A stretch of 64,000 nt of DNA, taken from Dyella acidiphila (GTDB lineage Bacteria; Pseudomonadota; Gammaproteobacteria; Xanthomonadales; Rhodanobacteraceae). The notes below the pieces were generated by a model, which saw nothing but the letters and a program-made list of their open reading frames with translations, was not told where the DNA came from and did no database searches. The stretch covers positions 434,001-498,000 of the forward strand of contig NZ_JACZZA010000002.1 in NCBI RefSeq assembly GCF_014863405.1. Direction: 5' to 3'. Both the position numbers and the translations under genes were made by a program. Shown here piece by piece: positions 1 to 64,000 of the stretch (the first letter of the stretch is position 1; the number at the start of each line of letters is the position of its first letter).

Positions 1-2
1 AA

Positions 3-590
3 CTAGCGCGCCGCGGCAAGCTCGAAGCGCCTGAGCAAACGCACCGTCTCGAACAAGGGCAGCCCCATCACGCCGGAATAACTGCCGTCGAGATGCTCGA
101 TCAGCGTGGCGCCGTGCCCCTGGATGGCATAGGCACCGGCCTTGCCGAACGGTTCGCCGCTGGCGACATAGGCTGCGATATCGACTTCGCTGAGCGTGGC
201 AAAGCGCACGCGCGATAGGCAGACATCGCCTTGCTCGCGCCCTTCTGCCACCAGCCATACCGCCGACATCACTTCATGCGTGCGACCGGAAAGACGGCGC
301 AACATGGCCGCCGCATCGTCGGCATCGACGGGTTTGCCGAACACATCGCCGTCGAGCACTACTTCGGTATCGGCACCGAGCACCACGCCGCCCTCGCTCG
401 CCGCCAGTTGCGCCAGACCTGCGCGCGCCTTGGCGCGCGCGACGCGCTGCACGTAGTCCTGCGGCGATTCGGTGGCGTCGCGAAGTTCGGGTATATCGAC
501 CTCAAGCACGGCAAAATCCAGCCCGGCCTGTTGCAGCAGTTCGCGCCGGCGCGGCGACTGCGAAGCGAGATAAAGCACGCCTTGCTCCAT
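3..590 (-). CDS. maf: Maf family nucleoside triphosphate pyrophosphatase
   Basis: Cytoplasmic house-cleaning enzyme that hydrolyses non-canonical nucleoside triphosphates to monophosphates plus pyrophosphate. The N-terminal signature [11 protein letters not shown], the central [11 protein letters not shown] and SGRTHEV segments, and the C-terminal [13 protein letters not shown] block are all Maf hallmarks. The frame stays open to 659, but the family start fits the ATG at 590 ([15 protein letters not shown]), giving 195 aa, the usual length. The stop codon is at the very edge of the window. In related genomes maf follows rlmH; here it is separated from rlmH by an Lrp/ald/methyltransferase/GNAT block. 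Confidence 0.93.
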
Positions 591-671
591 TAGCAGTGAG
601 GGTGGCGAGCATAGCGTGGGAGCAAGCTGCATGGCCGGCTCCGACGCTGCGCATGCCACCCAGGCCGCGGC

Positions 672-1145
672 TCATACCGGCAAGGCCGTGGTCTTCTTCA
701 CCGTGCGCAGCGCCAGCGTGGATTGCACCCGCACCACGCCGGGCAGCTGGGTGAGGATCTCGGTGTGGATGCGCTCGAAATCGGCGGAGTCGGCATAGGC
801 GACCCGCACCATGTAGTCGGCTGCGCCGGCCAGCAGGCAGCACTCGGTCACTTCGGGATGGCGCTGGATGGCCGCCTCGAAGGCATCCAGCGCGGCGCGG
901 CCTTGCTGGTCCAGCGTCACCAGCACGAAGGCAGTGCCGGCCAACCCGGCGGCTTTCTCGTCCAGCAGCATCACGTAGCCGGAAATCAGCCCCCGCTCCT
1001 CCAGCAGCTTCACCCGCCGCAGGCAGGCCGATGGCGACAGATTGATCTGCAGCGCCAGATCCTGATTGGCCAGTCGCCCGTCCTGCTGCAGCAGCCGGAG
1101 GATGGCGCGGTCGCGGTCGTCGAGCGGGGGAAGATTATTCGCCAT
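672..1145 (-). CDS. Lrp/AsnC family transcriptional regulator
   Basis: DNA-binding regulator of the feast/famine family, 157 aa from the ATG at 1145; a GTG three codons upstream is an alternative. Residues about 9-57 form the Lrp winged helix (DDRDRAILRLLQQDG, then NLSPSACLRRVKLLEERGLI). The rest is the ligand-binding RAM domain (GLAGTAFVLVTLD, CCLLAGAADYMVRV). It is transcribed divergently from alanine dehydrogenase. That is the classic arrangement for an AldR-like activator or repressor of ald responding to alanine or other amino acids; the specific role is inferred from position. Confidence 0.93.
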   Translation of the reverse strand: MANNLPPLDDRDRAILRLLQQDGRLANQDLALQINLSPSACLRRVKLLEERGLISGYVMLLDEKAAGLAGTAFVLVTLDQQGRAALDAFEAAIQRHPEVTECCLLAGAADYMVRVAYADSADFERIHTEILTQLPGVVRVQSTLALRTVKKTTALPV

Positions 1146-1180
1146 ACATTCCACACATTTTCGATTACATAGAATTCAGT

Positions 1181-1229
1181 GCGAATTTCTAGCCCTTATA
1201 GGCTCACAATGAGCGAGAAATTGCGCAAT
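1181..1229. promoter_or_regulatory. Candidate Lrp-type operator between regulator and ald
   Basis: In the divergent lrp/ald gap, GCGAATTTCT (1181-1190) and AGAAATTGCGC (1216-1226) form an inverted repeat with one inserted base. The right arm overlaps a perfect 10-bp palindrome ATTGCGCAAT (1220-1229). Lrp-family regulators commonly bind A/T-centred palindromes next to their target. Binding is inferred, not shown. Confidence 0.4.
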
Positions 1230-1300
1230 ACCTCGATCATACTGCGGTCCGCGCAGAACCGGGCGGTCCGGTGCGCGCATCCTTCTGAGAGAGAACATCC

Positions 1301-2419
1301 ATGCGCATCGGTGTGCCGAAAGAGATCAAGAACCACGAGTACCGCGTAGGCCTCGTCCCCTCCTCCGTGCAGGAGCTGGTGCATAACGGCCACCAAGTGA
1401 TGGTGCAGAAGGATGCGGGCGTGGGCGCCGGCCTGTCCGACGCCGATTACGTCGCCGCTGGCGCCACGATCGTCGACAATGCCGACCAGATCTTCGCCGA
1501 AGCCGACATGATCGTGAAGGTAAAGGAACCCCTGGCGGTCGAGCGCAAGAAGCTCCGCAAGGACCAGATCCTGTTTACCTACCTGCATCTGGCGCCCGAC
1601 GCCGAGCAGACCCACGACCTGGTCGCCTCCGGCGCCATCTGCGTGGCTTATGAAACGGTCACGGCCGCCAACGGCGCGCTGCCGCTGCTGACGCCGATGT
1701 CCGAAGTGGCCGGTCGCCTGGCTCCCCAGGTCGGCGCGCACTCGCTGGAAAAGGCCCAGGGCGGCCGCGGCGTGCTGCTCGGCGGCGTGCCCGGCGTGGC
1801 GGCGGCTGAAGTGGTGATCCTGGGCGGCGGCGTGTCCGGCACCCACGCGGCCACCATCGCGGTGGGCATGGGCGCCAAGGTCACCGTGGTCGACCGCTCG
1901 GCCGATGCGCTCAAGCGCCTGGCCAGCCAGTTCGGTACCTCGATCTCCACCGTGTTCTCCACCCGCTCGGCGATCGAGGAACTGGTGCGCCGCGCCGACC
2001 TGCTGATCGGTACCGTGCTGGTGCCGGGCGCTGCCGCGCCGAAGCTGGTCACGCACGATATGGTGCGCACCATGAAGCCGGGCTCGGTGATCGTGGACGT
2101 TGCCATCGACCAGGGCGGCTGCGTGGAAACCTCGCACGCCACCACCCATTCCGACCCGACCTACGTGGTGGACGGCGTGGTGCACTACTGCGTGGCCAAC
2201 ATGCCGGGCGCCGTGGCGCGCACCTCCACCTTCGCGCTCAACAACGTCACCCTGCCGTTCGCGCTGGCCCTGGCCAACCACGGCTGGAAGAAGGCGCTGG
2301 CACAGGACGCGCACCTGCGCAACGGCCTGAACGTATGCGAAGGCAAGGTCACCTGCGAGCCGGTGGCCCAGGCGCACAACCTGCCGTACGTGAAGGCGGA
2401 AACCGCGATCGGCCTGTAA
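1301..2419 (+). CDS. ald: Alanine dehydrogenase
   Basis: NAD-dependent oxidative deamination of L-alanine to pyruvate and ammonia. Full-length at 372 aa and collinear with the family: MRIGVPKEIKNHEYRVGL with the substrate-contacting Arg15, the KVKEPL lysine region near residue 73, TYLHLAPD with the active-site His near 96, and the Rossmann loop LGGGVSGTHAA followed by KVTVVDRS. It ends DNLPYVKAETAIGL-like, as family members do. A purine-rich GAGAGAGA tract precedes the ATG. Divergent from an Lrp regulator and closed by a strong terminator, so probably monocistronic and alanine-responsive. Confidence 0.98.
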   Translation: MRIGVPKEIKNHEYRVGLVPSSVQELVHNGHQVMVQKDAGVGAGLSDADYVAAGATIVDNADQIFAEADMIVKVKEPLAVERKKLRKDQILFTYLHLAPDAEQTHDLVASGAICVAYETVTAANGALPLLTPMSEVAGRLAPQVGAHSLEKAQGGRGVLLGGVPGVAAAEVVILGGGVSGTHAATIAVGMGAKVTVVDRSADALKRLASQFGTSISTVFSTRSAIEELVRRADLLIGTVLVPGAAAPKLVTHDMVRTMKPGSVIVDVAIDQGGCVETSHATTHSDPTYVVDGVVHYCVANMPGAVARTSTFALNNVTLPFALALANHGWKKALAQDAHLRNGLNVCEGKVTCEPVAQAHNLPYVKAETAIGL

Positions 2420-2449
2420 TCCGCGGCAAGCTGTCCCGATGCAACACCA

Positions 2450-2484
2450 GCGCCCTCCCTGTCACCGGGGAGGGCGCTTTATTT
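2450..2484 (+). terminator. Rho-independent terminator after ald
   Basis: Stem GCGCCCTCCC / GGGAGGGCGC with an 8-base loop, followed by TTTATTTT on the plus strand, 30 bp after the ald stop. Confidence 0.9.
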
Positions 2485-2498
2485 TGTCCAGGTGGAAC

Positions 2499-3368
2499 TC
2501 AGACCCGCGCGCACATGATCCGGCCGCCCATGTGCAGGCCGTCCTTGCGCCGGTCCAGATAGCGGCGATTGAGCGCCTCCGGCGAAAAATCCTCGATCGC
2601 GCTGAAGCCCAGTTGCAGCAGGCGCTGGCGCAATAGCGCCGGATCGAATTCGCAAATCCACGGCTCGCCCGCCGCCGCGGCGCGCTGTCCCAGCACTTCG
2701 GTAAAGATGCGCTGCACCGGGCTGCGCATCGATTCCGGGACGTGATAGTCGAAGCTGATCGAGCTGCCCTGCGGCAGCGTGGCAACGAAGCGCAGGGTTT
2801 CCAGCACCGCCTCTTCGCTGAGATACATCGTTACGCCGAGCCAGGAAAAACAGGCCGGCACATCGCTGCGAAAACCGGCTTCGGCCAGGCCCTGGGCCAG
2901 CGTGCCGCGCTCGAAGTCGATCGGCGCAAAGACCAGCTCCCGCGGCAATGCAATACCCGCATCGCGCAGACAGCGCCGTTTCCATTGCTGGGTCGAAGGA
3001 TGATCCACCTCGAACACGCGCAAGCCGGCCGCACGATGCGGATTGCGATAGGCGAAGGTATCCAGCCCCGCACCCAGCACCACGTATTGCCTCGCACCGG
3101 CGGCCACGCTGCGCAGCAGTTCGTCTTCGGCTACCCGGCTGCGCACGATCAGGATCGCGCGCAGGCCGCGTGCGAACGGATCGTTGTAGACATAGGGATC
3201 GTCACGCAATAACGCCGCGGCTTCGGTGCCGAGTATGCGCAGCGCGACGGGATCGTCGAGCACCAGCGGCTGGTCCAGCAGCTGATGCACTGCGCGCAAG
3301 TTGGCCATCAGCCACGCCGTGCGACTGGGCTTGCCGGTCTGGATGATGTTTTCCGAGGTAACTGCCAT
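2499..3368 (-). CDS. Class I SAM-dependent methyltransferase, LCM/TIGR00027 type
   Basis: 289 aa from the first ATG (3368); the frame can be extended to a TTG at 3386. The sequence matches the leucine carboxyl methyltransferase-like family of small-molecule O-methyltransferases: SRTAWLMANLRAVHQLLD at the start, the SAM loop VVLGAGLDTFAYR near residue 95, FEVDHPSTQQWKR, and the FSWLGVTMYLSEEAV block. The natural substrate of bacterial members is mostly unknown. It converges with ald across that gene's terminator and lies downstream of, and on the same strand as, the GNAT gene. Confidence 0.9.
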   Translation of the reverse strand: MAVTSENIIQTGKPSRTAWLMANLRAVHQLLDQPLVLDDPVALRILGTEAAALLRDDPYVYNDPFARGLRAILIVRSRVAEDELLRSVAAGARQYVVLGAGLDTFAYRNPHRAAGLRVFEVDHPSTQQWKRRCLRDAGIALPRELVFAPIDFERGTLAQGLAEAGFRSDVPACFSWLGVTMYLSEEAVLETLRFVATLPQGSSISFDYHVPESMRSPVQRIFTEVLGQRAAAAGEPWICEFDPALLRQRLLQLGFSAIEDFSPEALNRRYLDRRKDGLHMGGRIMCARV

Positions 3369-3513
3369 GGTGTGGTTCCGTGCCAAGTGCTTGCGCGAAC
3401 CATCGCACCAGCCGAAAGAACGCCATATCTGCGCAGCGCTGGATATTCACCTCTGTGGCAGCCGTTGCGATGTAGTCCTTCGCCTTGCGGCCGCATGCCG
3501 GCTGCGAAACGTC

Positions 3514-3966
3514 CTAGCTCACGCTCAGGGCGTACTCGCAAAAGCGCTGCTCGCGCTGCCATCCCAGCGATTCGTACAAGGCCTGCGCCGGCTGGTTGTC
3601 GAGCGCCGTGGCCAGGGTCAGGCTTGCCGCACCAAGCGCACGCGCCTGCCCGGCCGCGGCGTGCATCAGCGCCCTGGCCACGCCATGCCGGCGCGCACTG
3701 GCGGCGACGAAGAGATCGTTCAACAAGTACATGCGCGCAGTGCGCACCGAGGAAAACAGCGGATAGAGCTGCACGAAGCCGAGGCCTGCCTGCTGCTCGT
3801 CGCAGGCCAGCAGGATCACCGATTGGTGATGCGCAAAGCGCTCCGCGAGGAAGTGTCGCGCGCGAGCGGGATCCGCAGGCTGCCGATAGAACTGCCGGTA
3901 AGCGTCGAACAACGGCACCAGCGTATCCAGATCGTGGATGCCGGCCTGGCGAATGGCGAAATACAT
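3514..3966 (-). CDS. GNAT family N-acetyltransferase
   Basis: 150 aa single-domain acetyl-CoA-dependent acetyltransferase. The acetyl-CoA binding signature is seen as LFVAASARRHGVARALM (around residues 87-103), with the usual C-terminal LYESLGWQRE strand-helix near residue 133. The substrate cannot be told from sequence. It sits between rlmH (upstream, 42 bp) and the methyltransferase in an accessory block that splits rlmH from maf. Confidence 0.93.
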   Translation of the reverse strand: MYFAIRQAGIHDLDTLVPLFDAYRQFYRQPADPARARHFLAERFAHHQSVILLACDEQQAGLGFVQLYPLFSSVRTARMYLLNDLFVAASARRHGVARALMHAAAGQARALGAASLTLATALDNQPAQALYESLGWQREQRFCEYALSVS

Positions 3967-4008
3967 GCGATCTCCGATGCGCCGGCAGCGGAGACGGTCA
4001 GCCTGCCG

Positions 4009-4479
4009 TTACGCGCGGTGGTAAGGATGGCCGGCCAGCAAGGTCGTCGCGCGATAAAGCTGCTCGGCCAGCACCAGCCGCACCAGCATATGCGGCAGGG
4101 TCAGCGGGCCCAATGACCACTTTTGATCGGCGCGCGCCAAAACGTCCGGCGAGTGGCCATCCGGACCGCCGATCAGAAATGCCAGATCGCGCCCGGCCAT
4201 GCGCCACTTCGCCAGTTGTTCGGCCAGTTCTTCGCTGGACCAGGTCTTGCCGCGCCCGTCCAGGGCAATCACCTGGATATCGCGCGGCAGCGCGGCGAGG
4301 ATGGCGGCGCCTTCGTCCTGCATCGCGCGCGCATCGTCGCGGCCTTTGCCGCGCACGCCGGGCTTGAGTTCGATCAATTCGAGGGGCAAATCGTGGGACA
4401 GCCGTTTGCGGTATTCGGCAAACCCTTCTGCAACCCATGCAGGCATGCGTTCGCCGATGGCGATCAGGCGCGCGCGCAT
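4009..4479 (-). CDS. rlmH: 23S rRNA (pseudouridine1915-N3)-methyltransferase RlmH
   Basis: SPOUT-class SAM methyltransferase acting on helix 69 of 23S rRNA in assembled 70S ribosomes. 156 aa, the normal size. The C-terminal knot motifs are intact: ALDGRGKTWSSEELA, FLIGGPDGH, and WSLGPLTLPHMLVRLVLAEQ ending in LLAGHPYHRA. It lies 11 bp downstream of rsfS on the same strand, the conserved rsfS-rlmH pair. Confidence 0.98.
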   Translation of the reverse strand: MRARLIAIGERMPAWVAEGFAEYRKRLSHDLPLELIELKPGVRGKGRDDARAMQDEGAAILAALPRDIQVIALDGRGKTWSSEELAEQLAKWRMAGRDLAFLIGGPDGHSPDVLARADQKWSLGPLTLPHMLVRLVLAEQLYRATTLLAGHPYHRA

Positions 4480-4490
4480 GCCGGATTTGT

Positions 4491-4880
4491 TTACCCGGTC
4501 GCCAGGGCGGCCTCGCCCTCGGCGTCGCGGTCACCCACGGTCCACAGGCGCTCCAGCCCATAGAATTCGCGAATGCGCGGCAGCATGACGTGCACGATCA
4601 CGTCGCCCAGGTCCACCAGCACCCACTCCGCTTCGCGCTCGCCTTCGACACCCAGCGGCATCACGCCCGCCTGTTTGGCGAACTTGACCACTTCGTCGGC
4701 GATGGATTTGACGTGGCGTGCCGAGGTGCCGGAAGCAATCACGAGCAGGTCGGCGATAGAGGTTTTGCCGCGTACATCGATCTCGCGAATGTCTTTGGCT
4801 TTGAGATCTTCAAGTGCGGCGATGACAGTCTTGCGCAGGGCGGCCGTGGTGTCGGCCTTGATATGGCGGGAGGTGGTCAA
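4491..4880 (-). CDS. rsfS: Ribosome silencing factor RsfS
   Basis: Binds uL14 on the 50S subunit and blocks subunit joining when nutrients are scarce. Family signature: [35 protein letters not shown], then [20 protein letters not shown] and [10 protein letters not shown]. The frame is open back to an ATG at 4946, but that would add 22 non-family residues. A TTG at 4880 has AAGAGG nine bases upstream and gives 129 aa, so I prefer TTG; this remains uncertain. Heads the rsfS-rlmH pair and has been separated from nadD by the sigma/NrsF module. Confidence 0.93.
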
Positions 4881-4982
4881 GAGTCGGGGCCTCTTAGGCG
4901 TATCGGCAGCGCGGGACGCGCGGATGGAGTATATCCGCCCTGCCATGAGGCCACGTCAAGCGGAACCTCGCCGGCAGCGGCC

Positions 4983-5633
4983 TCAGGCCCGCGAGAGCAG
5001 CCGTCCGCCCATCAGCACATTGGCGACCACCACGATCGCCACCGCCAGCGCGTGCATCATCAGGTCGGTGGCCGCGGCGTCGAAGTTGTGGCAGATCTCC
5101 AGCAGGCTGGCCGAGGCCGAGGCGCTGGCCAGCCCCACCATCACCGCCGTAACCGTCGGCCGCAGCGGACAGGCGCGCCGCAGCAGCCAGATCAGCAGGC
5201 CGGACAGCGGGATCGAGAAGCTGATGATGAAGATCAGGCAGTCGTTGGCGCCGTGCAAATCCAGCACCGGCATGCCCGGTATATGCGCGCGCAAGCAGCC
5301 CAGGCCGCTGGCGCCGATCCACAGCACCGCGCTGGGTACCGGCAACCACATCCAAAACGGCGAGCGTCCCGGCACCGCCAGCATGAACGCGGCCAGCGCG
5401 GCGGTGACCGCCGTGACCACCGCGCCCAGCGCCGCCCAGCCCAGGTCCGGCGCCGCCACCCAGCGATGCAGCATAGTGCTGGCGCCATAGTGGAAGAACA
5501 GCAGCACCGCGACCGCCGCCACCACCACCAGCCAGCCCAGCGCGCGCCGCCACGGCGGCAGCAGACGCCGCACCGGCGTCAGCTCGGCGCCGAGTGCGTC
5601 GATCAGGGCTTCATGGCGTGGTGCGTCGGACAT
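4983..5633 (-). CDS. nrsF: NrsF family anti-sigma factor (DUF1109)
   Basis: Inner-membrane protein of 216 aa with six hydrophobic segments (about 32-47, 66-87, 94-112, 132-150, 158-178, 190-208), a short cytoplasmic N-terminus and the DUF1109 pattern. It starts 5 bp after the ECF sigma gene stop, so the two are co-transcribed. Members hold a cognate ECF sigma inactive until an envelope stress signal arrives. Cysteines are at 113, 132, 155 and 181; I recall that Caulobacter NrsF depends on conserved cysteines at nearly the same places (131 and 181). Assignment by family and neighbour. Confidence 0.88.
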   Translation of the reverse strand: MSDAPRHEALIDALGAELTPVRRLLPPWRRALGWLVVVAAVAVLLFFHYGASTMLHRWVAAPDLGWAALGAVVTAVTAALAAFMLAVPGRSPFWMWLPVPSAVLWIGASGLGCLRAHIPGMPVLDLHGANDCLIFIISFSIPLSGLLIWLLRRACPLRPTVTAVMVGLASASASASLLEICHNFDAAATDLMMHALAVAIVVVANVLMGGRLLSRA

Positions 5634-5638
5634 CGGGT

Positions 5639-6220
5639 TCAGGATTCTCCGTTCAGTCGATCGCGCAGGCTTTTCAGCGCGCGATGCAAATTCACTTTCA
5701 GCGCGCCGGTATTGCGGCCGGTCTGCACAGCGGCCTCGGCCAGCGAACGTTCCTTCAGGCCCAACTGCTCGACCGCTTCGCGCTGTCCCGGCGGCAAAGT
5801 GTCGATGGCCTTGCGCAGGCGCAGCGCCTGTTGCGCGCGCTCGGCATCGGCGCTGGCATCCTCACGGTCGGCGTGCATTTCATAGGCATGCTCGTCGTGC
5901 ACTTCGCGCCGGTCGCGCCGGCCCTGTCCGCGCAGCACATCGATGGCGCGGCGCGCGGCAATCGCCGCCAGCCACGCATCGTAGGAACGCGACGGATCGA
6001 AGGTATGGCGCACGCGGTGCACAGTGAGCAGGGTTTCCTGCACCACGTCATCGAGCGCATCCACCGCCACGCCCTGGCGCCGTGCCACCGCGCGGATCAG
6101 CGCCACCGAATCCTTCAGCAGGCGCGCATAGGCGCGCTGGTCGCCCGCTTGCGCGGCGCCCATCCACGCTGCCCGCTGCCGGTCAGCCTGTTCGCTGGCA
6201 CTGTTGGATTCGGCTTGCAC
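5639..6220 (-). CDS. sigF: ECF sigma-70 factor, SigF-like partner of NrsF
   Basis: Region 2 is visible as QAGDQRAYARLLKD ... DALDDVVQETLLTVHRVRHTFD, and region 4 as TLPPGQREAVEQLGLKERSLAEAA with helix-turn-helix TGRNTGALKVNLHRALKSLR. The start is unclear: GTG at 6220 (193 aa) is used here. ATGs at 6316 and 6328 stay in frame but add residues without sigma similarity, and ATG 6163 would cut region 2. No good Shine-Dalgarno marks any of them. Followed at once by nrsF. A promoter of the type I recall for Caulobacter SigF faces it, pointing to autoregulation. Confidence 0.88.
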   Translation of the reverse strand: MQAESNSASEQADRQRAAWMGAAQAGDQRAYARLLKDSVALIRAVARRQGVAVDALDDVVQETLLTVHRVRHTFDPSRSYDAWLAAIAARRAIDVLRGQGRRDRREVHDEHAYEMHADREDASADAERAQQALRLRKAIDTLPPGQREAVEQLGLKERSLAEAAVQTGRNTGALKVNLHRALKSLRDRLNGES

Positions 6221-6347
6221 GGACTTGACGTTACCCGGGACCCGGCGTGAAGGCCCGCGTAGTAGTACCCACGCGCCATCAAAGGTCAAGGTATTCGGGC
6301 CCGCAGATATCGACATGACGGCATGCATTTGGACACTTGCCGCTGTA

Positions 6348-6373
6348 TTCGGTCCACAGTAGGCGCGGGTTAC
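6348..6373 (-). promoter_or_regulatory. SigF-type promoter driving sigF-nrsF
   Basis: On the minus strand GTAACC (6373-6368) is followed by exactly 16 bases and CGAA (6351-6348). This equals the motif I recall for Caulobacter SigF. It points at the sigma gene, so transcription would start near 6341. Confidence 0.7.
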
Positions 6374-6397
6374 AACGCGCGCCAGGCCGGCGCAGGC

Positions 6398-6423
6398 GTA
6401 ACCGGCGCATCATGCACACCGAA
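6398..6423 (+). promoter_or_regulatory. SigF-type promoter driving dipZ-msrB
   Basis: GTAACC (6398-6403), 16 bases, CGAA (6420-6423) on the plus strand, 33 bp upstream of the dipZ ATG. It is the mirror-image partner of the promoter at 6348-6373, 24 bp apart, so both divergent operons carry the same element. Confidence 0.72.
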
Positions 6424-6456
6424 TAGCCGACTGAAACGAACTTCACGAGCCGATGC

Positions 6457-8181
6457 ATGCTTCTGCTGATTGCCACATTCCTGGGCGGCCTGATCACCAT
6501 TCTCAGCCCGTGCATCCTGCCGATCCTGCCGTTTGTATTTGCACGGGCGGATCGCCCCTTCATGCGCAACGGCTTGCCGATGCTTGCCGGCATGGCGGTG
6601 ACTTTCACGCTGGTGGCCTCGCTGGCGGCGGTCGCGGGCGGCTGGGCGGTGCATGCCAATCAATACGGGCGCGACCTGGCGCTGGTGGTGCTGACGGTAT
6701 TCGGCATCAGCCTGCTGTCCGCGCGAGTGGCCGACTGGATCAGCCGCCCCTTCGTGAAGCTTGGCAACCGGCTCAGCCAGCGTTCGGATCTGCAGACCGA
6801 TTCACCCTGGTCGGCGGCCGGCCTGGGCATCGCCACCGGACTGCTGTGGGCACCGTGCGCAGGCCCCATTCTCGGCACCATTCTTACCGGCGCAGCCTTG
6901 AACGGCGCCAACGTACAAACGGCGTTGTTGCTGCTCACCTATGCCGGCGGCGCAGCGGTATCGCTGGCGCTGGCGCTGCTGGTGGGTGGACGTGTGTTTA
7001 CGCTGATGAAGCGCTCGCTCGGCGCCGGCGAATGGCTGCGCCGCGGACTGGGCGCGCTGGTGCTGTGCGGTGTCGCGGCGATCGCGCTGGGCATGGATAC
7101 CGGCTGGCTGACGCGCGTTTCGCTGGCTGGCACCAATAGCATCGAGCAACGCCTGCTGGATGTGGCGCGCCCTGCGCCCGCCAAGGCGATGCCGCCGCCC
7201 AAGGCCGGCGCGAGCTTGCCGGTGGAAGGCGAACTGCCGTCACTGGCCGGCGCCACGCAATGGATCAACAGCGCGCCGCTCACGCCCGCATCGCTGCGCG
7301 GCAAGGTGGTGTTGGTGGATTTCTGGACCTATTCCTGCATCAACTGCATTCGCTCGCTACCGTACGTGAATGCATGGGCGCAGAAATACCGCGATCACGG
7401 CCTGGTAGTGATTGGCGTGCATTCGCCGGAATTCGCCTTCGAGAAAGATCCCGCCAACGTGACCAAGGCGGTGCGCGATTTCGGCATCAGCTATCCGGTG
7501 GCGGTCGACAGCGACTACGCGATCTGGCAAGCCTTCAATAACGAATACTGGCCGGCGCATTATTTTATCGATGCCCATGGCCAGATTCGCGGCCATCATT
7601 TCGGCGAAGGCAATTACATCGGCAGCGAAGATCTGATCCGCCGCCTGCTCAGCGACGCCGGCTACAAGGACCTTCCGGGCGGCTACGTGCAACCGAATGC
7701 GGCAGGCGCCGAGATTGCCGACTCCGGCGACGCGCATCGCTCGCCCGAAACCTATGTCGGTTATGCACGCAGCGAGAATTTTGCCGGCGGCCAGATCGCA
7801 CACGATGACAGCTGGAACTACCGCGCGCCCACAACCCTGCTCACCAACCAATGGTCCTTGAACGGACACTGGACCGTGCAAAAGCAGAGCGCGCAACTTA
7901 CCCAGGCCGACGGCAGCGTGATCTATCGCTTCCGCGGGCGCGATCTGCATCTGGTGCTCGGCCCCGGCAAGGACGGCAAGCCAGTGCGCTTTCGCGTCAC
8001 GCTCGACGGCAAGGCGCCCGGCGCAGACCACGGCACCGATATCGATGCCGATGGCAATGGCACCGTCGACGGCCAGCGCCTGTATCAGCTGGTGCGCCAG
8101 GCGCACGGCACCGGCGACCGCGTATTCGACATCACGTTCCTCGATCCGGACGTACACGTCTACGCCTTCACTTTCGGCTGA
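6457..8181 (+). CDS. dipZ: DipZ-type CcdA/thioredoxin fusion, periplasmic reductant supply
   Basis: 574 aa in three parts. Residues 1-230 are a CcdA-like six-helix electron carrier with the redox cysteines C19 (ITILSPCILP) and C134 (LLWAPCAGPI). Residues about 265-400 are a TlpA-like thioredoxin with C294-I-N-C297 in FWTYSCINCIRS. The remainder is the thioredoxin-like C-terminal domain of the DipZ family (NYRAPTTLLTNQWSLNGHW, GADHGTDIDADGNG). The protein would carry electrons from cytoplasmic thioredoxin across the membrane to periplasmic thiols. msrB follows 30 bp downstream, and a SigF-type promoter precedes it. Partner identity (MsrB) is inferred from the operon. Confidence 0.93.
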   Translation: MLLLIATFLGGLITILSPCILPILPFVFARADRPFMRNGLPMLAGMAVTFTLVASLAAVAGGWAVHANQYGRDLALVVLTVFGISLLSARVADWISRPFVKLGNRLSQRSDLQTDSPWSAAGLGIATGLLWAPCAGPILGTILTGAALNGANVQTALLLLTYAGGAAVSLALALLVGGRVFTLMKRSLGAGEWLRRGLGALVLCGVAAIALGMDTGWLTRVSLAGTNSIEQRLLDVARPAPAKAMPPPKAGASLPVEGELPSLAGATQWINSAPLTPASLRGKVVLVDFWTYSCINCIRSLPYVNAWAQKYRDHGLVVIGVHSPEFAFEKDPANVTKAVRDFGISYPVAVDSDYAIWQAFNNEYWPAHYFIDAHGQIRGHHFGEGNYIGSEDLIRRLLSDAGYKDLPGGYVQPNAAGAEIADSGDAHRSPETYVGYARSENFAGGQIAHDDSWNYRAPTTLLTNQWSLNGHWTVQKQSAQLTQADGSVIYRFRGRDLHLVLGPGKDGKPVRFRVTLDGKAPGADHGTDIDADGNGTVDGQRLYQLVRQAHGTGDRVFDITFLDPDVHVYAFTFG

Positions 8182-8211
8182 GCCCCTTCCCCACGGCTCC
8201 AGGAGATTCGC

Positions 8212-8844
8212 ATGAGCTCCACCTACGCCAGCAAGACCATGGACCGGCGCCGTTTCCTGCTCACCGTATTCGGCGGCGGCGCCGCGCTTGCCGTGAGCAG
8301 CGTGACAGCCATCCGCCTGCTCGGGCCGGGCGGCAAGCGCAACGGCGTGATGACCGCCGCGGCACCCGTAGCGACACCCGCGCAGGATCTGCTGCTGGAA
8401 TGTTTTTCCGATGACGACGGCCATCAGCTCGGCCCCTGCCACGTGACCAAATTGGTGCTGACCGATGCGCAATGGCACCTGCGTCTCTCCGATGTCGCCT
8501 TCACCGTGATGCGCCGCGACGGCACCGAAGTGGCTTTCACCGGTGCGCACGAGAAGCCACGCAGCAAAGGCCTGTATCGCTGCGCCGGCTGCAGTACCGC
8601 ACTGTTCGATGCCGCCACGCAATTCGATTCCGGCACCGGCTGGCCCAGCTTCTGGCAGCCAATCGCCAAGCAGAACGTGATCGAGAGTCGCGATTCCAGC
8701 TTCGGCATGATTCGCACCGCCATCAATTGCGCGGGGTGCGACAGCCATCTCGGCCATGTGTTTGATGATGGCCCTGCACCGACGGGTTTGCGTTATTGCA
8801 TGAACTCGGTGGCGATGGAGTTTGTGGCGTTTCGGGTGAGCTGA
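8212..8844 (+). CDS. msrB: Tat-exported peptide-methionine (R)-S-oxide reductase
   Basis: 210 aa. The N-terminus DRRRFLLTVFGGGAALAVSS is a twin-arginine signal (R12-R14), so the enzyme is exported or anchored in the periplasm. The MsrB domain spans about 82-210: zinc pairs C124/C127 and C173/C176, GTGWPSFWQP, and the catalytic Cys196 in LRYCMNSVAM. Two extra cysteines, C64 and C76, lie in the linker between signal and domain. Reduces Met-R-sulfoxide in proteins using electrons from a thioredoxin, here probably DipZ. RBS AGGAG at 8201-8205. Most MsrB proteins are cytoplasmic, so the Tat signal is the odd feature. Confidence 0.95.
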   Translation: MSSTYASKTMDRRRFLLTVFGGGAALAVSSVTAIRLLGPGGKRNGVMTAAAPVATPAQDLLLECFSDDDGHQLGPCHVTKLVLTDAQWHLRLSDVAFTVMRRDGTEVAFTGAHEKPRSKGLYRCAGCSTALFDAATQFDSGTGWPSFWQPIAKQNVIESRDSSFGMIRTAINCAGCDSHLGHVFDDGPAPTGLRYCMNSVAMEFVAFRVS

Positions 8845-8864
8845 TCGCCACACCGTGATTGATG

Positions 8865-8960
8865 CGTAGGTTGGGTTGCCCCGGGCTTGATCCGGGGTAA
8901 CCCAACGATGTCGCTATCGAAGATAAATCGTTGGGTTACGCTGCGCTAACCCAACCTACG
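8865..8960. repeat. REP family 1 copy a (type B arm plus type A arm)
   Basis: Composite palindrome between msrB and nadD. The left hairpin has a GCCCCGGGCTTGATCCGGGGT core, the right hairpin the ACGCTGCGCT core. Both are bounded by CGTAGGTTGGGTT and AACCCAACCTACG. Confidence 0.9.
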
Positions 8961-8973
8961 GATGGGTGTCGGG

Positions 8974-9618
8974 TCAGTGGCCGAAGGAATCGCGGTAGGG
9001 GGCCAGCAAGGTGGTATCGTCAAACAGGCCGGCCGGCAGCAGGTAACGCGGATCGCGTCCGGCGGCAAGCAATTCGCGGATGCGCGTCGCGGAAACTTCC
9101 AGCGGCGTCACCACCAGTTCGATCACGCGGCCGGCCGGCTGCGCGCGAATCACGTTGAGATCTTCGGTGCGCCGCGGCGCGACCGCGCGCTCCAGTTCCA
9201 CCGGCATGCAGGCATCGATGCCGGGGCGGTTGATCATGCCGATATGCGTAACCTCGAACAGATCGCGCCAGCGATGCCAGCTGCGCAAGCCGGCAAAGGC
9301 ATCGGCACCGAGCAGCAGCACCAGCGGGCGATCGCCGAATTCATTGCGCAGTTCGTGCAGGGTATCGATGGTGTAGGAGGGGCCGCTGCGATCGAGTTCG
9401 CGCGTATCCAGGCTGAGTCGCGACTGTCCGCGCAGCGCAGCGCGCAGCATCGCCACGCGCTGGGCCGCCGTAGCGGTGGGCGACGAGCGATGCGGCGGCA
9501 CACTGGCCGGCATCAGGCGCACTTCGGCGTCGAGCAGCTCGGCCGCTTCCCAGGCCACGCTGAGGTGGCCGATATGGATCGGATCGAACGTGCCGCCAAA
9601 GATCGCGAGCGGTTTCAT
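8974..9618 (-). CDS. nadD: Nicotinate-nucleotide adenylyltransferase
   Basis: Converts nicotinate mononucleotide plus ATP to deamido-NAD in NAD biosynthesis. 214 aa. Nucleotidyltransferase HxGH motif in GGTFDPIHIGHLS near residue 8, and C-terminal VSATRIRELLAAGRDPRYLLP, equivalent to the family ISSTxxR motif. Last gene of leuS-lptE-holA-nadD. In many genomes rsfS follows directly; here the sigF/dipZ module intervenes. Confidence 0.98.
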   Translation of the reverse strand: MKPLAIFGGTFDPIHIGHLSVAWEAAELLDAEVRLMPASVPPHRSSPTATAAQRVAMLRAALRGQSRLSLDTRELDRSGPSYTIDTLHELRNEFGDRPLVLLLGADAFAGLRSWHRWRDLFEVTHIGMINRPGIDACMPVELERAVAPRRTEDLNVIRAQPAGRVIELVVTPLEVSATRIRELLAAGRDPRYLLPAGLFDDTTLLAPYRDSFGH

Positions 9619-9651
9619 GCAAAGCTTCCTACTGGCCGTGGCGGCCGTTGG

Positions 9652-10662
9652 TCACGCCAGCGCCTGCGCGGCGCGCGGTTCGGCGATGGCGGCGATCAGA
9701 CGCTGGGCTTGCAGCCATGCATCGCCGGCCTCGCGGCCCTTGGCGATGCGGTCGATGCGCGCGGCGCGGGCCAGGCAGTGCATCCAGTGTTCGCGCGGCG
9801 CGCGGCGCAGTGCCTTGCGGAACAACTGCTCGCGCGCCGGCCACAGGCGTTCGGCGCGCGCCTGCGCGGCGAAATCCTGCGCGTTGGCCAGGCGCAGGGC
9901 GAGCTGCAACTGATTCACCAGCCAGCCCATCAAGGCAATGAGTTCCTCACCTTCGGCGTGCAGGCCTTCGAGGATGCGCAGCGCGCGCGCGCCATCGCCG
10001 CCGAGCGCCGCGTCGGTGAGCTTGAAGGCGTCGTAGCGTGCGCTGTCGGCCACCAGGTGTTCCATTTCGGCGGCATCGATCTTGCCCTGCCCGTGCAATA
10101 CCGCCAGCTTGTCGATCTCTTGCGCCGCGGCGAGTAGGTTGCCCTCCACGCGTTCGGCCAGCAAGGCGACCGCTTCGGGCACAGCAGCCAGTCCGCGCGA
10201 GGCCAGGCGCGCGCCGATCCACGCCTGCCATTCGTTTGGGCGCGGCGCATTGAACACCACCATCGAACCGGCGCCATCCACCTGCTTGGTCCACGCGCCT
10301 TCGTGCTTGTTGCTCCACGCCACCGCGCTGATCAACAGCGTGACATCGGGCGGCGGATTGCCGCAGAACTCGACGATGGCCTTGGCGCCCTCGGTACCGG
10401 GGCGGCCGGTGGGAAGACGCAGGTCGAGCAGCCGGCGCGTGGCGAACAGCGACATGCCGGCCGCGGAGCGCGCCAGTTCGTCCCAGTCGAAATGCGCGCC
10501 GACATCCAGCACGGTGCGCTCGCTGTAGCCCAGCGTGCGCGCCTGCGCGCGCAGGGCATCGGCCGCTTCCAGCACCAGCAGTTCCTCGCCGGCGAGCAGG
10601 TACACGGGGCTCAGGGCATTCGCCGCCAGAGCCTTCTGCCACTGCGCGTGATTAAGCGGCAT
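9652..10662 (-). CDS. holA: DNA polymerase III delta subunit
   Basis: Clamp-loader subunit that opens the beta ring. 336 aa, collinear with HolA: PVYLLAGEELLVLEAADALR, the LFATRRLLDLRLPTG strand, and the C-terminal helical collar (LEGLHAEGEELIALMGWLVNQLQLALRLANAQ). 5 bp after lptE and 33 bp before nadD, in a single minus-strand operon. Confidence 0.97.
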   Translation of the reverse strand: MPLNHAQWQKALAANALSPVYLLAGEELLVLEAADALRAQARTLGYSERTVLDVGAHFDWDELARSAAGMSLFATRRLLDLRLPTGRPGTEGAKAIVEFCGNPPPDVTLLISAVAWSNKHEGAWTKQVDGAGSMVVFNAPRPNEWQAWIGARLASRGLAAVPEAVALLAERVEGNLLAAAQEIDKLAVLHGQGKIDAAEMEHLVADSARYDAFKLTDAALGGDGARALRILEGLHAEGEELIALMGWLVNQLQLALRLANAQDFAAQARAERLWPAREQLFRKALRRAPREHWMHCLARAARIDRIAKGREAGDAWLQAQRLIAAIAEPRAAQALA

Positions 10663-10667
10663 ACGGC

Positions 10668-11264
10668 TTAATTGACGTCGATCGGCGCAGACATGTACTG
10701 GGTCGGCTGCTGGGTGGTGCTGGCACCCGCCGGCAGCGGACCCGCCGCCTTGGCGGCCGCTTCCGTACCGTGCCTGGCCACCGCCTGCAGGCGGAACAGC
10801 AAGGCCTGGATGGCGTCGTCGATCAGGCTGCCCTGGATCTGTTCCATCTGCGATTGCGTACCCACCGGCTGGCTGGCGTCGTAGCTGTATTCGCGCTGCA
10901 GGTCGATGGTTTCCATCGGCACGATGGTCTTGCCCTTGGGATCCTGCGCGGTGAACGCTACGTGGTAGCGCACTGCGAATTCGGTTACCTGCGCGGCGCC
11001 GTTGATGGTCAGGCTTTGGATGTTGAAGTTCTGCGCCGGCACATGCAGTTCGCCGATACCCGGGCCGGGCTTGTCTTCCAGCACCACGTTCGAGGCCGCC
11101 AGGGCGCGTGCCAGCTTGCGCTGGAAATCACCGCTGCCGTTCACCGTCAGATACACGCGCTGCATGCCATCGGGCAAGGCGGCGCTGCCGCGCAGATGGA
11201 AACCGCAGGCCGCCAGGATGGCGCAGGCGGATAACAGCAACACTGATTTCAATACGCGAGTCAT
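10668..11264 (-). CDS. lptE: LPS-assembly lipoprotein LptE
   Basis: Outer-membrane lipoprotein that plugs LptD during lipopolysaccharide export. 198 aa. Lipoprotein signal LSACAILAACGFHLRG with lipobox LAAC (Cys20) followed by the typical GFHLRG. The LptE fold is seen in VYLTVNGSGDFQRKLARALAASN and YHVAFTAQDPKG. The gene starts 4 bp after the leuS stop, the standard leuS-lptE arrangement. Confidence 0.96.
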   Translation of the reverse strand: MTRVLKSVLLLSACAILAACGFHLRGSAALPDGMQRVYLTVNGSGDFQRKLARALAASNVVLEDKPGPGIGELHVPAQNFNIQSLTINGAAQVTEFAVRYHVAFTAQDPKGKTIVPMETIDLQREYSYDASQPVGTQSQMEQIQGSLIDDAIQALLFRLQAVARHGTEAAAKAAGPLPAGASTTQQPTQYMSAPIDVN

Positions 11265-11268
11265 GCTT

Positions 11269-13914
<2,646 letters not shown>

Positions 13915-14010
13915 TTATGCGTGTTCGCCAGCACAGGGCGTCCGTCGCCGTGCGCTGCGTTGAACGGGGCAGACTAGCAGAAATGGGCGAAAAGCATGGC
14001 TCTTTGCGTT

Positions 14011-14165
14011 CGCCTCCTCTCCCCTTCGGGGAGAGGATTGAGGTGAGGGGCCACGACTTGCACAAATGCTTGGCCGAAGCGCCGCTCAGATTTTTGATCA
14101 ACGCACCATTGCAGCCCACCGCGAGGCTGCCCCTCACCCCAGCCCTCTCCCCGCAGGGGAGAGGA
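14011..14165. repeat. Repeat family 2 pair upstream of leuS
   Basis: Two inverted elements. CCTCTCCCCTTCGGGGAGAGG followed by GAGGTGAGGGG lies at 14014-14050, and CCCTCACCCCAGCCCTCTCCCC plus its hairpin partner at 14130-14165. They form a large palindrome filling the leuS/pqiC gap, which holds no gene. Related copies lie at 27866 and 62649. Confidence 0.8.
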
Positions 14166-14167
14166 AG

Positions 14168-14776
14168 TCAGGGCGCCGGACAGGCTGGCGTGCTGCCTGC
14201 AGCCAGTGCCGGCGCCACGCTGGCGATCTGCCCGGCCAGCGCAGCCAGGGCCTGCTGGTGCGCGGCGACCAGGCTGTCGTAGCCCTGCCCAGGGTTCTCG
14301 CTGATGTGGCTGCTGCAGGTAAGCACCGCGTCGCCCTTGGTCGGGCGCACCGACCAGGTGGCATCGATCAGTGCGTACTGACCCGGCGCGGATTCAAAAC
14401 GGCGCACGTCGAGCTTGATACGCAGCACCGGCTTGCCGTCGACCGGCAGGCCGCTGCCGATGTCCTGCGCATTGAGCCGCTGCGACAGATCGACCGACAG
14501 CGCCCCACGCACTTCGTCCGCCAGCGGTGCGACCCAGCGCTGGCCATCCAGCAGGGCCACCGACTGGCCGCCCTGGCGCACCACCAGCTGCGGCACATCG
14601 ACCTGCGCCGGAATGCCCACCGGCAACAGCTCGAACTGGAAGCTGGCCGGCGGCGCGGCGGCGGCCGGGCTGCTGTCCGGCGCCGGAATCAGCGTGTAGT
14701 AATGCATCGGCGCCGAGGCGCAGGCCGCCAGCGCCAGGGCCGCCAGGGGCGCCATCACATGTCGCATACGAATCAT
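14168..14776 (-). CDS. pqiC: PqiC, ABC-type transport auxiliary lipoprotein
   Basis: 202 aa lipoprotein; the signal peptide ends in the lipobox LALAAC, then ASAPMHYYTLIPAPDSS, typical of the PqiC/DUF330 family. It partners PqiB at the outer membrane in phospholipid or hydrophobic-molecule transport across the periplasm. The ATG overlaps the pqiB stop (ATGA), indicating translational coupling. Last gene of pqiA-pqiA-pqiB-pqiC. Confidence 0.92.
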   Translation of the reverse strand: MIRMRHVMAPLAALALAACASAPMHYYTLIPAPDSSPAAAAPPASFQFELLPVGIPAQVDVPQLVVRQGGQSVALLDGQRWVAPLADEVRGALSVDLSQRLNAQDIGSGLPVDGKPVLRIKLDVRRFESAPGQYALIDATWSVRPTKGDAVLTCSSHISENPGQGYDSLVAAHQQALAALAGQIASVAPALAAGSTPACPAP

Positions 14777-16458
14777 GGCTTGCTCCCTGGTTGCGGCGTG
14801 GCGGCGGGCGGGTTGGCGTTCGGCGGCGGCGCATCGGCACCGCGTCCGCGGATCAGCGAACTCGGATGGGCGCCGAGGTAATCGGTCAGCGCACGCAGCG
14901 AACGCGCCATGCGCTGCAATTCTTCCAGCGTGCCGGCGAGGTTTTGCTGCAAGGGCGAATCCGCCGACAGGGCATTGTTGGCCGTGCCGAAGGTCTGGTT
15001 GGCACCCTTGAGCGTGTTCTGGAATTCCGGCAGCACCTGCCCGTTCACCTGCACCAGGGTCTTGTTGAGATTGGCCAGGGTCTGGTTGAGGTTGTTGCCG
15101 ATGCTGTCGAACGGAATTTTCTGAATCTTGTCGACAATGTCGGCCAGCTGTTCCTGCAGCTTGTCGAAATTGCCCGGCGCGGTGGGAATTTCCAGCGGCC
15201 GTGCATTCGCGTCATAGGCAGCCTTGGGCGCGTTCTTGATGAAGTCCATCGAAATGAACAACTGCCCGGTAAGCAAGTTGCCGATCTTCGCCTGCGCGCG
15301 CAGTCCATGCTCCACCAGGGTGCCCATCATGTGCGAAAGATCGTCGTTGTCGCCGCGCGATTTGGCCAGCGCCACCAGTTTGTCGTGCGCCTTGCCGAGG
15401 CGTTCCGGATACACCACGGCGCCGACGTAGATCGGGAAGTTCCCGGTCTTTTCGTCGTAGTCCATGCGGATCGACACCACGTTGCCGATATTGATGCCGA
15501 GGAATTCCACCGGCGCGTTCACCGCCAGGCCGCGCAGCGGCTGGTCGAAGCGCATGCGGATGTAATGCGGCTCGCCATCCGGCGGCGCCATCGCATTGGT
15601 CTGCGTATCGAACAGGGTGAAGGCGGAATCCTCGTTCGCCACTTGGCTGCCGCTATGCGGGCCCGGCGCATCCAGGAAGGCCACGCCGCCGGCCAGCACC
15701 GTGGCCAGCGACTGCGTGTTGAGCTTCAGACCATCGGCGCCCAGCGACACATCCACGCCGCTGGCATTCCAGAAACGCGAATCGGTGGTAACGAAACGGG
15801 CGTAGGGGTTCTCGACGAAGATCTGCATCGTCACGCCCTTGCCGTCGTCGTTGAGCTTGTAGGACGCCACGCGCCCGACCTGGATGCGGCGGAAATACAC
15901 CGGCGAACCGATATCCAGCGAGCCGAGGTCGCCGGCATGCAGGATGAAACTCTTGCCCCGCGCATCGTGGGTTACCGAAGGCGGCGTTTCCAGGCCGGTG
16001 AAATCGGTCTGCTGCTGTTGCGAGGAGCCCACGTCCACACCGATAAACGAACCCGACAGCAAGGTGTCGATACCCGACACGCCACCCAGCCCGATACGCG
16101 GGCGCACCACCCAGAAGCGCGTATCGGCCACCGCGATGCCGGCCGCGCTCTTTTCCAGATCCACCTTCACGATCACCTTGTGGCGATCGGGGCTGAGGTG
16201 GATGGTGGCGACCTTGCCGATCACTACATCCTTGTACTTCACCACCGTCTTGCCCGGATCCAGGCCGTTGGCGCTCTCGAAGCTGATGGTGATGGTGGGC
16301 CCCTGCTGCATCCACGCATTGATCACCAGCGACAGCCCCACCAGCGCCGCCACGATCGGCACCAGCCAGATCAGCGAAGCACTGACGCGACGATGGCGCA
16401 CCACCGGTTCCGGCAGCGCGTCGTTGCTCCCAACACCGGGTTGTTTGTTGTCAGTCAT
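14773..16458 (-). CDS. pqiB: PqiB, MlaD/MCE-domain intermembrane transport protein
   Basis: 561 aa from the ATG at 16458, which overlaps the preceding pqiA stop by 8 bases; the frame also extends to 16494. One N-terminal membrane helix (SLIWLVPIVAALVGLSLVI), then three MCE domains (starting near ITISFESANGLDPGKTVV, VYFRRIQVGRVASYKL and RFDQPLRGLAVNAPVEFLG), then a long helical C-terminus (PGNFDKLQEQLADIVDKIQK) that in PqiB forms a needle-like tunnel. Length matches E. coli PqiB (about 546). Confidence 0.96.
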   Translation of the reverse strand: MTDNKQPGVGSNDALPEPVVRHRRVSASLIWLVPIVAALVGLSLVINAWMQQGPTITISFESANGLDPGKTVVKYKDVVIGKVATIHLSPDRHKVIVKVDLEKSAAGIAVADTRFWVVRPRIGLGGVSGIDTLLSGSFIGVDVGSSQQQQTDFTGLETPPSVTHDARGKSFILHAGDLGSLDIGSPVYFRRIQVGRVASYKLNDDGKGVTMQIFVENPYARFVTTDSRFWNASGVDVSLGADGLKLNTQSLATVLAGGVAFLDAPGPHSGSQVANEDSAFTLFDTQTNAMAPPDGEPHYIRMRFDQPLRGLAVNAPVEFLGINIGNVVSIRMDYDEKTGNFPIYVGAVVYPERLGKAHDKLVALAKSRGDNDDLSHMMGTLVEHGLRAQAKIGNLLTGQLFISMDFIKNAPKAAYDANARPLEIPTAPGNFDKLQEQLADIVDKIQKIPFDSIGNNLNQTLANLNKTLVQVNGQVLPEFQNTLKGANQTFGTANNALSADSPLQQNLAGTLEELQRMARSLRALTDYLGAHPSSLIRGRGADAPPPNANPPAATPQPGSKP

Positions 16459-17074
16459 CTTCGTCCTGGCAATCCCAAATAAGGCGCGGATCAAAACTCA
16501 TCGAAGCCAGCATGGTGAGCACGACGGTCAGGCCGAAATACACCACGCCGGGCAAAGGCTCCACTTCGCTGAAAAAACCGAACTGCACCAGCGCGGTCAG
16601 CAGCGATACCACGAACACGTCCAGCATCGACCAGTAGCCGATGAATTCCACCAGGCGATACAGCCTGGCCCGTTGCGCACGCGCCCAGTTGGTGCCGCGA
16701 TGCACGCTGAGCAGCAAGGTGCCGAGCACCAGGAACTTCATCATCGGCACCACGATGCTGGCGGTGAACACGATCACCGCCAGGTCCGGCGAGCCTTTCA
16801 CCCACAGCTCGATCACGCCGCTGAGGATGGTGTTGTCGTCCACGTCACCCAGGCTCACCGTGCGCATGATCGGCAGCAGGTTGGCCGGCAGATACAGAAT
16901 GAAGGCGGCGATCAGCAGCGCCCAGGTACGCGCGCAGCTGTTGGGCTTGCGCCGGTGCAACGCGCTGCCGCAACGCGGGCAGGCCGCATCGGCCACCTGC
17001 GTATCGCGGCAAACCAGCCCGCAAATATGGCAGCCGATCAGGCCCAGTTCGTGCGCGCGCGGCAGGGCGCTCAC
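16451..17074 (-). CDS. pqiA: PqiA family membrane protein, second half
   Basis: 207 aa. Starts at a GTG whose bases overlap the upstream pqiA stop (GTGA). N-terminal zinc-ribbon CHICGLVC ... CPRCGSAL, then four membrane helices (ALLIAAFILYLPANLLPIM, LAVIVFTASIVVPMMKFLVLG, YWSMLDVFVVSLLTALVQFG, VVYFGLTVVLTMLASMSFDP). In E. coli one PqiA polypeptide carries two such units; here they are separate, coupled genes. Partner of PqiB in the inner membrane. Confidence 0.93.
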   Translation of the reverse strand: MSALPRAHELGLIGCHICGLVCRDTQVADAACPRCGSALHRRKPNSCARTWALLIAAFILYLPANLLPIMRTVSLGDVDDNTILSGVIELWVKGSPDLAVIVFTASIVVPMMKFLVLGTLLLSVHRGTNWARAQRARLYRLVEFIGYWSMLDVFVVSLLTALVQFGFFSEVEPLPGVVYFGLTVVLTMLASMSFDPRLIWDCQDEDD

Positions 17075-17724
17075 GCGGCGCCCTCTGTATCCGGGATCTT
17101 GTCCCACAGCTGGCGCACGTCGATGCCGGCGAAGACGGTGATCAGGATCGCCAGCGCCGCATAGGCGAATACGCCCGCATCGGGCGTTACGTCGAAATAC
17201 AGATGCGCCTTCACGATCGACACCAGCACGCCCAGCACGAACACTTCGCTCATCGTCCACGGCCCGATGTAATGCAACACCACCATGGTCTGCCGGAAAC
17301 CGGGCGCGCGACGCCCCAGCCTGGCGTAGATCAGCAGCCAGCCCAGCGCCAGCATCTTGCACAGCGGGAAAAAGAACAGCGTGCCCGCGGCCAGCACCGC
17401 CACCACCTGCGAATGCGCATTCCACATCATCACGATGATGCCCCACAGCCGGGTATGGATCTGCTCGCCGTTCAAGCTCAAGGTGATGATCGGCCACAGG
17501 TTGGCCTGCACGAACACCACCATCACCGTGGCGACCAGCGCCAGCATCATATTGAGACTGATCCGCTGATGCCGCTCCAGCACCGCACCGCAGCGCGCGC
17601 AACGGGCCACGTCGCCGCAGGCCAGCGGGCGGCGGCGATAGACCGTGTCGCAGTGCTCGCAGATCAGCAGCGGCGAGCTCAGCGCCGGATCGATCTGTCC
17701 GCGGTCGGTGATGGGTGAATTCAT
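17071..17724 (-). CDS. pqiA: PqiA family membrane protein, first half
   Basis: 217 aa from the ATG at 17724 (MNSPITDRGQ); the open frame continues upstream without family similarity. Zinc-ribbon CEHCDTVY ... CARCGAVL, then four membrane helices (LNMMLALVATVMVVFVQANL, VVAVLAAGTLFFFPLCKMLA, GPWTMSEVFVLGVLVSIVKA, VFAYAALAILITVFAGIDV). First gene of the pqi operon, divergent from the thioredoxin-TPR gene with a gap of 93 bp. Confidence 0.93.
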   Translation of the reverse strand: MNSPITDRGQIDPALSSPLLICEHCDTVYRRRPLACGDVARCARCGAVLERHQRISLNMMLALVATVMVVFVQANLWPIITLSLNGEQIHTRLWGIIVMMWNAHSQVVAVLAAGTLFFFPLCKMLALGWLLIYARLGRRAPGFRQTMVVLHYIGPWTMSEVFVLGVLVSIVKAHLYFDVTPDAGVFAYAALAILITVFAGIDVRQLWDKIPDTEGAA

Positions 17725-17817
17725 GCGGCCGATTCTCGCAAATCCACAGCTTTCTTGCGCACTTGATATGCTCCGCGCCGCCCCGCATCTAACCCGGATG
17801 AATTCCAGGAGCCTATC

Positions 17818-18687
17818 GTGAACGCCGCCGTCACCACCCAGCACATCTTCGACGTAGACCAGGAAAATTTCGAGGCAGATGTATTACAGGCCTCGCTGAG
17901 CACCCCGGTGCTGGTCGATTTCTGGGCAACCTGGTGCGGTCCGTGCAAATCCCTGGGCCCGCTGCTGGAAAAGCTGGCCAATGAATTCAACGGCGGCTTC
18001 CGCCTGGGCAAGGTCGACGTCGACAAGAACCAGGAGCTGGCGGGCATGTTCGGCATCCGCAGCATTCCTACCGTGATGCTGGTGAAGGACGGCCAAATCG
18101 TCGATGGCTTTGCCGGCGCGCTGCCGGAAGGCCAGTTGCGCGAATTCCTGGCGCGCCACGTGCAGGCGCTGGAAGGCAGCGCCAACGATGCCGCGCCCGA
18201 GGCGGCGGCGCCGGAATCGCCGGAACAGACCATCAACCGCCTGCAGCAGGAAATTGCGACCCAGCCGGAGCAGCCCGAGCTCAAGCTGGACCTGGCCATT
18301 GCGCTGGCGCAGGCCGGGCATGCGTCGGCCGCCGAAGCCGAGCTCAACGCCCTGCCCGCCAATCTCGCCACCGACACGCGCGCAGTGCGCCTGCGCAGCC
18401 AGCTCGACCTGGTGCGCGCACTGGAAGGCAAACCTGCGCTGGATGTGCTGCAACAGCGCGTGCAGGCCAATCCGCAGGACTGGGAAGCGCACGACCTGCT
18501 CGGCGTGCGCCTGCTGCTCGGCAACGAGCCGGAGGCCGGCCTGGAGCATTGGCTGCTGATGCTGGAAAAAGCGCGCGACTGGAACGATGGCCACGCCAAG
18601 AAGCGCCTGCTGGCCGCATTCAATACGCTGGACGACGCCGAACTGGTCGGTCGTTACCGCCGCCGGATGGCTTCGCTGCTGTTCTGA
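17818..18687 (+). CDS. cnoX: Thioredoxin-TPR co-chaperone, CnoX (YbbN) family
   Basis: 289 aa from a GTG start with AGGAG about eight bases upstream. Residues about 10-118 are thioredoxin (VLVDFWATWCGPCKSLGPLL, IRSIPTVMLVKDGQIV). The rest is a TPR-like helical region (NRLQQEIATQPEQPELKLDLAIALAQAG, NPQDWEAHDLLGVRLLLGNEPEAGLEHW). Members deliver oxidised or unfolded clients to GroEL and protect them from hypochlorite-type damage. Unlike E. coli CnoX, which lacks the full CxxC, this one has an intact CGPC and may be a working reductase. Ends in a terminator. Confidence 0.92.
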   Translation: MNAAVTTQHIFDVDQENFEADVLQASLSTPVLVDFWATWCGPCKSLGPLLEKLANEFNGGFRLGKVDVDKNQELAGMFGIRSIPTVMLVKDGQIVDGFAGALPEGQLREFLARHVQALEGSANDAAPEAAAPESPEQTINRLQQEIATQPEQPELKLDLAIALAQAGHASAAEAELNALPANLATDTRAVRLRSQLDLVRALEGKPALDVLQQRVQANPQDWEAHDLLGVRLLLGNEPEAGLEHWLLMLEKARDWNDGHAKKRLLAAFNTLDDAELVGRYRRRMASLLF

Positions 18688-18721
18688 TCCGCAAACCATA
18701 CGCATAAGTATGGCAAACTGA

Positions 18722-18744
18722 GTGCTCCGCCCCGGAGCACTTTT
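18722..18744 (+). terminator. Terminator hairpin abutting the DUF4442 start
   Basis: GTGCTCC-GCCCC-GGAGCAC then TTTT, ending three bases before the ATG at 18748. A weaker hairpin CCATAC/GTATGG precedes it at 18696-18713. It closes cnoX but also covers the place where the next gene's ribosome-binding site should be. Confidence 0.75.
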
Positions 18745-18747
18745 CGT

Positions 18748-19221
18748 ATGCGCGCTTCCCTGTTTCGCCGCCTGCTCAACCTGTGGCCGCCGTTCTTGTG
18801 CAATAGCATCCGCGTGCTGAGCCTGGACGAGGCGTACACCGAGGCGCGCGTGGTATTGCGGTTGCGGCCCTGGAATCGCAATTACGTGCGGGCCCAGTTC
18901 GGCGGCAACCTGTTCGCCATGACCGATCCGTTCTGGATGCTGCTGATCCTGCAACACCTGGGCAAAGACCACTACGTATGGGACAAGGCCGGCGCGATCG
19001 ATTTCGTGGCACCGGGGCGGGCCGATGTATACGCCCACTTCCAGCTCACGCCGCAGGTACTGGATGAATTGCGCGCCGCAGCTGCTGTCGGCGAAAAAGT
19101 GCTGCGCTGGTTCGAGGTGGAAATCAGAACGGCAGCCGGCGAGCTGGTCGCGGTGGTGCGCAAGCAGATCTATGTGCGATTGAAGCCGCGCGAACGGCCG
19201 AATACGGCCGCATCTGCGTAG
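18748..19221 (+). CDS. DUF4442 hot-dog-fold thioesterase-like protein
   Basis: 157 aa. Matches DUF4442: NLWPPFLCNSIRVLSLDEAY, the VRLRPWNRNYVRAQFGGNLF-like core and FGGNLFAMTDPFWMLLILQ, then YVWDKAGAIDFVAPGRADV. Hot-dog thioesterases act on acyl-CoA or acyl-ACP thioesters, but no substrate is known for this family. No clear Shine-Dalgarno: a terminator hairpin ends three bases before the ATG. The stop codon is part of the first unit of a TAGGCA repeat. Confidence 0.88.
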   Translation: MRASLFRRLLNLWPPFLCNSIRVLSLDEAYTEARVVLRLRPWNRNYVRAQFGGNLFAMTDPFWMLLILQHLGKDHYVWDKAGAIDFVAPGRADVYAHFQLTPQVLDELRAAAAVGEKVLRWFEVEIRTAAGELVAVVRKQIYVRLKPRERPNTAASA

Positions 19222-19254
19222 GCATAGGCATAGGCATAGGCATAGGCATAGGCA
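19219..19254 (+). repeat. Hexanucleotide tandem repeat, six perfect TAGGCA units
   Basis: Six perfect contiguous copies of TAGGCA. The first contains the TAG stop of the DUF4442 gene. It lies 92 bp upstream of the DUF502 gene. Confidence 0.97.
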
Positions 19255-19345
19255 CCGAAGCATCGATCCGTGCAGCGCCGTGTCAAGCGGTGGTGAAGGG
19301 CTTTCCCTACAATGAGCCCTTCCCCATCCCCCGAAAAATCTTGCC

Positions 19346-20023
19346 ATGCAGCGGCTACGCTTCAAACGCTACATCATCACCGGCCTGCTTACTTTCATGC
19401 CCTTGTGGGTGACCTGGCTGGTCTTCAAATTCATTCTCGGCGTGCTGGCCGAACTGGGTGCGCCGCTGGTCACCGCATTGCTCGGCACTCTCGGCTTCGT
19501 GGCGCCACGCACCGCCGATCAGCTCAATCACAGCTGGGCCACGTTCGTGCTGGCGCTATTGCTGACTTTGCTGGCGCTGTACCTGATCGGCTTTCTGGCC
19601 AACCGCGTAGTCGGCCAGCGTCTGCTGCACGCCTTCGATACCTTGCTGCAACGCATTCCGCTGGTGCAGACCATTTACGGCGGCACCAAGAAGCTCACCG
19701 CCGTGCTGCAGAACAAGCCCAGCGGAACGCAGCGCGTGGTGCTGGTGGATTTTCCGCGCAAGGGCATGAAGGCGGTGGGCTTCGTCACCCGCGTGATGAC
19801 CGAGCAAGGCAGCGGCCGCGAGATCGCGGCGGTGTATATCCCGACCACGCCCAATCCCACTGGCGGTTATCTGGAGATGGTGCCGGTGGAAGAACTCACG
19901 CCCACCGACTGGACCATGGACCAGGCCATGGCTTTTATCATTTCCGGCGGTGCCGCCGCCCCTGATACCTTGCCCGCCTCGGCCACCGCCTTGCCGGCCG
20001 CATCTTCAGGGGATCGTGAATGA
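19346..20023 (+). CDS. DUF502 family membrane protein
   Basis: 225 aa with two N-terminal membrane helices (YIITGLLTFMPLWVTWLVF, FVLALLLTLLALYLIGFLAN), then the DUF502 signature PLVQTIYGGTKKLTAVL and FVTRVMTEQGSGREIAAVYIPTTPNPTGGYLEMVP. Function in bacteria is unknown. The stop overlaps the ATG of the M14 peptidase gene (ATGA), suggesting coupled translation. Confidence 0.93.
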   Translation: MQRLRFKRYIITGLLTFMPLWVTWLVFKFILGVLAELGAPLVTALLGTLGFVAPRTADQLNHSWATFVLALLLTLLALYLIGFLANRVVGQRLLHAFDTLLQRIPLVQTIYGGTKKLTAVLQNKPSGTQRVVLVDFPRKGMKAVGFVTRVMTEQGSGREIAAVYIPTTPNPTGGYLEMVPVEELTPTDWTMDQAMAFIISGGAAAPDTLPASATALPAASSGDRE

Positions 20024-21828
20024 GTCATCGCCGCGTGTTGCTGTCTTTCCTGCTGGGGGCATTCGCCATCGCCGCCCATGCTGCCACCCCGCAGGACAGT
20101 ACCTGGATCACGCCGGCCGAAACGGCGCAGTTCCGCACCACACCCAGCTACGCACAGACGCTGGCGTATCTGCAGCGGCTGCAGCAGGCGGCGCCGGGCA
20201 AGATCAAGCTGGAAAGCTTCGGCATCTCGCCGCAAGGCCGGCCGATGACGGTGGTGATCGCCAGCAGCGACGGTACGTTTACGCCGGCAGCGGCACGCGC
20301 GGCGCACAGGCCGGTGGTGCTGGTGCAGGCCGGCATCCACCCCGGCGAAATCGAAGGCAAGGACGCGGGCCTGATGCTGTTGCGCGATATCGCCATCACC
20401 GGCAAATACGCGCACCTGCTCGACCATGTGGTGCTGGTGTACATCCCGGTGTTCAGCGTGGACGGGCACGAAAACAGCTCGCCCTACAACCGCATCAACC
20501 AGAACGGCCCGGACAGCATGGGTTTCCGCGGCCAGGCGCAATACCTCAACCTCAACCGCGACTACATCAAGGCCGATGCGCCCGAAATGCTGGCGTGGCT
20601 GAAGCTGTGGCAGACCTGGCTGCCCGACTTCCTGGTCGATGTGCACACCACCGACGGCGCCGACTACCAGTACGACCTGACCTGGTACACCGAAGATCCG
20701 CACAAGCTCGATCCGGCCATCGACCAGTGGCAGCGCAAAACCATCGTCGACGAAGCCATGCCCGCTTATGAAAAGCGCGGCCATCTCGCCTCGATCTACC
20801 TGGAGTTCAAGGACGGCCGCGATCCGCGCAAGGGCATCGAGAATTTCGGCTCCGGCCCGCGCTTCTCCACCGGCTACGCGGCACTGCAGAACCGCCCCGC
20901 GCTGTTGCTGGAAACGCATATGCTGAAAACCTATGCGGTGCGCGTGCACGCCATCTACGATCTGCTCGCCGTGCTGCTGGACGACATCGACCGCCATCCT
21001 GCCGCCCTGCTCGCCGCCACCGCCAAGGCCGATGCCGACACCATCGCTCGCGCCGACAACCCGGATGCGCAGGTACCGCTCACTTTCAAGGGCGATCCCA
21101 CACCCACGCCGTTCGAGCTGAAGGGTTATGCGTTCACGCAAACCCACAGTGACATCTCCAACGACACCTGGATCCAGTACGACCCCAGCAAGCCGCAGAC
21201 CTACCGCATCGACAACTGGAACGGGCTGCTGCCCGATGTATCGATCACGCCGCCAGTGGCCTATGTGATACCAGCCGAATGGACCGCCATCATCCAGAAG
21301 CTCGATGCGCACGGCATCGCTTATCGCCGCATCGGTCACAAGATGAAGCAGATCCAGGCCCAGGCCTATCAGCTCGATCATCCGCAATGGGCCAGCCAGC
21401 CGTTCGAAGGACATCTGATGCTGCGCAGCTTCGACCTGCACAGCGTGCCGACCGAAGTGGAGCTGCCGCCGGGCTCGGTGATCGTGCCAATGGACCAGCG
21501 CGCGGCGAACGTGGCGATCGAACTGCTGGAACCGCAGGCGCCCGATTCGCTGCTGCATTGGGGTTATCTCGACGCGATCTTCGAGCTCAAGGAATACGGC
21601 GAGCCGCGCGTGCTGGAAAAGCTGGCGCGCGACATGCTGGCCAAGGATCCCGCATTGAAAGCCGAGTTCGAGCAGAAGCTGCATGACGATCCGGCGTTTG
21701 CGGCAAGCAGCCGGGCGCGGCTGGAATTCTTCTTCGAGCGCTCGCCGTGGTATCGCGTGCAGAATGCGGGCCGCTATCCGGTACTGCGACTGGATGCAAA
21801 ACAGATGGCGATACTCGCCACAAAATAG
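20020..21828 (+). CDS. M14 family metallopeptidase, secreted
   Basis: 602 aa with a signal peptide (LLSFLLGAFAIAAHA, cut after Ala). Zinc ligands of the carboxypeptidase A fold are visible: His and Glu in QAGIHPGEIEGKDAG (near residue 110) and His in LVDVHTTDGADYQYDLTW (near 211); the catalytic Glu is probably in LLLETHMLKTYAVRVHA. Expected to trim peptides in the periplasm. Probably co-translated with DUF502. A C-terminal region of about 240 residues beyond the catalytic domain resembles other gammaproteobacterial M14 proteins. Confidence 0.94.
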   Translation: MSHRRVLLSFLLGAFAIAAHAATPQDSTWITPAETAQFRTTPSYAQTLAYLQRLQQAAPGKIKLESFGISPQGRPMTVVIASSDGTFTPAAARAAHRPVVLVQAGIHPGEIEGKDAGLMLLRDIAITGKYAHLLDHVVLVYIPVFSVDGHENSSPYNRINQNGPDSMGFRGQAQYLNLNRDYIKADAPEMLAWLKLWQTWLPDFLVDVHTTDGADYQYDLTWYTEDPHKLDPAIDQWQRKTIVDEAMPAYEKRGHLASIYLEFKDGRDPRKGIENFGSGPRFSTGYAALQNRPALLLETHMLKTYAVRVHAIYDLLAVLLDDIDRHPAALLAATAKADADTIARADNPDAQVPLTFKGDPTPTPFELKGYAFTQTHSDISNDTWIQYDPSKPQTYRIDNWNGLLPDVSITPPVAYVIPAEWTAIIQKLDAHGIAYRRIGHKMKQIQAQAYQLDHPQWASQPFEGHLMLRSFDLHSVPTEVELPPGSVIVPMDQRAANVAIELLEPQAPDSLLHWGYLDAIFELKEYGEPRVLEKLARDMLAKDPALKAEFEQKLHDDPAFAASSRARLEFFFERSPWYRVQNAGRYPVLRLDAKQMAILATK

Positions 21829-21847
21829 AGACAGCGCGTAAGCCGGC

Positions 21848-21933
21848 TAGGTTGGGTTAGCGCAGCGTAACCCAACGATGTCCCACGGCTTCGATGGAGA
21901 TTTGTTGGGTTACGCTGCGCTAACCCAACCTAC
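21848..21933. repeat. REP family 1 copy b (two type A arms)
   Basis: TAGGTTGGGTTAGCGCAGCGTAACCC, spacer, then the mirrored arm. The outer flanks TAAGCCGG and CCGGCTTA extend the palindrome. It sits between the convergent M14 peptidase and multicopper oxidase genes. Confidence 0.9.
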
Positions 21934-21938
21934 CCGGC

Positions 21939-23561
21939 TTATGCTGCGACGACTTCGAACGGGCGCATCATCTCGTTAGCCTCGTGCTCCAGCAGATGGC
22001 AATGCCATACATAGCGGCCGACGTAACCATCGAAGCGCGTGATGATGCGCGTAATCATCCCCGGATACGCCTGCACCACATCCTTCCAGCCCGCTTCGCC
22101 GGCTTCCGGCGGCTGTGCCGGGCCGATATAGCGGATGGTTTTCGAGGCCAGCCACTGGCCCTGGTCGAATGGACGGCGATCGAGAATCTGGAAGCGCACC
22201 ATATGCAGGTGGATCGGGTGCGTATCGTCGGTGAGATTGAGCAGGCTCCAGATTTCGGTACTGCCCAGCACCGGCTTTTCCGTCACCGGCTCATGCCAGC
22301 GCTTGCCGTTGAGCAGCATCAGCATCGGCTCGGCCACGCAATCGTCGTATTCGTCCAGCGTCATCAGGCGCTGATGGGTGGCGGCAGATTCAGGCATGCG
22401 CGGCACGTCGCGCAGCACCGCCGGCACCACGCTGGTATCGCGTACGCTGCCGCGGCCGACGCGAAACTGCATGATCGGCAGCGCGTCGTTGATCAACTCC
22501 AGCTGCTGTCCGCCCATGCCGGAAAAATCGATCACCAGATCGACCCGCTCCGCCGGCGCCAGCAGCACACTTTTTTGCACTAGCGGCGCTGCCAGCAGGC
22601 CTTGGTCGCTGCCGATCTGCTGGAACGGTCGGCCACCGGCCAGCTTCAAATGGAAGAAGCGTGCATTGGCTGCATTGAGCACGCGGAAACGATAACGGCG
22701 CGGCTGCACTTCCAGGTACGGCAGCAAGGCGCCATTCACCAGCATGGCATCGCCGAAAACCTCCGATACCCACGGCGCATCGCTATTGCCGGATACCGGG
22801 TAATACAGCTGCGCATCCTTGGTCAGCAGGCGATCGCTCAAGGTCAGCGGGATTTCCTGTTCGCCACTGGGCAGGCCGAGCGACTGCTCGTGTTCGTCGC
22901 GCAGGATCAGGTTGCCGAACATGCCGGCATAGATGTTCAGCCGATTAATGCCCATCGCATGGTCGTGATACCAGAGCGTGGCCGCCTCCTGTTTGTTCGG
23001 ATACGTGTGCACGCGCGACTGGCCCGGTACGTACCAGTCATCCGGATAACCGTCGCTCTCCGTCTGCACGCAGGCACCATGCACGTGCACGATGGCGCGC
23101 ACTTCGGGCTTGTCTTGTTCGGCGCCGTGGATACGGTGATCGATCGGCAGGAAATGCTTGCCGGGCAGCCGATTGCGCCATTCGATCCGCGCCGGCTTGC
23201 CGCTCAGCGCTTCGATAGTCGGCCCCGGCATGCTGTTGCCGTAGGTCCATAGCCGCGTGGGCGGCAGGTCGCGATGCAGGCGCTGACTGGTTTCCTGCAT
23301 ATCGATCTGCAGCAGCTTGCCCGGATCGGCATGCAGCACCGGCGGCAGCGGCAGCGGATCGACGAAGGCTTTTAGCGTGGTCGGATCGAGCAGCAACGGC
23401 ACTTTGGCCTGGTCGGTGACCATGTGCTTGCACAGCGTGCCACCGCCCATTCTCGGCTTTGGCATCGATTGCATGTCATGCGCCAGCATGCGCATGGGCC
23501 ATGCGCCGGCACCCAGACCCAACATCGACCACTTCAGGAAATCGCGACGGGAAGCAGACAC
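21939..23561 (-). CDS. Tat-exported multicopper oxidase
   Basis: 540 aa from a GTG at 23561 with TGGAGG nine bases upstream. A frame to 23609 exists, but this start puts the Tat motif SASRRDFLKWSMLGLGAGAW right at the N-terminus. Copper ligands: HVHGACVQ, WYHDHAMGI, DTHPIHLHMVRFQI and the C-terminal WHCHLLEHEANEMMRPF, giving type 1 and trinuclear sites. The CotA/bilirubin-oxidase-like layout suggests oxidation of phenols or metal ions, perhaps copper or manganese tolerance; the substrate is unknown. Its own mRNA is separated from the upstream phosphoesterase by a terminator. Confidence 0.94.
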   Translation of the reverse strand: MSASRRDFLKWSMLGLGAGAWPMRMLAHDMQSMPKPRMGGGTLCKHMVTDQAKVPLLLDPTTLKAFVDPLPLPPVLHADPGKLLQIDMQETSQRLHRDLPPTRLWTYGNSMPGPTIEALSGKPARIEWRNRLPGKHFLPIDHRIHGAEQDKPEVRAIVHVHGACVQTESDGYPDDWYVPGQSRVHTYPNKQEAATLWYHDHAMGINRLNIYAGMFGNLILRDEHEQSLGLPSGEQEIPLTLSDRLLTKDAQLYYPVSGNSDAPWVSEVFGDAMLVNGALLPYLEVQPRRYRFRVLNAANARFFHLKLAGGRPFQQIGSDQGLLAAPLVQKSVLLAPAERVDLVIDFSGMGGQQLELINDALPIMQFRVGRGSVRDTSVVPAVLRDVPRMPESAATHQRLMTLDEYDDCVAEPMLMLLNGKRWHEPVTEKPVLGSTEIWSLLNLTDDTHPIHLHMVRFQILDRRPFDQGQWLASKTIRYIGPAQPPEAGEAGWKDVVQAYPGMITRIITRFDGYVGRYVWHCHLLEHEANEMMRPFEVVAA

Positions 23562-23607
23562 GCGCAAGCGCCTCCAGACAACTGGCCGGCATGCGCCGGC
23601 AATAAGC

Positions 23608-23641
23608 AAAAAAGCATCGCCCCACCGGAATGGGGCGATGC
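23608..23641 (-). terminator. Terminator after the phosphoesterase gene
   Basis: GCATCGCCCCA/TGGGGCGATGC stem with a six-base loop; on the minus strand it is followed by TTTTTT. It lies between the phosphoesterase and multicopper oxidase genes, both on the minus strand. Confidence 0.9.
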
Positions 23642-23678
23642 GCGAGTTTGCATCACAGCATGCGTTGCTGCGGCAACC

Positions 23679-25316
23679 TTACCAGTTGCGCGCCAGCGGT
23701 TCGCCAGTCTGCTCGTTGAGATACAGCGGGCGGTTGACCGGGAACGGCAGGTAGAAGTCGAACATGCCGCTGATCGAGCCGGACGTGGCGTCGAAGGAGC
23801 CGCCGCCGATGCGCTGGCCGCGCAGCCAGTTGTCTTCGATAAAGCGGGTGATCGAGGCTTGGTCGACCAGAGTGTGGTCCACATAGTTCTGGCGGGCCCA
23901 CGGCGAGACCACCAGCATCGGCAGGCGCGGACCATAACCGCAGCGGCCCTGCACCGGCTTGCCGTTGCTGTTGGTGCCCGGCAGCGTGCCGTGCGCACTG
24001 CACTGGCCCGAACCGCTCAGCGCATCCTGGCTGCTCTGCGAACCGTTGACGTGCGGCGCCGCCTGATGGTCGTACCAGCCGTCGGAGTCGTCATACGCGA
24101 TGATGACCGCGGTGTCCTTCCACTCCGGCTGCTGCTGCAGGAAGTTGATCACGTGGGTGACGAAGGCCTGCTCATCCAACGGATCGGAATAGCCGGCATG
24201 GCCGTCCTGGTAGCCCGGCGCCTTGAGGAAGCTCACCGCCGGCAGGTTGTGCGCCTGCACCGCAGCGTAGAAATCGTTGACGTCGTACTGATGGTTGGCC
24301 GCATCGCCCTGGTGGCCGATCATTGCCACCGAGGTCGGACGCGTGTGGTTCGGGTTGGCCGTGCTGGCGTAGTACTGGAACGGCTGGTGATGCGGAATGT
24401 AGTCGGCCTTCAGCGTCTGCGTCACCGTGGACAGCGTGCTGCGCTGGCAGCCGGTGGTGTTGTTCGCGTTCACCGTGCCGAGGTCGAAGCCGCCTTCGAA
24501 GAAGCCCCAGGTGATGCCCTTGGCATTGAGCAGATCGCCGATGTTCTTGCCGCTCATGCGCACGCGTGCGCCGCTGGTGGTGGAGCACGCGTCATCGGTC
24601 GGATCGGCGTCGGAGGTCAGCGTGTAGCCGCCCTGGCCGTCGGCCACTTCGTCGGCTGCGGCGGCGATCGTATCGGTGGTGCCGTTGGTCTGGCCGGAGA
24701 CCAGGTTGATCGCACCCTGGGTGGAGGCGCCGAAGGTGGAACCGTAGCTGTTGTCGCTCATCGCGAAGTGCTGCGCGTAGTTCCACATCGCGGTGACGGT
24801 GTTGCCGTCGTAATAGCCCATCACCTGGCCATTGCTTTCTTCGGCCGCGGTGGCGCCCGGCAGCGTTTCGCCGGCGCCGGTGAATTCGGGGAACAGGTCC
24901 ATCGCGTCGTTATCGAAGGCCTGCTGTTCGGGCTGGTAATCGTGATCCTGGTCGGCGGTCGCGGCCTGCTGCGGCGACAGGCGGAACGGATTGATCGCGC
25001 CGGTGCCGTTGCCGCTGTTGCTGGCGTTCGGGTTGTGCGACAGCAGCGACGGCGTATAGCCGTTCACGCGCGGGGTAAACGGCGCCGGATAGAACTTCGA
25101 CTCGCCCGGCAGGTTCTGCGCATAGGGATAGGTGCCGAAGTAATGATCGAAGGACACGTTCTCCTGGAAGATCACCACCAGGTGCTTGATCGGGGTGGCC
25201 GTGCGCACATGATCCCCGCCGCGATGGAAATCGGCGGAATCGGGCCCCTGCGCAGACGACGCAACGGACAGGGTAAGCAAACTTGCGGCAAGACAGACGG
25301 CAAGACGGGTGCGCAT
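23679..25316 (-). CDS. Secreted phosphoesterase, AcpA/phospholipase C family
   Basis: 545 aa from the ATG at 25316 (GGAGA just upstream); the frame runs on to 25376 without family support. Signal peptide RLAVCLAASLLTLSVASSAQG. Phosphoesterase-family (PF04185) motifs: IKHLVVIFQENVSFDHYFGTYP with the metal-binding E-N, AMSDNSYGSTFGASTQGAINL, and IAYDDSDGWYDHQAAP. The family includes acid phosphatases and phospholipases C; which activity applies cannot be told. Monocistronic with its own terminator. Confidence 0.93.
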   Translation of the reverse strand: MRTRLAVCLAASLLTLSVASSAQGPDSADFHRGGDHVRTATPIKHLVVIFQENVSFDHYFGTYPYAQNLPGESKFYPAPFTPRVNGYTPSLLSHNPNASNSGNGTGAINPFRLSPQQAATADQDHDYQPEQQAFDNDAMDLFPEFTGAGETLPGATAAEESNGQVMGYYDGNTVTAMWNYAQHFAMSDNSYGSTFGASTQGAINLVSGQTNGTTDTIAAAADEVADGQGGYTLTSDADPTDDACSTTSGARVRMSGKNIGDLLNAKGITWGFFEGGFDLGTVNANNTTGCQRSTLSTVTQTLKADYIPHHQPFQYYASTANPNHTRPTSVAMIGHQGDAANHQYDVNDFYAAVQAHNLPAVSFLKAPGYQDGHAGYSDPLDEQAFVTHVINFLQQQPEWKDTAVIIAYDDSDGWYDHQAAPHVNGSQSSQDALSGSGQCSAHGTLPGTNSNGKPVQGRCGYGPRLPMLVVSPWARQNYVDHTLVDQASITRFIEDNWLRGQRIGGGSFDATSGSISGMFDFYLPFPVNRPLYLNEQTGEPLARNW

Positions 25317-25530
25317 GGCAGTCTCCGGTGACGGTCGATGGGCACGCTCCCCTAAGCGTGGATAGCCGAAGACCATACGCAGGGCGCATGACAGGCCGGT
25401 AACAGCCAGACGACGAGGGTTCCGTTTTTTGTGTCAGCGCACGGGACGCAGCCTTGCCCTGCCCCGGTCATGGGCAACGCCAACCGGCCCGGCGCGCCCC
25501 AGACGCAGCCGGGCCGCCCACTACTACCCC

Positions 25531-25585
25531 TGACCTTTGACACTATGGGTGCCCATGACCTTTGACCTAGCGTGGAGGGTCATGG
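25531..25585. promoter_or_regulatory. Nested repeats upstream of pepO, candidate operator
   Basis: Direct repeat TGACCTTTGAC at 25531-25541 and 25556-25566 surrounds the inverted repeat ATGGG-TG-CCCAT (25544-25555). A second inverted pair CCATGACC (25553-25560) and GGTCATGG (25578-25585) overlaps it. The rest of the 344-bp gap (25317-25660) shows nothing else I can name. Confidence 0.45.
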
Positions 25586-25660
25586 CCGGATCACGGGGAT
25601 GGCCAGCCACACCGGAAGCCGCCTGCGCGCGTTCCGTCGACTCATATACGAGGGATATCC

Positions 25661-27787
25661 ATGACCTACAAGCATTTGAAGCCGCTGCTGCTCGCCGCCA
25701 GCGTCACCTTTGCCCTGGCCGCCTGCGGCAAGCAGGAGCAGGCCGCGGCACCCGCCCCGGCGCCTGCCGCCACGGCACCGGCCGCCGCTGCGACCACCGC
25801 CAGCGCCGCCAAGCCGGCCAGCGTGTTCGACGCCAGCGAGCTGGATAGCAGCATCAATGCCTGCCAGGACTTCAACGGCTTCGTCAACGCCAAGTGGATC
25901 GCGGCCAACCCGATCCCGAACGACCGCACCAGCTGGGGCGCCTTCAACGCGCTCGCCGAAAAGAGCCTGGCGACCCAGCACGACATCGCCGACGAAGCGG
26001 CCAAGAATGCTGCCCAGGCCAAGGCCGGTTCGATCGAGCAGAAGATCGGCTACCTGTACCAGGCCGGCATGGACGAAGACGCCCGCAACAAGCTCGGCTT
26101 CGATCCGATCAAGCCCAAGCTGGCGCAGATCGACGGGCTGAAGACGCCGGCCGATATCAGCAAGTTCATCGACGACCGTTTCGCCGAGGGCGATCAGCAG
26201 GTGTTCCAGTTCGGCTCCGGCGCCGACTTCAAGGATGCCAAGCTGCAGATCGCGTTCGCCAACCAGAGCGGCCTGGGCCTGCCCACCGCCGACTACTACA
26301 CCGATCCCAAGCACGCCGATCTGCGCGATGCGTACAAGGCGTATATCGCCAAGTCGCTGACGCTTACGGGCGTGTCCGACGCCGACGCGAAGAAGCAGGC
26401 CGACGAAGTGCTGGCCTTCGAAACGCAGCTGGCCAAGGCCTCGCTGACGCCGACCGAACTGCGTGATCTGAAGAACGAATACAACTTCGTCAGCGTGGCC
26501 CAGGCCGACAAGGTCACCCCGCACTTCAACTGGCAGGATTTCTTCAAGGCCCAGGGCCTGACCATCGACAAGGGCTTCTCGCTGTCGCAGCCGAAGTTCT
26601 TCGCCGAGTTCGACAAGCTGCTGGCCACCGCGCCGGTGGCGCAGTGGCAGGCCTATCTGCGCTTCCACGCGATCGATGACGCCTCCTCGGACCTCAGCAC
26701 CGCCTTCCAGGACAACCGCTTCGACTTCTACGGCAAGACCCTGTCCGGCCAGCCGGAACAGAAGGCGCTGTGGAAGCGCGTGCTGGGCACGGTGAACCAG
26801 TCGATGGGCGAGGCGTTGGGCCAGCTGTACGTGGCCAAGGAATTCACCCCCGAAGCCAAGCAGCATGCGCAGGACCTGGTCACCAACGTGCGCGAAGCGC
26901 TGAAGAACCGCATCGAGCACCTGGACTGGATGAGCGACGACACCAAGCAGAAGGCGATCGACAAGTGGAACAAGTTCCTGCCCAAGATCGGCTATCCGGA
27001 CCACTGGCGTAGCTGGGACGGCCTGGACGTCAAGCAGGGCGACTTCTACGGCGACGTGATGGCCGCCGCCAAGTTCAACTACCAGTACGACATCGGCCAC
27101 ATCGGCAAGCCGACCGACCGCACCGAATGGGGCATGACCCCGCAGACGGTCAACGCCTACTACGACCCGAGCACCAACACGATCAACTTCCCGGCCGCGA
27201 TCCTGCAGCCGCCGTTCTTCTATGCCGACGGCGACGACGCGATCAACTACGGCGGCATCGGCGCGGTGATCGGTCACGAATCCAGCCACGGCTTCGACGA
27301 CCAGGGCGCGCAGTACGACGGCGACGGCAACGAATCGGATTGGTGGACGTCCAAGGACAAGTCGCAGTTCAAGGATCGCACCGGCAAGCTGGTCGACCAG
27401 TTCAATGGCTATGCGCCGCTGAAGGACAAGCCGGACCTGCACGTCAACGGCCAGCTGACCCTGGGCGAGAACATCGCCGACCTGGGCGGCCTGAACGTGG
27501 CCTACGACGCGCTGCAGGAAGCGCTGAAGAAGAACCCGACCGAAGCGCAGGCCAAGATCGACGGCTACACCCAGGACCAGCGCTTCTTCCTGAACTGGGC
27601 ACGCGTGTGGCGCCAGAACATCCGCGAGAAGCAGGCCGAGCTGTACCTCAACGTCGACCCGCACGCACCCGCTTCGCTGCGTGCGATCGGCGCGCCGTCG
27701 AACATGGCCGCCTTCGCACAGGCGTTCCAGTGCAAGGCCGGCGATTCGATGGTTCGCGATGGCGATAAGCAGGTGAAGATCTGGTAA
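25661..27787 (+). CDS. pepO: M13 (neprilysin/PepO) family metallopeptidase lipoprotein
   Basis: 708 aa zinc endopeptidase. Lipoprotein signal LLLAASVTFALAACGKQEQ, then a low-complexity Ala/Pro linker. N-terminal M13 helical domain (FNGFVNAKWIAANPIPNDRTSWGAF), catalytic HExxH in VIGHESSHGFDDQGAQYDGDG near residue 535, third ligand Glu in GENIADLGGL, and the C-terminal hydrophobic ending DKQVKIW. Probably acts in the periplasm on peptides. AGGGA seven bases before the ATG. Ends in a strong terminator. Confidence 0.96.
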   Translation: MTYKHLKPLLLAASVTFALAACGKQEQAAAPAPAPAATAPAAAATTASAAKPASVFDASELDSSINACQDFNGFVNAKWIAANPIPNDRTSWGAFNALAEKSLATQHDIADEAAKNAAQAKAGSIEQKIGYLYQAGMDEDARNKLGFDPIKPKLAQIDGLKTPADISKFIDDRFAEGDQQVFQFGSGADFKDAKLQIAFANQSGLGLPTADYYTDPKHADLRDAYKAYIAKSLTLTGVSDADAKKQADEVLAFETQLAKASLTPTELRDLKNEYNFVSVAQADKVTPHFNWQDFFKAQGLTIDKGFSLSQPKFFAEFDKLLATAPVAQWQAYLRFHAIDDASSDLSTAFQDNRFDFYGKTLSGQPEQKALWKRVLGTVNQSMGEALGQLYVAKEFTPEAKQHAQDLVTNVREALKNRIEHLDWMSDDTKQKAIDKWNKFLPKIGYPDHWRSWDGLDVKQGDFYGDVMAAAKFNYQYDIGHIGKPTDRTEWGMTPQTVNAYYDPSTNTINFPAAILQPPFFYADGDDAINYGGIGAVIGHESSHGFDDQGAQYDGDGNESDWWTSKDKSQFKDRTGKLVDQFNGYAPLKDKPDLHVNGQLTLGENIADLGGLNVAYDALQEALKKNPTEAQAKIDGYTQDQRFFLNWARVWRQNIREKQAELYLNVDPHAPASLRAIGAPSNMAAFAQAFQCKAGDSMVRDGDKQVKIW

Positions 27788-27810
27788 GCCGATCGCAGTC
27801 GTAGAAAACC

Positions 27811-27843
27811 GAAAAGCCCCGCATGCGAATGCGGGGCTTTTTG
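27811..27843 (+). terminator. Terminator after pepO
   Basis: AAAAGCCCCGCAT / ATGCGGGGCTTTTT, a long perfect stem with a T-run on the plus strand. Confidence 0.95.
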
Positions 27844-27865
27844 TTTGCCGCTCGCGAAAGGGCAG

Positions 27866-27974
27866 CACCTCCCTCCCCTGCATAGCAGGGGAGGGTCGGG
27901 GGGGTTGTCCGAGCTTGCCGCAAGTTTGAAGAGCACCCCACCCCAGCCCTCCCCTACTTCATAGGGGAGGGGGC
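27866..27974. repeat. Repeat family 2 pair, pepO/siderophore-receptor gap
   Basis: CCTCCCCTGCATAGCAGGGGAGG and, inverted, CCCCAGCCCTCCCCTACTTC with its partner, joined by a CTTGCCGCAAG segment. Related to the pairs at 14011 and 62649. Confidence 0.8.
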
Positions 27975-28039
27975 CGTTCGAGGCTTGAGAGATATCTCGC
28001 CCAGCATCGCCCCCGTTCCCCCAATGTCCGGCGCCCCGC

Positions 28040-28084
28040 TTCACAACTTCGTAACTCAATGCGATAATAGTAACGATTCGCATT
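28040..28084 (+). promoter_or_regulatory. Sigma-70 promoter overlapped by a Fur-like palindrome
   Basis: TTCACA (28040-28045), 17 bases, GATAAT (28063-28068). A perfect 7-bp inverted repeat AATGCGA (28058-28064) / TCGCATT (28078-28084) covers the -10 box and the expected start site near 28075. GATAATAGTAACGATTCGC agrees with the E. coli Fur box at 13 of 19 positions. Position over the promoter of an iron-uptake receptor supports Fur repression; this is inferred. Confidence 0.6.
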
Positions 28085-28086
28085 TA

Positions 28087-28182
28087 CTGGACGCGATTCA
28101 GGGGTAGCCAGCGGGATTGACCGCGCCTGTCGGAGCCAAAGGCCCCGACAACGCGCTCAAGCGAGCCAACCAACGCGTCCAG
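28087..28182 (+). ncRNA. Predicted multibranched 5' leader of the siderophore receptor
   Basis: CTGGACGCG (28087-28095) pairs perfectly with CGCGTCCAG (28174-28182). Inside are GCGG-GATTGA-CCGC (28111-28124), TGTCGG/CCGACA (28128-28133/28145-28150) and GCTC/GAGC (28155-28158/28163-28166). Together they give a closed junction that would fill most of the untranslated leader. It matches no riboswitch class I know. It may be chance in GC-rich DNA. Confidence 0.35.
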
Positions 28183-28211
28183 ATACACCCCTCCACTTCC
28201 GACTGGTCACT

Positions 28212-30386
28212 ATGCCCGCCAATTTCCGCGCTTCGCCCCTGCACGCCGCCCTGCTGGTCGCCCTGACCCTTCCTGCCGCGGCCCACGCGCAAACCGCCCC
28301 GGCCTCCAGCGACGACACCACCCAGACCACCGCCAAAGCCAAGCAGCTCGACTCGGTGCATGTCACCGGCAGCATCGTCGGCAACGACTACGACTCGGAT
28401 ATGTCCACTGTCGGCGCCAAGATGCCGACCTCGCTGCGTGATATTCCGCAGACGGTGGTGGTGGTGAACCGCGATCTGCTCGATGCGCAAGGCGCCACTT
28501 CGCTGTCGGACGCGCTGCGCAACGTGCCGGGCATCACCATCGGCGGCGCCGAAGGCGGCCAGATCGGCAACAACATCAACCTGCGCGGCTTCACAGCACG
28601 CACCGATATCTATATCGACGGCTTCCGCGATCCGGGACAGTACTACCGCGACGTGTTCGACCTGGATGCGATCGAAGTGCTGAAAGGCCCCTCCTCCATG
28701 CTGTTCGGCCGCGGCTCCACCGGCGGCGTGATCAACCAGGTCACCAAGGAACCGCAGCTGCAGAACTTCGGCCAGGTCACCGCCACGGTGGGCAGCGACG
28801 ACCGCTACCGCACGACCGCCGATTTCAACGAACAGCTGTCGGCCACCTCCGCCGCACGCCTGAACGTCTACGGCCAGGACATGCACAGCACCCGCGATGT
28901 GCAGAAGAACCAGGATTTCGGCATCGCACCGTCGATCCGCTTCGGCATCGGCACACCCACCCAGATCACCTTGTCGGCGCTGATCCAGCGCAACCACGAC
29001 ATGCCCGACTACGGCCTGCCGCCGATCAACGGCCGCCCCGCCGATGTGAACTTCCGCAACTGGTACGGCCTGGAAGACGACCGCACCAACCAGACCGTCA
29101 ACGAATTCAGCGCGCGCCTGGAGCATGCGTTCAACGACGACGTGAAGCTGCGCGAGCAGCTGATGTACAGCCAGTACGACACCGACGCGCGCGAAACCGC
29201 TGCCAACAGCGTGGTGACCAATACCGGCGTGACGCTCAACAAGACGCTGGGCAATCCCACCAGCCTGCCGCTGCAGGATCTGTACGTGCAGCTGGCCAGC
29301 CACGATCGCGTAATCCACGACGCCATCCTGGACAGCCAGACCGACCTCACCACCACTTTCGACACCGGCAGCCTGCAGCACACCCTGGTGACCGGCGTGG
29401 AACTGGCGCGCGAAACCTATAACAACCAGAGCTACACGCGGAACGGCCTGCCCCTGCTGTCGCTGCTGGATCCGGTGGAAGAAATCACCCCGGCCAACGT
29501 CACCACCACCAAGGGCAACTATGCGCAGTCGGTCGGCAAGACCGCAGCCGTGTACGCCAACGACACCATCAAGTTGAACGACCAGTGGATGCTGGTGGCC
29601 GGCGTGCGCCGCGACGAATTCGATGCGCATATCAGCAACACCGTCTCGCTGCCGTCCTATGCGCAGCAGACCGTGTATTTCACCAGTGTGCGCGGCGGCC
29701 TGATCTACCAGCCGGATGAAAAGCAGTCGTACTACGTCTCCTACGGCACCTCGTTCGATCCCTCGCTGGAACAGCTGACGCTGACCAACGGCACGCAGGA
29801 TCTGGCGCCGGAGAAAAACCGTTCCTACGAAATCGGCGGCAAGTGGAACCTGATGGACGACGTGATCGCCATCAACGCCGCGCTGTACAACCTGGAACAG
29901 ACCAACGCGCGCAGCGAAACCTCCTCCGGCGAATACACCCTGGACGGCAATATCCGCGTGCGCGGCGCCGAGCTCGGCGTGGTCGGCCATCTCACCAAGC
30001 ACTGGCAGATCTTCACCGGCTACAGCTACATGGACGGCAGGATCGTGAAGGCGGTGGACGGCACCCAGGGCAATGTGCCCGCCAACACTCCGCGCAATAC
30101 CTTCACCACCTGGACCACCTGGACCTTCGCCGAACACTGGGAAGCCGGCGGCGGCCCCACCTACATGTCGCAGCGCTATGCGGCCAATACCGACCTGGTC
30201 AGCGTCGGCGGCTACACCCGCTGGGACGGCACGGTGGCCTTCCACCAGCCCAGCTACGACATCCGCCTGAACATCCAGAACATCACCAACAAGCGCTATT
30301 TCGATGCGCTGATCCAGTCCGACGGCGGCCGCTCGGTGCCGGGCATCGGGCGCACGGAAATGGTGACCTTTACCTATAAGTTCTAA
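28212..30386 (+). CDS. TonB-dependent siderophore receptor, Fiu/FhuE-like
   Basis: 724 aa outer-membrane receptor. Signal peptide ALLVALTLPAAAHAQ, TonB-box region KAKQLDSVHVTGS, plug domain about 50-190 (MPTSLRDIPQTVVVVNRDLL, LRGFTARTDIYIDGFRDPGQYYRD, LKGPSSMLFGRGSTGGVINQVTK), then a 22-strand barrel ending in a terminal Phe (MVTFTYKF). The plug resembles catecholate receptors such as Fiu. Preceded by a Fur-like box and a structured leader. The PKHD hydroxylase gene lies downstream after a REP element, the same pairing as fiu-ybiX in E. coli. Confidence 0.95.
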   Translation: MPANFRASPLHAALLVALTLPAAAHAQTAPASSDDTTQTTAKAKQLDSVHVTGSIVGNDYDSDMSTVGAKMPTSLRDIPQTVVVVNRDLLDAQGATSLSDALRNVPGITIGGAEGGQIGNNINLRGFTARTDIYIDGFRDPGQYYRDVFDLDAIEVLKGPSSMLFGRGSTGGVINQVTKEPQLQNFGQVTATVGSDDRYRTTADFNEQLSATSAARLNVYGQDMHSTRDVQKNQDFGIAPSIRFGIGTPTQITLSALIQRNHDMPDYGLPPINGRPADVNFRNWYGLEDDRTNQTVNEFSARLEHAFNDDVKLREQLMYSQYDTDARETAANSVVTNTGVTLNKTLGNPTSLPLQDLYVQLASHDRVIHDAILDSQTDLTTTFDTGSLQHTLVTGVELARETYNNQSYTRNGLPLLSLLDPVEEITPANVTTTKGNYAQSVGKTAAVYANDTIKLNDQWMLVAGVRRDEFDAHISNTVSLPSYAQQTVYFTSVRGGLIYQPDEKQSYYVSYGTSFDPSLEQLTLTNGTQDLAPEKNRSYEIGGKWNLMDDVIAINAALYNLEQTNARSETSSGEYTLDGNIRVRGAELGVVGHLTKHWQIFTGYSYMDGRIVKAVDGTQGNVPANTPRNTFTTWTTWTFAEHWEAGGGPTYMSQRYAANTDLVSVGGYTRWDGTVAFHQPSYDIRLNIQNITNKRYFDALIQSDGGRSVPGIGRTEMVTFTYKF

Positions 30387-30400
30387 GCACGAAAGCCGCG

Positions 30401-30492
30401 TAGGTTGGCTTACCCCGGACGTGATCCGGGGTAAGCCAACGAATTCGCTTCGTGGCGACATCGTTGGGTTACGCTGCGCTAACCCAACCTAC
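30401..30492. repeat. REP family 1 copy c (type B arm plus type A arm)
   Basis: GTAGGTTGGCTTACCCC...GGGGTAAGCCAAC hairpin, then the GTTGGGTTACGCTGCGCTAACCCAAC hairpin, ending CCTAC. It lies between the siderophore receptor and PKHD hydroxylase genes. Confidence 0.9.
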
Positions 30493-30518
30493 CTGTATTC
30501 CCGACGAAGGCCCGCCGC

Positions 30519-31205
30519 ATGCTGGTGCACATTCCTGCCCTGCTCAACAGCGACCAGCTGGCGCACTTTCGCCAGCAATTGCAGGCCGACCACGCGCCAT
30601 GGGTAGACGGGCGCGTCACCGCCGGCCACCAGGGCGTGCACGTCAAGCAGAATCAGCAGCTAGCCGAAAACTCAGGTATGGCGATCGAGCTGGGCCAGAC
30701 CGTGCTGGCCGCACTGGAGCGGCACCCGCTATTCATCAGCGCAGCGCTGCCCAACCGCGTATACCCGCCGATGTTCAACCGCTACCAGGGCGGCATGCAT
30801 TTCGGCAGCCACGTGGACGGCTCGATCCGCTTGCTGCCCGGCACCGGCCAGAAGATCCGCACCGACCTTTCCGCCACGTTGTTTCTTGCACCGCCCGACA
30901 GCTATGACGGTGGCGAGCTGCTGGTGGAAGACACCTACGGCACGCAAACGGTAAAGCTGGCCGCCGGCGATCTGATCCTCTACCCCGCCAGCAGCCTGCA
31001 CCGCGTCAACCCGGTCACCCGCGGTATGCGCATGGCCTGCTTCTTCTGGGTGCAAAGCATGGTGCGCGACGACGGCCAGCGCACGCTGCTGTTCGATCTG
31101 GACAACGCCATCCAGCGGCTTACCGCCACCCAGGGCGACGAGGCCTCGCGGGTGAAGCTCACCGGCTGCTATCACAACCTGCTGCGGATGTGGTCGGACG
31201 TCTGA
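30519..31205 (+). CDS. piuC: Fe(II)/2-oxoglutarate dioxygenase, PKHD-type hydroxylase
   Basis: 228 aa, matching PiuC/YbiX. Double-stranded beta-helix with the iron triad HxD in [11 protein letters not shown] (near residues 97-99) and distal His in [12 protein letters not shown], plus the 2-oxoglutarate-binding Arg in [14 protein letters not shown]-terminal [17 protein letters not shown] and C-terminal [14 protein letters not shown] are conserved. The substrate is unknown; consistent association with siderophore receptors suggests a role in ferri-siderophore processing. Separated from the receptor gene by a REP element. Confidence 0.95.
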
Positions 31206-31209
31206 CCCC

Positions 31210-31268
31210 GTAGGTTGGGTTGTAACCCAACATTCCCGCAGGTTTCGTTGGGTTACAACCCAACCTAC
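31210..31268. repeat. REP family 1 copy d (short type)
   Basis: GTAGGTTGGGTTGTAACCCAAC, a short spacer, then GTTGGGTTACAACCCAACCTAC. The internal cores of types A and B are missing. Confidence 0.88.
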
Positions 31269-31314
31269 CAGGCACCCCGGTTGGCCAAACGTTGATGGCC
31301 GTCAAGATTCCGAC

Positions 31315-31323
31315 GACAAACGG
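31315..31323 (-). promoter_or_regulatory. AlgR-box-like sequence upstream of the pilin operon
   Basis: GACAAACGG on the plus strand reads CCGTTTGTC on the minus strand, close to the AlgR box I recall from Pseudomonas, where AlgR activates the fimU-pilVWXY operon. It lies 159 bp before fimT. A single short match, so weak. The rest of the 31206-31481 gap holds a REP element and a GC-rich palindrome GGCCGG/CCGGCC. Confidence 0.25.
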
Positions 31324-31481
31324 CAGCGTTCTGCCGACGGGCGGTAATGCCTTTGGTATTCCCCTACAAGATAATGTCCAAGCGCCTACAGACCCGTCCG
31401 GGACTGGCAGGGGGAACAAGGGGGGCCGGTCGCGCCGGCCAACACACACCAACTCGGTAGCAGCTGCCGCACGGGGGAAGC

Positions 31482-32108
31482 ATGAACACGATGCGCAAGC
31501 ATCGCAGGGCGACAGCCGGCTTTACGGTGATCGAAATGCTGGTGGTGCTGGTTATCGCGGCCATTGTGATGGCTTACGCCATCCCCTCGTACAAGACCAT
31601 GGTCACCAACTACCGGTTGACCGGCGAGCTCAACGACCTGCAGACCGACGTGGAACTGGCGCGCTCCACCGCCGTGCGCGAAGGCGCCACCGTCACCATG
31701 TGCCCGTCGGCGAACCCCACCGCCAGTGCGCCCACCTGCCAAAGCGCCACCACCACGCAGTGGAACACCGGCTGGATCATCTTCACCGACACCTCCACCA
31801 CCACCAACAGCCAGCAATACACCGTCGCCAACGGCGATGTGCTGGTGCGCGTGCATGGACCGCTGCAGAACAACGATTCGCTGCTCTCCTCCTCTTCGGA
31901 TACGGGCACGACCGTTTCTTCGCTGACCTTCAATCGCATGGGCGGCGCGACCAGTCTTGGTGGATCGGCGACCACGCCGCCCACCGGTTCGCTAGTGCTC
32001 AACGATGCGGCCGGCGACGCCGGCATGATCCGCTGCATCCAGATCGGGCTGTCCGGAACCATCAGTGTGTATTCGCCGCAAGCCGGGGGCACCAGCACAT
32101 GTCCATGA
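31482..32108 (+). CDS. fimT: FimT/FimU-type minor pseudopilin (GspH family)
   Basis: 208 aa minor pilin priming type IV pilus assembly. Class III signal RRATAGFTVIEMLVVLVIAAIVMAYA: prepilin peptidase would cut after Gly, leaving N-methyl-Phe1 and Glu5. The GspH/FimT domain follows (LQTDVELARSTAVREGATVTMCPS). Preceded by GGGGGAAGC. First gene of fimT-pilV-pilW-pilX-pilY1-pilE; the stop overlaps the pilV start region. Confidence 0.94.
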   Translation: MNTMRKHRRATAGFTVIEMLVVLVIAAIVMAYAIPSYKTMVTNYRLTGELNDLQTDVELARSTAVREGATVTMCPSANPTASAPTCQSATTTQWNTGWIIFTDTSTTTNSQQYTVANGDVLVRVHGPLQNNDSLLSSSSDTGTTVSSLTFNRMGGATSLGGSATTPPTGSLVLNDAAGDAGMIRCIQIGLSGTISVYSPQAGGTSTCP

Positions 32109-32638
32109 TTCACCTCAACCGCACCCGCGGCTACAGCCTGATCGAAGTGCTGGTTGCACTGGTGATCATTTCCATCGGCGTGATCGGTATCGCCGCGATG
32201 CAGGCTACCGCCTTGTCCGGCACGCATACCTCACAGACCGAATCGATCGCAGCGATCGAGGCACGCAGCCTGGCCGATGCCATGCTGGCCAATCCCGCCT
32301 TCTGGGATAGCGGCGCGGCACCGACGGCATCCGTCACCATCGCCAGCAGCACCTCCATCACCGGCAGCACGGCGCTCACCGCCACCACCGATTGCGGTGC
32401 GGGCAGCAATTGCTCCGCTTCGGATCTGGCTGCCTACGACGTGCAGCATTGGGCGACGGAATATTTCCAGCAAGTACCCAATGCGAAAAATGCCGTGGTC
32501 GCCTGTAACACCACCACGCCGCCGGTATGCACCATTCAGTTGAACTGGACCCAGAAGGCGTCTGCCGCGATCAATGGCGGCACGCAAAGCACTGCCACGG
32601 GCACCACCGTGACCTACACCCTGGTCAACCAGTTCTGA
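32099..32638 (+). CDS. pilV: Type IV pilus modification protein PilV
   Basis: 179 aa minor pilin. Prepilin signal RTRGYSLIEVLVALVIISIGVIGIAAMQ, with Tyr in place of Phe at +1 and Glu5. PilV signature ARSLADAMLANPAFWDSG. Starts at ATG 32099, with a GGGGG tract nine bases upstream; ATG 32105, overlapping the fimT stop as ATGA, is the alternative. Part of the PilVWX-PilY1 priming complex. Confidence 0.93.
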   Translation: MSMIHLNRTRGYSLIEVLVALVIISIGVIGIAAMQATALSGTHTSQTESIAAIEARSLADAMLANPAFWDSGAAPTASVTIASSTSITGSTALTATTDCGAGSNCSASDLAAYDVQHWATEYFQQVPNAKNAVVACNTTTPPVCTIQLNWTQKASAAINGGTQSTATGTTVTYTLVNQF

Positions 32639-32643
32639 GCGCC

Positions 32644-33501
32644 ATGACAATGATGACGACACGCGCCAAGCAACACGGTCTCAGCCTGATCTCACTGCTG
32701 ATCGCACTGACCATCGGCATCTTCCTGCTCGCCGGCCTGTTCGACCTGTGGCTGCAGACGCGCAATACCTTCAATGCGCAGGGTTCGCTATCGCAGCTGC
32801 AGGACAACGAGCGCATGGCGCTCAGCAATATGGCCTCCATCGTACAAAGCGCCGGCTTCTATCCGCTGGCCGAAAACTACGGCACCAGTCCGCCGAGCCC
32901 GCTGCTTACGCCGACCAATGTATTTACCATTTCCAGCACTGCCGGCAGCTACACCGTCGGCGGACAGTACATCTACGGCACCAGCGGCACCTCCGGCTCC
33001 ACCACGGCCCCCAGTGACACGCTCTACGTCCGTTTCATGGCCGGCGCCGCCAACGCCTACGACACCACCGCGTCGACCGCCAATGCGCTGGATTGCCTCG
33101 GGCAAACGCATAGCGACCGGGCCCTGGTTACCAATCAGTACTACGTCGATCCAACCACTTCGCAGCTGATGTGCAAGGTGACCGACGTTTCTTCCGCAGG
33201 GGCCATAACTGTCACCCCTGCCCAACCGATCATCAACGACATCACCACAGGTGGCGGCACCAGTACCTCCGGCATCTACCAGATGACCGTCACCTACGGC
33301 GTCGACCCGACCAGCACAGGCTCGGTCACGCAGTACATGAGCGCCACCACGATCGCTTCCGATGCGTATTGGATGTATGTCAGGTCCATGAAGATCCAGC
33401 TGATCTTCGCCAATCCGCTTGGCAACCAGGCAGGCCAGAAAGCGCAGCTTCCCGCCATTACCCGCATTGTCGCCGTCCCGCAGACAACCGTAACGATCTG
33501 A
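32644..33501 (+). CDS. pilW: Type IV pilus minor pilin PilW
   Basis: 285 aa from the ATG at 32644 (MTMMTTRAKQHGLSLISLLI). Prepilin helix HGLSLISLLIALTIGIFLLAG; note that position 5 is Ser-Leu (ISLL), where Glu5 is usual, so the key Glu5 seems absent. PilW features: TRNTFNAQGSLSQLQDNERMALSNM and SIVQSAGFYPLAENYG. Five bases after pilV. Confidence 0.92.
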   Translation: MTMMTTRAKQHGLSLISLLIALTIGIFLLAGLFDLWLQTRNTFNAQGSLSQLQDNERMALSNMASIVQSAGFYPLAENYGTSPPSPLLTPTNVFTISSTAGSYTVGGQYIYGTSGTSGSTTAPSDTLYVRFMAGAANAYDTTASTANALDCLGQTHSDRALVTNQYYVDPTTSQLMCKVTDVSSAGAITVTPAQPIINDITTGGGTSTSGIYQMTVTYGVDPTSTGSVTQYMSATTIASDAYWMYVRSMKIQLIFANPLGNQAGQKAQLPAITRIVAVPQTTVTI

Positions 33502-33527
33502 TCGCCCTCAGCCACCATCACGCCTAC

Positions 33528-34142
33528 ATGCCTATGAACACTTTGCCCCAAACAGCTCATCGCAAGGAAGACGGCTTCGTCCTGATCGCCGCGCTGCTGA
33601 TGCTGGTGGTGATGACCTTTATGGCTGTCAGCCTGTATCACAACTTCACCGTGCAGGAAAACATGTCGGCCAATACCAAGGAAAAGGGCCGCGCCTTCCA
33701 GATGGCGATGAGCACGCTGCAATACGCCGAGTATCAGGTACTGCAAAGCGGACTGAACACGGGCGTCGCCACCACCTGCTCCGGTCCGCCGAACGGTGAT
33801 GTCTTCACGATCTGTCCCTACGACCCGACCAACGCAAGCAATTCGCAAATGCAGCTGGTGAGCGCAAGCCAAGGCACGCCCATGCAGATCACTAACGGCA
33901 TGACCTACAACCTCACCACGGACGACAGCAGCGTCCAGTTCGCCACCAGTGGCGGCGCAGGCCTGTATTACAAGCAGCCGCAATACTTCGTCAGCTGGCT
34001 CGGCTACGACCCCAAATCCACCTGCCAGGCGAAGATCTACCAGATCACCGCACTGGGCTATGGCGGCACCGGCGGCGCAGTGGCCGTGGTGCAGAGCAAT
34101 TACGAACTCACACCCACCGTCTGCAATCTGGGGAATGCTTGA
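33528..34142 (+). CDS. pilX: Type IV pilus assembly protein PilX
   Basis: 204 aa from ATG 33528, with ATG 33534 also possible. N-terminal helix EDGFVLIAALLMLVVMTFMAVSLY in place of a canonical Glu5 prepilin, as is usual in PilX, followed by NFTVQENMSANTKEKGRAFQMAMSTLQYAEYQ, the PilX/PilW C-terminal family pattern. The stop overlaps the pilY1 ATG by one base (TGATG). Confidence 0.92.
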   Translation: MPMNTLPQTAHRKEDGFVLIAALLMLVVMTFMAVSLYHNFTVQENMSANTKEKGRAFQMAMSTLQYAEYQVLQSGLNTGVATTCSGPPNGDVFTICPYDPTNASNSQMQLVSASQGTPMQITNGMTYNLTTDDSSVQFATSGGAGLYYKQPQYFVSWLGYDPKSTCQAKIYQITALGYGGTGGAVAVVQSNYELTPTVCNLGNA

Positions 34143-37100
34143 TGAAAACGATCCGGCTCGTCACCACAAGCATCACCCTGCTGGGCCTTGCCATCAGCGG
34201 TGCGTTGCACGCGCAGACCTCCAATGTCGTGCAGGACAGCTTCACCGGCGCCTCCGCCACCAATACCTGGGCGCCCTTCAACGGTGCCTGCCTTACGGCG
34301 GGCACCGGCAGCGGCTCGGTGCCCAAGTGCTCCGGCCTGGCCTATTACGGCAGCCAGACGCAAAAGGGCCTGGGCACCGGCAATACCGATCCGGTCGGAT
34401 CGGGCGCGCTGCGCCTTACCAATGCGGCGGACGATGAAAACGGCGCGATCATTTCCACCACCCCGTTCTCCTCGGGCGCCGGCATCCAGGTGACTTTCAC
34501 CACCTACACTTATGGCGGCGACAACTCCGGCGGCCACGGTGCGGACGGTATCGGTTTCTATTTGCTCAACGGCGGCGATGCCGCCAATGTGATTGCGGCG
34601 TCGGCCAACCCGAGCAACAGCGGCAGCACCAACAAATGGACGCTGGGCGCATGGGGCGGCAGCTTGGGCTACAGCTGCTCGAACGGCAACACCCCCTACG
34701 ACGGCATGACCGACGCCTATCTCGGCCTGGGTATGGACGAGTTCGGCAACTTCCTCAACGCCGGCGACAATACCTATTCCGGTGCCTTGAATGCCGCCAA
34801 CGCCACCAGTGGTACGGGTGTGACGTCAGGCTCCGTATCGGGGCTGGCCGGCGGCAGCGGCCCCGAATACCAGCCCGGACGCATCGGCTTGCGCGGCTAC
34901 GGCAATATCAACCTGATTTCGCTGCAAGCTGTGAATGCGACCGCCAGCACCAGCGACGTGTTGAATACGTGCAAAAACGGCGGCAGCTATAGCTACACGT
35001 CCGGCTACAACAGCGTAACGACCTATTCGTACACCTATAACAACGGCTCCAAGAACAAAACCTACTCGGGCTACCTGTATCAGCAGACGACCAGCAAGGG
35101 CAAAGTCAGCTATACGCTAGCCGGCTCAACCTCCAGTACGACCGATGGCTACACCGGCACCGACAATTTGCCTTACGGCCAGGTCAACACCACGTACTAC
35201 CCCGTCACCGTCAATTCCAAGACGACAACGACTCCGATCACCTCCACGGCAACCTTCGCCGATTACGCGGCGATCCCCAACGGCTACGTCAACCTTCCGT
35301 CCACTACGCCGCTGGCCAATGAAGGCGCCAGTGCGCGCGCCAGCGCCACGGCGGTGGCGTACAAGCTGACGGTGACGCAAGACGGCATGCTCAGCCTCGC
35401 CTATAGCTGGAACGGCGGCACCTATCAGCCGGTGATCACCAACCAGAGCATCCAGCAATCGAACGGAACGATGCCCAGCAGCTTCCTGTTCGGTTTCGGC
35501 GGCTCGACCGGCGGCAGCGACAACGTGCACGAAATCACCTGCTTCCAGGCCATTCCGGCCACGCAGACGGCGAGCTCGGCCGGTATCAACGTGCAGCAGA
35601 ATTCGCAGATCACCACCGCCTCGCAGGTTTACCTGGCCTACTACCACACCACCAACTGGTGGGGTCAGATCGAAGCCGTGCAACTGGTCGCCAATGCCGA
35701 CGACAGCGTGACCTTCGGCAGCGTCAACTGGGATGCATCGTGCGTGCTGACCGGCGGCGCCTGTACGTCCACGGGTGCAACCAGCGGCACCGCCCAAGGC
35801 CCCAGCTCGCGCAACCTGGTCACCTGGAGCGGCACCGCCGGCATTCCCTTTACCTGGGGCCGCCTTACCACCGCCGAACAGGCGTGGCTGACCGCCGGCG
35901 ATACCAAGGGCAGCGACCGTGCGTCGTACCTGTCGGGCGATCGCACCAACGAAATCAACAGCCAGGGCGTCGGCGAGTTCCGCGCACGCACCAGCGTGCT
36001 GGGCGATGTGGTCAACTCGAGTCCGGTATGGGTCGGCCCCCCGTCCACGGATTACCCTGACAGCTGGCAGGACCTGACCAACTCGTCCATCACCTCCAAG
36101 CTCAACGAAAACCAGAGCGGGGTGCAGACCTATTCGGCATTCAAGACCGCCGGAGCCACCCGCTATAACGTGGTATACGAAGGTTCGAACGATGGCTTCA
36201 TGCACGCCTTCTGGGCCGGCGAGTTCAGCAGCAGCGGCAACTACGTCACCAGTGACAACACCGGCCAGGAATTGATGGCCTACATGCCGCAGGCGGTGTT
36301 GCAGAACATCCACTCCACCACGGCCGCACTGGACTACTCCTCCACCAATTACGGCCATAACTACTTCGTGGATGCCACGCCCGGCACAGGCGATCTGTTC
36401 TACGGCAAAGCCTGGCATACCTGGCTGGTCAGCGGCCTGGGCGGCGGTGGCAACGCCATCTTTGCGATCGACATCACCAGCCCGTCCACCACCATGGGTT
36501 CGGGCAATATCGTCGGCGAATGGTCCAACTCCAGCAACAGTCCGCTGGTGTGCTACGGCGATACCACGGCCAATCCCTGCATGAGCCACCTGGGCAAGAC
36601 CTACGGTACGCCGGTCGTGCGCCGCCTGCACAATGGCGAATGGGCCGTGATCTTCGGCAACGGCTTCAGCAACTCGGTGGGCGATGCCGGCATCTATGTG
36701 ATGACCATCAACAGCAGCGGCCAGGTCGACACGACCTACTACCTGAGCACAGGCGTGGGCAGCACCACGAATGCGCAGGGCGCCAACGGCATTGCCTACG
36801 TCACGCCGGTCGACCTGGATGGCGACCACATTACCGACTACGTTTACGCAGGCGACTACTACGGCAATGTCTGGCGCTTCGACCTGACCAGCGCCACAGC
36901 CACCAGCTGGGCTGTGACGAAGTATCCCAATACCTCCAATGGCGCGCTGTTCAGCACGCCGTCGACCGCCTACGCCACCAAGGTCGGTACCACGACGGTC
37001 AATGCCACCACCTACCAGCCCATCACCAGCCAGGTATTGGCGCTTTCCGTATCGCCGTCCACCCAGGGCGCCGCGCGCGTGCTGATCGAATTCGGCACCG

Positions 37101-37867
37101 GTGCGGTGCAGGCGCAGAGCCTCGCGTCGGCCGCCGTGTATGCCACCGGTCCGCAAACGATCTACGGCATCTGGGACTGGAACATGGGCGTGGCGGGCAC
37201 CCCCAGCGCCAACTATGCGGGCCTCAGCGGCACCGCGGCGCCGGCCAAGAACACGCCCATCACTACCACCACGCTGCAACAGCAGACCACCACCGCTTAC
37301 ACCGCGACCTTGAGCAACGGCACCACCCAGTCCTACGAAACCCTTACCGCCAATACCGTGTGCTTCGTGGGCCTGAACTGCAATAACAGCAGCGGAAAAA
37401 CCGTCGCCGGCACCATGTATGGCTGGTACCTGCCGCTGACCAACTACACCGGTGTCAACGGCGTGGGCGTCAATGCATCGGGCGCGCCCAACCAGACCGA
37501 GCAGGTGATCTACAACCCGATCGAAGAAGTGGGTGCCTTCGTGGTCAACACCACCATTCCCGCCAACAACTCGCCGCTGACCTGCACCAACACCGACAAC
37601 GCCGGCTTCACCCTGGCGATCGATCCGGGCACCGGCGGCGCGTTCGCCCAGTCGTTCTTCCCGGATCCGGCGACCGGCAAGTTCGACACTGTCAACGGCC
37701 AGGCGATCAGCGGCTATGGCCTGGGCGGTACCGGCAGCGGCAGCTTTGTCACTTACAATGGCAAGACCAGCTACATCACGCAGGGTCAGCCCACGCCGCA
37801 ATCCTCGCTGGTCAACCCGCAGAACATGGCCTACGGCAATCGCCTGACCTGGTTCCAGCTGCACTGA
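34142..37867 (+). CDS. pilY1: Type IV pilus tip adhesin PilY1 with lectin-like N-terminus
   Basis: 1241 aa secreted pilus-tip protein. Signal peptide RLVTTSITLLGLAISGALHAQ. Residues about 22-290 look like a concanavalin-A/L-type lectin beta-sandwich (VVQDSFTGASATNTWAPF, GGHGADGIGFYLLNGGD, LGLGMDEFGNFLNAGD). The C-terminal half is the PilY1 beta-propeller (YNVVYEGSNDGFMHAFWAGE, VSGLGGGGNAIFAIDIT) with a calcium-loop candidate DLDGDHITDYVYAGDYYGNVWRFDL-type segment near residue 891. The many Tyr/Ser/Thr-rich low-complexity stretches between (about 285-350) may be a linker. Overlaps pilX by one base. Confidence 0.94.
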   Translation: MKTIRLVTTSITLLGLAISGALHAQTSNVVQDSFTGASATNTWAPFNGACLTAGTGSGSVPKCSGLAYYGSQTQKGLGTGNTDPVGSGALRLTNAADDENGAIISTTPFSSGAGIQVTFTTYTYGGDNSGGHGADGIGFYLLNGGDAANVIAASANPSNSGSTNKWTLGAWGGSLGYSCSNGNTPYDGMTDAYLGLGMDEFGNFLNAGDNTYSGALNAANATSGTGVTSGSVSGLAGGSGPEYQPGRIGLRGYGNINLISLQAVNATASTSDVLNTCKNGGSYSYTSGYNSVTTYSYTYNNGSKNKTYSGYLYQQTTSKGKVSYTLAGSTSSTTDGYTGTDNLPYGQVNTTYYPVTVNSKTTTTPITSTATFADYAAIPNGYVNLPSTTPLANEGASARASATAVAYKLTVTQDGMLSLAYSWNGGTYQPVITNQSIQQSNGTMPSSFLFGFGGSTGGSDNVHEITCFQAIPATQTASSAGINVQQNSQITTASQVYLAYYHTTNWWGQIEAVQLVANADDSVTFGSVNWDASCVLTGGACTSTGATSGTAQGPSSRNLVTWSGTAGIPFTWGRLTTAEQAWLTAGDTKGSDRASYLSGDRTNEINSQGVGEFRARTSVLGDVVNSSPVWVGPPSTDYPDSWQDLTNSSITSKLNENQSGVQTYSAFKTAGATRYNVVYEGSNDGFMHAFWAGEFSSSGNYVTSDNTGQELMAYMPQAVLQNIHSTTAALDYSSTNYGHNYFVDATPGTGDLFYGKAWHTWLVSGLGGGGNAIFAIDITSPSTTMGSGNIVGEWSNSSNSPLVCYGDTTANPCMSHLGKTYGTPVVRRLHNGEWAVIFGNGFSNSVGDAGIYVMTINSSGQVDTTYYLSTGVGSTTNAQGANGIAYVTPVDLDGDHITDYVYAGDYYGNVWRFDLTSATATSWAVTKYPNTSNGALFSTPSTAYATKVGTTTVNATTYQPITSQVLALSVSPSTQGAARVLIEFGTGAVQAQSLASAAVYATGPQTIYGIWDWNMGVAGTPSANYAGLSGTAAPAKNTPITTTTLQQQTTTAYTATLSNGTTQSYETLTANTVCFVGLNCNNSSGKTVAGTMYGWYLPLTNYTGVNGVGVNASGAPNQTEQVIYNPIEEVGAFVVNTTIPANNSPLTCTNTDNAGFTLAIDPGTGGAFAQSFFPDPATGKFDTVNGQAISGYGLGGTGSGSFVTYNGKTSYITQGQPTPQSSLVNPQNMAYGNRLTWFQLH

Positions 37868-37933
37868 TCGGACAGAACTGCCATGTCACTCGTCAACACT
37901 GCACCACGCGCCTTGCCGGAACAGGGGAAATTC

Positions 37934-38413
37934 ATGTCGAACGCGATGTCATTGTCCTCGCTGCGCCAGCGGCTCAACGCACGCGGCGCGCTGGGTTTCA
38001 CCCTGATCGAGCTGATGGTGGTGGTGGCGATCGTCGCAATCCTCGCCGCCATCGCCATGCCGATCTACCAGCAGCAGGTGCAGCGTTCGCGGCGCACGGC
38101 GGCGAAAACGGCGCTGCTCGACGTGGCCAGCCGCGAAGAAAAGTATTACTCCACCAACAACAACTACACGACCAGCTTCGGTAGCCTGGGCTATAGCGGT
38201 GCCCCCACCACGCTGAGCATTCCCGGCAACGGCCAGAACTTCTACACGGTGCAGTTCCCGGCGTCGGCATCGACCTCCGGCACCAGTTTCTCTATCCAGG
38301 CAGTACCGGTGTCCACTGGCCCGCAGGCCAGCGACGCATGTGGCACGTACACCCTCACCGACCTTGGTGTGCAGGGCAATTCGGGCAATTCGCAGACCTC
38401 AGGCTGCTGGTGA
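37934..38413 (+). CDS. pilE: Type IV pilin PilE, minor pilin
   Basis: 159 aa from ATG 37934, which has AGGGGA six to seven bases upstream; an in-frame ATG at 37883 lacks one. Prepilin signal RGALGFTLIELMVVVAIVAILAAIAMPIYQQQVQRSRR with Phe1/Glu5. PilE-type features: TALLDVASREEKYYSTNNNYT, and the C-terminal disulfide pair DACGTYTLTDLG ... QTSGCW. Last gene of the minor pilin operon. Confidence 0.95.
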   Translation: MSNAMSLSSLRQRLNARGALGFTLIELMVVVAIVAILAAIAMPIYQQQVQRSRRTAAKTALLDVASREEKYYSTNNNYTTSFGSLGYSGAPTTLSIPGNGQNFYTVQFPASASTSGTSFSIQAVPVSTGPQASDACGTYTLTDLGVQGNSGNSQTSGCW

Positions 38414-38524
38414 TCTTTTGATTCACGCAGCCCGCACTCCACATCTTCTTCACAAGGCATAGCCAGCCCCGTCCATTGCGCGGATAATTGAGCCCCCTCA
38501 AAACCGCACAAGCGCTGCAGGCTA

Positions 38525-41365
38525 ATGTACCTACCGGGTCAACGCTGGATCTCCACCGCCGAGCCCGAGCTCGGCCTCGGCACCGTGCTGCGCGTCGAAG
38601 GGCGCGGCGTGCAGGTGCTGTTCGCAAAATCCGGCGTATTGCGCCCCTATGCCGTGGATTCGGCGCCGCTGGTGCGCGCGGAATTTCGCGCCGGGCAGCG
38701 CGTGGCCGGCAAGGGCATCGCCTTCTTGGTCGAGCGCATCGAGGAGCGTGAAGGCCTGCTGGTCTACCGCGGCGAAGGCCGCGAGCTGCACGAAGGCCAG
38801 CTGGACGATGAGCAAAGCGTCAGCCAGGCCGACGACCGCCTGATCGGCGGCCGTACCGATCCCGTCCACCATTTCGAGCTGCGCCTGGAAGGCCTGCGCC
38901 GGCGTGCCGAGGCGCGCCGCTCGCCGAGCTGGGGCCTGGCTTCGGCACGGATCGGCCTGGTGCCGCACCAGCTGCGCGTGGCCGGCATTGCCGCCTCGCG
39001 CCATCCGCCGCGCGTGCTGCTGGCCGACGAAGTGGGCCTGGGCAAGACCATCGAGGCGGGCATGATCATGGCCCGTCAGATCGCCACCGGCCGCGCCGCG
39101 CGCGTGCTGGTGCTGCTGCCCGATACGCTGGTCTATCAGTGGTTCGTGGAACTGCTGCGTCGCTTCAACTTGAACTTCGCCATCTATGACGAAGAGCGCT
39201 GCGAAGCGGTGGAGCAGTCCGACGGCGGCCACAATCCGTTCGAAGACGAACAGCTCGTCATCGCCGATTTCAGTTTCCTCGAACACAGCCCCAAGCGCGT
39301 CCAGCAGCTGCTCGAAGCGCCGTGGGACCTGCTGGTGGTAGACGAAGCGCATCACCTGGCATGGACGCCGGAAGCCGCCAGTCCGCGTTATACGCTGGTA
39401 GAACAACTGGCCGCCGTAACGCCCGGCGTGATCCTGCTTACCGCTACCCCCGAACAGCTGGGCCGCAGCGGTCATTTCGCGCGCCTGCGCCTGCTCGATC
39501 CGCAGCGCTATCACGATCTCCAGGCCTACCTGGCCGAAGCCGAACGCTTCGAACCGCTGTCGCGCATCGCCGACAAACTGCTGGAGCGCACACCGCTGGA
39601 TACGGACGAACGCCAGCAACTGCAGCTGGCCTTCGAAGGCGACACCACCCTGCAAGGCTATCTGGCCGATACCGCCAAGCCCGAGCACAGCCGCGAACTG
39701 CTCGCAGCGCTGATCGACCGCCACGGCACTGGCCGCTCGATGTTCCGCAATCGCCGCGCCGGCATTGGCGGCTTTCCGCAGCGTATTCCGGTGTGGGAAC
39801 TGATCGAGGCCGAACGCCTGGACGATGCCAGCCGCCAGGCCCTGCTTGGTGAATTCCACGCCGATATCCAGCAGCCGGTACCGGTGCTTGAACTGGACTA
39901 CTGCGCCGATCCGCGCATCGACAACCTGGTGGCGCTGCTCGAACGCCACCCGCAAGACAAATTCCTGCTGATCTGCCGCAGCCAGGCCAAGGTGCTGGCG
40001 CTGGAAGAAGCACTGCGCACGCGCACCGGCGCCGGCATTGCGCGCTTCCACGAAGGGTTGGGCATCGTGCAGCGCGACCGCAACGCCGCCTATTTCGCCC
40101 AGGCCGATGGCGCGCGCCTGCTGATCTGTTCGGAAATCGGCTCGGAAGGCCGCAACTTCCAGTTCGCCCATCGCCTGGTGCTGTGGGATCTGCCGCTCGA
40201 TCCGGACCTGCTGGAACAGCGCATCGGCCGTCTCGACCGTATCGGCCAGAAGCACGACATCAGCATCCATATCGTCGCTGTCGCCGATAGCGCCCAGCAC
40301 GTGCTGGCGCGCTGGTACGACGAAGGCGTCGACGCCTTCCGCACCAGTCCCGCCGATGGCCGCGAACTGCTGCGCCGCTTCGGCGAACCGCTGAAGCGAC
40401 TGGCCGACGAGCACGCGCGCGGCGACGACCAGCGCGACCAGGAGCTGGATGTGCTGCTGGCCGAAACCCACGCCGGCCACGAACAAATGGCCGAGCTGAT
40501 CCGCGCCGGCCGCGACCACCTGCTGGAACTCGCGGCCAGTCGCGACCTGCACGCCGACGAACTGGCGCAGGCGTTCCGCCGCGAAGAAGACGACCCGTCG
40601 CGCGATGCATTCCAGCAGAACCTGCTTGAATCCTTCGGCATCCACGCCGAGGAACTCGGCGGCAAAGTGGTGCTGCTCGATCCGCAATACCTCTCCACCG
40701 ACGCGCTGCCCGGCTTCAGCGAAGGCCCGCAATCGATCACCTTCTCGCGCGAGGTGGCGCTGGCCCGCGAAGAACTGCCGCTGCTGCGCCTGGATCATCC
40801 GATGCTGCAGGCCGCGCTCGACCTGGCATTGTCCAGCGAACGCGGCAACGCTGCCTTCATGGTCGACGACGCCCTGCCGCCGCGCAGCGCCCTGCTGCAG
40901 GCCGTGTACGTGCTGGAATGCGTGGCCGAGCGCAGCCTGGATGCCGAACGCTTCCTGCCGACGCAGCCGATCGTGGTCACCATCGATACCCGGCTTGTCG
41001 AACGCAGCAATTTCCATCCCAGCGACGCCGCCATCCGCAAAGCCAGCGACCGCACCATCGAAGTGCCGCGCTATCGCAAGTTCCTGGCCAAGCTGGTGCC
41101 GCCGATGCTGGAGAAAGCCGAGGCGGCGGCGGCACTGCATGCGCAAGGCAGCATCGCCACTGCGGTGAACGATGCGCGCGATACGCTCGATGCGGAGCTG
41201 GCGCGCCTGCGTGCCTTGCAGGCCATCAACCTGTCGATCACCGAGGCGGAAGTGAACAGCGTGGAAGAAGAACGCGCGGCGCTGCTCAGTGCACTGCCGC
41301 AGGCACGCTTGCGGCTGGATGCGGTGCGCTTTGTGGTGAGTCCGGATTTTCTCGCGCTGCGGTAA
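38525..41365 (+). CDS. rapA: RNA polymerase-associated ATPase RapA
   Basis: 946 aa SWI2/SNF2 helicase-like enzyme that recycles stalled RNA polymerase (E. coli 968 aa). N-terminal Tudor-like domains (PGQRWISTAEPELGLGTVL), Walker A in LLADEVGLGKTIEAGM (K174), DEAH box in LLVVDEAHHLAW, motif VI-like EQRIGRLDRIGQKHDI, and a C-terminal RapA region. MYLPGQRW is the expected start. About 110 bp after pilE with no recognised terminator between them. Confidence 0.98.
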   Translation: MYLPGQRWISTAEPELGLGTVLRVEGRGVQVLFAKSGVLRPYAVDSAPLVRAEFRAGQRVAGKGIAFLVERIEEREGLLVYRGEGRELHEGQLDDEQSVSQADDRLIGGRTDPVHHFELRLEGLRRRAEARRSPSWGLASARIGLVPHQLRVAGIAASRHPPRVLLADEVGLGKTIEAGMIMARQIATGRAARVLVLLPDTLVYQWFVELLRRFNLNFAIYDEERCEAVEQSDGGHNPFEDEQLVIADFSFLEHSPKRVQQLLEAPWDLLVVDEAHHLAWTPEAASPRYTLVEQLAAVTPGVILLTATPEQLGRSGHFARLRLLDPQRYHDLQAYLAEAERFEPLSRIADKLLERTPLDTDERQQLQLAFEGDTTLQGYLADTAKPEHSRELLAALIDRHGTGRSMFRNRRAGIGGFPQRIPVWELIEAERLDDASRQALLGEFHADIQQPVPVLELDYCADPRIDNLVALLERHPQDKFLLICRSQAKVLALEEALRTRTGAGIARFHEGLGIVQRDRNAAYFAQADGARLLICSEIGSEGRNFQFAHRLVLWDLPLDPDLLEQRIGRLDRIGQKHDISIHIVAVADSAQHVLARWYDEGVDAFRTSPADGRELLRRFGEPLKRLADEHARGDDQRDQELDVLLAETHAGHEQMAELIRAGRDHLLELAASRDLHADELAQAFRREEDDPSRDAFQQNLLESFGIHAEELGGKVVLLDPQYLSTDALPGFSEGPQSITFSREVALAREELPLLRLDHPMLQAALDLALSSERGNAAFMVDDALPPRSALLQAVYVLECVAERSLDAERFLPTQPIVVTIDTRLVERSNFHPSDAAIRKASDRTIEVPRYRKFLAKLVPPMLEKAEAAAALHAQGSIATAVNDARDTLDAELARLRALQAINLSITEAEVNSVEEERAALLSALPQARLRLDAVRFVVSPDFLALR

Positions 41366-41420
41366 CGGATACCGCCGCTCACCACAGCACACACTGAGCC
41401 ATCACTCCTACGAAAGCGGG

Positions 41421-41447
41421 ATGACGGCTTAGGGGGCATCGCATCAG
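41421..41447 (+). repeat. Direct repeat, left copy
   Basis: 27 bases beginning ATGACGGCTTAGGGGGC recur at 41630-41656 with one mismatch. Together the two copies bracket a REP family 1 element and part of a family 3 element. Confidence 0.85.
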
Positions 41448-41452
41448 CCGCA

Positions 41453-41540
41453 TAGGTCGGGTTACCCCGGACTTGATCCGGGGGTAACCCAACATGGCCG
41501 TGCGACATTGTTGGGTTACGCTGCGCTAACCCAACCTACG
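41453..41540. repeat. REP family 1 copy e (type B arm plus type A arm)
   Basis: TAGGTCGGGTTACCCCGGA...GGGGGTAACCC, then GTTGGGTTACGCTGCGCTAACCCAAC, ending CCTACG. It lies in the 323-bp rapA/permease gap, which holds only repeats. Confidence 0.9.
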
Positions 41541-41572
41541 TGTTGCACGCATTGCGAGGCTGCCATGCGAAG

Positions 41573-41656
41573 AGGGGAATCCACCTTCGCCTTTGCATCG
41601 AAGCAACATGGATTCCCGCTTTCGTGGGAATGACGGCTTAGGGGGCACCGCATCAG
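41573..41656. repeat. REP family 3 element and right direct-repeat copy
   Basis: AGGGGAATCCACC ... GGATTCCCGCTTTCGTGGGAATGACGG, a half-degraded family 3 palindrome. It is followed by the second copy of the 27-base direct repeat (41630-41656). Confidence 0.75.
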
Positions 41657-41688
41657 ACGAAAGTGCGCGCGCTTATTTCCGGTCTTTA

Positions 41689-43053
41689 TCAAGCATTCGC
41701 ATCGGTCTCGGCAACGCTCATCCGCCGCCCCACGCCGAACACCACGTACGCAACGCTCAGCAGCGCCACCCACGCCACGCCCACATACAAGGCCATGCGC
41801 GTCTTCGGGTCGTAGCCCAGCATCACCAGCACAAACAGCAGGAACGCCATGCACACCAGGCTGCTCAGCGGCCATATGCGCAACGGAAACGCCGTGGCGC
41901 CGAAGCGTCGGCGAAAGCTGAAGTGGGCGATCAGCACCATCATCCACGTCCACACCGTGTTGAACGACAGAATCGACATGATCATCGCGAAGATGTTGTC
42001 CGGCACCCGATAGTTGAGCAGCACGCCCAGAATCAGGCATGCCATGCACGCCAGCACGCTGCGCGTAGGCACGCCCTGCTCGCTCACCTTGCCCAGCAGC
42101 GCCGGCGCCTGCCCTTTATGCGACAGGCTGTACAGCATGCGACTGCCGCTGAAGGTGGTGCTGTTGAAGCCGGACAACGCCGCCGTGATCAGCACGAAAT
42201 TGATGACGCCCGCCGCTTCGCGAATGCCGAGCTTGGCAAAGGTGTTCACAAACGGACTGCCTTGCGTGCCGAGCTGGTTCCACGGATAGATCGCCATGAT
42301 CACGAACAGCGCACCCACGTAGAAAATGAGGATGCGCCACAGCACCGAATTGACCGCGCGCGGGATATTGCGTGCCGGATCGGCGGCTTCGCCCGCCGCC
42401 ATGCCGATGGTCTCGATGCCGCCGAAGGCGAACACCACGATCGGCAACGCCAGCACCATGCCTTCCCAACCGTGCGGGAACCAGCCGCCGTGACTCCACA
42501 GATTGCTCAAGCCAACCGCTTGGCCGCCATTGCCCCAGCCGAACCAGATCATGCCGGCGCCGACCAGGATCATCAGCACCACCGTCACCACCTTGATCAT
42601 GGTGAACCAGAATTCCATCTCGCCGTAGACGCGCACCGCCAGCAGGTTGAGCGCGCCGATGCTCAGCACACTGCCGAACACCCAGATCCACTGCGGCAGA
42701 TGGGGAAACCACTGCTTCATGTAGATGCCCACCGCCGTGCTCTCGGCGATGCCCACGCCCACCATCAGCAGCCAGTAGTTCCAGCCGGTGAGATAGCCGG
42801 CGAACGGGCCGAGGTAGCGATGGGCGTAGCTGCTGAAGGAGCCTGCCACCGGATCGTGCACCGCCATCTCGCCCAGCGCGCGCATGATGATGAAGATCAT
42901 CGCGCCGCCGAACATGTAGGCGAAGATCACCGACGGGCCGGCCTTGTCGATCGAATCGGCCGAGCCGAGGAACAGGCCCGCGCCGATGGCCATGCCCAGC
43001 GCCATGAAGGTAATGAGGCGCGAGTTGAGGCCGCGCTGCAGATGTTGGGTCAT
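41689..43053 (-). CDS. APC-superfamily amino acid permease
   Basis: 454 aa, twelve predicted membrane helices, of the amino acid transporter (AAT) subgroup. The start MTQHLQRGLNSRLITFMALGMAIGAGLFLGSA is the family TM1 motif (GxGLF). GGIETIGMAAGEAADPARNIPRAV is the conserved TM6/loop block, and GSRMLYSLSHKGQAP follows. It resembles CycA/ProY-type importers; the substrate (neutral amino acid) is not certain. Proton-coupled uptake through the inner membrane. The start lies 26 bp after a minor ORF-free gap from the rhomboid gene downstream end. Confidence 0.94.
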   Translation of the reverse strand: MTQHLQRGLNSRLITFMALGMAIGAGLFLGSADSIDKAGPSVIFAYMFGGAMIFIIMRALGEMAVHDPVAGSFSSYAHRYLGPFAGYLTGWNYWLLMVGVGIAESTAVGIYMKQWFPHLPQWIWVFGSVLSIGALNLLAVRVYGEMEFWFTMIKVVTVVLMILVGAGMIWFGWGNGGQAVGLSNLWSHGGWFPHGWEGMVLALPIVVFAFGGIETIGMAAGEAADPARNIPRAVNSVLWRILIFYVGALFVIMAIYPWNQLGTQGSPFVNTFAKLGIREAAGVINFVLITAALSGFNSTTFSGSRMLYSLSHKGQAPALLGKVSEQGVPTRSVLACMACLILGVLLNYRVPDNIFAMIMSILSFNTVWTWMMVLIAHFSFRRRFGATAFPLRIWPLSSLVCMAFLLFVLVMLGYDPKTRMALYVGVAWVALLSVAYVVFGVGRRMSVAETDANA

Positions 43054-43081
43054 GAGTGGGCCTGTGAGTGAAAACGTTGCA

Positions 43082-43735
43082 TCAGCGCATCAAGCGGCTA
43101 CGCGGTTTGATCGGCAGCTTGCCACGCCAGTATTCGATCATCAGAAAGCCGCCGAGCATACCGCCCAAATGGGCGAAGTGCGCAACGTCCGCCTGCTTGC
43201 CGGTTACCCCCAGCACCAGCTCCACCGCGCCATAGCCGATCACGAACAGCCAGGCGGGAATCGGCACCGGCAGAAAAATCAGCATCAGTTTTTCCTGCGG
43301 ATAGAGCATGCCGAACGCCAGCAACAAGCCGAAAATCGCCCCGGATGCCCCCAGCGTCGGTGCGTAGCCGTGGGTGAAATACTTCACCACCAGCAACTGC
43401 GCCAGCGCCGCCGTTACCGCACACACCGCATAGTAAAGGGTGAAGTTGCGCGATCCGAAGGTGCGCTCGATCGTAGCCCCGAACATGTACAGCGCGTACA
43501 TGTTGAACGAAATATGCAGCAAGCCGCCGTGCATGAACGCATAGGTCAGCAACTGCCACAGGCGGAACCCGACGGTGAACACGCTGCCGTGGTCGCCCTG
43601 CGCCAGCTGATCCGGCCCCCACGGCCACAGGGCGAAATGCGCTATCAGGAAATCGCCCATCACCTGCTGCAGCAGGAACACGGCGACGTTGGCGATCAGC
43701 AGGTAGCGGGTAACAGGCGGCAGGCTGGTGGGCAT
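43082..43735 (-). CDS. Rhomboid family intramembrane serine protease
   Basis: 217 aa from ATG 43735 (MPTSLPPVTRYLLIANVAVF). Six membrane helices. Rhomboid signatures: LLTYAFMHGGLLHISFNMYALYMFG, the catalytic Ser in LGASGAIFGLLLAFGM and the catalytic His in DVAHFAHLGGMLGGF. Substrate unknown. It lies between the NlpC/P60 terminator and the permease gene, all on the minus strand. Confidence 0.95.
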   Translation of the reverse strand: MPTSLPPVTRYLLIANVAVFLLQQVMGDFLIAHFALWPWGPDQLAQGDHGSVFTVGFRLWQLLTYAFMHGGLLHISFNMYALYMFGATIERTFGSRNFTLYYAVCAVTAALAQLLVVKYFTHGYAPTLGASGAIFGLLLAFGMLYPQEKLMLIFLPVPIPAWLFVIGYGAVELVLGVTGKQADVAHFAHLGGMLGGFLMIEYWRGKLPIKPRSRLMR

Positions 43736-43784
43736 GGACGATCTCGGTAAGTGCGGCGCCAAGTATCGGGCACCAGCAGCCCCA

Positions 43785-43815
43785 CAAAAAAGGCCACCCG
43801 TCAGGTGGCCTTTTT
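43785..43815 (-). terminator. Terminator after the NlpC/P60 gene
   Basis: AAAAAGGCCACC-CGTCA-GGTGGCCTTTTT, a perfect stem with A and T runs on both sides, so it could act in either direction. It lies just after the minus-strand NlpC gene. Confidence 0.9.
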
Positions 43816-43836
43816 GCCGATGCGCCGAAGGCGGGA

Positions 43837-44559
43837 TCAGCCGTTGTGCGTGCTCGAATCGATCTGGGCCATCGCATCCGGGCGGCGCGCGCCGGCGAAG
43901 CGCTTGGACCAGTAGCTGTCGGCGAGGTTGTCCACGCGCACCGATTCGCCACGGCGCGGCGAATGGATGAACTGGCCGTCGCTGAGGTAGATGCCCACGT
44001 GCGAGATACGGCCACGGCCGCGGCGATCGGCGGTGCGGAAGAACACCAGGTCGCCCGGCTGCATGTCGTTGCGGCGCACGATGTGGCCGATCAGGTACTG
44101 CGAAGCGGAATTGGTCGGCAGCTGCAGGCCCAGCGCATGCTCGAACACGTAGCGCACGAAACCGCTGCAATCGAAACCGGTGGAAGGATCGCGGCCGCCG
44201 CGCACGTAGCGCACATGGCGCAGCTGCATGGCCAGGCCGATCAGCATGTCGCGCAGGTTCTGCGAGGTGTTGGCGTCGCTGAACTTGGCAATGTCGTTGG
44301 CCAGGGCCGGGGCGATATCTGCCGTGTCGGCATCGTCGCTCTTGGCCGGGGCCAGGGCGGCGATCGGAAGCTGGGTGGGAATCACCGATTGCGCCAGGGC
44401 GGGCGCGGCGCTGAAAGCGGCCAGGGGACTCAACAACGTGTTGGAGATCTTTCCGGAAACCTGGGCCTGCACACCGTTGTCGGCGGAGGCGGCGAGGACT
44501 GGGCTTGAAAAGCACATAGCCGAGGCAAGCGCGGCGAGTACGAGTCGCGTGTTGGGCAT
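43837..44559 (-). CDS. Secreted NlpC/P60 (C40) cell-wall peptidase
   Basis: 240 aa with signal peptide RLVLAALASAMCFSSPVLAAS. NlpC/P60 catalytic Cys in RDPSTGFDCSGFVRYVFEHALG (near residue 149), catalytic His in RISHVGIYLSDGQFIHSPRRG and third residue His in FIHSP. It probably cuts peptide cross-bridges (gamma-D-Glu-diaminopimelate type) in peptidoglycan. The upstream 260 bp (44560-44819) is unusually AT-rich for the window and likely holds its promoter. Confidence 0.95.
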   Translation of the reverse strand: MPNTRLVLAALASAMCFSSPVLAASADNGVQAQVSGKISNTLLSPLAAFSAAPALAQSVIPTQLPIAALAPAKSDDADTADIAPALANDIAKFSDANTSQNLRDMLIGLAMQLRHVRYVRGGRDPSTGFDCSGFVRYVFEHALGLQLPTNSASQYLIGHIVRRNDMQPGDLVFFRTADRRGRGRISHVGIYLSDGQFIHSPRRGESVRVDNLADSYWSKRFAGARRPDAMAQIDSSTHNG

Positions 44560-44718
44560 TTGTGGATCTCTGGGCGGTTACTGCCGGCCGTCGCCCCCTG
44601 CGGCGGCCGTGACGAAGCAGTGAAGGTAACAAAGCACGTCCCCTCACATGTTCGGATGCCGTTAACTGAACCCCGTCGTGCGGAAAATATGGAATCGTCT
44701 GATATCGCTTTCAAATAA

Positions 44719-44783
44719 CTGATTTAAAGGGCAAAAAATCAGCGAATTACGCAACCTTGGCGCGCCAGACCCCTAAATTTAGG
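44719..44783. promoter_or_regulatory. AT-rich palindromes between yggS and the NlpC gene
   Basis: CTGATTT (44719-44725)/AAATCAG (44736-44742) and a perfect 12-bp palindrome CCTAAATTTAGG (44772-44783) in an AT-rich stretch upstream of the minus-strand NlpC gene. Possible operator; no family assigned. Confidence 0.3.
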
Positions 44784-44819
44784 CAACTTTTACGCTCAAG
44801 GCGCGATGGAGATCACACA

Positions 44820-45518
44820 TCAAGCCTGTGCGCGGCTGCCGAAAATGGCCGTGCCGATCCGAATTTCGGTGGCGCCTTCAGCAATCGCCAGCGGAAAATC
44901 GCCGCTCATGCCCATCGAAAGACGTGGCAGCTCATGTCCCTGCGCCACGCAGCGATCGCGCAGCTCGCGCAACAGGCGGAAGCAGGCACGCACCTCGCCG
45001 GCATCCTCGGACAAGGTGGCCAGCGTCATCAGGCCGCGCACGCGCAGGCTGGGATAGGCGCGCAGCTGGGCAAGGAAGGCGGCCAGGTCCTCGGCGGGAA
45101 GGCCGGACTTGGTCTCTTCGCGTGCGGTTTTCACCTGCACCAGCACGTCCAGGCGGCGGTCTTCCAGTTGCAGGCGATGGTGCAGCGCCTCGGCCAGCTC
45201 CAGGCGGTCCAGCGACTGCACCTCGCTGGCCAGCCGCGCCACGTCCTTGGCCTTGTTGGTCTGCAGATGGCCGATCACCACCCACTCGATCGCCTCGCCG
45301 GCCAGCGCGGCCGCTTTATCGCGGATCTCCTGCACCTTGTTCTCGCCGAAGCGATGCAGGCCCAGCGCCATGGCGGCGCGGACCGACTCCGCGCCGAAGG
45401 TCTTGCTGACCGGTAGGATGGTGACCTCCGCCGGATCGCGGCCGGCGACACGGCAGGCTTCGTCGACGCGCTGGCGAACGGCGGTCCAGTTTGCGGCGAG
45501 CTGCGCGGTGTCAGTCAT
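44820..45518 (-). CDS. yggS: YggS family pyridoxal phosphate homeostasis protein
   Basis: 232 aa PLP-binding protein with an alanine-racemase-like barrel but no known catalysis; family members buffer PLP. PLP Lys in VTILPVSKTFGAESVRAAM (K38 region), then GENKVQEIRDKAAAL, EWVVIGHLQTNKAKDV, RGLMTLATLSED, and the phosphate-binding LSMGMSGDFPLAIAEGATEIRIG. No terminator or gap suggests linkage with neighbours beyond strand. Confidence 0.96.
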   Translation of the reverse strand: MTDTAQLAANWTAVRQRVDEACRVAGRDPAEVTILPVSKTFGAESVRAAMALGLHRFGENKVQEIRDKAAALAGEAIEWVVIGHLQTNKAKDVARLASEVQSLDRLELAEALHHRLQLEDRRLDVLVQVKTAREETKSGLPAEDLAAFLAQLRAYPSLRVRGLMTLATLSEDAGEVRACFRLLRELRDRCVAQGHELPRLSMGMSGDFPLAIAEGATEIRIGTAIFGSRAQA

Positions 45519-45542
45519 GGGCGATGTGCTCCACAGACGCAG

Positions 45543-45573
45543 CCGTCGTTCCCGTGGAAGCGGGAATGACGGC
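45543..45573. repeat. REP family 3 single hairpin
   Basis: GCCGTCGTTCCCGTGGAAGCGGGAATGACGGC, one hairpin of family 3, between the M20 peptidase and yggS genes. Confidence 0.8.
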
Positions 45574-45611
45574 GCTGGAGTCAGACGTACGCATAAATCG
45601 ATCGCGCCGCG

Positions 45612-47036
45612 TCAGCCTTGCTTACCCTGCTCAAAATGCCGCGCCACCACATCGGCCACCACCATCGACACCTTCTTGCCGGTGGGGATATGGATGAACT
45701 CATTCGGCCCATGCGCATTGGAATGCGGACCCAGCACGCCGGTGATGAGGAACTGCGCCTGCGGGAACTTGGCGCCCAGCATGCCCATGAACGGAATCGA
45801 GCCGCCCTCGCCCATGTACGCCGCCGGCTTGCCGAAATACTGCTCCGACGCCTTGGATACCGCCTGCTCCAGCCACGACGACAGCTGCGGCGCATGCCAG
45901 CCGCTACCGTCCTTTTCCAGCTTGAAGCTGACCTTGGCGCCGTACGGCGGATCCTGCTCCAGCAGTTGCTTGACGAACTCGCCGGCCTTGGCGCCATCGA
46001 GCGTAGGCGGCACGCGCAGGCTGAGCTTTACCGAGGTTTTCGGGCGCAGCACATTGCCGGCGCTTTCCAGCGACGGCATGCCGTCCACACCGGTCACTGC
46101 CAGCTGCGGACGCCAGGTGCGATTGAGCACCAGCTCGGTGAGGTCCTCGGTGACCGGATGCATGCCCTCGACGAACGGGAACTTGCTGTAGATCTCCTTG
46201 CCCAGCACGCCAGCCGCCGCCTTGGCCTGCTCGATGCGCTGCGGCGGAATCTCCGCGTACAAGGCCTCCGGCTTGATGCGGCCGGTTTGCGGGTCTTCCA
46301 GCCGCGACAGCAGTTCGCGCAGGATGCGGAAGCTCGACGGCACCACGCCGGAGGCATCGCCCGAATGCACGCCTTCTTCCAGTACCTGCACCGTCAGCTC
46401 GCCGCCGGTCAGGCCGCGCAGCGAGGTGGTCAGCCACAGCTGGTCGTAATTGCCGCAGCCCGAATCCAGGCATACCACCAGCGACGGACTGCCGATGCGC
46501 GCGGCCAGATGATCCACGTAGTACGGCAGGTCGTAGCTGCCCGATTCCTCGCAGGCTTCGATCAGGATCACGCAGCGCGCGTGCCCAATGCCCTGCTCCT
46601 GCAGTGCCAGCAAGGCGGCCAGCGAACCGAAGATGGCGTAGCCATCGTCTGCACCGCCACGGCCGTACAGCTTGTCGCCCTTCAACACCGGCGTCCACGG
46701 GCCGAGGCCTTCGGACCAGCCGGTCATTTCCGGCTGCTTGTCGAGATGGCCGTACAACACCACGGTGTCGTCGCTCTGGCCGGGCACTTCGATATAGATC
46801 AGCGGCGTGCGTCCTTCCAGCCGCACCACTTCCAGCGTGGCGCCGGGCAGCGCCGGCAGCTTGCCGCGCGCCCAGGTCTCCATCAACTTCACCGCCGCAT
46901 CCATATGACCGTGCGCCACCCAGTCCTTGTCGAACATCGGCGACTTGTTGGGAATCCGGATGTAGTCCATCAGCTGCGGGACGATTTCGGCATCCCACAG
47001 ATCGCTGACGAAACGGGTAATACGCGCGGTATCCAT
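45612..47036 (-). CDS. M20 family metallo-dipeptidase
   Basis: 474 aa cytoplasmic dinuclear-zinc peptidase of the CNDP/dipeptidase branch. Metal and catalytic residues are visible in VVLYGHLDKQPEMTGW, LYGRGGADDGYAIFGSL, LIEACEESGSYDLPYY, CLDSGCGNYDQLW and the C-terminal GPHSNAHGPNEFIHIPTGKK. The dimerisation domain starts around TGGELTVQVLEEGVHSG. Likely a general dipeptidase; substrate not determined. Confidence 0.95.
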   Translation of the reverse strand: MDTARITRFVSDLWDAEIVPQLMDYIRIPNKSPMFDKDWVAHGHMDAAVKLMETWARGKLPALPGATLEVVRLEGRTPLIYIEVPGQSDDTVVLYGHLDKQPEMTGWSEGLGPWTPVLKGDKLYGRGGADDGYAIFGSLAALLALQEQGIGHARCVILIEACEESGSYDLPYYVDHLAARIGSPSLVVCLDSGCGNYDQLWLTTSLRGLTGGELTVQVLEEGVHSGDASGVVPSSFRILRELLSRLEDPQTGRIKPEALYAEIPPQRIEQAKAAAGVLGKEIYSKFPFVEGMHPVTEDLTELVLNRTWRPQLAVTGVDGMPSLESAGNVLRPKTSVKLSLRVPPTLDGAKAGEFVKQLLEQDPPYGAKVSFKLEKDGSGWHAPQLSSWLEQAVSKASEQYFGKPAAYMGEGGSIPFMGMLGAKFPQAQFLITGVLGPHSNAHGPNEFIHIPTGKKVSMVVADVVARHFEQGKQG

Positions 47037-47268
47037 GCGGACTCCATGGCTGACAGGAAAAGCGCGATTCTAGCAGCCCCACCCCGCAGCCACAGGCGCG
47101 CGCCGGTCGCGCACGTACAGCCATGCCCGCCGACGCCGACAGCATGTCGGCCATAAACGCCCATGTTTTCGCGCACTGCACCGGCTGTCGGACCACTGCA
47201 GCGATCGCGCAAAGTGCAGCTCGGCGCCGGAAAGCGCCGTCACTTTTCGATCCAGGGAGATATCCAGC

Positions 47269-47622
47269 ATGTTCAAGCACATCCTTGCCGGCCTCGTACT
47301 CAGCTTTGCCTTGGCACTGCCGGGCTTTGCCGCCTCGCCGGTCAACATCAACACCGCCGATGCCGCCACCATCGCCAAATCGCTGGACGGCATCGGGCTA
47401 TCCAAGGCCAATGCCATCGTGGCCTTCCGCGAGGAACACGGGCCATTCAAAAGCGTGGAGGAACTGACCCAGGTCAAGGGCATCGGCCAGGCCACGCTGC
47501 AGCGCAACCACGACGCCATCCTGCTCAGCGGCGAAGGTGCCAAGGCGACGGGCGATGCCCCGGCCAAGCCCAAGCACGCCAAGAAAACCAAGCCGGCCGC
47601 CGACGCAGCCTCGCAGGACTGA
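47269..47622 (+). CDS. comEA: ComEA-type helix-hairpin-helix DNA-binding protein
   Basis: 117 aa exported protein: signal peptide HILAGLVLSFALALPGFAA, then two helix-hairpin-helix motifs (VNINTADAATIAKSLDGIGLSKANAIV; FKSVEELTQVKGIGQATLQRN) and a Lys/Ala-rich tail. Periplasmic ComEA ratchets incoming DNA during natural transformation, which fits the pilus genes elsewhere in the window. AGGGAG precedes the ATG. Followed by a perfect 11-bp stem lacking a T-run. Confidence 0.95.
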   Translation: MFKHILAGLVLSFALALPGFAASPVNINTADAATIAKSLDGIGLSKANAIVAFREEHGPFKSVEELTQVKGIGQATLQRNHDAILLSGEGAKATGDAPAKPKHAKKTKPAADAASQD

Positions 47623-47638
47623 TCGCCGCCCGACCACC

Positions 47639-47665
47639 CGATACGGCCCGCCGTGGGCCGTATCG
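47639..47665. terminator. Stem-loop after comEA
   Basis: CGATACGGCCC-GCCGT-GGGCCGTATCG, an 11-bp perfect stem, but no T-run follows, so it may be a transcript-stabilising hairpin or weak terminator. Confidence 0.5.
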
Positions 47666-47760
47666 CTTCCATGCGGCCCGGCGGCGCACCCCGCTACCCC
47701 CTCCGGCCCGATGGGCTACACTCCGCGCCGGTCAACCGCCCGCCACCGTCCGCCGCCCAC

Positions 47761-48231
47761 ATGATCCTTCCGCGCTATCGCATCGATGCCTCGCACATCC
47801 AGGGCGCGGGCAAGGGCTTGTTTCTGGAAGAAAACGTCGATGCCGGGCGGATCGTCATCGCCCCCGACACAATCAACCAGACCTACCGCCTGGACGAACT
47901 GCAGGCCACGCCGGATCAGATGTACGCCAGCGCACGCTGGTTCGAGGATCGCTACACCCTCTCGCCGGAATGGCCCGACGAGTGCTACGTCAACCACAGT
48001 TTCGAGCCGACCGGCTTATGGCACCTGGGCTTTGTGTTCGCCCTGCGCCAGCTGCCCGCCGGCACCGAAATTACCGTGGACTACCGTCACCTGCTGCCGC
48101 CCGGCCAGGAAGAAGACTTTATCGATACCGCCACTGGTGAGAAAATCATCGGTCTGCCCTGGTACGAGAGTCTGATGACCACGACTCGCGCTCTGGCCCA
48201 TGTGCTGGACAGCGCCAGTCTCAACGACTGA
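47761..48231 (+). CDS. SET domain protein
   Basis: 156 aa from ATG 47761 (MILPRYRIDASHIQGAGKGLFL); the frame is open upstream without similarity. SET signatures: GAGKGLFLEENVDAGRIV, the NHS motif CYVNHSFEPTGLWHLGFVFAL and the GTEITVDYRHL motif. SET domains methylate lysine using SAM; bacterial single-domain members have mostly unknown targets. The post-SET cysteines of eukaryotic enzymes are absent. Six bases before the GNAT gene. Confidence 0.9.
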   Translation: MILPRYRIDASHIQGAGKGLFLEENVDAGRIVIAPDTINQTYRLDELQATPDQMYASARWFEDRYTLSPEWPDECYVNHSFEPTGLWHLGFVFALRQLPAGTEITVDYRHLLPPGQEEDFIDTATGEKIIGLPWYESLMTTTRALAHVLDSASLND

Positions 48232-48237
48232 TCCGAA

Positions 48238-48777
48238 ATGATCGACATTCCCACCCTGGAAACCCAGCGCCTTCGCCTCACCGCGCTGACCGAACGCCAC
48301 TTCAACGACTACGCTGCGATGCTGGCCGACCCGGAAAGCACGCGCTGGATCGGCGACGGCCTGCCGCTGGACCGCACCAATGCATGGCGCTCGCTGGCCA
48401 TGCTGATCGGCCACTGGCAATTGCGCGGCTACGGCATGTGGGCGCTGGAACTGAAAGCCACGGGTGAATTCATCGGTCGCGCCGGCCTGCTGCATCCGGA
48501 AGGCTGGCCGGATATCGAACTGGGCTGGATGCTCAAGCCCGACCACCGCCACCATGGCTACGCCACCGAAGCCGGCGCCGCGATCCTCGGCTATGCCTGG
48601 GATCAACTGCACATCCAGCGCGTGATCAGCATGGTGCGCGTAGGCAACGATGCCTCCGACCGCGTGGCCGAACGCCTTGGCGGCGAGCATATCGAAGACA
48701 TCGACTTCTTCGGCAGCGACACCCACATCTTCGCCTACTACCCGCCGCACCGCGAACCACGCCGCGCCTGGGCATGA
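48238..48777 (+). CDS. GNAT family acetyltransferase, RimJ/RimL type
   Basis: 179 aa. Begins MIDIPTLETQRLRLTALTERHF, the RimJ/RimL N-terminal pattern. Acetyl-CoA site in IELGWMLKPDHRHHGYATEAGAAILGYAWD and the C-terminal SMVRVGNDASDRVAERLGGEH. It may acetylate a protein N-terminus or small amine; the target is unknown. The stop overlaps the hutD start (ATGA). Confidence 0.94.
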   Translation: MIDIPTLETQRLRLTALTERHFNDYAAMLADPESTRWIGDGLPLDRTNAWRSLAMLIGHWQLRGYGMWALELKATGEFIGRAGLLHPEGWPDIELGWMLKPDHRHHGYATEAGAAILGYAWDQLHIQRVISMVRVGNDASDRVAERLGGEHIEDIDFFGSDTHIFAYYPPHREPRRAWA

Positions 48778-49349
48778 GCGCCCTGCGCCTGCTTGCGCCC
48801 GATACGCTGCGCACGCAGCCATGGGCCAACGGCGCCGGCACCACCACGGTTATTGCCAGCGATCCGGACCATGCGGACTGGCGCTGGCGCCTGAGCATTG
48901 CCGATATCGCCCAGGATGGGGCATTTTCCGCTTTTCCTGCCACGCGCCGACAGTTCGTGGCGCTGGATGCGCCGATCACCCTGCGCTTTTCAAACCAACG
49001 CGAACTTGCGCTGCTGCGCTTGTCCGTCACGCATTTCGATGGCGCCGATGCGCCGTATGCGCAGCTACCTGACGGGCCTACGCGTGCATTCAACCTGATG
49101 TTGCGAGGTGATGCGCAGGGCGAGCTGATGGCGCGGCCGTTGAATGGCAGCATGTGGCTGCCGGTACGCGAAGGGTGGCTGTGGTTTGTGCATGTGCTCG
49201 GCGGGCGTGCCGATATGCAGGTCGGTGATGAGCATGTGGCGCTGGAGATGGGCGCCAACGTGTGGATCGATGCGGCGGCAGGTCAGCGCACACGGATTGA
49301 AGGTGGCGGTGAGTTGATTCTCGTACAACTTTCAAAAAACACCGCATAA
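48774..49349 (+). CDS. hutD: HutD family cupin-like protein
   Basis: 191 aa. HutD signatures: LAPDTLRTQPWANGAGTTTVIA near the start, WRWRLSIADIAQDGAFSAFPATRRQF, and TRAFNLMLRGDAQGEL. In other bacteria HutD accompanies histidine-utilisation genes and may limit their induction; no hut gene is seen here. Translationally coupled to the GNAT gene upstream. Confidence 0.92.
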   Translation: MSALRLLAPDTLRTQPWANGAGTTTVIASDPDHADWRWRLSIADIAQDGAFSAFPATRRQFVALDAPITLRFSNQRELALLRLSVTHFDGADAPYAQLPDGPTRAFNLMLRGDAQGELMARPLNGSMWLPVREGWLWFVHVLGGRADMQVGDEHVALEMGANVWIDAAAGQRTRIEGGGELILVQLSKNTA

Positions 49350-49352
49350 CCC

Positions 49353-49429
49353 CGTAGGTTGGGTTAGCGCAGCGTAACCCAACGATTCCGCCAGAACTGT
49401 TGGGTTACGCTGCGCTAACCCAACCTACG
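49353..49429. repeat. REP family 1 copy f (two type A arms), left of RAYT
   Basis: CGTAGGTTGGGTTAGCGCAGCGTAACCC, a short spacer, then the mirror arm ending CCTACG. It lies 11 bp upstream of the transposase ATG. Confidence 0.92.
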
Positions 49430-49440
49430 TTCGATCGGCC

Positions 49441-49986
49441 ATGCGTTATCGGCGCGTCAAAACACCAGGCGGCACCTATTTCTTTACGGTCAATCTTGCC
49501 ACCCGCACCAGTTCGCTGCTGATTGACCGCATCGACGCACTACGCAATGCCGTACGGCAGGTAAAAGCGCAACATCCCTTCCGCATCCTTGCCTGGGCCG
49601 TGCTTCCCGACCATATGCACGCCATCTGGGTCATGCCGGAACACGATGGCGATTACTCGAACCGCTGGAAGCTGATCAAACAGCGATTCTCAAAGTCCAT
49701 CGAACGAACGGAAGCCGTCAGTTCATCAAGGCAGCACAAAGGTGAGCGAAATATCTGGCAACGCCGCTTTTGGGAGCACCAGATTAGAGACGAACGGGAT
49801 CTCCAGAGCCATGTTGACTACGTCCACATCAACCCGGTCAAACATGGTCATGTAAATCGCGCCAGCGACTGGCCCTACTCTTCCATCCATAGATACATCA
49901 GAGCGGGCATGGTCACGCCGGACTGGGCCTGCCCAATCCATGAAATCAACACCAGCGGTGAAGCAGGCCCGCGGAAGCTGAGGTAG
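49441..49986 (+). CDS. REP-associated tyrosine transposase (RAYT, TnpA-REP)
   Basis: 181 aa single-copy transposase of the Y1 HUH class. Visible motifs: GGTYFFTVNLATR, the HxH metal site in AWAVLPDHMHAIWVMPE (near residue 60), WQRRFWEHQIRDERDLQSHVDYVHINPVKHGHV with the catalytic Tyr in the DYVHINPVKHG block, and DWPYSSIHRY. It is flanked within 11 bp on the left, and overlapped at the stop on the right, by type A/A REP palindromes, the classic RAYT-REP arrangement. Such enzymes nick and move REP hairpins in single-stranded form. It appears intact. Confidence 0.95.
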   Translation: MRYRRVKTPGGTYFFTVNLATRTSSLLIDRIDALRNAVRQVKAQHPFRILAWAVLPDHMHAIWVMPEHDGDYSNRWKLIKQRFSKSIERTEAVSSSRQHKGERNIWQRRFWEHQIRDERDLQSHVDYVHINPVKHGHVNRASDWPYSSIHRYIRAGMVTPDWACPIHEINTSGEAGPRKLR

Positions 49987-50065
49987 GTTGGGTTAGCGCA
50001 GCGTAACCCAACGATCTATCTTCGTAGCAGTATCGTTGGGTTACGCTGCGCTAACCCAACCTACG
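49983..50065. repeat. REP family 1 copy g (two type A arms), right of RAYT
   Basis: GTAGGTTGGGTTAGCGCAGCGTAACCCAAC and its mirror, ending CCTACG. It begins inside the RAYT stop codon region. Confidence 0.92.
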
Positions 50066-50084
50066 CATGGCTCTACGCTTCGGC

Positions 50085-50990
50085 TCAGCGATATTCCGCC
50101 TGCACCCGCGCCGGCACCACCGCCCGCGCAACCTCAGCCAGCGCAAACAACCGCGCCGTGCGCATCCAGCCAATCACCAGCAGCATCACTTGGCTCAACA
50201 GCAGGGCCAGCAGAAAGCCGCCACCCACCGCGGTGACATGAATACGCGCCACGGCAAAGATCGACGCAATCAGCAGGCCGACCAGCGTCACCACCAGATA
50301 AAACACCAGGGTCTTCACCGGCTGCCGCAACAACTGGCGAATGCCGCGCCCCAATGCACGCGTCGCCGAACGCAGCGTGACATCGGCAATAAACGCCGAG
50401 CGCATCGATTCCACAATCGACTGCACCAGCACAAACACGATCAGCAACACCACATGCACAAAGGTGTTATGCGCATCCACACTCGACTCCAGCACGGCTG
50501 CTTTGGCGTGGCTGTCGCTGGCATGCCCGGCAAAAGCCAGCACCGCCATCAACACGCCGTACGGTGCCAGCGACCACAGCATGCTGCGGAACATGCGCCC
50601 ATATTCGATCAGGCCGTTCTGCAGCAGCGCACCGAACCCCAGCACCTGCCCTGCCCGCCCGCTGCCGACGATCATGCCGTCGATAAAGGGCGACAACAGC
50701 AAGGTCAGCACCAGGCCGATGATGGCCACCGCGCCGAACCACTGAAAATGGTCGCTGAAGATGAAGAGGACATCGGAAAACATGATGCCGCTGAATTGCT
50801 GCGCCCACTCGGCGGCATGCACGGAGTTGTCCAGCAAGCCGCTGAGCATGCGCCACAGCGGCAGTGCCACCACGCTGGCCGGAATCAGCATGAGCAGCAG
50901 CCACAGCAGCAGCAAGCGCCACTGTGCAGCGGCGCGCATGCTGGTACCCAGGGCGGAAAAGCCGACGGAACGAGACATGTTGTTGGCCAT
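50085..50990 (-). CDS. Membrane protein of unknown function
   Basis: 301 aa, not recognised. About six membrane helices: LLLLWLLLMLIPASVVALPL, FGAVAIIGLVLTLLLSPFI, SLAPYGVLMAVLAFAG, FVHVVLLIVFVLVQSIV, LVFYLVVTLVGLLIASIF, FLLALLLSQVMLLVIGW. No catalytic motif seen. Its ATG overlaps the stop of the M1 peptidase gene by one base (TGATG), so the two are translated together. It may anchor or assist the peptidase, or form a transport pore; this is speculation. Confidence 0.85.
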   Translation of the reverse strand: MANNMSRSVGFSALGTSMRAAAQWRLLLLWLLLMLIPASVVALPLWRMLSGLLDNSVHAAEWAQQFSGIMFSDVLFIFSDHFQWFGAVAIIGLVLTLLLSPFIDGMIVGSGRAGQVLGFGALLQNGLIEYGRMFRSMLWSLAPYGVLMAVLAFAGHASDSHAKAAVLESSVDAHNTFVHVVLLIVFVLVQSIVESMRSAFIADVTLRSATRALGRGIRQLLRQPVKTLVFYLVVTLVGLLIASIFAVARIHVTAVGGGFLLALLLSQVMLLVIGWMRTARLFALAEVARAVVPARVQAEYR

Positions 50991-53203
50991 CACAGTGTCA
51001 CCAGCATGGAGTAGAGGGTCTGCAGAACCGCTGCAACATCGGCGGTCCAGCGCTTGGATGCGGCGCCATCGGGCTTGTTGCTCACACTGTTGTCGAGGCG
51101 GTCGGTGTCGAGCAGGTTGTGCTGATCCGGATCCAGCTCTGCCGACACGGCCTTGCTCGGCTTGGTGAATACAAAGCGCGCCCAGCGGCGATCGTCATTC
51201 CAGGTCACGTCCTCATGCGTGCCATCCTCGAAGGTGACGCGCAGCAGTTCCGGTGCCGGCACGCCATCGCGCGTCACCGTCACGGTGCTGCGCCACGGGA
51301 ACGGGCCCGGATCGCCGGGCTTGGCATTGGGATGAGCCTTCTTCCAGTCATCGCGCTGCTTGTCGAGCTGCTTGTCCAGGTCGTCCGCCACCACTTCGGT
51401 TTCTTTGCCGTCCTTCCAGCTCACGCCGACCTTGGGCAGCACTTCTTCGGCGTCCACCGATTCCACTCGATCGTCCATCACACGCGTGCCGTAGACGTAG
51501 TCGTTGAAAATTTCATCGACGTCTTTCGCATCGCCGGAGCTGTCGATCAGCGCTGCGCGGAAATCCGCCACCGACGGATGCCGGAAGTGCCAGCGCTGGT
51601 AGTACAGCTTGAACGCCTTCTCCAGCGCCGGATGGCCCAGGCGCTCTTCCAGATCGTGCATGGCGGTGGCGGTGCGCGAATACACCGTGCCGTAGCTCAT
51701 GCCGGAAAGACGATCCCAGCTATTCTGCGCCAGCGGATCGTGCGGATGGCGCAGCGTGGCGGTAAGGCGCTCGAACTCGAAGCCCTTCAGATGCGGCGTA
51801 ATGCCCAGCCACTTGGTGAACGGTGACGCCAGCACCAGATCCTGCTGGCGCTCGCGCAGCATGCGGTTGTCCCAATACTCGTTCAGGCCTTCGTCGAGGA
51901 TCGGCTCTTCGAACTCATTGGAAGCGAGAATGCCGTAGAAATAGCCGTGGCCGAATTCGTGGATATTCACGAAGTCGCTGGCCATCTGGTTGGCGGTATC
52001 CGGCTCCACTTCCTTATAGCCTTCGGAAGTAAAGAAGGTGGGGTATTCCATGCCGCCCGCTTCATCCGCGTTGTACGGCGGAATCACCACCGTCAGCGTG
52101 TGATACGGATACGGCGCCAGCGTGCGCGAGAAATAACCGATCGCATCGATGCTGGATTTCAGGCTGGGCGCGGCGCTGGCCACGTATTCCGCCGGATAGA
52201 TCACGCGCACCGCCACCTTCGGGCTGCCCGGACCTTCATAGCTGCCGTCCAGCGTCTTGAAATCCTTGGCGGCCACCCAGGCGAAGTCATGCACGTCCGC
52301 CTGCATGAAGTGATAGGTGGTCTTGCCGTCCTTCTGTTCCGGCGCGCCCTGCAACTGGCCTACCGCGCCCACCGTGTAATCGCTGGGGGTGGTGATATGC
52401 ACGTCGAAGGAACCGAAGTCCGCGTAGAACTCGCTGCTGAAATGGAATTCATGCACGTTCCAGCGCACCTGCGCGGCACCGCGTTCGCCCGGCAGCTCCA
52501 GCACGCCGATCTTCGGGAACCACTGGCCCACCATGTTGAAGTCGCCCCACCAGCCGGTGCGCTCCACCACCCGCGGCAGCTGGCTGAGGAAGTCGATATC
52601 CAGCGCCAGCGTGCCACCGGCCGGCACCGGCTGGGCCAGGTCGATGCGCACCACGGTCTGGTCCGCATCCGGGCCGCCGTCGGGATGCACATAGCTCCAT
52701 TTCAGCGCCGCACCGTTCTGCTGTACCTGCTGCAGGCGGATCCAGCCCCACTGCCCCTTTTTCAGGTGTGCCAGGCCGCGCGAACCGCCGTTCGCCGCTT
52801 CCACCGCGCGCTCGGTGAAAAAGGTGCTGCCCTCGTTCTGGAAGGCGTTCAAATAAAGATGGAAATAGACGCTGCTCACCGCACGATCGCTGCGGTTGCG
52901 CCAGGTCATATGTTCCTTGCCGGTCACCGCATGCTTGGGCGCATCCAGCGTGGCATCGATGGTGTAGCTCACCACCCGGTCGGACAGCGTCGGCTCGTTG
53001 CCGGTGCGCTCGCCGCCCCAGGCATTGGGTGCGCTCTGCTGCGTGATCATGGTGTCGTGCGCCGGGGCGAAGGGAATCTCGCCGCCGGCATCGGTCGCTG
53101 CCGCTGCCGCTGGCTGCGCCGCCGTCTGTGCCAGGGCCTGTCCCGACCACAATAGAACCACCGCAGCGAGCCACAGCCCGCCCCTACCGGTTGCTAGTCT
53201 CAT
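50990..53203 (-). CDS. M1 family zinc metallopeptidase, secreted
   Basis: 737 aa with signal peptide LWLAAVVLLWSGQALAQ. M1 catalytic domain: EAGGMEYPTFFTSEGYK (equivalent to GAMEN) and zinc site HExxH in FVNIHEFGHGYFYG with the downstream Glu in EEPILDEGLNEYWDNR. Probably acts on peptides in the periplasm. Upstream of, and coupled to, the membrane protein gene. Confidence 0.95.
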   Translation of the reverse strand: MRLATGRGGLWLAAVVLLWSGQALAQTAAQPAAAAATDAGGEIPFAPAHDTMITQQSAPNAWGGERTGNEPTLSDRVVSYTIDATLDAPKHAVTGKEHMTWRNRSDRAVSSVYFHLYLNAFQNEGSTFFTERAVEAANGGSRGLAHLKKGQWGWIRLQQVQQNGAALKWSYVHPDGGPDADQTVVRIDLAQPVPAGGTLALDIDFLSQLPRVVERTGWWGDFNMVGQWFPKIGVLELPGERGAAQVRWNVHEFHFSSEFYADFGSFDVHITTPSDYTVGAVGQLQGAPEQKDGKTTYHFMQADVHDFAWVAAKDFKTLDGSYEGPGSPKVAVRVIYPAEYVASAAPSLKSSIDAIGYFSRTLAPYPYHTLTVVIPPYNADEAGGMEYPTFFTSEGYKEVEPDTANQMASDFVNIHEFGHGYFYGILASNEFEEPILDEGLNEYWDNRMLRERQQDLVLASPFTKWLGITPHLKGFEFERLTATLRHPHDPLAQNSWDRLSGMSYGTVYSRTATAMHDLEERLGHPALEKAFKLYYQRWHFRHPSVADFRAALIDSSGDAKDVDEIFNDYVYGTRVMDDRVESVDAEEVLPKVGVSWKDGKETEVVADDLDKQLDKQRDDWKKAHPNAKPGDPGPFPWRSTVTVTRDGVPAPELLRVTFEDGTHEDVTWNDDRRWARFVFTKPSKAVSAELDPDQHNLLDTDRLDNSVSNKPDGAASKRWTADVAAVLQTLYSMLVTL

Positions 53204-53328
53204 CTAACGATCTCCCCAAGAGATGTATCGAGCGTGGGGCAAGCATAGCGGGGAGGACATAGGCCATACGTCACGAGCCGGTCACACCATGCCCGCAAGG
53301 CAGCTGCGCATGCCATGAACCCTTAGTC

Positions 53329-53405
53329 CGTCATCCCAGCGAAAGCTGGGATCCCGTGCCTTGTGCCATCAAAGACGCTGGATCCCAGCTTTCGCTGGGA
53401 TGACG
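53329..53405. repeat. REP family 3 perfect double palindrome
   Basis: CGTCATCCCAGCGAAAGCTGGGATCC, a spacer, then GGATCCCAGCTTTCGCTGGGATGACG. Each half is a hairpin and the two halves mirror each other. It occupies the 359-bp gap (53204-53562) before the two-component genes; nothing else recognised there. Confidence 0.9.
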
Positions 53406-53562
53406 AGCCTCGGGCTACGCACCTCTTCTGTCTGTGCGCCCATGCCTGCAGGCGTTAAGCTGCGCAATCAACAGGCCACGCAAGCCGCACGACGACATGG
53501 AACGCAATGGAATTCATGGACATGCCGCCCGCGCACTGCAGGCCTGATGGAGCCCGAGAACC

Positions 53563-54237
53563 ATGCGTATCCTGATAGCCGAAGACGATCCCTCCATTGC
53601 CGCCGGCGTCAGCGCGGCCCTGCGCCAGGGCGGCCACGCGGTCGACCATGTCGCCGATGGCGTGCGCGCCGACGCCGCACTGAAAGACACCCCCTACGAC
53701 CTGCTGGTACTGGACCTGGGACTGCCCAACCTCGACGGCAGCGAAGTGCTGCAGCGGGTACGCCGCCGCGGCAGCAGCCTGCCGGTGCTGGTGATCACCG
53801 CCCGCGAAGGCCTGCGCGAACGCGTACGCGTGCTGGACCTGGGCGCCGACGACTACCTGGTCAAACCGTTCGCCCTGGCCGAATTCGAAGCCCGCGTGCG
53901 CGCCCTGCTGCGCCGCTATACCACCCAGGGCGCGCCCGAGCTCACCCTCGGCCGGCTGCGCCTGGACCTGCCCGGCCATCGCGCCTGGGTCGACGACACC
54001 CCGCTGGAACTCACCGCCCGCGAGTTCGGCCTGCTCGAAGCCCTGGCCGCACGCCCCGACCGGGTCACCAGCCGCGCGCAGCTGATCGAAGCGCTGTGCA
54101 GCTGGGACCAGGAGCTCACCGACAACGGCCTGGATATCGCCATCTACCGCCTGCGCCGCAAGCTGACCGATTCCGGCACGCAGGTGCGTACCATCCGCGG
54201 CCTCGGCTATCTGCTGGAAGAGGTCAAGCAGGCATGA
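53563..54237 (+). CDS. OmpR-family response regulator
   Basis: 224 aa. Receiver domain 1-115 with the acidic pair E7/D8, phospho-acceptor Asp51 (DLLVLDLGLPNLDG), Thr in VLVITARE and Lys in DYLVKPFALAEF. The C-terminal winged helix includes PLELTAREFGLLEALA and NGLDIAIYRLRRKL. QseB/PmrA-like. Overlaps the histidine kinase gene by ATGA. Confidence 0.96.
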   Translation: MRILIAEDDPSIAAGVSAALRQGGHAVDHVADGVRADAALKDTPYDLLVLDLGLPNLDGSEVLQRVRRRGSSLPVLVITAREGLRERVRVLDLGADDYLVKPFALAEFEARVRALLRRYTTQGAPELTLGRLRLDLPGHRAWVDDTPLELTAREFGLLEALAARPDRVTSRAQLIEALCSWDQELTDNGLDIAIYRLRRKLTDSGTQVRTIRGLGYLLEEVKQA

Positions 54238-55640
54238 ACCAATGGCGCTGGGGACGGCAGAGCCTGCGCCGGCGCCTGCTTACCACGGTGATGGTGCCGC
54301 TGGTGCTGTTGTTGCTGTTGAACAGCCTGATCACCTACGTCGGCGCGCTGATTTACGCCAACTACGTGCACGATAAAAACCTGGTCGACGATACGCTCAC
54401 CCTGGTGCAGTTGATGGCCAGCGAAAGCCCCGACGACAAGGTCACGCGCCAGGCGCAGTTCCTGCTGGAATACGAACCGCAAGGCCGCAACTACTTCAGT
54501 GTCTTCAGCCGCAAGCACGGACTGATCGCCGGCAACGCCAGCCTGCAGCCGCCCAGCGGCCTGTTCACCGACGGCAACGAGCCGCAGCTCTACAACGTGC
54601 ACATCGAAAAGCACGCGCTGCGCGCCGCCAGCATCCAGATGATCGATCCGCACGATGCCGGCGACCAGCTTGAAGTGACCATGGCCGAAACCCTGCATGA
54701 TCGCCATGTCGAAGCGCAGCAGATCCTGCTGCTGAGCATCCCCGCACAAGCATTGCTGATCATCGCCGCCTTTTTGCTGGTGTGGCTGGGCGTACGCACC
54801 GGCCTGCGCCAGCTCGATCCGCTGACCAAACAGCTGGCCAATCGCGAACACGACCTAGCGCCAATCGGCGACCACGACGTGCCGGTGGAAATCCTGCCGC
54901 TCACCCGCACCATCGACGGCCTGTTCGCACGCCTGCGTGGCATGCTGGCGCTGCACGAACGCTTTATCGCCGACGCCGCGCATCAACTGCGTACGCCGCT
55001 GGCCGGCCTGAGCGTGCACGCCGAGCGCGCCCAAGGCAGCTCCGATCCCGTCACCATCGGCGATGCGCTCAACCATATCCAGCGCCTGATCCACCGCGCC
55101 AACCGCACCTCCAGCCAGCTGCTGGCACTCACCCGCGCGCAAACCACCGAGCACGAAGCCGGCGACAGCGAATTCCTCGATCTGGCGCAATTGACTCCCG
55201 AGCTGGTCGGCCAGCGCGTGCACGAAGCACTCGCCGCCAACATCGACCTGGGCTACGACGGTCCTGCCGGCCCGCTTTGGATCGACGGCGACCGCCACCG
55301 CCTGCAGGAACTGCTCGACAACCTGATCGACAACGGCCTGCGCTACGCCGGCAGCGGCGCGGTGATGACCGTGATGCTCACCCGCGACAGCGACGGCATC
55401 TGCCTCGCCGTGGAAGACAACGGCCCCGGCGTACCGCCCACCTGGATCGAACGCCTCGGCGAACGCTTCTTCCGCGTCCCCGGCAGCGATGAAGAAGGCA
55501 GCGGCCTGGGCCTGGCGATCGTGCAGCGCATTGCCGAATGGCACAACGCACGCGTGCGCTATCTCAGCGCCAGCAGCAAAGGCGGCTTGCGGGTGGAGAT
55601 CGTTTTCCCCCCAGCCACACCACCCACGAAACACACGTAA
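54234..55640 (+). CDS. Sensor histidine kinase, QseC/TctE-like
   Basis: 468 aa. Two membrane helices (LLTTVMVPLVLLLLLNSLIT; LLSIPAQALLIIAAFLLVWLG) flank a periplasmic sensor of about 140 residues, followed by HAMP-like linker, the phospho-acceptor His in FIADAAHQLRTPLAGLSVHAE, N box LLDNLIDNGLRYA, G1 VEDNGPGVP and G2 GSGLGLAIVQRIAEW. Autophosphorylates and passes phosphate to the adjacent response regulator. The signal is unknown. Confidence 0.96.
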   Translation: MNQWRWGRQSLRRRLLTTVMVPLVLLLLLNSLITYVGALIYANYVHDKNLVDDTLTLVQLMASESPDDKVTRQAQFLLEYEPQGRNYFSVFSRKHGLIAGNASLQPPSGLFTDGNEPQLYNVHIEKHALRAASIQMIDPHDAGDQLEVTMAETLHDRHVEAQQILLLSIPAQALLIIAAFLLVWLGVRTGLRQLDPLTKQLANREHDLAPIGDHDVPVEILPLTRTIDGLFARLRGMLALHERFIADAAHQLRTPLAGLSVHAERAQGSSDPVTIGDALNHIQRLIHRANRTSSQLLALTRAQTTEHEAGDSEFLDLAQLTPELVGQRVHEALAANIDLGYDGPAGPLWIDGDRHRLQELLDNLIDNGLRYAGSGAVMTVMLTRDSDGICLAVEDNGPGVPPTWIERLGERFFRVPGSDEEGSGLGLAIVQRIAEWHNARVRYLSASSKGGLRVEIVFPPATPPTKHT

Positions 55641-55745
55641 GTTGGGTTAACCCTGAGGTGATCCGGGTGTAACCCAACGTAGCTTCATCCCGGCCATCAA
55701 GCATCGGTGAATTACCCGGATCAAGCCGGGATAACCCAACCTACG
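55636..55745. repeat. REP family 1 copy h (diverged, two type B arms)
   Basis: CGTAAGTTGGGTTAACCCTGAGG...CCGGGTGTAACCCAACG, spacer, GAATTACCCGGATC...CCGGGATAACCCAACCTACG. More mismatches than other copies, so it looks older. Confidence 0.8.
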
Positions 55746-55760
55746 CATCGCGCGTTCCAC

Positions 55761-55790
55761 AAAAAAGGCCGGCATCCATCGATGCCGGCC
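55761..55790 (-). terminator. Terminator after yadA-type adhesin
   Basis: GGCCGGCATC / GATGCCGGCC stem; on the minus strand it is followed by TTTTTT. It ends the adhesin transcript, 27 bp past its stop. Confidence 0.92.
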
Positions 55791-55816
55791 ACAAGCAAAC
55801 ACACTACTCGCCACCC

Positions 55817-58051
55817 TTACCAGCCAATAGCCATACCCGCACCCACCGAGGTATCCCGGCCCGACGTCGAACCACCGAACGACACATTCAAGTTCGGGGC
55901 GATCTGGTGGGAATACCCCACGGCAAACGCCGACTGCCCACCCTGCGTACCCACGCCCACGCCGACGCGATTGAGCTTGTCCACGCCCTGCGCACTGAAC
56001 GCCATCTGCGAATAGGCGGCACTCATCGCACCCATGCCATTGATGCGGCGATCGACCTGCTCGAACTGGCCACGCGCCCAATCCTGCACGCCGTTGACGG
56101 CATCCTGCACCTGGCCCCAATTGGCCGCGTCGGTGCGTTCGGTGCCAGCAGCCACATTGGTGATCTGGCGCTCGTTGCCGGCAGACCCTACCGATACCGT
56201 GTTGTCGCGATCGGCCGTGGAGTTCGCACCCAGCGCTACCGAGTTGTTACCCGTTGCGCTGCTGTTGGAACCTACAGCAGTGCTGTTGGTACCCGACGCC
56301 ACGGCGTTTGCGCCACTCGCGGTACTGCCGCTGCCGGATGCCACCGCATTGGCGCCCGTTGCGGTGGAGTCCGTACCCGAGGCCACAGCATGACTGCCCG
56401 AAGCGGTGCTGTTGTCGCCGCTGGCAGTGGCGTCCACGCCCACCGCCGTGCTGCCGCTGCCTGAAGCAGTGGAGCCTTCACCCACCGACGCACTGTTCGT
56501 ACCGGTACCCGGCGACGTGACCGAACCATTGCCCGTGATCGAACCGTCGGCAATGCCCTGCAAAATGCCGTTGACGTTGTCGTTGAGATTATTGACCTGG
56601 CCGTTGAGCGTATTGATCTGGTTGGTGAAGTTCTGCTGCAGGTCGAACAACTGGCCGCCGTTTACCGCTTCCGAGCTGCCATGCGCGATCGAGCCATTGG
56701 CGAGGTTTCTGATCACCGTACCCTTGGTGCCGCCCAGCATCGCACTGCTCATGGTCAGATCGTCGTACGTCAGTGCTGCGAGGGTGTTGCCGTTGCCGTC
56801 CATCAGGCCCACGGCCTTGAGCTGCGCGATCGTTACCGCATCCGTGTTTTCAGTGCCATTGGCCAGGCCACCCAAGACACGGCCGCCATCGGTGCCTGCA
56901 ATGCTGATTGCGCTGCCGCCGGTGCCAGCTGCCACGGTGATCGCATGGGTATCGGCATCTTGCTGCACCAGACCCAGCGAGCCGGTCTGCAAGGCGGCGA
57001 TATCGTCGCTGTTCGTCTTGACGTTGGCATTGGTGGCATACAACTGCGCACCGGTCACCGCATCGGTACTGTTCTCGGACAGGCTGCCGGCGGACAGACC
57101 GGTCAGCTTGCGCGTCAGCGCCTTGCCGTCCTTCGTACCTGAAAAATCTACCGTATCGCCTTCGCTACCCGACGCCACTGTGATTTTCTTGGTGGTGGCA
57201 TCCTGCTGCACCAAGCCAACGGTGCCGTTGTCGATCCGGCCCTGAAGCGCATACAGCTGCGCACCATTTATCGCGTCTTTACTGGCGCTGCTTACCTCGC
57301 CGTTCGCAAGGCCGGTGAGCGTGCGCGTAAGAGTACTGCTGCCGATAGAGACTGTATTGGCAGCGCTCACGGTCGAGCCATTCCCGAGTGCAACAGAATT
57401 AGCTGCATTTGCAGCAACTTTTGCACTCGATCCGATAGCTGCCGCACCTGTCGAGGTAGCATCGACAGAAGACTTGTCACCAAAAGCCAAGGAACTTGTA
57501 GCGGCCGCAGATGCTTCATTGGACAAAGCAATCGCATAAACTCCGGTCGCGGATGCATACCTTCCGACCGCAACCGCCTGACTTGCCGTCGACTTGGATC
57601 CAATACCAACTGCGATAGAGTCAACGGCATTGGTGCCACCCGAAACAGCACCATCTCCTATCGCAATAGTCCCGGAACCCGTGGCACTGGCATTGGTTTG
57701 TGTGCCTGACGATGTATTGTAAGTAACCTTGATAAGGTCATCAGCCAGCGCCGCACGAGGTGCAACCGCTCGCTGATCGACTCCACCTTGGCCACGGGTA
57801 TTGGCTACACACGTATTCGAAGTGTCATACACGCCAAGCCGTCCATCTGCCATGGTGCATGCTGCCCCCGGAGTTGCAGCACTACCGGTATCCGCAAACG
57901 CCGAGCCACCAGTGAAACTAAGACCAAGCACAGCCGTTACTGCCATCGCCACTGCTGACGCCGACTTCTTTTTGCGCCCCTTGGCCAACTCCGACGCCAC
58001 CACCCATTTACCGGTCTCGGCATTCCAAACAACCCGATAAATTGCATTCAT
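55817..58051 (-). CDS. YadA-type trimeric autotransporter adhesin
   Basis: 744 aa, type Vc secretion. Extended signal peptide (ESPR): MNAIYRVVWNAETGKWVVAS, then GRKKKSASAVAMAVTAVLGL. Passenger head with YadA-head heptads (TASQAVAVGRYASATGVYAI, SVDATSTGAAAIGSSAKVAA), neck/stalk DAINGAQLYALQG, DAVTGAQLYATNAN and EAVNGGQLFDLQQNFTNQ, then a second run of Gly/Ser-rich head repeats (about 520-605) and the C-terminal membrane anchor (FEQVDRRINGMGAMSAAYSQ, FAVGYSHQIAPNLNVSFGG). Mediates attachment. GGGAG precedes the ATG. The N-terminal coding part is less GC-rich than the rest. Confidence 0.95.
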   Translation of the reverse strand: MNAIYRVVWNAETGKWVVASELAKGRKKKSASAVAMAVTAVLGLSFTGGSAFADTGSAATPGAACTMADGRLGVYDTSNTCVANTRGQGGVDQRAVAPRAALADDLIKVTYNTSSGTQTNASATGSGTIAIGDGAVSGGTNAVDSIAVGIGSKSTASQAVAVGRYASATGVYAIALSNEASAAATSSLAFGDKSSVDATSTGAAAIGSSAKVAANAANSVALGNGSTVSAANTVSIGSSTLTRTLTGLANGEVSSASKDAINGAQLYALQGRIDNGTVGLVQQDATTKKITVASGSEGDTVDFSGTKDGKALTRKLTGLSAGSLSENSTDAVTGAQLYATNANVKTNSDDIAALQTGSLGLVQQDADTHAITVAAGTGGSAISIAGTDGGRVLGGLANGTENTDAVTIAQLKAVGLMDGNGNTLAALTYDDLTMSSAMLGGTKGTVIRNLANGSIAHGSSEAVNGGQLFDLQQNFTNQINTLNGQVNNLNDNVNGILQGIADGSITGNGSVTSPGTGTNSASVGEGSTASGSGSTAVGVDATASGDNSTASGSHAVASGTDSTATGANAVASGSGSTASGANAVASGTNSTAVGSNSSATGNNSVALGANSTADRDNTVSVGSAGNERQITNVAAGTERTDAANWGQVQDAVNGVQDWARGQFEQVDRRINGMGAMSAAYSQMAFSAQGVDKLNRVGVGVGTQGGQSAFAVGYSHQIAPNLNVSFGGSTSGRDTSVGAGMAIGW
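56226..56480 (-). repeat. In-frame short repeats in the adhesin's second head
   Basis: Heptad-type units of the pattern (A/S)xGxxST and NAVASG recur about a dozen times, as imperfect 21- and 42-bp DNA repeats. They are all multiples of three, so copy-number change would alter length without a frameshift. Confidence 0.8.
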
Positions 58052-58227
58052 AAAAAACTCCCAGTCATTAAACGAGCGCGCACTACCCCGTCGCGCGGCC
58101 GGCCAGCCGGGCGATGCGATGACGCAATCAGGATTTGCAAACCTCGCGAACGCACAACAGCGAACGCGAAGGGAGCTGGATAATAGAAATACGACTAGTC
58201 GTTATTGAACTGGAAAAAACCAGAATT

Positions 58228-58336
58228 TGCCGCTCACGGCGCAAGGCATAAAAAAAGGCGGTGCCGAAGCACCGCCTGATTGCCAAGACCCCTGCATGGG
58301 CATACGGCAAAAAACCCGCACGCAGAACACGAACGC
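58228..58336 (-). ncRNA. Candidate structured RNA module 1, upstream of yadA
   Basis: On the minus strand: TTGCC (58310-58306) pairs with GGCAA (58284-58280) around a small hairpin CCCATGCAGGGG. Then comes a terminator hairpin GGCGGTGC-TTCG-GCACCGCC (58276-58257) and a T-run. Shares the core CCCCTGCATGGG (58289-58300), the CAAAAAA tract, CGCAG and GAACGC with module 2. No ORF conserved between the copies. It ends 190 bp before the adhesin ATG. Confidence 0.5.
58249..58276 (-). terminator. Terminator within RNA module 1
   Basis: GGCGGTGC-TTCG-GCACCGCC on the minus strand followed by TTTTTTT; strong stem with a stable UUCG loop. Confidence 0.88.
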
Positions 58337-58571
58337 ACATTGGGAGGGTGCGCGCGGGATGGTCATCATAGAGTTCAAGCTATCGTGCGCATCCTGGAAA
58401 AAACTAGTAATCGGTGATGCACGGATTCGTCCCGCACTGTCGCCGACTACCTATTGATTCGCAGCCTGAGCCCGGGATTTTCGCGGCTATCCAATGACGT
58501 GCCAGATGGCAGCGATGCACGGCAAGCTCGTGCCTTAACCCAGCCTCCGTTGCCTACGCAGCAAAGGGAAT

Positions 58572-58690
58572 ACTGCTCACGGCAACTTGCGCGCAAAAAA
58601 AAGGCGGCGCGTAAGCGCCGCCGTGTTTGCCAGGTTCCCCTGCATGGGAAGTTTCGACAAAAAAACTCGTGTCCCGCAGCGAACGCAGCA
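58572..58690 (-). ncRNA. Candidate structured RNA module 2, downstream of aminotransferase
   Basis: Same layout as module 1 on the minus strand: UUUGUC (58661-58656) pairs with GGCAAA (58631-58626) around TTCCC-ATGCAG-GGGAA. Then the terminator GGCGGCGC-TTAC-GCGCCGCC (58622-58603) and eight T. One outer-stem pair is U-G where module 1 has C-G, so pairing is kept despite the change. The rest of the 58052-58710 gap, between the modules, shows nothing I recognise. Confidence 0.5.
58595..58622 (-). terminator. Terminator downstream of the aminotransferase gene
   Basis: GGCGGCGC/GCGCCGCC stem with TTAC loop and eight T on the minus strand; about 90 bp past the aminotransferase stop. Confidence 0.9.
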
Positions 58691-58710
58691 AGCTGCATTC
58701 GCCCACGTCA

Positions 58711-60120
58711 TTACATCGCCTTCTTCGCCTTGGTCAGCAGCTGGTCGAGCAGCGCCACGGCCAGATCGATTTCCTCGTGGGTGATGTCGAGCGACGGCGC
58801 AAACGTGATCACGTTCTTGTACCAGCCGCCCACGTCCAGCACGAGGCCGATCTTCTTGCCGTTATGCTCCAGGTCCCCAGCGAGGCCGATGTCGACCATC
58901 TTGTCCAACAGTGCCCGGTTGGGCGTGAAGCCATCGTCAGTGCAGATTTCCGCGCGCAGCGCCAGGCCCAGGCCGTCGACGTCGCCGATTTCCTTGTGGC
59001 GCTTCTGCAGATCCTTCAGGGCATCGAGGAAGTGCGCACCCTTGGCCGGCACGGTCGTTTCGTAATCCAGCTCGTAACCCATCTTGATCACTTCCAGGCC
59101 CAGCGAGGTGCCGAGCGGGTTGGAATTGAAGGTGGAATGGGTGGAGCCCGGCGGGAAGATGGTGGGGTTGATCATTTCTTCGCGCGCCCACAGGCCGGAC
59201 AGCGGATTGAGGCCGTTGGTGAGTGCCTTGCCGAACACGATGATGTCCGGCGTGACGCCGAAGTGCTCGATCGACCACAGCTTGCCGGTGCGCCAGAAAC
59301 CCATCTGGATTTCATCCACCACCATCAGGATGCCGTACTTGTCGAGCACCTTCTTCAAGTCTTTGAAGAAGTGGCGCGGCGGCACCACGTAGCCGCCGGT
59401 GCCCTGGATCGGCTCAACGTAGAAAGCGGCGTATTCGGCCTGGTTGACCTTCGGATCCCACACGCCGTTGTATTCGGTTTCGAACAGGCGCTCGAACTGG
59501 CGCACGCAGGCGTCGGAGTATTCATCCGGCGTCATGCCCTTGGGGCGACGGAACGGATACGGGAACGGAATGAACATCGCGCGTTCGCCGAAATGGCCGA
59601 AGCGGCGGCGATAGCGGTAGCTGGAGGTGATCGACGACGCACCCAGGGTGCGGCCGTGATAGCCGCCCTCGAAGGCGAACATCAGGCTCTTGCCGTTCTT
59701 GTAGTTGCGCACCAGCTTGAGCGAATCCTCCACCGCCTGCGCGCCGCCGACGTTGAAGTGCACGCGGCCCTTCAGGCCGAATTTTTTCTGCGCGTCGACG
59801 GCAATGGTCTTGGCCAGCTCGATGCGGGTCTGGTGCAGATACTGGCTGGCCACCTGCGGCAGCACGTCGATCTGGCGCTTCAGCGTGTCGTTGAGGCGCT
59901 TGTTGCCGTAGCCGAAGTTGACCGCGGAGTACCACATCTGCAGATCGAGGAACGGTACGCCGGCCGTGTCGTACATCCAGCTGCCTTCGCCGTGGCGGAA
60001 GATCTTCGGCGGATCGACGTAATGCACGGTGTCGCCGAAGGAACTCCATTCGGCTTCGTCGGCGAGGAGTTCGGCGTCGGGGATGACGTAGCCGGCGGCG
60101 TTTTTGTCGTAGGTGTTCAT
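58711..60120 (-). CDS. Class III PLP-dependent aminotransferase
   Basis: 469 aa, fold-type I. PLP binding: VHFNVGGAQAVEDSLKLVR, the GYHGRTLGASSITSS segment, MVVDEIQMGFWRTGKLW with the cofactor Asp, and the Schiff-base Lys in IIVFGKALTNGLNPLSGLW. The order of motifs is that of ornithine/GABA/lysine aminotransferases, but the substrate is not clear. The HAD phosphatase gene lies upstream on the same strand across a family 3 repeat, suggesting a joint pathway. The 3' end is followed by RNA module 2. Confidence 0.93.
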   Translation of the reverse strand: MNTYDKNAAGYVIPDAELLADEAEWSSFGDTVHYVDPPKIFRHGEGSWMYDTAGVPFLDLQMWYSAVNFGYGNKRLNDTLKRQIDVLPQVASQYLHQTRIELAKTIAVDAQKKFGLKGRVHFNVGGAQAVEDSLKLVRNYKNGKSLMFAFEGGYHGRTLGASSITSSYRYRRRFGHFGERAMFIPFPYPFRRPKGMTPDEYSDACVRQFERLFETEYNGVWDPKVNQAEYAAFYVEPIQGTGGYVVPPRHFFKDLKKVLDKYGILMVVDEIQMGFWRTGKLWSIEHFGVTPDIIVFGKALTNGLNPLSGLWAREEMINPTIFPPGSTHSTFNSNPLGTSLGLEVIKMGYELDYETTVPAKGAHFLDALKDLQKRHKEIGDVDGLGLALRAEICTDDGFTPNRALLDKMVDIGLAGDLEHNGKKIGLVLDVGGWYKNVITFAPSLDITHEEIDLAVALLDQLLTKAKKAM

Positions 60121-60159
60121 GGGCGGGATTCAGGAATGGATGAAATGGAGGGTGATGCG

Positions 60160-60240
60160 TGATCGTTCCCGCGCAAGCGGGAATCCAATGTCGGTTTGTG
60201 CATCAGAGCAAAATGGATTCCCGCTTGCGCGGGAATGACG
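60160..60240. repeat. REP family 3 double palindrome
   Basis: GATCGTTCCCGCGCAAGCGGGAATCC, a spacer, then GGATTCCCGCTTGCGCGGGAATGACG. It lies between the aminotransferase and phosphatase genes. Confidence 0.88.
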
Positions 60241-60291
60241 TCTCCGAGGAACCAGCATCACGCAGAACGGTGAGCGCTTCGCGCGCTCGAA

Positions 60292-60990
60292 TCAGAAATT
60301 CGACACCGCCGGCAACGGCTGCTGATGCTCGGCCAGCAGGCTGCCATCGAGCAAACGCGGCAACAGGTCCAGCGCATCTTCGAAACCGGTGATCGGCACG
60401 TACGGAATGCCGGCTGCGCGGCAATGCTCGATCAGGCGGTGCTTGGCGAACACGAAATCGACGCGATCGGCAGCGCAGAAATCCGAAGCGCCATCGCCGA
60501 TCAGCAGGGTCTTGCCGCCCTGGGTGCGGGCCTGCGCCGCACAGGCGCACTTGCAGGTACCGCTGCGGCAGCCTTCGGCCTGGAACGGCGAGGTGAGCTG
60601 CCACTGGCGCGGCGGCGTGGCCGGCGCCAGATGGTTGGCGGCCAGCGGCAGGTGATCCAGGCCGTAGCGGCCGAGAATGCGGTGGATGGCGTAATCCAGG
60701 CCGTCGCTGACGATGCGGATCGGCGTCTTGCTTTCCGCGCAGCGCGCGACGAACGCCGGAAACGCATGGTCGATCCACAGGCCTTCCAGGTGCTTGTCCA
60801 GCTCGTCCTTGCGCATATCGAGCAGGGCGACCTGCCCGCTCATGCACTCGCGCGAGCCGATGCGGCCGGCGCGCCATTCCTGTTCCAGGGCTTCCCATCC
60901 TGGGCGACCGAAACGGTCAAGCAGCGAGTCGATTACGTCTTCGACAGAAATGGTGCCGTCGAAATCGCAGAGGATGTTCCAGGAAGTCAC
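60292..60990 (-). CDS. MtnX-like HAD-IB phosphatase
   Basis: 232 aa from a GTG at 60990, nine bases after GGGGT; a TTG at 60996 is an alternative. HAD motif I ILCDFDGTISVEDV, motif II PIRIVSDGLDY, motif III-IV KTLLIGDGASDFCAADRVD. Contains a Cys cluster CRSGTCKCACAAQ near 160. I recall a Cys-rich segment at the same place in Bacillus MtnX, so this is a family trait. MtnX dephosphorylates a methionine-salvage intermediate; no other salvage genes are seen here, so the substrate is open. Confidence 0.9.
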   Translation of the reverse strand: MTSWNILCDFDGTISVEDVIDSLLDRFGRPGWEALEQEWRAGRIGSRECMSGQVALLDMRKDELDKHLEGLWIDHAFPAFVARCAESKTPIRIVSDGLDYAIHRILGRYGLDHLPLAANHLAPATPPRQWQLTSPFQAEGCRSGTCKCACAAQARTQGGKTLLIGDGASDFCAADRVDFVFAKHRLIEHCRAAGIPYVPITGFEDALDLLPRLLDGSLLAEHQQPLPAVSNF

Positions 60991-61090
60991 GTGCAAGCTA
61001 CCCCAGCAGTAAAACCAGTATCAGAGGCTGGCATCTTGGCCATTACCCCCTTTCGGTCTCCTTTCCGGCTGAGCAAGCCTCGCGTAAGTA

Positions 61091-61105
61091 AGCCAAATCT
61101 TGGCT
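61091..61105. promoter_or_regulatory. Palindrome directly before the NodT-type gene
   Basis: AGCCAA-ATC-TTGGCT ends one base before the ATG at 61106. It could be an operator or occlude translation start; low confidence. Confidence 0.3.
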
Positions 61106-62608
61106 ATGAGCGGATATGCTTACGGTTTGCTTGCACGCCTTTCACAACGGTCCCCGCCCGTGCACCACGCCAGCCCGCGTAAATCCTTTCGCCTTGGCGG
61201 CCTGCCCCGCCTGCTTCCCGCGCTGGTACTGACCGTGCTGGCCGGGTGCCGCGCCGCGCCGCTGCCGGAGCTGAAGCCGCCGCTGCCCCAGGCCTGGCGC
61301 AATACGACGGCTGCGCCGGCCGGCGCGCCCGCGCCCGATCTGCAGGGCTGGTGGCTGGCCTTCAACGATCCATATCTGAACTCGCTAGTACAGCGTGCGC
61401 TGGCCAACAACCTGGACGTGGCCGCCGCCAGCGAACGCCTGCTCGCCGCCCGCACGCTCTACAAACACACCGACGACAAGTACCTGCCCAGCCTGCGCGC
61501 CGATACCAACCAGGTGATCGAGCCCAACGCCAGCGCCTCGTATTTCATTGCCGGCTTCGACGCGCTGTGGGAGCTGCCGTTCTTCGGCGCCCTGAAAAGC
61601 ACGCATCGCGTGGCCAGCGGCAGCCTGGATACCGCCCAGGCGCAACTGCATGGCGCGCATGTGACCCTGGTGGCCGAGGTGGTGCGCTGCTGGGTGGAAC
61701 TGCGCACCGCGCAGCAACAGGCACAGCTGCTTGGCGCCGTGCGCGATGCCGACCAGGCCAGGCTGCAGCTGCTGCAGGTACGCGGAAAACTGCAACTGGC
61801 GCCACCGACTGAGGTGGCCAATGCCGAAGCGGAGCTGGCCCGCGCCGAGATGGCGCTGACCGAGCCGCAGCGCGCCATCAACGCCAATGCCCAGCAGCTG
61901 GCCGTACTGCTGGGCCAGCCCGAGCCCGATCCCGCCTGGCTGGACCAGGGCGGCAGCCAGCCGCAGCTGGGCGATTTGCAGATCACCAGCGCACCGGCCG
62001 ACCTGCTGCGCTCGCGCCCGGAAATCGCCCTGGCCGAAGCCGATGTGCTGCGCGCGGCCGGCGAGGCCGGCATCGCCCGCGCCGACGTGTATCCGCATAT
62101 CGGCCTGGGCAGCTCACTGGATTGGTCGCTGACCATTCTCAGCCATCACAACGTATTCCGTTCCGGCGAGGGCATTTTCTCGGCCGGTCCGGTGGTGGAT
62201 ATGCCGCTGTTCGACTGGGGCCTGCGCGTGGCGCAGGCACACGCCAAGAACCACGCATTGCAGGCCGCCGTGTATGCGTACCGGCAAGCCGTGCTGCAAG
62301 GCGTGGCGGAAAGCGAAACGGCCATGGGCGATCTGCAGCAATTGCATCTGCGCGAAGTCGCCGCCGAACAGGCGGTGCACGCGGTGGACAGCAATGCGGC
62401 GGCGCAGGCGAAGCGTGCGCAACTGGGTCTGAGCAGCGGACTGGACCAGCAGGATGCCCTGATCGCGCAGCAGCATGCACAACTGGAATTGCTGGCCACG
62501 CGTGCGCAGCGCGATCTGGCATATGTGTCGTTGTACAAGGCGCTGGGTGGCGCGCCGCTGCCCTCGACCAGCGTGGCTGCGGATTACCAGCACCAGGGTG
62601 ATCGCTGA
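61106..62608 (+). CDS. NodT-type outer-membrane efflux lipoprotein
   Basis: 500 aa, TolC-like outer-membrane factor. Start uncertain: ATG 61106 or GTG 61160, neither with a clear Shine-Dalgarno. A lipobox LTVLAGC is present near residue 48. Features: DLQGWWLAFNDPYLNSLVQRAL, NNLDVAAASERLLAART, and two repeated helical halves (EVVRCWVELRTAQQQAQLLG; QGVAESETAMGDLQQLHLRE), with RSRPEIALAEADVLRA and PLFDWGLRVAQAHAKNHAL. Forms the outer-membrane channel for the ABC permease that follows. Confidence 0.94.
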   Translation: MSGYAYGLLARLSQRSPPVHHASPRKSFRLGGLPRLLPALVLTVLAGCRAAPLPELKPPLPQAWRNTTAAPAGAPAPDLQGWWLAFNDPYLNSLVQRALANNLDVAAASERLLAARTLYKHTDDKYLPSLRADTNQVIEPNASASYFIAGFDALWELPFFGALKSTHRVASGSLDTAQAQLHGAHVTLVAEVVRCWVELRTAQQQAQLLGAVRDADQARLQLLQVRGKLQLAPPTEVANAEAELARAEMALTEPQRAINANAQQLAVLLGQPEPDPAWLDQGGSQPQLGDLQITSAPADLLRSRPEIALAEADVLRAAGEAGIARADVYPHIGLGSSLDWSLTILSHHNVFRSGEGIFSAGPVVDMPLFDWGLRVAQAHAKNHALQAAVYAYRQAVLQGVAESETAMGDLQQLHLREVAAEQAVHAVDSNAAAQAKRAQLGLSSGLDQQDALIAQQHAQLELLATRAQRDLAYVSLYKALGGAPLPSTSVAADYQHQGDR

Positions 62609-62648
62609 TGGATGCCATGACGCCCCTCACCTCGCGGCAAGCGCGGAC

Positions 62649-62771
62649 AACCCCACCCCAGCCCTCCCCTGTCGAACCGGGGAGGGAGCGCATCGGCAAG
62701 TGCGTTGCTGCAACAACCTTGCGTAATCCACTCCCTCTCCTACGTGTAGTAGGGGAGGGTTGGGGTGGGGT
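62649..62771. repeat. Repeat family 2 pair within the efflux locus
   Basis: CAACCCCACCCCAGCCCTCCCC...GGGGAGGGA and CTCCCTCTCCTACG...AGGGGAGGGTTGGGGTGGGG, a large inverted pair between the NodT-type and ABC permease genes. The 232-bp gap holds nothing else. Confidence 0.85.
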
Positions 62772-62840
62772 GAAGCCCTCACACTCGCGGCAAGCCCAAA
62801 CATCCCGTCCAGCCAAACAAACAAAGGAGCGAGCCGGCTG

Positions 62841-63974
62841 ATGGTCGCCCTCGCCCGCAAAACCCTGGTCCACGAATGGCGCCGCTTTCTGCCGGCGATC
62901 CTGGCCGTGGGCTTCGCCAGCCTGCTGCAACTGCTGCAGGCCGCACTGGTGCTGGGCATCTTCGGCAGCGCCAGCGTCTACATCACCGGTTCGTCCGCCG
63001 ACTTGTGGGCTGGCTATCCGGGCACGCAAAGCGTGAACCTCGGCCGCCCGATCAGCGAAGACGTGGCGATGCGTCTGCGCATGGATCCGGATGTCACCAA
63101 GGTGGAACCGTTCCGCTGGGTGGATGCGGACTGGCGCGGACCGCGCGATACCGGCGGCGTGTCGGTATTCGTGTCCGGCATCGACACCAGCTCCGACGCC
63201 ATGATGTTTTCCAAGGCGCTGGCCCCTGCCCTGCGCGCGCGCCTGAACGAGCCCGGCGCAGTGATTGTGGACAAGGCGGATCTGGACAGCCTCGGCGTGA
63301 ACATCGGCGACACCGCCGCCATCAACGGCCAGCGCGTGCGCGTGGTCGGTGTCAGCAGCGGCCTGCGCGCGCTGGGCGGCGTGAATATCGTTTCCTCGCT
63401 GGAAACCGCGCGCGTGCTGGACGTGGCACCCGAAGATGCCGGCATGATGACCTACTTCGTGGCCAAGCTGCGCGATCCGCACAAGGCGCGGCAGATTGCC
63501 CGGCGCCTGAGTGGCTCCAACACCTTCGGCCCCTACACCGTCTGGACGGCCAAAGCCTTTGCGCGCCGTTCCCAGCTTTACTGGATGCTCGATACCGGCG
63601 CCGGTGCCGGCGTGCTGTTCCTGGCCGGCATCGTGTTTCTGGTCGGCGCAGTAATCACCAGCCAGACGCTGATCGCCGCCGTGATCGGCTCGATCCGCGA
63701 ATACGCCACCTTGAACGCACTGGGCGTAGGCCGCGGTGCGCTACGCAAGGTGATCATGGAACAGGCCTTCTGGGTCGGGCTGCTGGGCATCGTATGCAGC
63801 ATCGTGATCGGCATCGTGCTGCTGATCATCGCGCGCAACCGCAGCGTGCCGATGGAAATGCATCCGCTCACCGCCGGCGCCTGCCTGGCGCTGAGCATGG
63901 CGTTGGCGATCGTGTCCGGCCTGGCCGCCATGCGCAGTCTGCGGCGTGCCGATCCGGCGAGCTTGTTGAGGTAA
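62841..63974 (+). CDS. FtsX-like ABC transporter permease, DevC/MacB type
   Basis: 377 aa from ATG 62841, with AAGGAG upstream; the frame extends earlier into a repeat. N-terminal helix RFLPAILAVGFASLLQLLQAALVLG, a periplasmic MacB-like domain (about 45-260: SVYITGSSADLWAGYPGTQSV, GVSVFVSGIDTSSDAMMFS), and three C-terminal helices (GVLFLAGIVFLVGAVITS; GLLGIVCSIVIGIVLLII; GACLALSMALAIVSGLA) ending RRADPASLLR, typical FtsX. Inner-membrane part of a tripartite export system. Confidence 0.92.
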   Translation: MVALARKTLVHEWRRFLPAILAVGFASLLQLLQAALVLGIFGSASVYITGSSADLWAGYPGTQSVNLGRPISEDVAMRLRMDPDVTKVEPFRWVDADWRGPRDTGGVSVFVSGIDTSSDAMMFSKALAPALRARLNEPGAVIVDKADLDSLGVNIGDTAAINGQRVRVVGVSSGLRALGGVNIVSSLETARVLDVAPEDAGMMTYFVAKLRDPHKARQIARRLSGSNTFGPYTVWTAKAFARRSQLYWMLDTGAGAGVLFLAGIVFLVGAVITSQTLIAAVIGSIREYATLNALGVGRGALRKVIMEQAFWVGLLGIVCSIVIGIVLLIIARNRSVPMEMHPLTAGACLALSMALAIVSGLAAMRSLRRADPASLLR

Positions 63975-63976
63975 GC

Positions 63977-64000
63977 ATGGCAGCCACCTCGACCAACCCG
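63977..64000 (+). CDS. Start of next gene, probably an ABC ATPase
   Basis: ATG two bases after the permease stop, reading MAATSTNP before the window ends. Position suggests the ATP-binding subunit or a membrane-fusion protein; not identifiable from eight codons. Confidence 0.45.

Follow-up and report, generated by a model that had tools for sequence, protein, structure and literature searches.

The window that we analysed, 64,000 nucleotides of the Dyella acidiphila contig NZ_JACZZA010000002.1, contains a locus in which the genes for an ECF sigma factor and a membrane anti-sigma factor, NrsF, are divergent from dipZ and msrB (Table 1). The nrsF gene lies directly after the sigma gene, as in ECF16 systems, and its product, the single NrsF in the whole genome, matches PF06532 at 75.3 bits (cut-off 26.8). 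The sigma factor matches Sigma70_r2 (41.8 bits) and Sigma70_r4_2 (39.8 bits), and its similarity to relatives begins near an in-frame ATG at 6163, inside the longest ORF. DipZ matches DsbD_TM, Redoxin and Thioredoxin_10 (30.3, 45.1 and 166.4 bits, respectively) and MsrB matches SelR and TIGR00357 (152.7 and 161.9 bits).

Table 1. Genes and candidate promoters of the sigma-nrsF/dipZ-msrB locus (positions within the window).
Feature	Position	Strand	Description
nrsF	4983..5633	-	216 aa, membrane anti-sigma factor (PF06532/DUF1109)
ECF sigma factor	5639..6328	-	longest ORF, 229 aa
Second ECF16-like site before sigma	6209..6234	-	GTAACG-N16-CGAA
Conserved ECF16 promoter of sigma-nrsF	6348..6373	-	GTAACC-N16-CGAA
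Conserved ECF16 promoter of dipZ-msrB	6398..6423	+	GTAACC-N16-CGAA
dipZ, thiol-reductant exporter (predicted)	6457..8181	+	574 aa; DsbD_TM, Redoxin, Thioredoxin_10
msrB, methionine-R-sulfoxide reductase with twin-arginine signal	8212..8844	+	SelR, TIGR00357

A preliminary description of this DNA had given the gene order as nrsF, ECF sigma factor, divergent dipZ and msrB, with which both the profile matches and our survey of relatives agree. The survey covered 80 window-type loci, that is, the window and 79 relatives, out of approximately 117 window-type matches. Relatives had been proposed as the place to look for dipZ-msrB beside nrsF, and dipZ is indeed divergent from the sigma gene in 72 of the 80, with an extra ORF, 1.1-2.3 kb in all, separating the two genes in six of these 72. 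In a further six loci msrB alone, with no adjoining dipZ, is divergent from the sigma gene; in one (L049) dipZ-msrB sits on a separate contig (L138), and in one (L054) a contig end interrupts the arrangement. Because it recurs across the 80 window-type loci, the gene arrangement is not a matter of chance.

We assign the sigma factor to ECF16 from its adjoining nrsF and the published promoter type; the window protein is 33-36% identical to classical ECF16 sigma factors of the same family and 47-53% identical to plasmid-borne sigma factors whose genes precede nrsF. The gene neighbours of the classical ECF16 loci of the family are those known from Caulobacter (DUF2282, DUF692-type, DUF2063 and DoxX), and both DipZ and MsrB are absent from these loci (L103-L121). 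The Caulobacter type has a separate, classical branch of its own within this family (L103).

What controls dipZ-msrB? The sigma/dipZ intergenic region holds back-to-back promoters of the form GTAAC-N17-CGAA, one per direction, that on the dipZ side starting 59 bp upstream of the dipZ ATG. Across the 80 surveyed loci the exact motif was found on the sigma side in 79/79 and on the dipZ/msrB side in 74/78, the remaining four of these 78 having both boxes with a spacer of 16, one base shorter. The additional sigma-side site is a second site in just three of the loci examined, the window, L030 and L036. This motif is one already published, for Caulobacter SigF (GTAACC-N16-CGAA; PMC3511200), for ECF16 ((T/C)GTAAC-N17-CGAA; PMC8315932) and for Bradyrhizobium EcfF (tGTAACc-N16-CGAA; PMC3420878). 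Since conserved ECF16 promoters face both genes, it is very likely, judging from sequence, that the sigma factor controls its own gene and, as had been inferred previously, dipZ-msrB.

Four cysteines are found in the window NrsF, Cys113, Cys132, Cys155 and Cys181; the preliminary description correctly placed Cys132 and Cys181 and did not mention the other two. Cys113 and Cys132 are cysteine in 80/80 window-type NrsF proteins, Cys181 in 69/80 (it is missing in 11) and Cys155 in 65/80. Cys132 aligns with the first classical NrsF cysteine (80/80 in the branch, 9/9 classical), Cys181 is one alignment column off the second, and Cys113, invariant in the window-type branch, is cysteine in just 1/9 classical NrsF proteins. 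The two conserved NrsF cysteines are given as 131/181 in Caulobacter (PMC3511200) and 129/179 in Bradyrhizobium (PMC3420878). An AlphaFold2 model of NrsF (38 sequences) has a mean pLDDT of 84.4 and six long helices.

The Tat motif and CxxC site noted earlier proved to be shared by relatives. Residues 12-16 of the window MsrB are RRRFL, and RRx[FL][LVI] with a hydrophobic stretch after it occurs in 78/78 MsrB sequences from 14 genera, while DipZ Cys19 and Cys134 in DsbD_TM, and the Cys294/Cys297 CxxC of the thioredoxin-like domain, are kept in 72/72. The locus therefore appears to combine an exported-type MsrB with a co-regulated thiol transporter bearing a predicted outer thioredoxin domain. 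MsrB has four conserved cysteines, Cys124, Cys127, Cys173 and Cys176, which from the family we take to be zinc ligands, with Cys196 presumably catalytic. We assume from E. coli MsrB that the resolving cysteine of the usual two-Cys enzyme sits in SGCGWPSF, and at this position there is no cysteine in any of the 78 branch MsrB proteins, all of which have threonine (SGTGWPSF). A cysteine pair in the N-terminal extension, Cys64/Cys76, is present in 53 MsrB proteins, that of the window included, absent in 24 and single in one.

Further candidate targets of the sigma factor were found, so that the description of the module as self-contained is not supported. Elsewhere in the window's genome a conserved site of the same type precedes genes for a secreted thioredoxin and a CcdA-like thiol transporter. 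Among close relatives the CcdA side has the site in 17/17 and the thioredoxin side has the exact site in 13/17 (four lack it); of the distant trx-ccdA operons examined, 5/13 have the site and 8/13 have none. The site also precedes a gene for a membrane-anchored catalase-family peroxidase in 14/15 cases in the window's genus.

The claim that no Met-rich scavenger accompanies the locus stands for the window and the 14 genus mates examined, in which our filter found no Met-rich ORF in the 900 bp that follow nrsF, but fails for the branch, as 22/80 window-type loci in nine genera have such a gene after nrsF, its own site included. The window's genome has no MXKDX protein above the TIGR02953 cut-off. 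Nor does it have a full-length MsrP-domain match, the PF00174 match of a short ORF being only partial (positions 69-164, 37.1 bits); dipZ-msrB stands in place of MsrP/MsrQ here.

The closest published parallel is EcfF/OsrA of Bradyrhizobium (PMC3420878). It shares with our system a DUF1109 anti-sigma factor with two important cysteines, an autoregulated sigma factor, a GTAAC-type promoter and similar targets: a DsbD-like membrane protein (DsbD core), a periplasmic thioredoxin anchored in the membrane, and several methionine sulfoxide reductases, of which one is predicted to be periplasmic; its authors speculate that the first two pass electrons to the reductase. However, its targets are scattered in the genome, its promoter spacing is given as shorter (N14-15), and the parts of the EcfF/OsrA description compared here include neither a DipZ bearing its own thioredoxin-like domain nor a sigma-divergent dipZ-msrB operon. 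The Azospira SigF/NrsF-MrpX-YedY1 and Brucella BcrS/AbcS-BcrXQP systems share the ECF16 sigma factor, NrsF/DUF1109, promoter type, and the combination of a Met-rich MXKDX protein with an envelope methionine sulfoxide reductase, but there the reduction is done by MsrP, a molybdenum enzyme, together with MsrQ, rather than by MsrB with a thiol transporter (PMC5748585, PMC8315932). Caulobacter SigF/NrsF is alike in NrsF family, Cys131/Cys181, promoter and autoregulation but differs in its targets, DUF2282-DUF692-DUF2063-DoxX clusters and YedY (PMC3511200). In Haemophilus RpoE2/HrsE, a HOCl-linked ECF sigma factor controls a periplasmic Msr, but it is a member of ECF group 13, its anti-sigma factor is a small cytoplasmic protein with a zinc motif, the Msr is an MsrA-MsrB fusion, and there is no NrsF (PMC7907618, PMC9404787).

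Two plasmid or second-replicon loci of Methylobacterium (L302, L303) have an MXKDX ORF and an exported-looking MsrB beside an ECF16-like sigma factor and NrsF (52-53% and 50-53% identical to those of the window), with GTAAC-N17-CGAA before the MXKDX and msrB genes. L302, an unannotated locus most of whose ORFs we named by eye, also contains a DsbD-like ORF, and its MsrB bears SGTGWPSF and a twin-arginine-like motif. The two loci differ in having one gene direction, MsrP/MsrQ-like genes too, and a thiol exporter of the long DsbD type. That an alphaproteobacterial cluster combines parts of the same kinds supports our main reading. The earlier view of a different repair pair is less of a novelty than it sounded, given the Bradyrhizobium (PMC3420878) and Methylobacterium precedents: the idea is partly in print, and the dipZ-msrB system is a fresh version of a known kind.

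Could dipZ-msrB stand beside sigma-nrsF merely by descent, without being a sigma target? Genome-wide motif counts would allow it, showing no enrichment over the control (11 versus 9 in the reversed control; 23 versus 38 in a second count), and 12 of 23 own-genome sites were looked at in context. Our claim of control consequently rests on site position and conservation; single sites mislead, since a plausibly placed one before a DUF308-like gene is kept in just 1/9. Outside these intergenic regions we counted 27 exact sites in 968 kb, many of them belonging to Met-rich genes after nrsF. Yet the site is conserved in 78 loci although the promoter spacers average just 38-41% identity and the flanks 31-41%, none of 16 DipZ genes remote from such a sigma gene has it, and the relocated dipZ-msrB (L138) retains it, which makes descent alone highly improbable. 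It is just as improbable that MsrB is cytoplasmic and its twin-arginine motif fortuitous, given the conservation of the motif and hydrophobic stretch throughout the branch and a second MsrB in the genome that lacks such an N-terminal extension.

We think it unlikely that dipZ-msrB is under the sigma factor but that DipZ serves other envelope thiols, leaving MsrB to draw its electrons from the CcdA-like protein and secreted thioredoxin or from a DsbD encoded elsewhere. The six loci that retain a promoter-driven msrB without adjoining dipZ, where another reductant must serve, speak for this alternative, as do the second thiol route under the same promoter type and the Haemophilus msrAB operon, which encodes thioredoxin and CcdA (PMC9404787). 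Nevertheless, dipZ and msrB adjoin under one promoter in 72/80 loci, remain paired on the other contig (L138), and in L122 and L123, two genomes that lack this NrsF, msrB directly precedes dipZ. Slightly less doubtful is a trigger that is a thiol-reactive metal (such as chromate, cadmium or copper) instead of an oxidant, with methionine repair secondary: the Caulobacter SigF/NrsF response is elicited by chromium and cadmium (PMC3511200), and the classical loci of the same family have the Caulobacter gene neighbours. These, however, are the loci without DipZ or MsrB, the conserved targets here serve methionine repair and thiol supply or encode a catalase-family peroxidase, and published ECF16 systems of the MXKDX/Msr type respond to HOCl or H2O2 (PMC8315932, PMC3420878).

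We consider it probable that a conserved ECF16 (SigF/NrsF) branch, typical of Rhodanobacteraceae, switches on a thiol-driven regulon for envelope defence and repair. From the sequences, this regulon appears real and family-wide; its trigger, electron flow and the export of MsrB are what we infer. By analogy with studied relatives, NrsF would tether the sigma factor to the inner membrane until an oxidising signal outside frees it, the signal probably being sensed by NrsF cysteines at the outer helix ends (Cys113, Cys132 and often Cys181). Freed sigma factor would then transcribe its own operon and dipZ-msrB from the back-to-back promoters, a step with strong sequence evidence. Electrons from the cytoplasm would cross the membrane through DipZ and reach its outer thioredoxin-like domain; this domain may re-reduce Tat-exported MsrB, which in turn would repair methionine-R-sulfoxide in envelope proteins. 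Within the genus of the window, according to the sites described above, this sigma factor probably also drives the secreted thioredoxin and CcdA-like transporter, a second path for the same electrons, and the membrane-anchored peroxidase; in many relatives it may also drive a small secreted Met-rich protein, a scavenger recycled by MsrB.

More tentatively, and with odds that we place below even, all of these parts may form one thiol-powered, hypochlorite-scavenging cycle under an ancestral Rhodanobacteraceae ECF16 switch. Here the secreted Met-rich protein, or else envelope methionines, would absorb the oxidant and exported MsrB would recycle them; MsrB, which has no usual resolving cysteine, would take its electrons straight from the thioredoxin-like domain of DipZ or, alternatively, through a Cys64/Cys76 relay that resembles the N-terminal cysteine pair in human MsrB3. 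CcdA with secreted thioredoxin would be the back-up and the membrane-anchored peroxidase the first line, MsrP would have given way to a reductase not homologous to it, with another source of electrons, and the branch NrsF would sense by Cys113-Cys132, not by the Caulobacter 131-181 pair.

Rhodanobacteraceae are mostly soil- and plant-associated bacteria. If our main reading is right, the thioredoxin pool of the cytoplasm would power the repair of envelope methionines in a whole family of environmental bacteria, with exporter and reductase in one operon controlled by a kind of membrane sigma switch that in other bacteria works with a molybdenum enzyme. The electron route on which the Bradyrhizobium authors speculated in 2012 would become a compact, testable operon and a natural test of an MsrB working without the usual resolving cysteine, and there would be a defined target set for finding what NrsF senses.

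Does the sigma factor next to nrsF control the divergent dipZ-msrB pair, as the preliminary description proposed? Coordinates, Pfam and NCBIfam bear out the order nrsF, ECF sigma gene and divergent dipZ-msrB and agree with all four names, in a genome of 5.07 Mb (28 contigs) with a single NrsF and two MsrB. Within the Rhodanobacteraceae we found NrsF in 138 of 233 genomes and 18 of 26 genera, in two types, that of the window (~60-81 bits) and a classical type (~205-248 bits), with one intermediate (locus L096, 98 bits). From ~117 listed relatives of the window type, 79 from 14 genera were picked before their neighbours had been seen, giving 80 loci with the window, and the intermediate and 19 classical-type stretches were taken as well. 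The dipZ gene is divergent from the sigma gene in 72 of the 80; msrB occurs without dipZ in six, and of the last two loci one has dipZ-msrB on a separate contig and one is ended by a contig edge. DipZ and MsrB matches were absent from all 19 classical stretches.

When 368 genomes from elsewhere in the class, outside the family, were compared with the window-type NrsF alignment, three matched (E ≤ 1e-6), and the stretches taken around those matches held no relative of DipZ or MsrB. The 80 best of 169 relatives listed for the window NrsF comprise isolates of Dyella, Rhodanobacter, Frateuria and Fulvimonas and some metagenome bins with broader labels. The pairs rsfS-rlmH and nadD-holA are usually neighbours; in the window (3998-10662) the module splits them. 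In 47 of 80 stretches both rsfS and nadD still flank the module, which is placed elsewhere in others, such as 5/5 examined of genus g2 and 17/17 of g22.

The promoter published for ECF16 sigma factors is GTAACC-N16-CGAA or close variants (PMC8315932, PMC3420878, PMC3511200). GTAACS-N15-17-CGAA occurs four times in the window against 0.20 expected: two matches lie before the sigma gene (the second, at 6209-6234, is not of the GTAACC type), one before dipZ and one (8897-8921) inside a repeat, which rules the last out as a promoter. The repeat is a 26-base palindrome, GTTGGGTTACGCTGCGCTAACCCAAC, of which the window holds nine exact copies (0 expected), several of them paired head to head; by its look it is a dispersed REP-like element.

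Feature coordinates (window positions unless a stretch or contig is named; G000 is the window's own genome)
Feature	Position	Strand	Remark
nrsF	4983-5633	-	
ECF sigma gene	5639-6328	-	
Exact site facing sigma	6348-6373	-	motif match in window
Exact site facing dipZ	6398-6423	+	59 bp before ATG
dipZ	6457-8181	+	
msrB	8212-8844	+	
Palindromic element	8862-8963		eight more exact copies between 21851 and 50060
CcdA-like/secreted thioredoxin pair	L143:6272-7584 (G000:C11 ~40.3-41.6 kb)	divergent	two ECF16 sites
Catalase-family protein	L003:342-1424 (G000:C10:52220-53302)		PF00199 91 bits; hydrophobic N-terminal segment
Secreted Met-rich repeat proteins with own site, directly after nrsF	L037, L041, L043, L050, L052, L054-L057, L071, L072, L076, L077, L092-L095, L098, L099, L101, others		

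Conservation of these sites is the main argument that the sigma factor controls dipZ-msrB, and on it the proposal is a good one. An exact site faces the sigma gene in 79 of 79 loci (L054, which is not judgeable, was left out) and dipZ or msrB in 74 of 78; the four exceptions have both boxes with a spacer one base shorter. Mean pairwise identity is 0.38 and 0.41 in the spacers and 0.31-0.41 in the flanks. In six of the 72 dipZ loci (L046, L047, L048, L050, L051 and L053) an extra ORF, which by eye reads as a secreted, outer-membrane barrel-like protein, lies between both promoters, and the dipZ site is still 58-59 bp before the ATG. The relocated dipZ-msrB pair on a separate contig of one genome (G050) keeps an exact site 62 bp before the ATG. 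No exact site was found within 2.5 kb before any of 16 DipZ genes away from such a sigma gene (nine second copies and seven from genomes without window-type NrsF), and the background was 27 exact sites in 968 kb of stretches outside the intergenic regions in question. Genome-wide, the motif was not enriched (11 against 9 for the reversed pattern; in a second count, 23 against 38); the case for a regulon rests on position and conservation rather than on number. Context was inspected for the 11 GTAACC sites among the 23 of the genome and, among the other 12, for that at 6209-6234. In two genomes of the window's genus (G078, stretch L120; G073, stretch L121) three classical NrsF lie on one contig in addition to the window type, and cross-talk via the common promoter type is therefore possible there.

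The module had also been described as self-contained, a claim we reject because conserved ECF16 sites stand before ccdA/trx and a peroxidase gene elsewhere in the genome. Two back-to-back sites lie between a CcdA-like gene (DsbD_TM, 55 bits) and a divergent gene for a secreted thioredoxin (CPTC; Thioredoxin, 45.7 bits), and among close relatives the CcdA-side site is conserved in 17/17 and the thioredoxin-side site in 13/17. In distant homologues (13 examined of 25 listed) both genes point the same way, with trx ahead of ccdA; in five of the 13 an exact site lies 66-93 bp before trx, and we accordingly dropped this group as a clean negative control. Of 15 orthologues of the catalase-family gene in the genus, 14 share the site and the fifteenth has it with one mismatch; a second copy has none. 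A DUF308-like gene of the window's genome (stretch L002) was ruled out as a target, its own being the one well-placed site among nine genus homologues.

That no Met-rich scavenger lies beside the locus holds for the window and the 14 other loci of its genus, in which no such ORF follows nrsF, but not for the branch: in 22 of 80 loci, from nine genera, a small Met-rich ORF lies 3' of nrsF, and the two are separated by an exact site that is typically 73-84 bp from the likely ATG. Six further loci have a Met-rich ORF farther on, without the site, and two have the site after nrsF and no Met-rich ORF, in one case before a DUF2282 protein. In L038 (by Pfam) and L040 (assigned by eye) the place of the Met-rich protein after nrsF is taken by a small secreted protein of DUF2282 type that has an ECF16 site. 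The MXKDX model TIGR02953, run on four of the Met-rich proteins, placed two above its cut-off and one below and did not match the fourth; no protein of the window's genome scored above the cut-off.

The Tat motif reported for MsrB, by which the protein would be exported, is present near the start as RRx[FL][LVI] in 78/78 sequences. Also kept in 78/78 are four candidate zinc Cys and candidate catalytic Cys196, roles that we expect from the family, and the Thr of SGTGWPSF, which we take to be the position that the resolving Cys occupies in many MsrB. Cys64 and Cys76 of the N-terminal extension behave as a unit, with both present in 53 sequences, both absent from 24 and one of them alone in one. 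Human MsrB3 is described as likewise lacking the proximal Cys and using an N-terminal pair instead (PMC7475093). All four redox Cys of DipZ are conserved in 72/72. In NrsF, Cys113 and Cys132 are found in 80/80, Cys181 in 69/80 and Cys155 in 65/80; Cys132 aligns with a classical Cys and the second is one column off (nine classical-side sequences compared). The AlphaFold2 model of NrsF (mean pLDDT 84.4) predicts six long helices and, if the N-terminus is inside, would place Cys113, Cys132 and Cys181 at outer helix ends and Cys155 inside. No relative was found among solved folds (109 matches at E up to 10; best E 1.2).

How new is this regulon? The preliminary description took DipZ-MsrB as a different repair pair, which is less new than it sounds: Bradyrhizobium EcfF/OsrA already controls three MetSO reductases together with a DsbD-core protein and an anchored thioredoxin, with an electron route through these parts speculated and OsrA Cys129 and Cys179 required (PMC3420878). 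Brucella BcrS/AbcS (PMC8315932) and Azospira SigF/NrsF (review, PMC5748585) are linked with a Met-rich protein, a MetSO reductase and HOCl, and Caulobacter SigF/NrsF with metals, DUF2282 clusters and YedY (PMC3511200); the one domain-scanned of our 19 classical loci, L103, has a neighbourhood of the Caulobacter type. Haemophilus RpoE2, of another ECF group, is associated with periplasmic MsrAB, thioredoxin and CcdA (PMC7907618, PMC9404787). Two Methylobacterium stretches (L302, L303) hold MXKDX, sigma, NrsF, MsrB and MsrP/Q-like genes together, and the MXKDX and msrB genes are each preceded by an ECF16 site; L302 also has a DsbD-like ORF, and its MsrB is Tat-like and contains SGTGWPSF. On a Pantoea plasmid a peroxiredoxin and a DsbD_TM-thioredoxin protein adjoin sigma and NrsF. 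ECF16 systems thus assemble different mixtures of a shared set of envelope-redox parts. In L302 (Methylobacterium bullatum, an unannotated record) two NrsF genes stand around the cluster of DsbD-like, MXKDX, sigma, MsrB and MsrQ/MsrP-like genes.

Literature searches, which most subscription papers lay outside, gave no report joining a sigma factor, DipZ and MsrB, none on an ECF sigma factor and methionine sulfoxide reductase in Rhodanobacter and, judged by listing, nothing related on methionine sulfoxide reductase, DipZ and periplasm. The genes and their arrangement, the conserved promoters, the Tat motif and the further sites are shown; sigma-dependent transcription, export, electron flow and the trigger are inferred. 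We conclude that the proposed SigF/NrsF-DipZ-MsrB regulon is a new, compact and family-wide version of a kind of regulon already known elsewhere.
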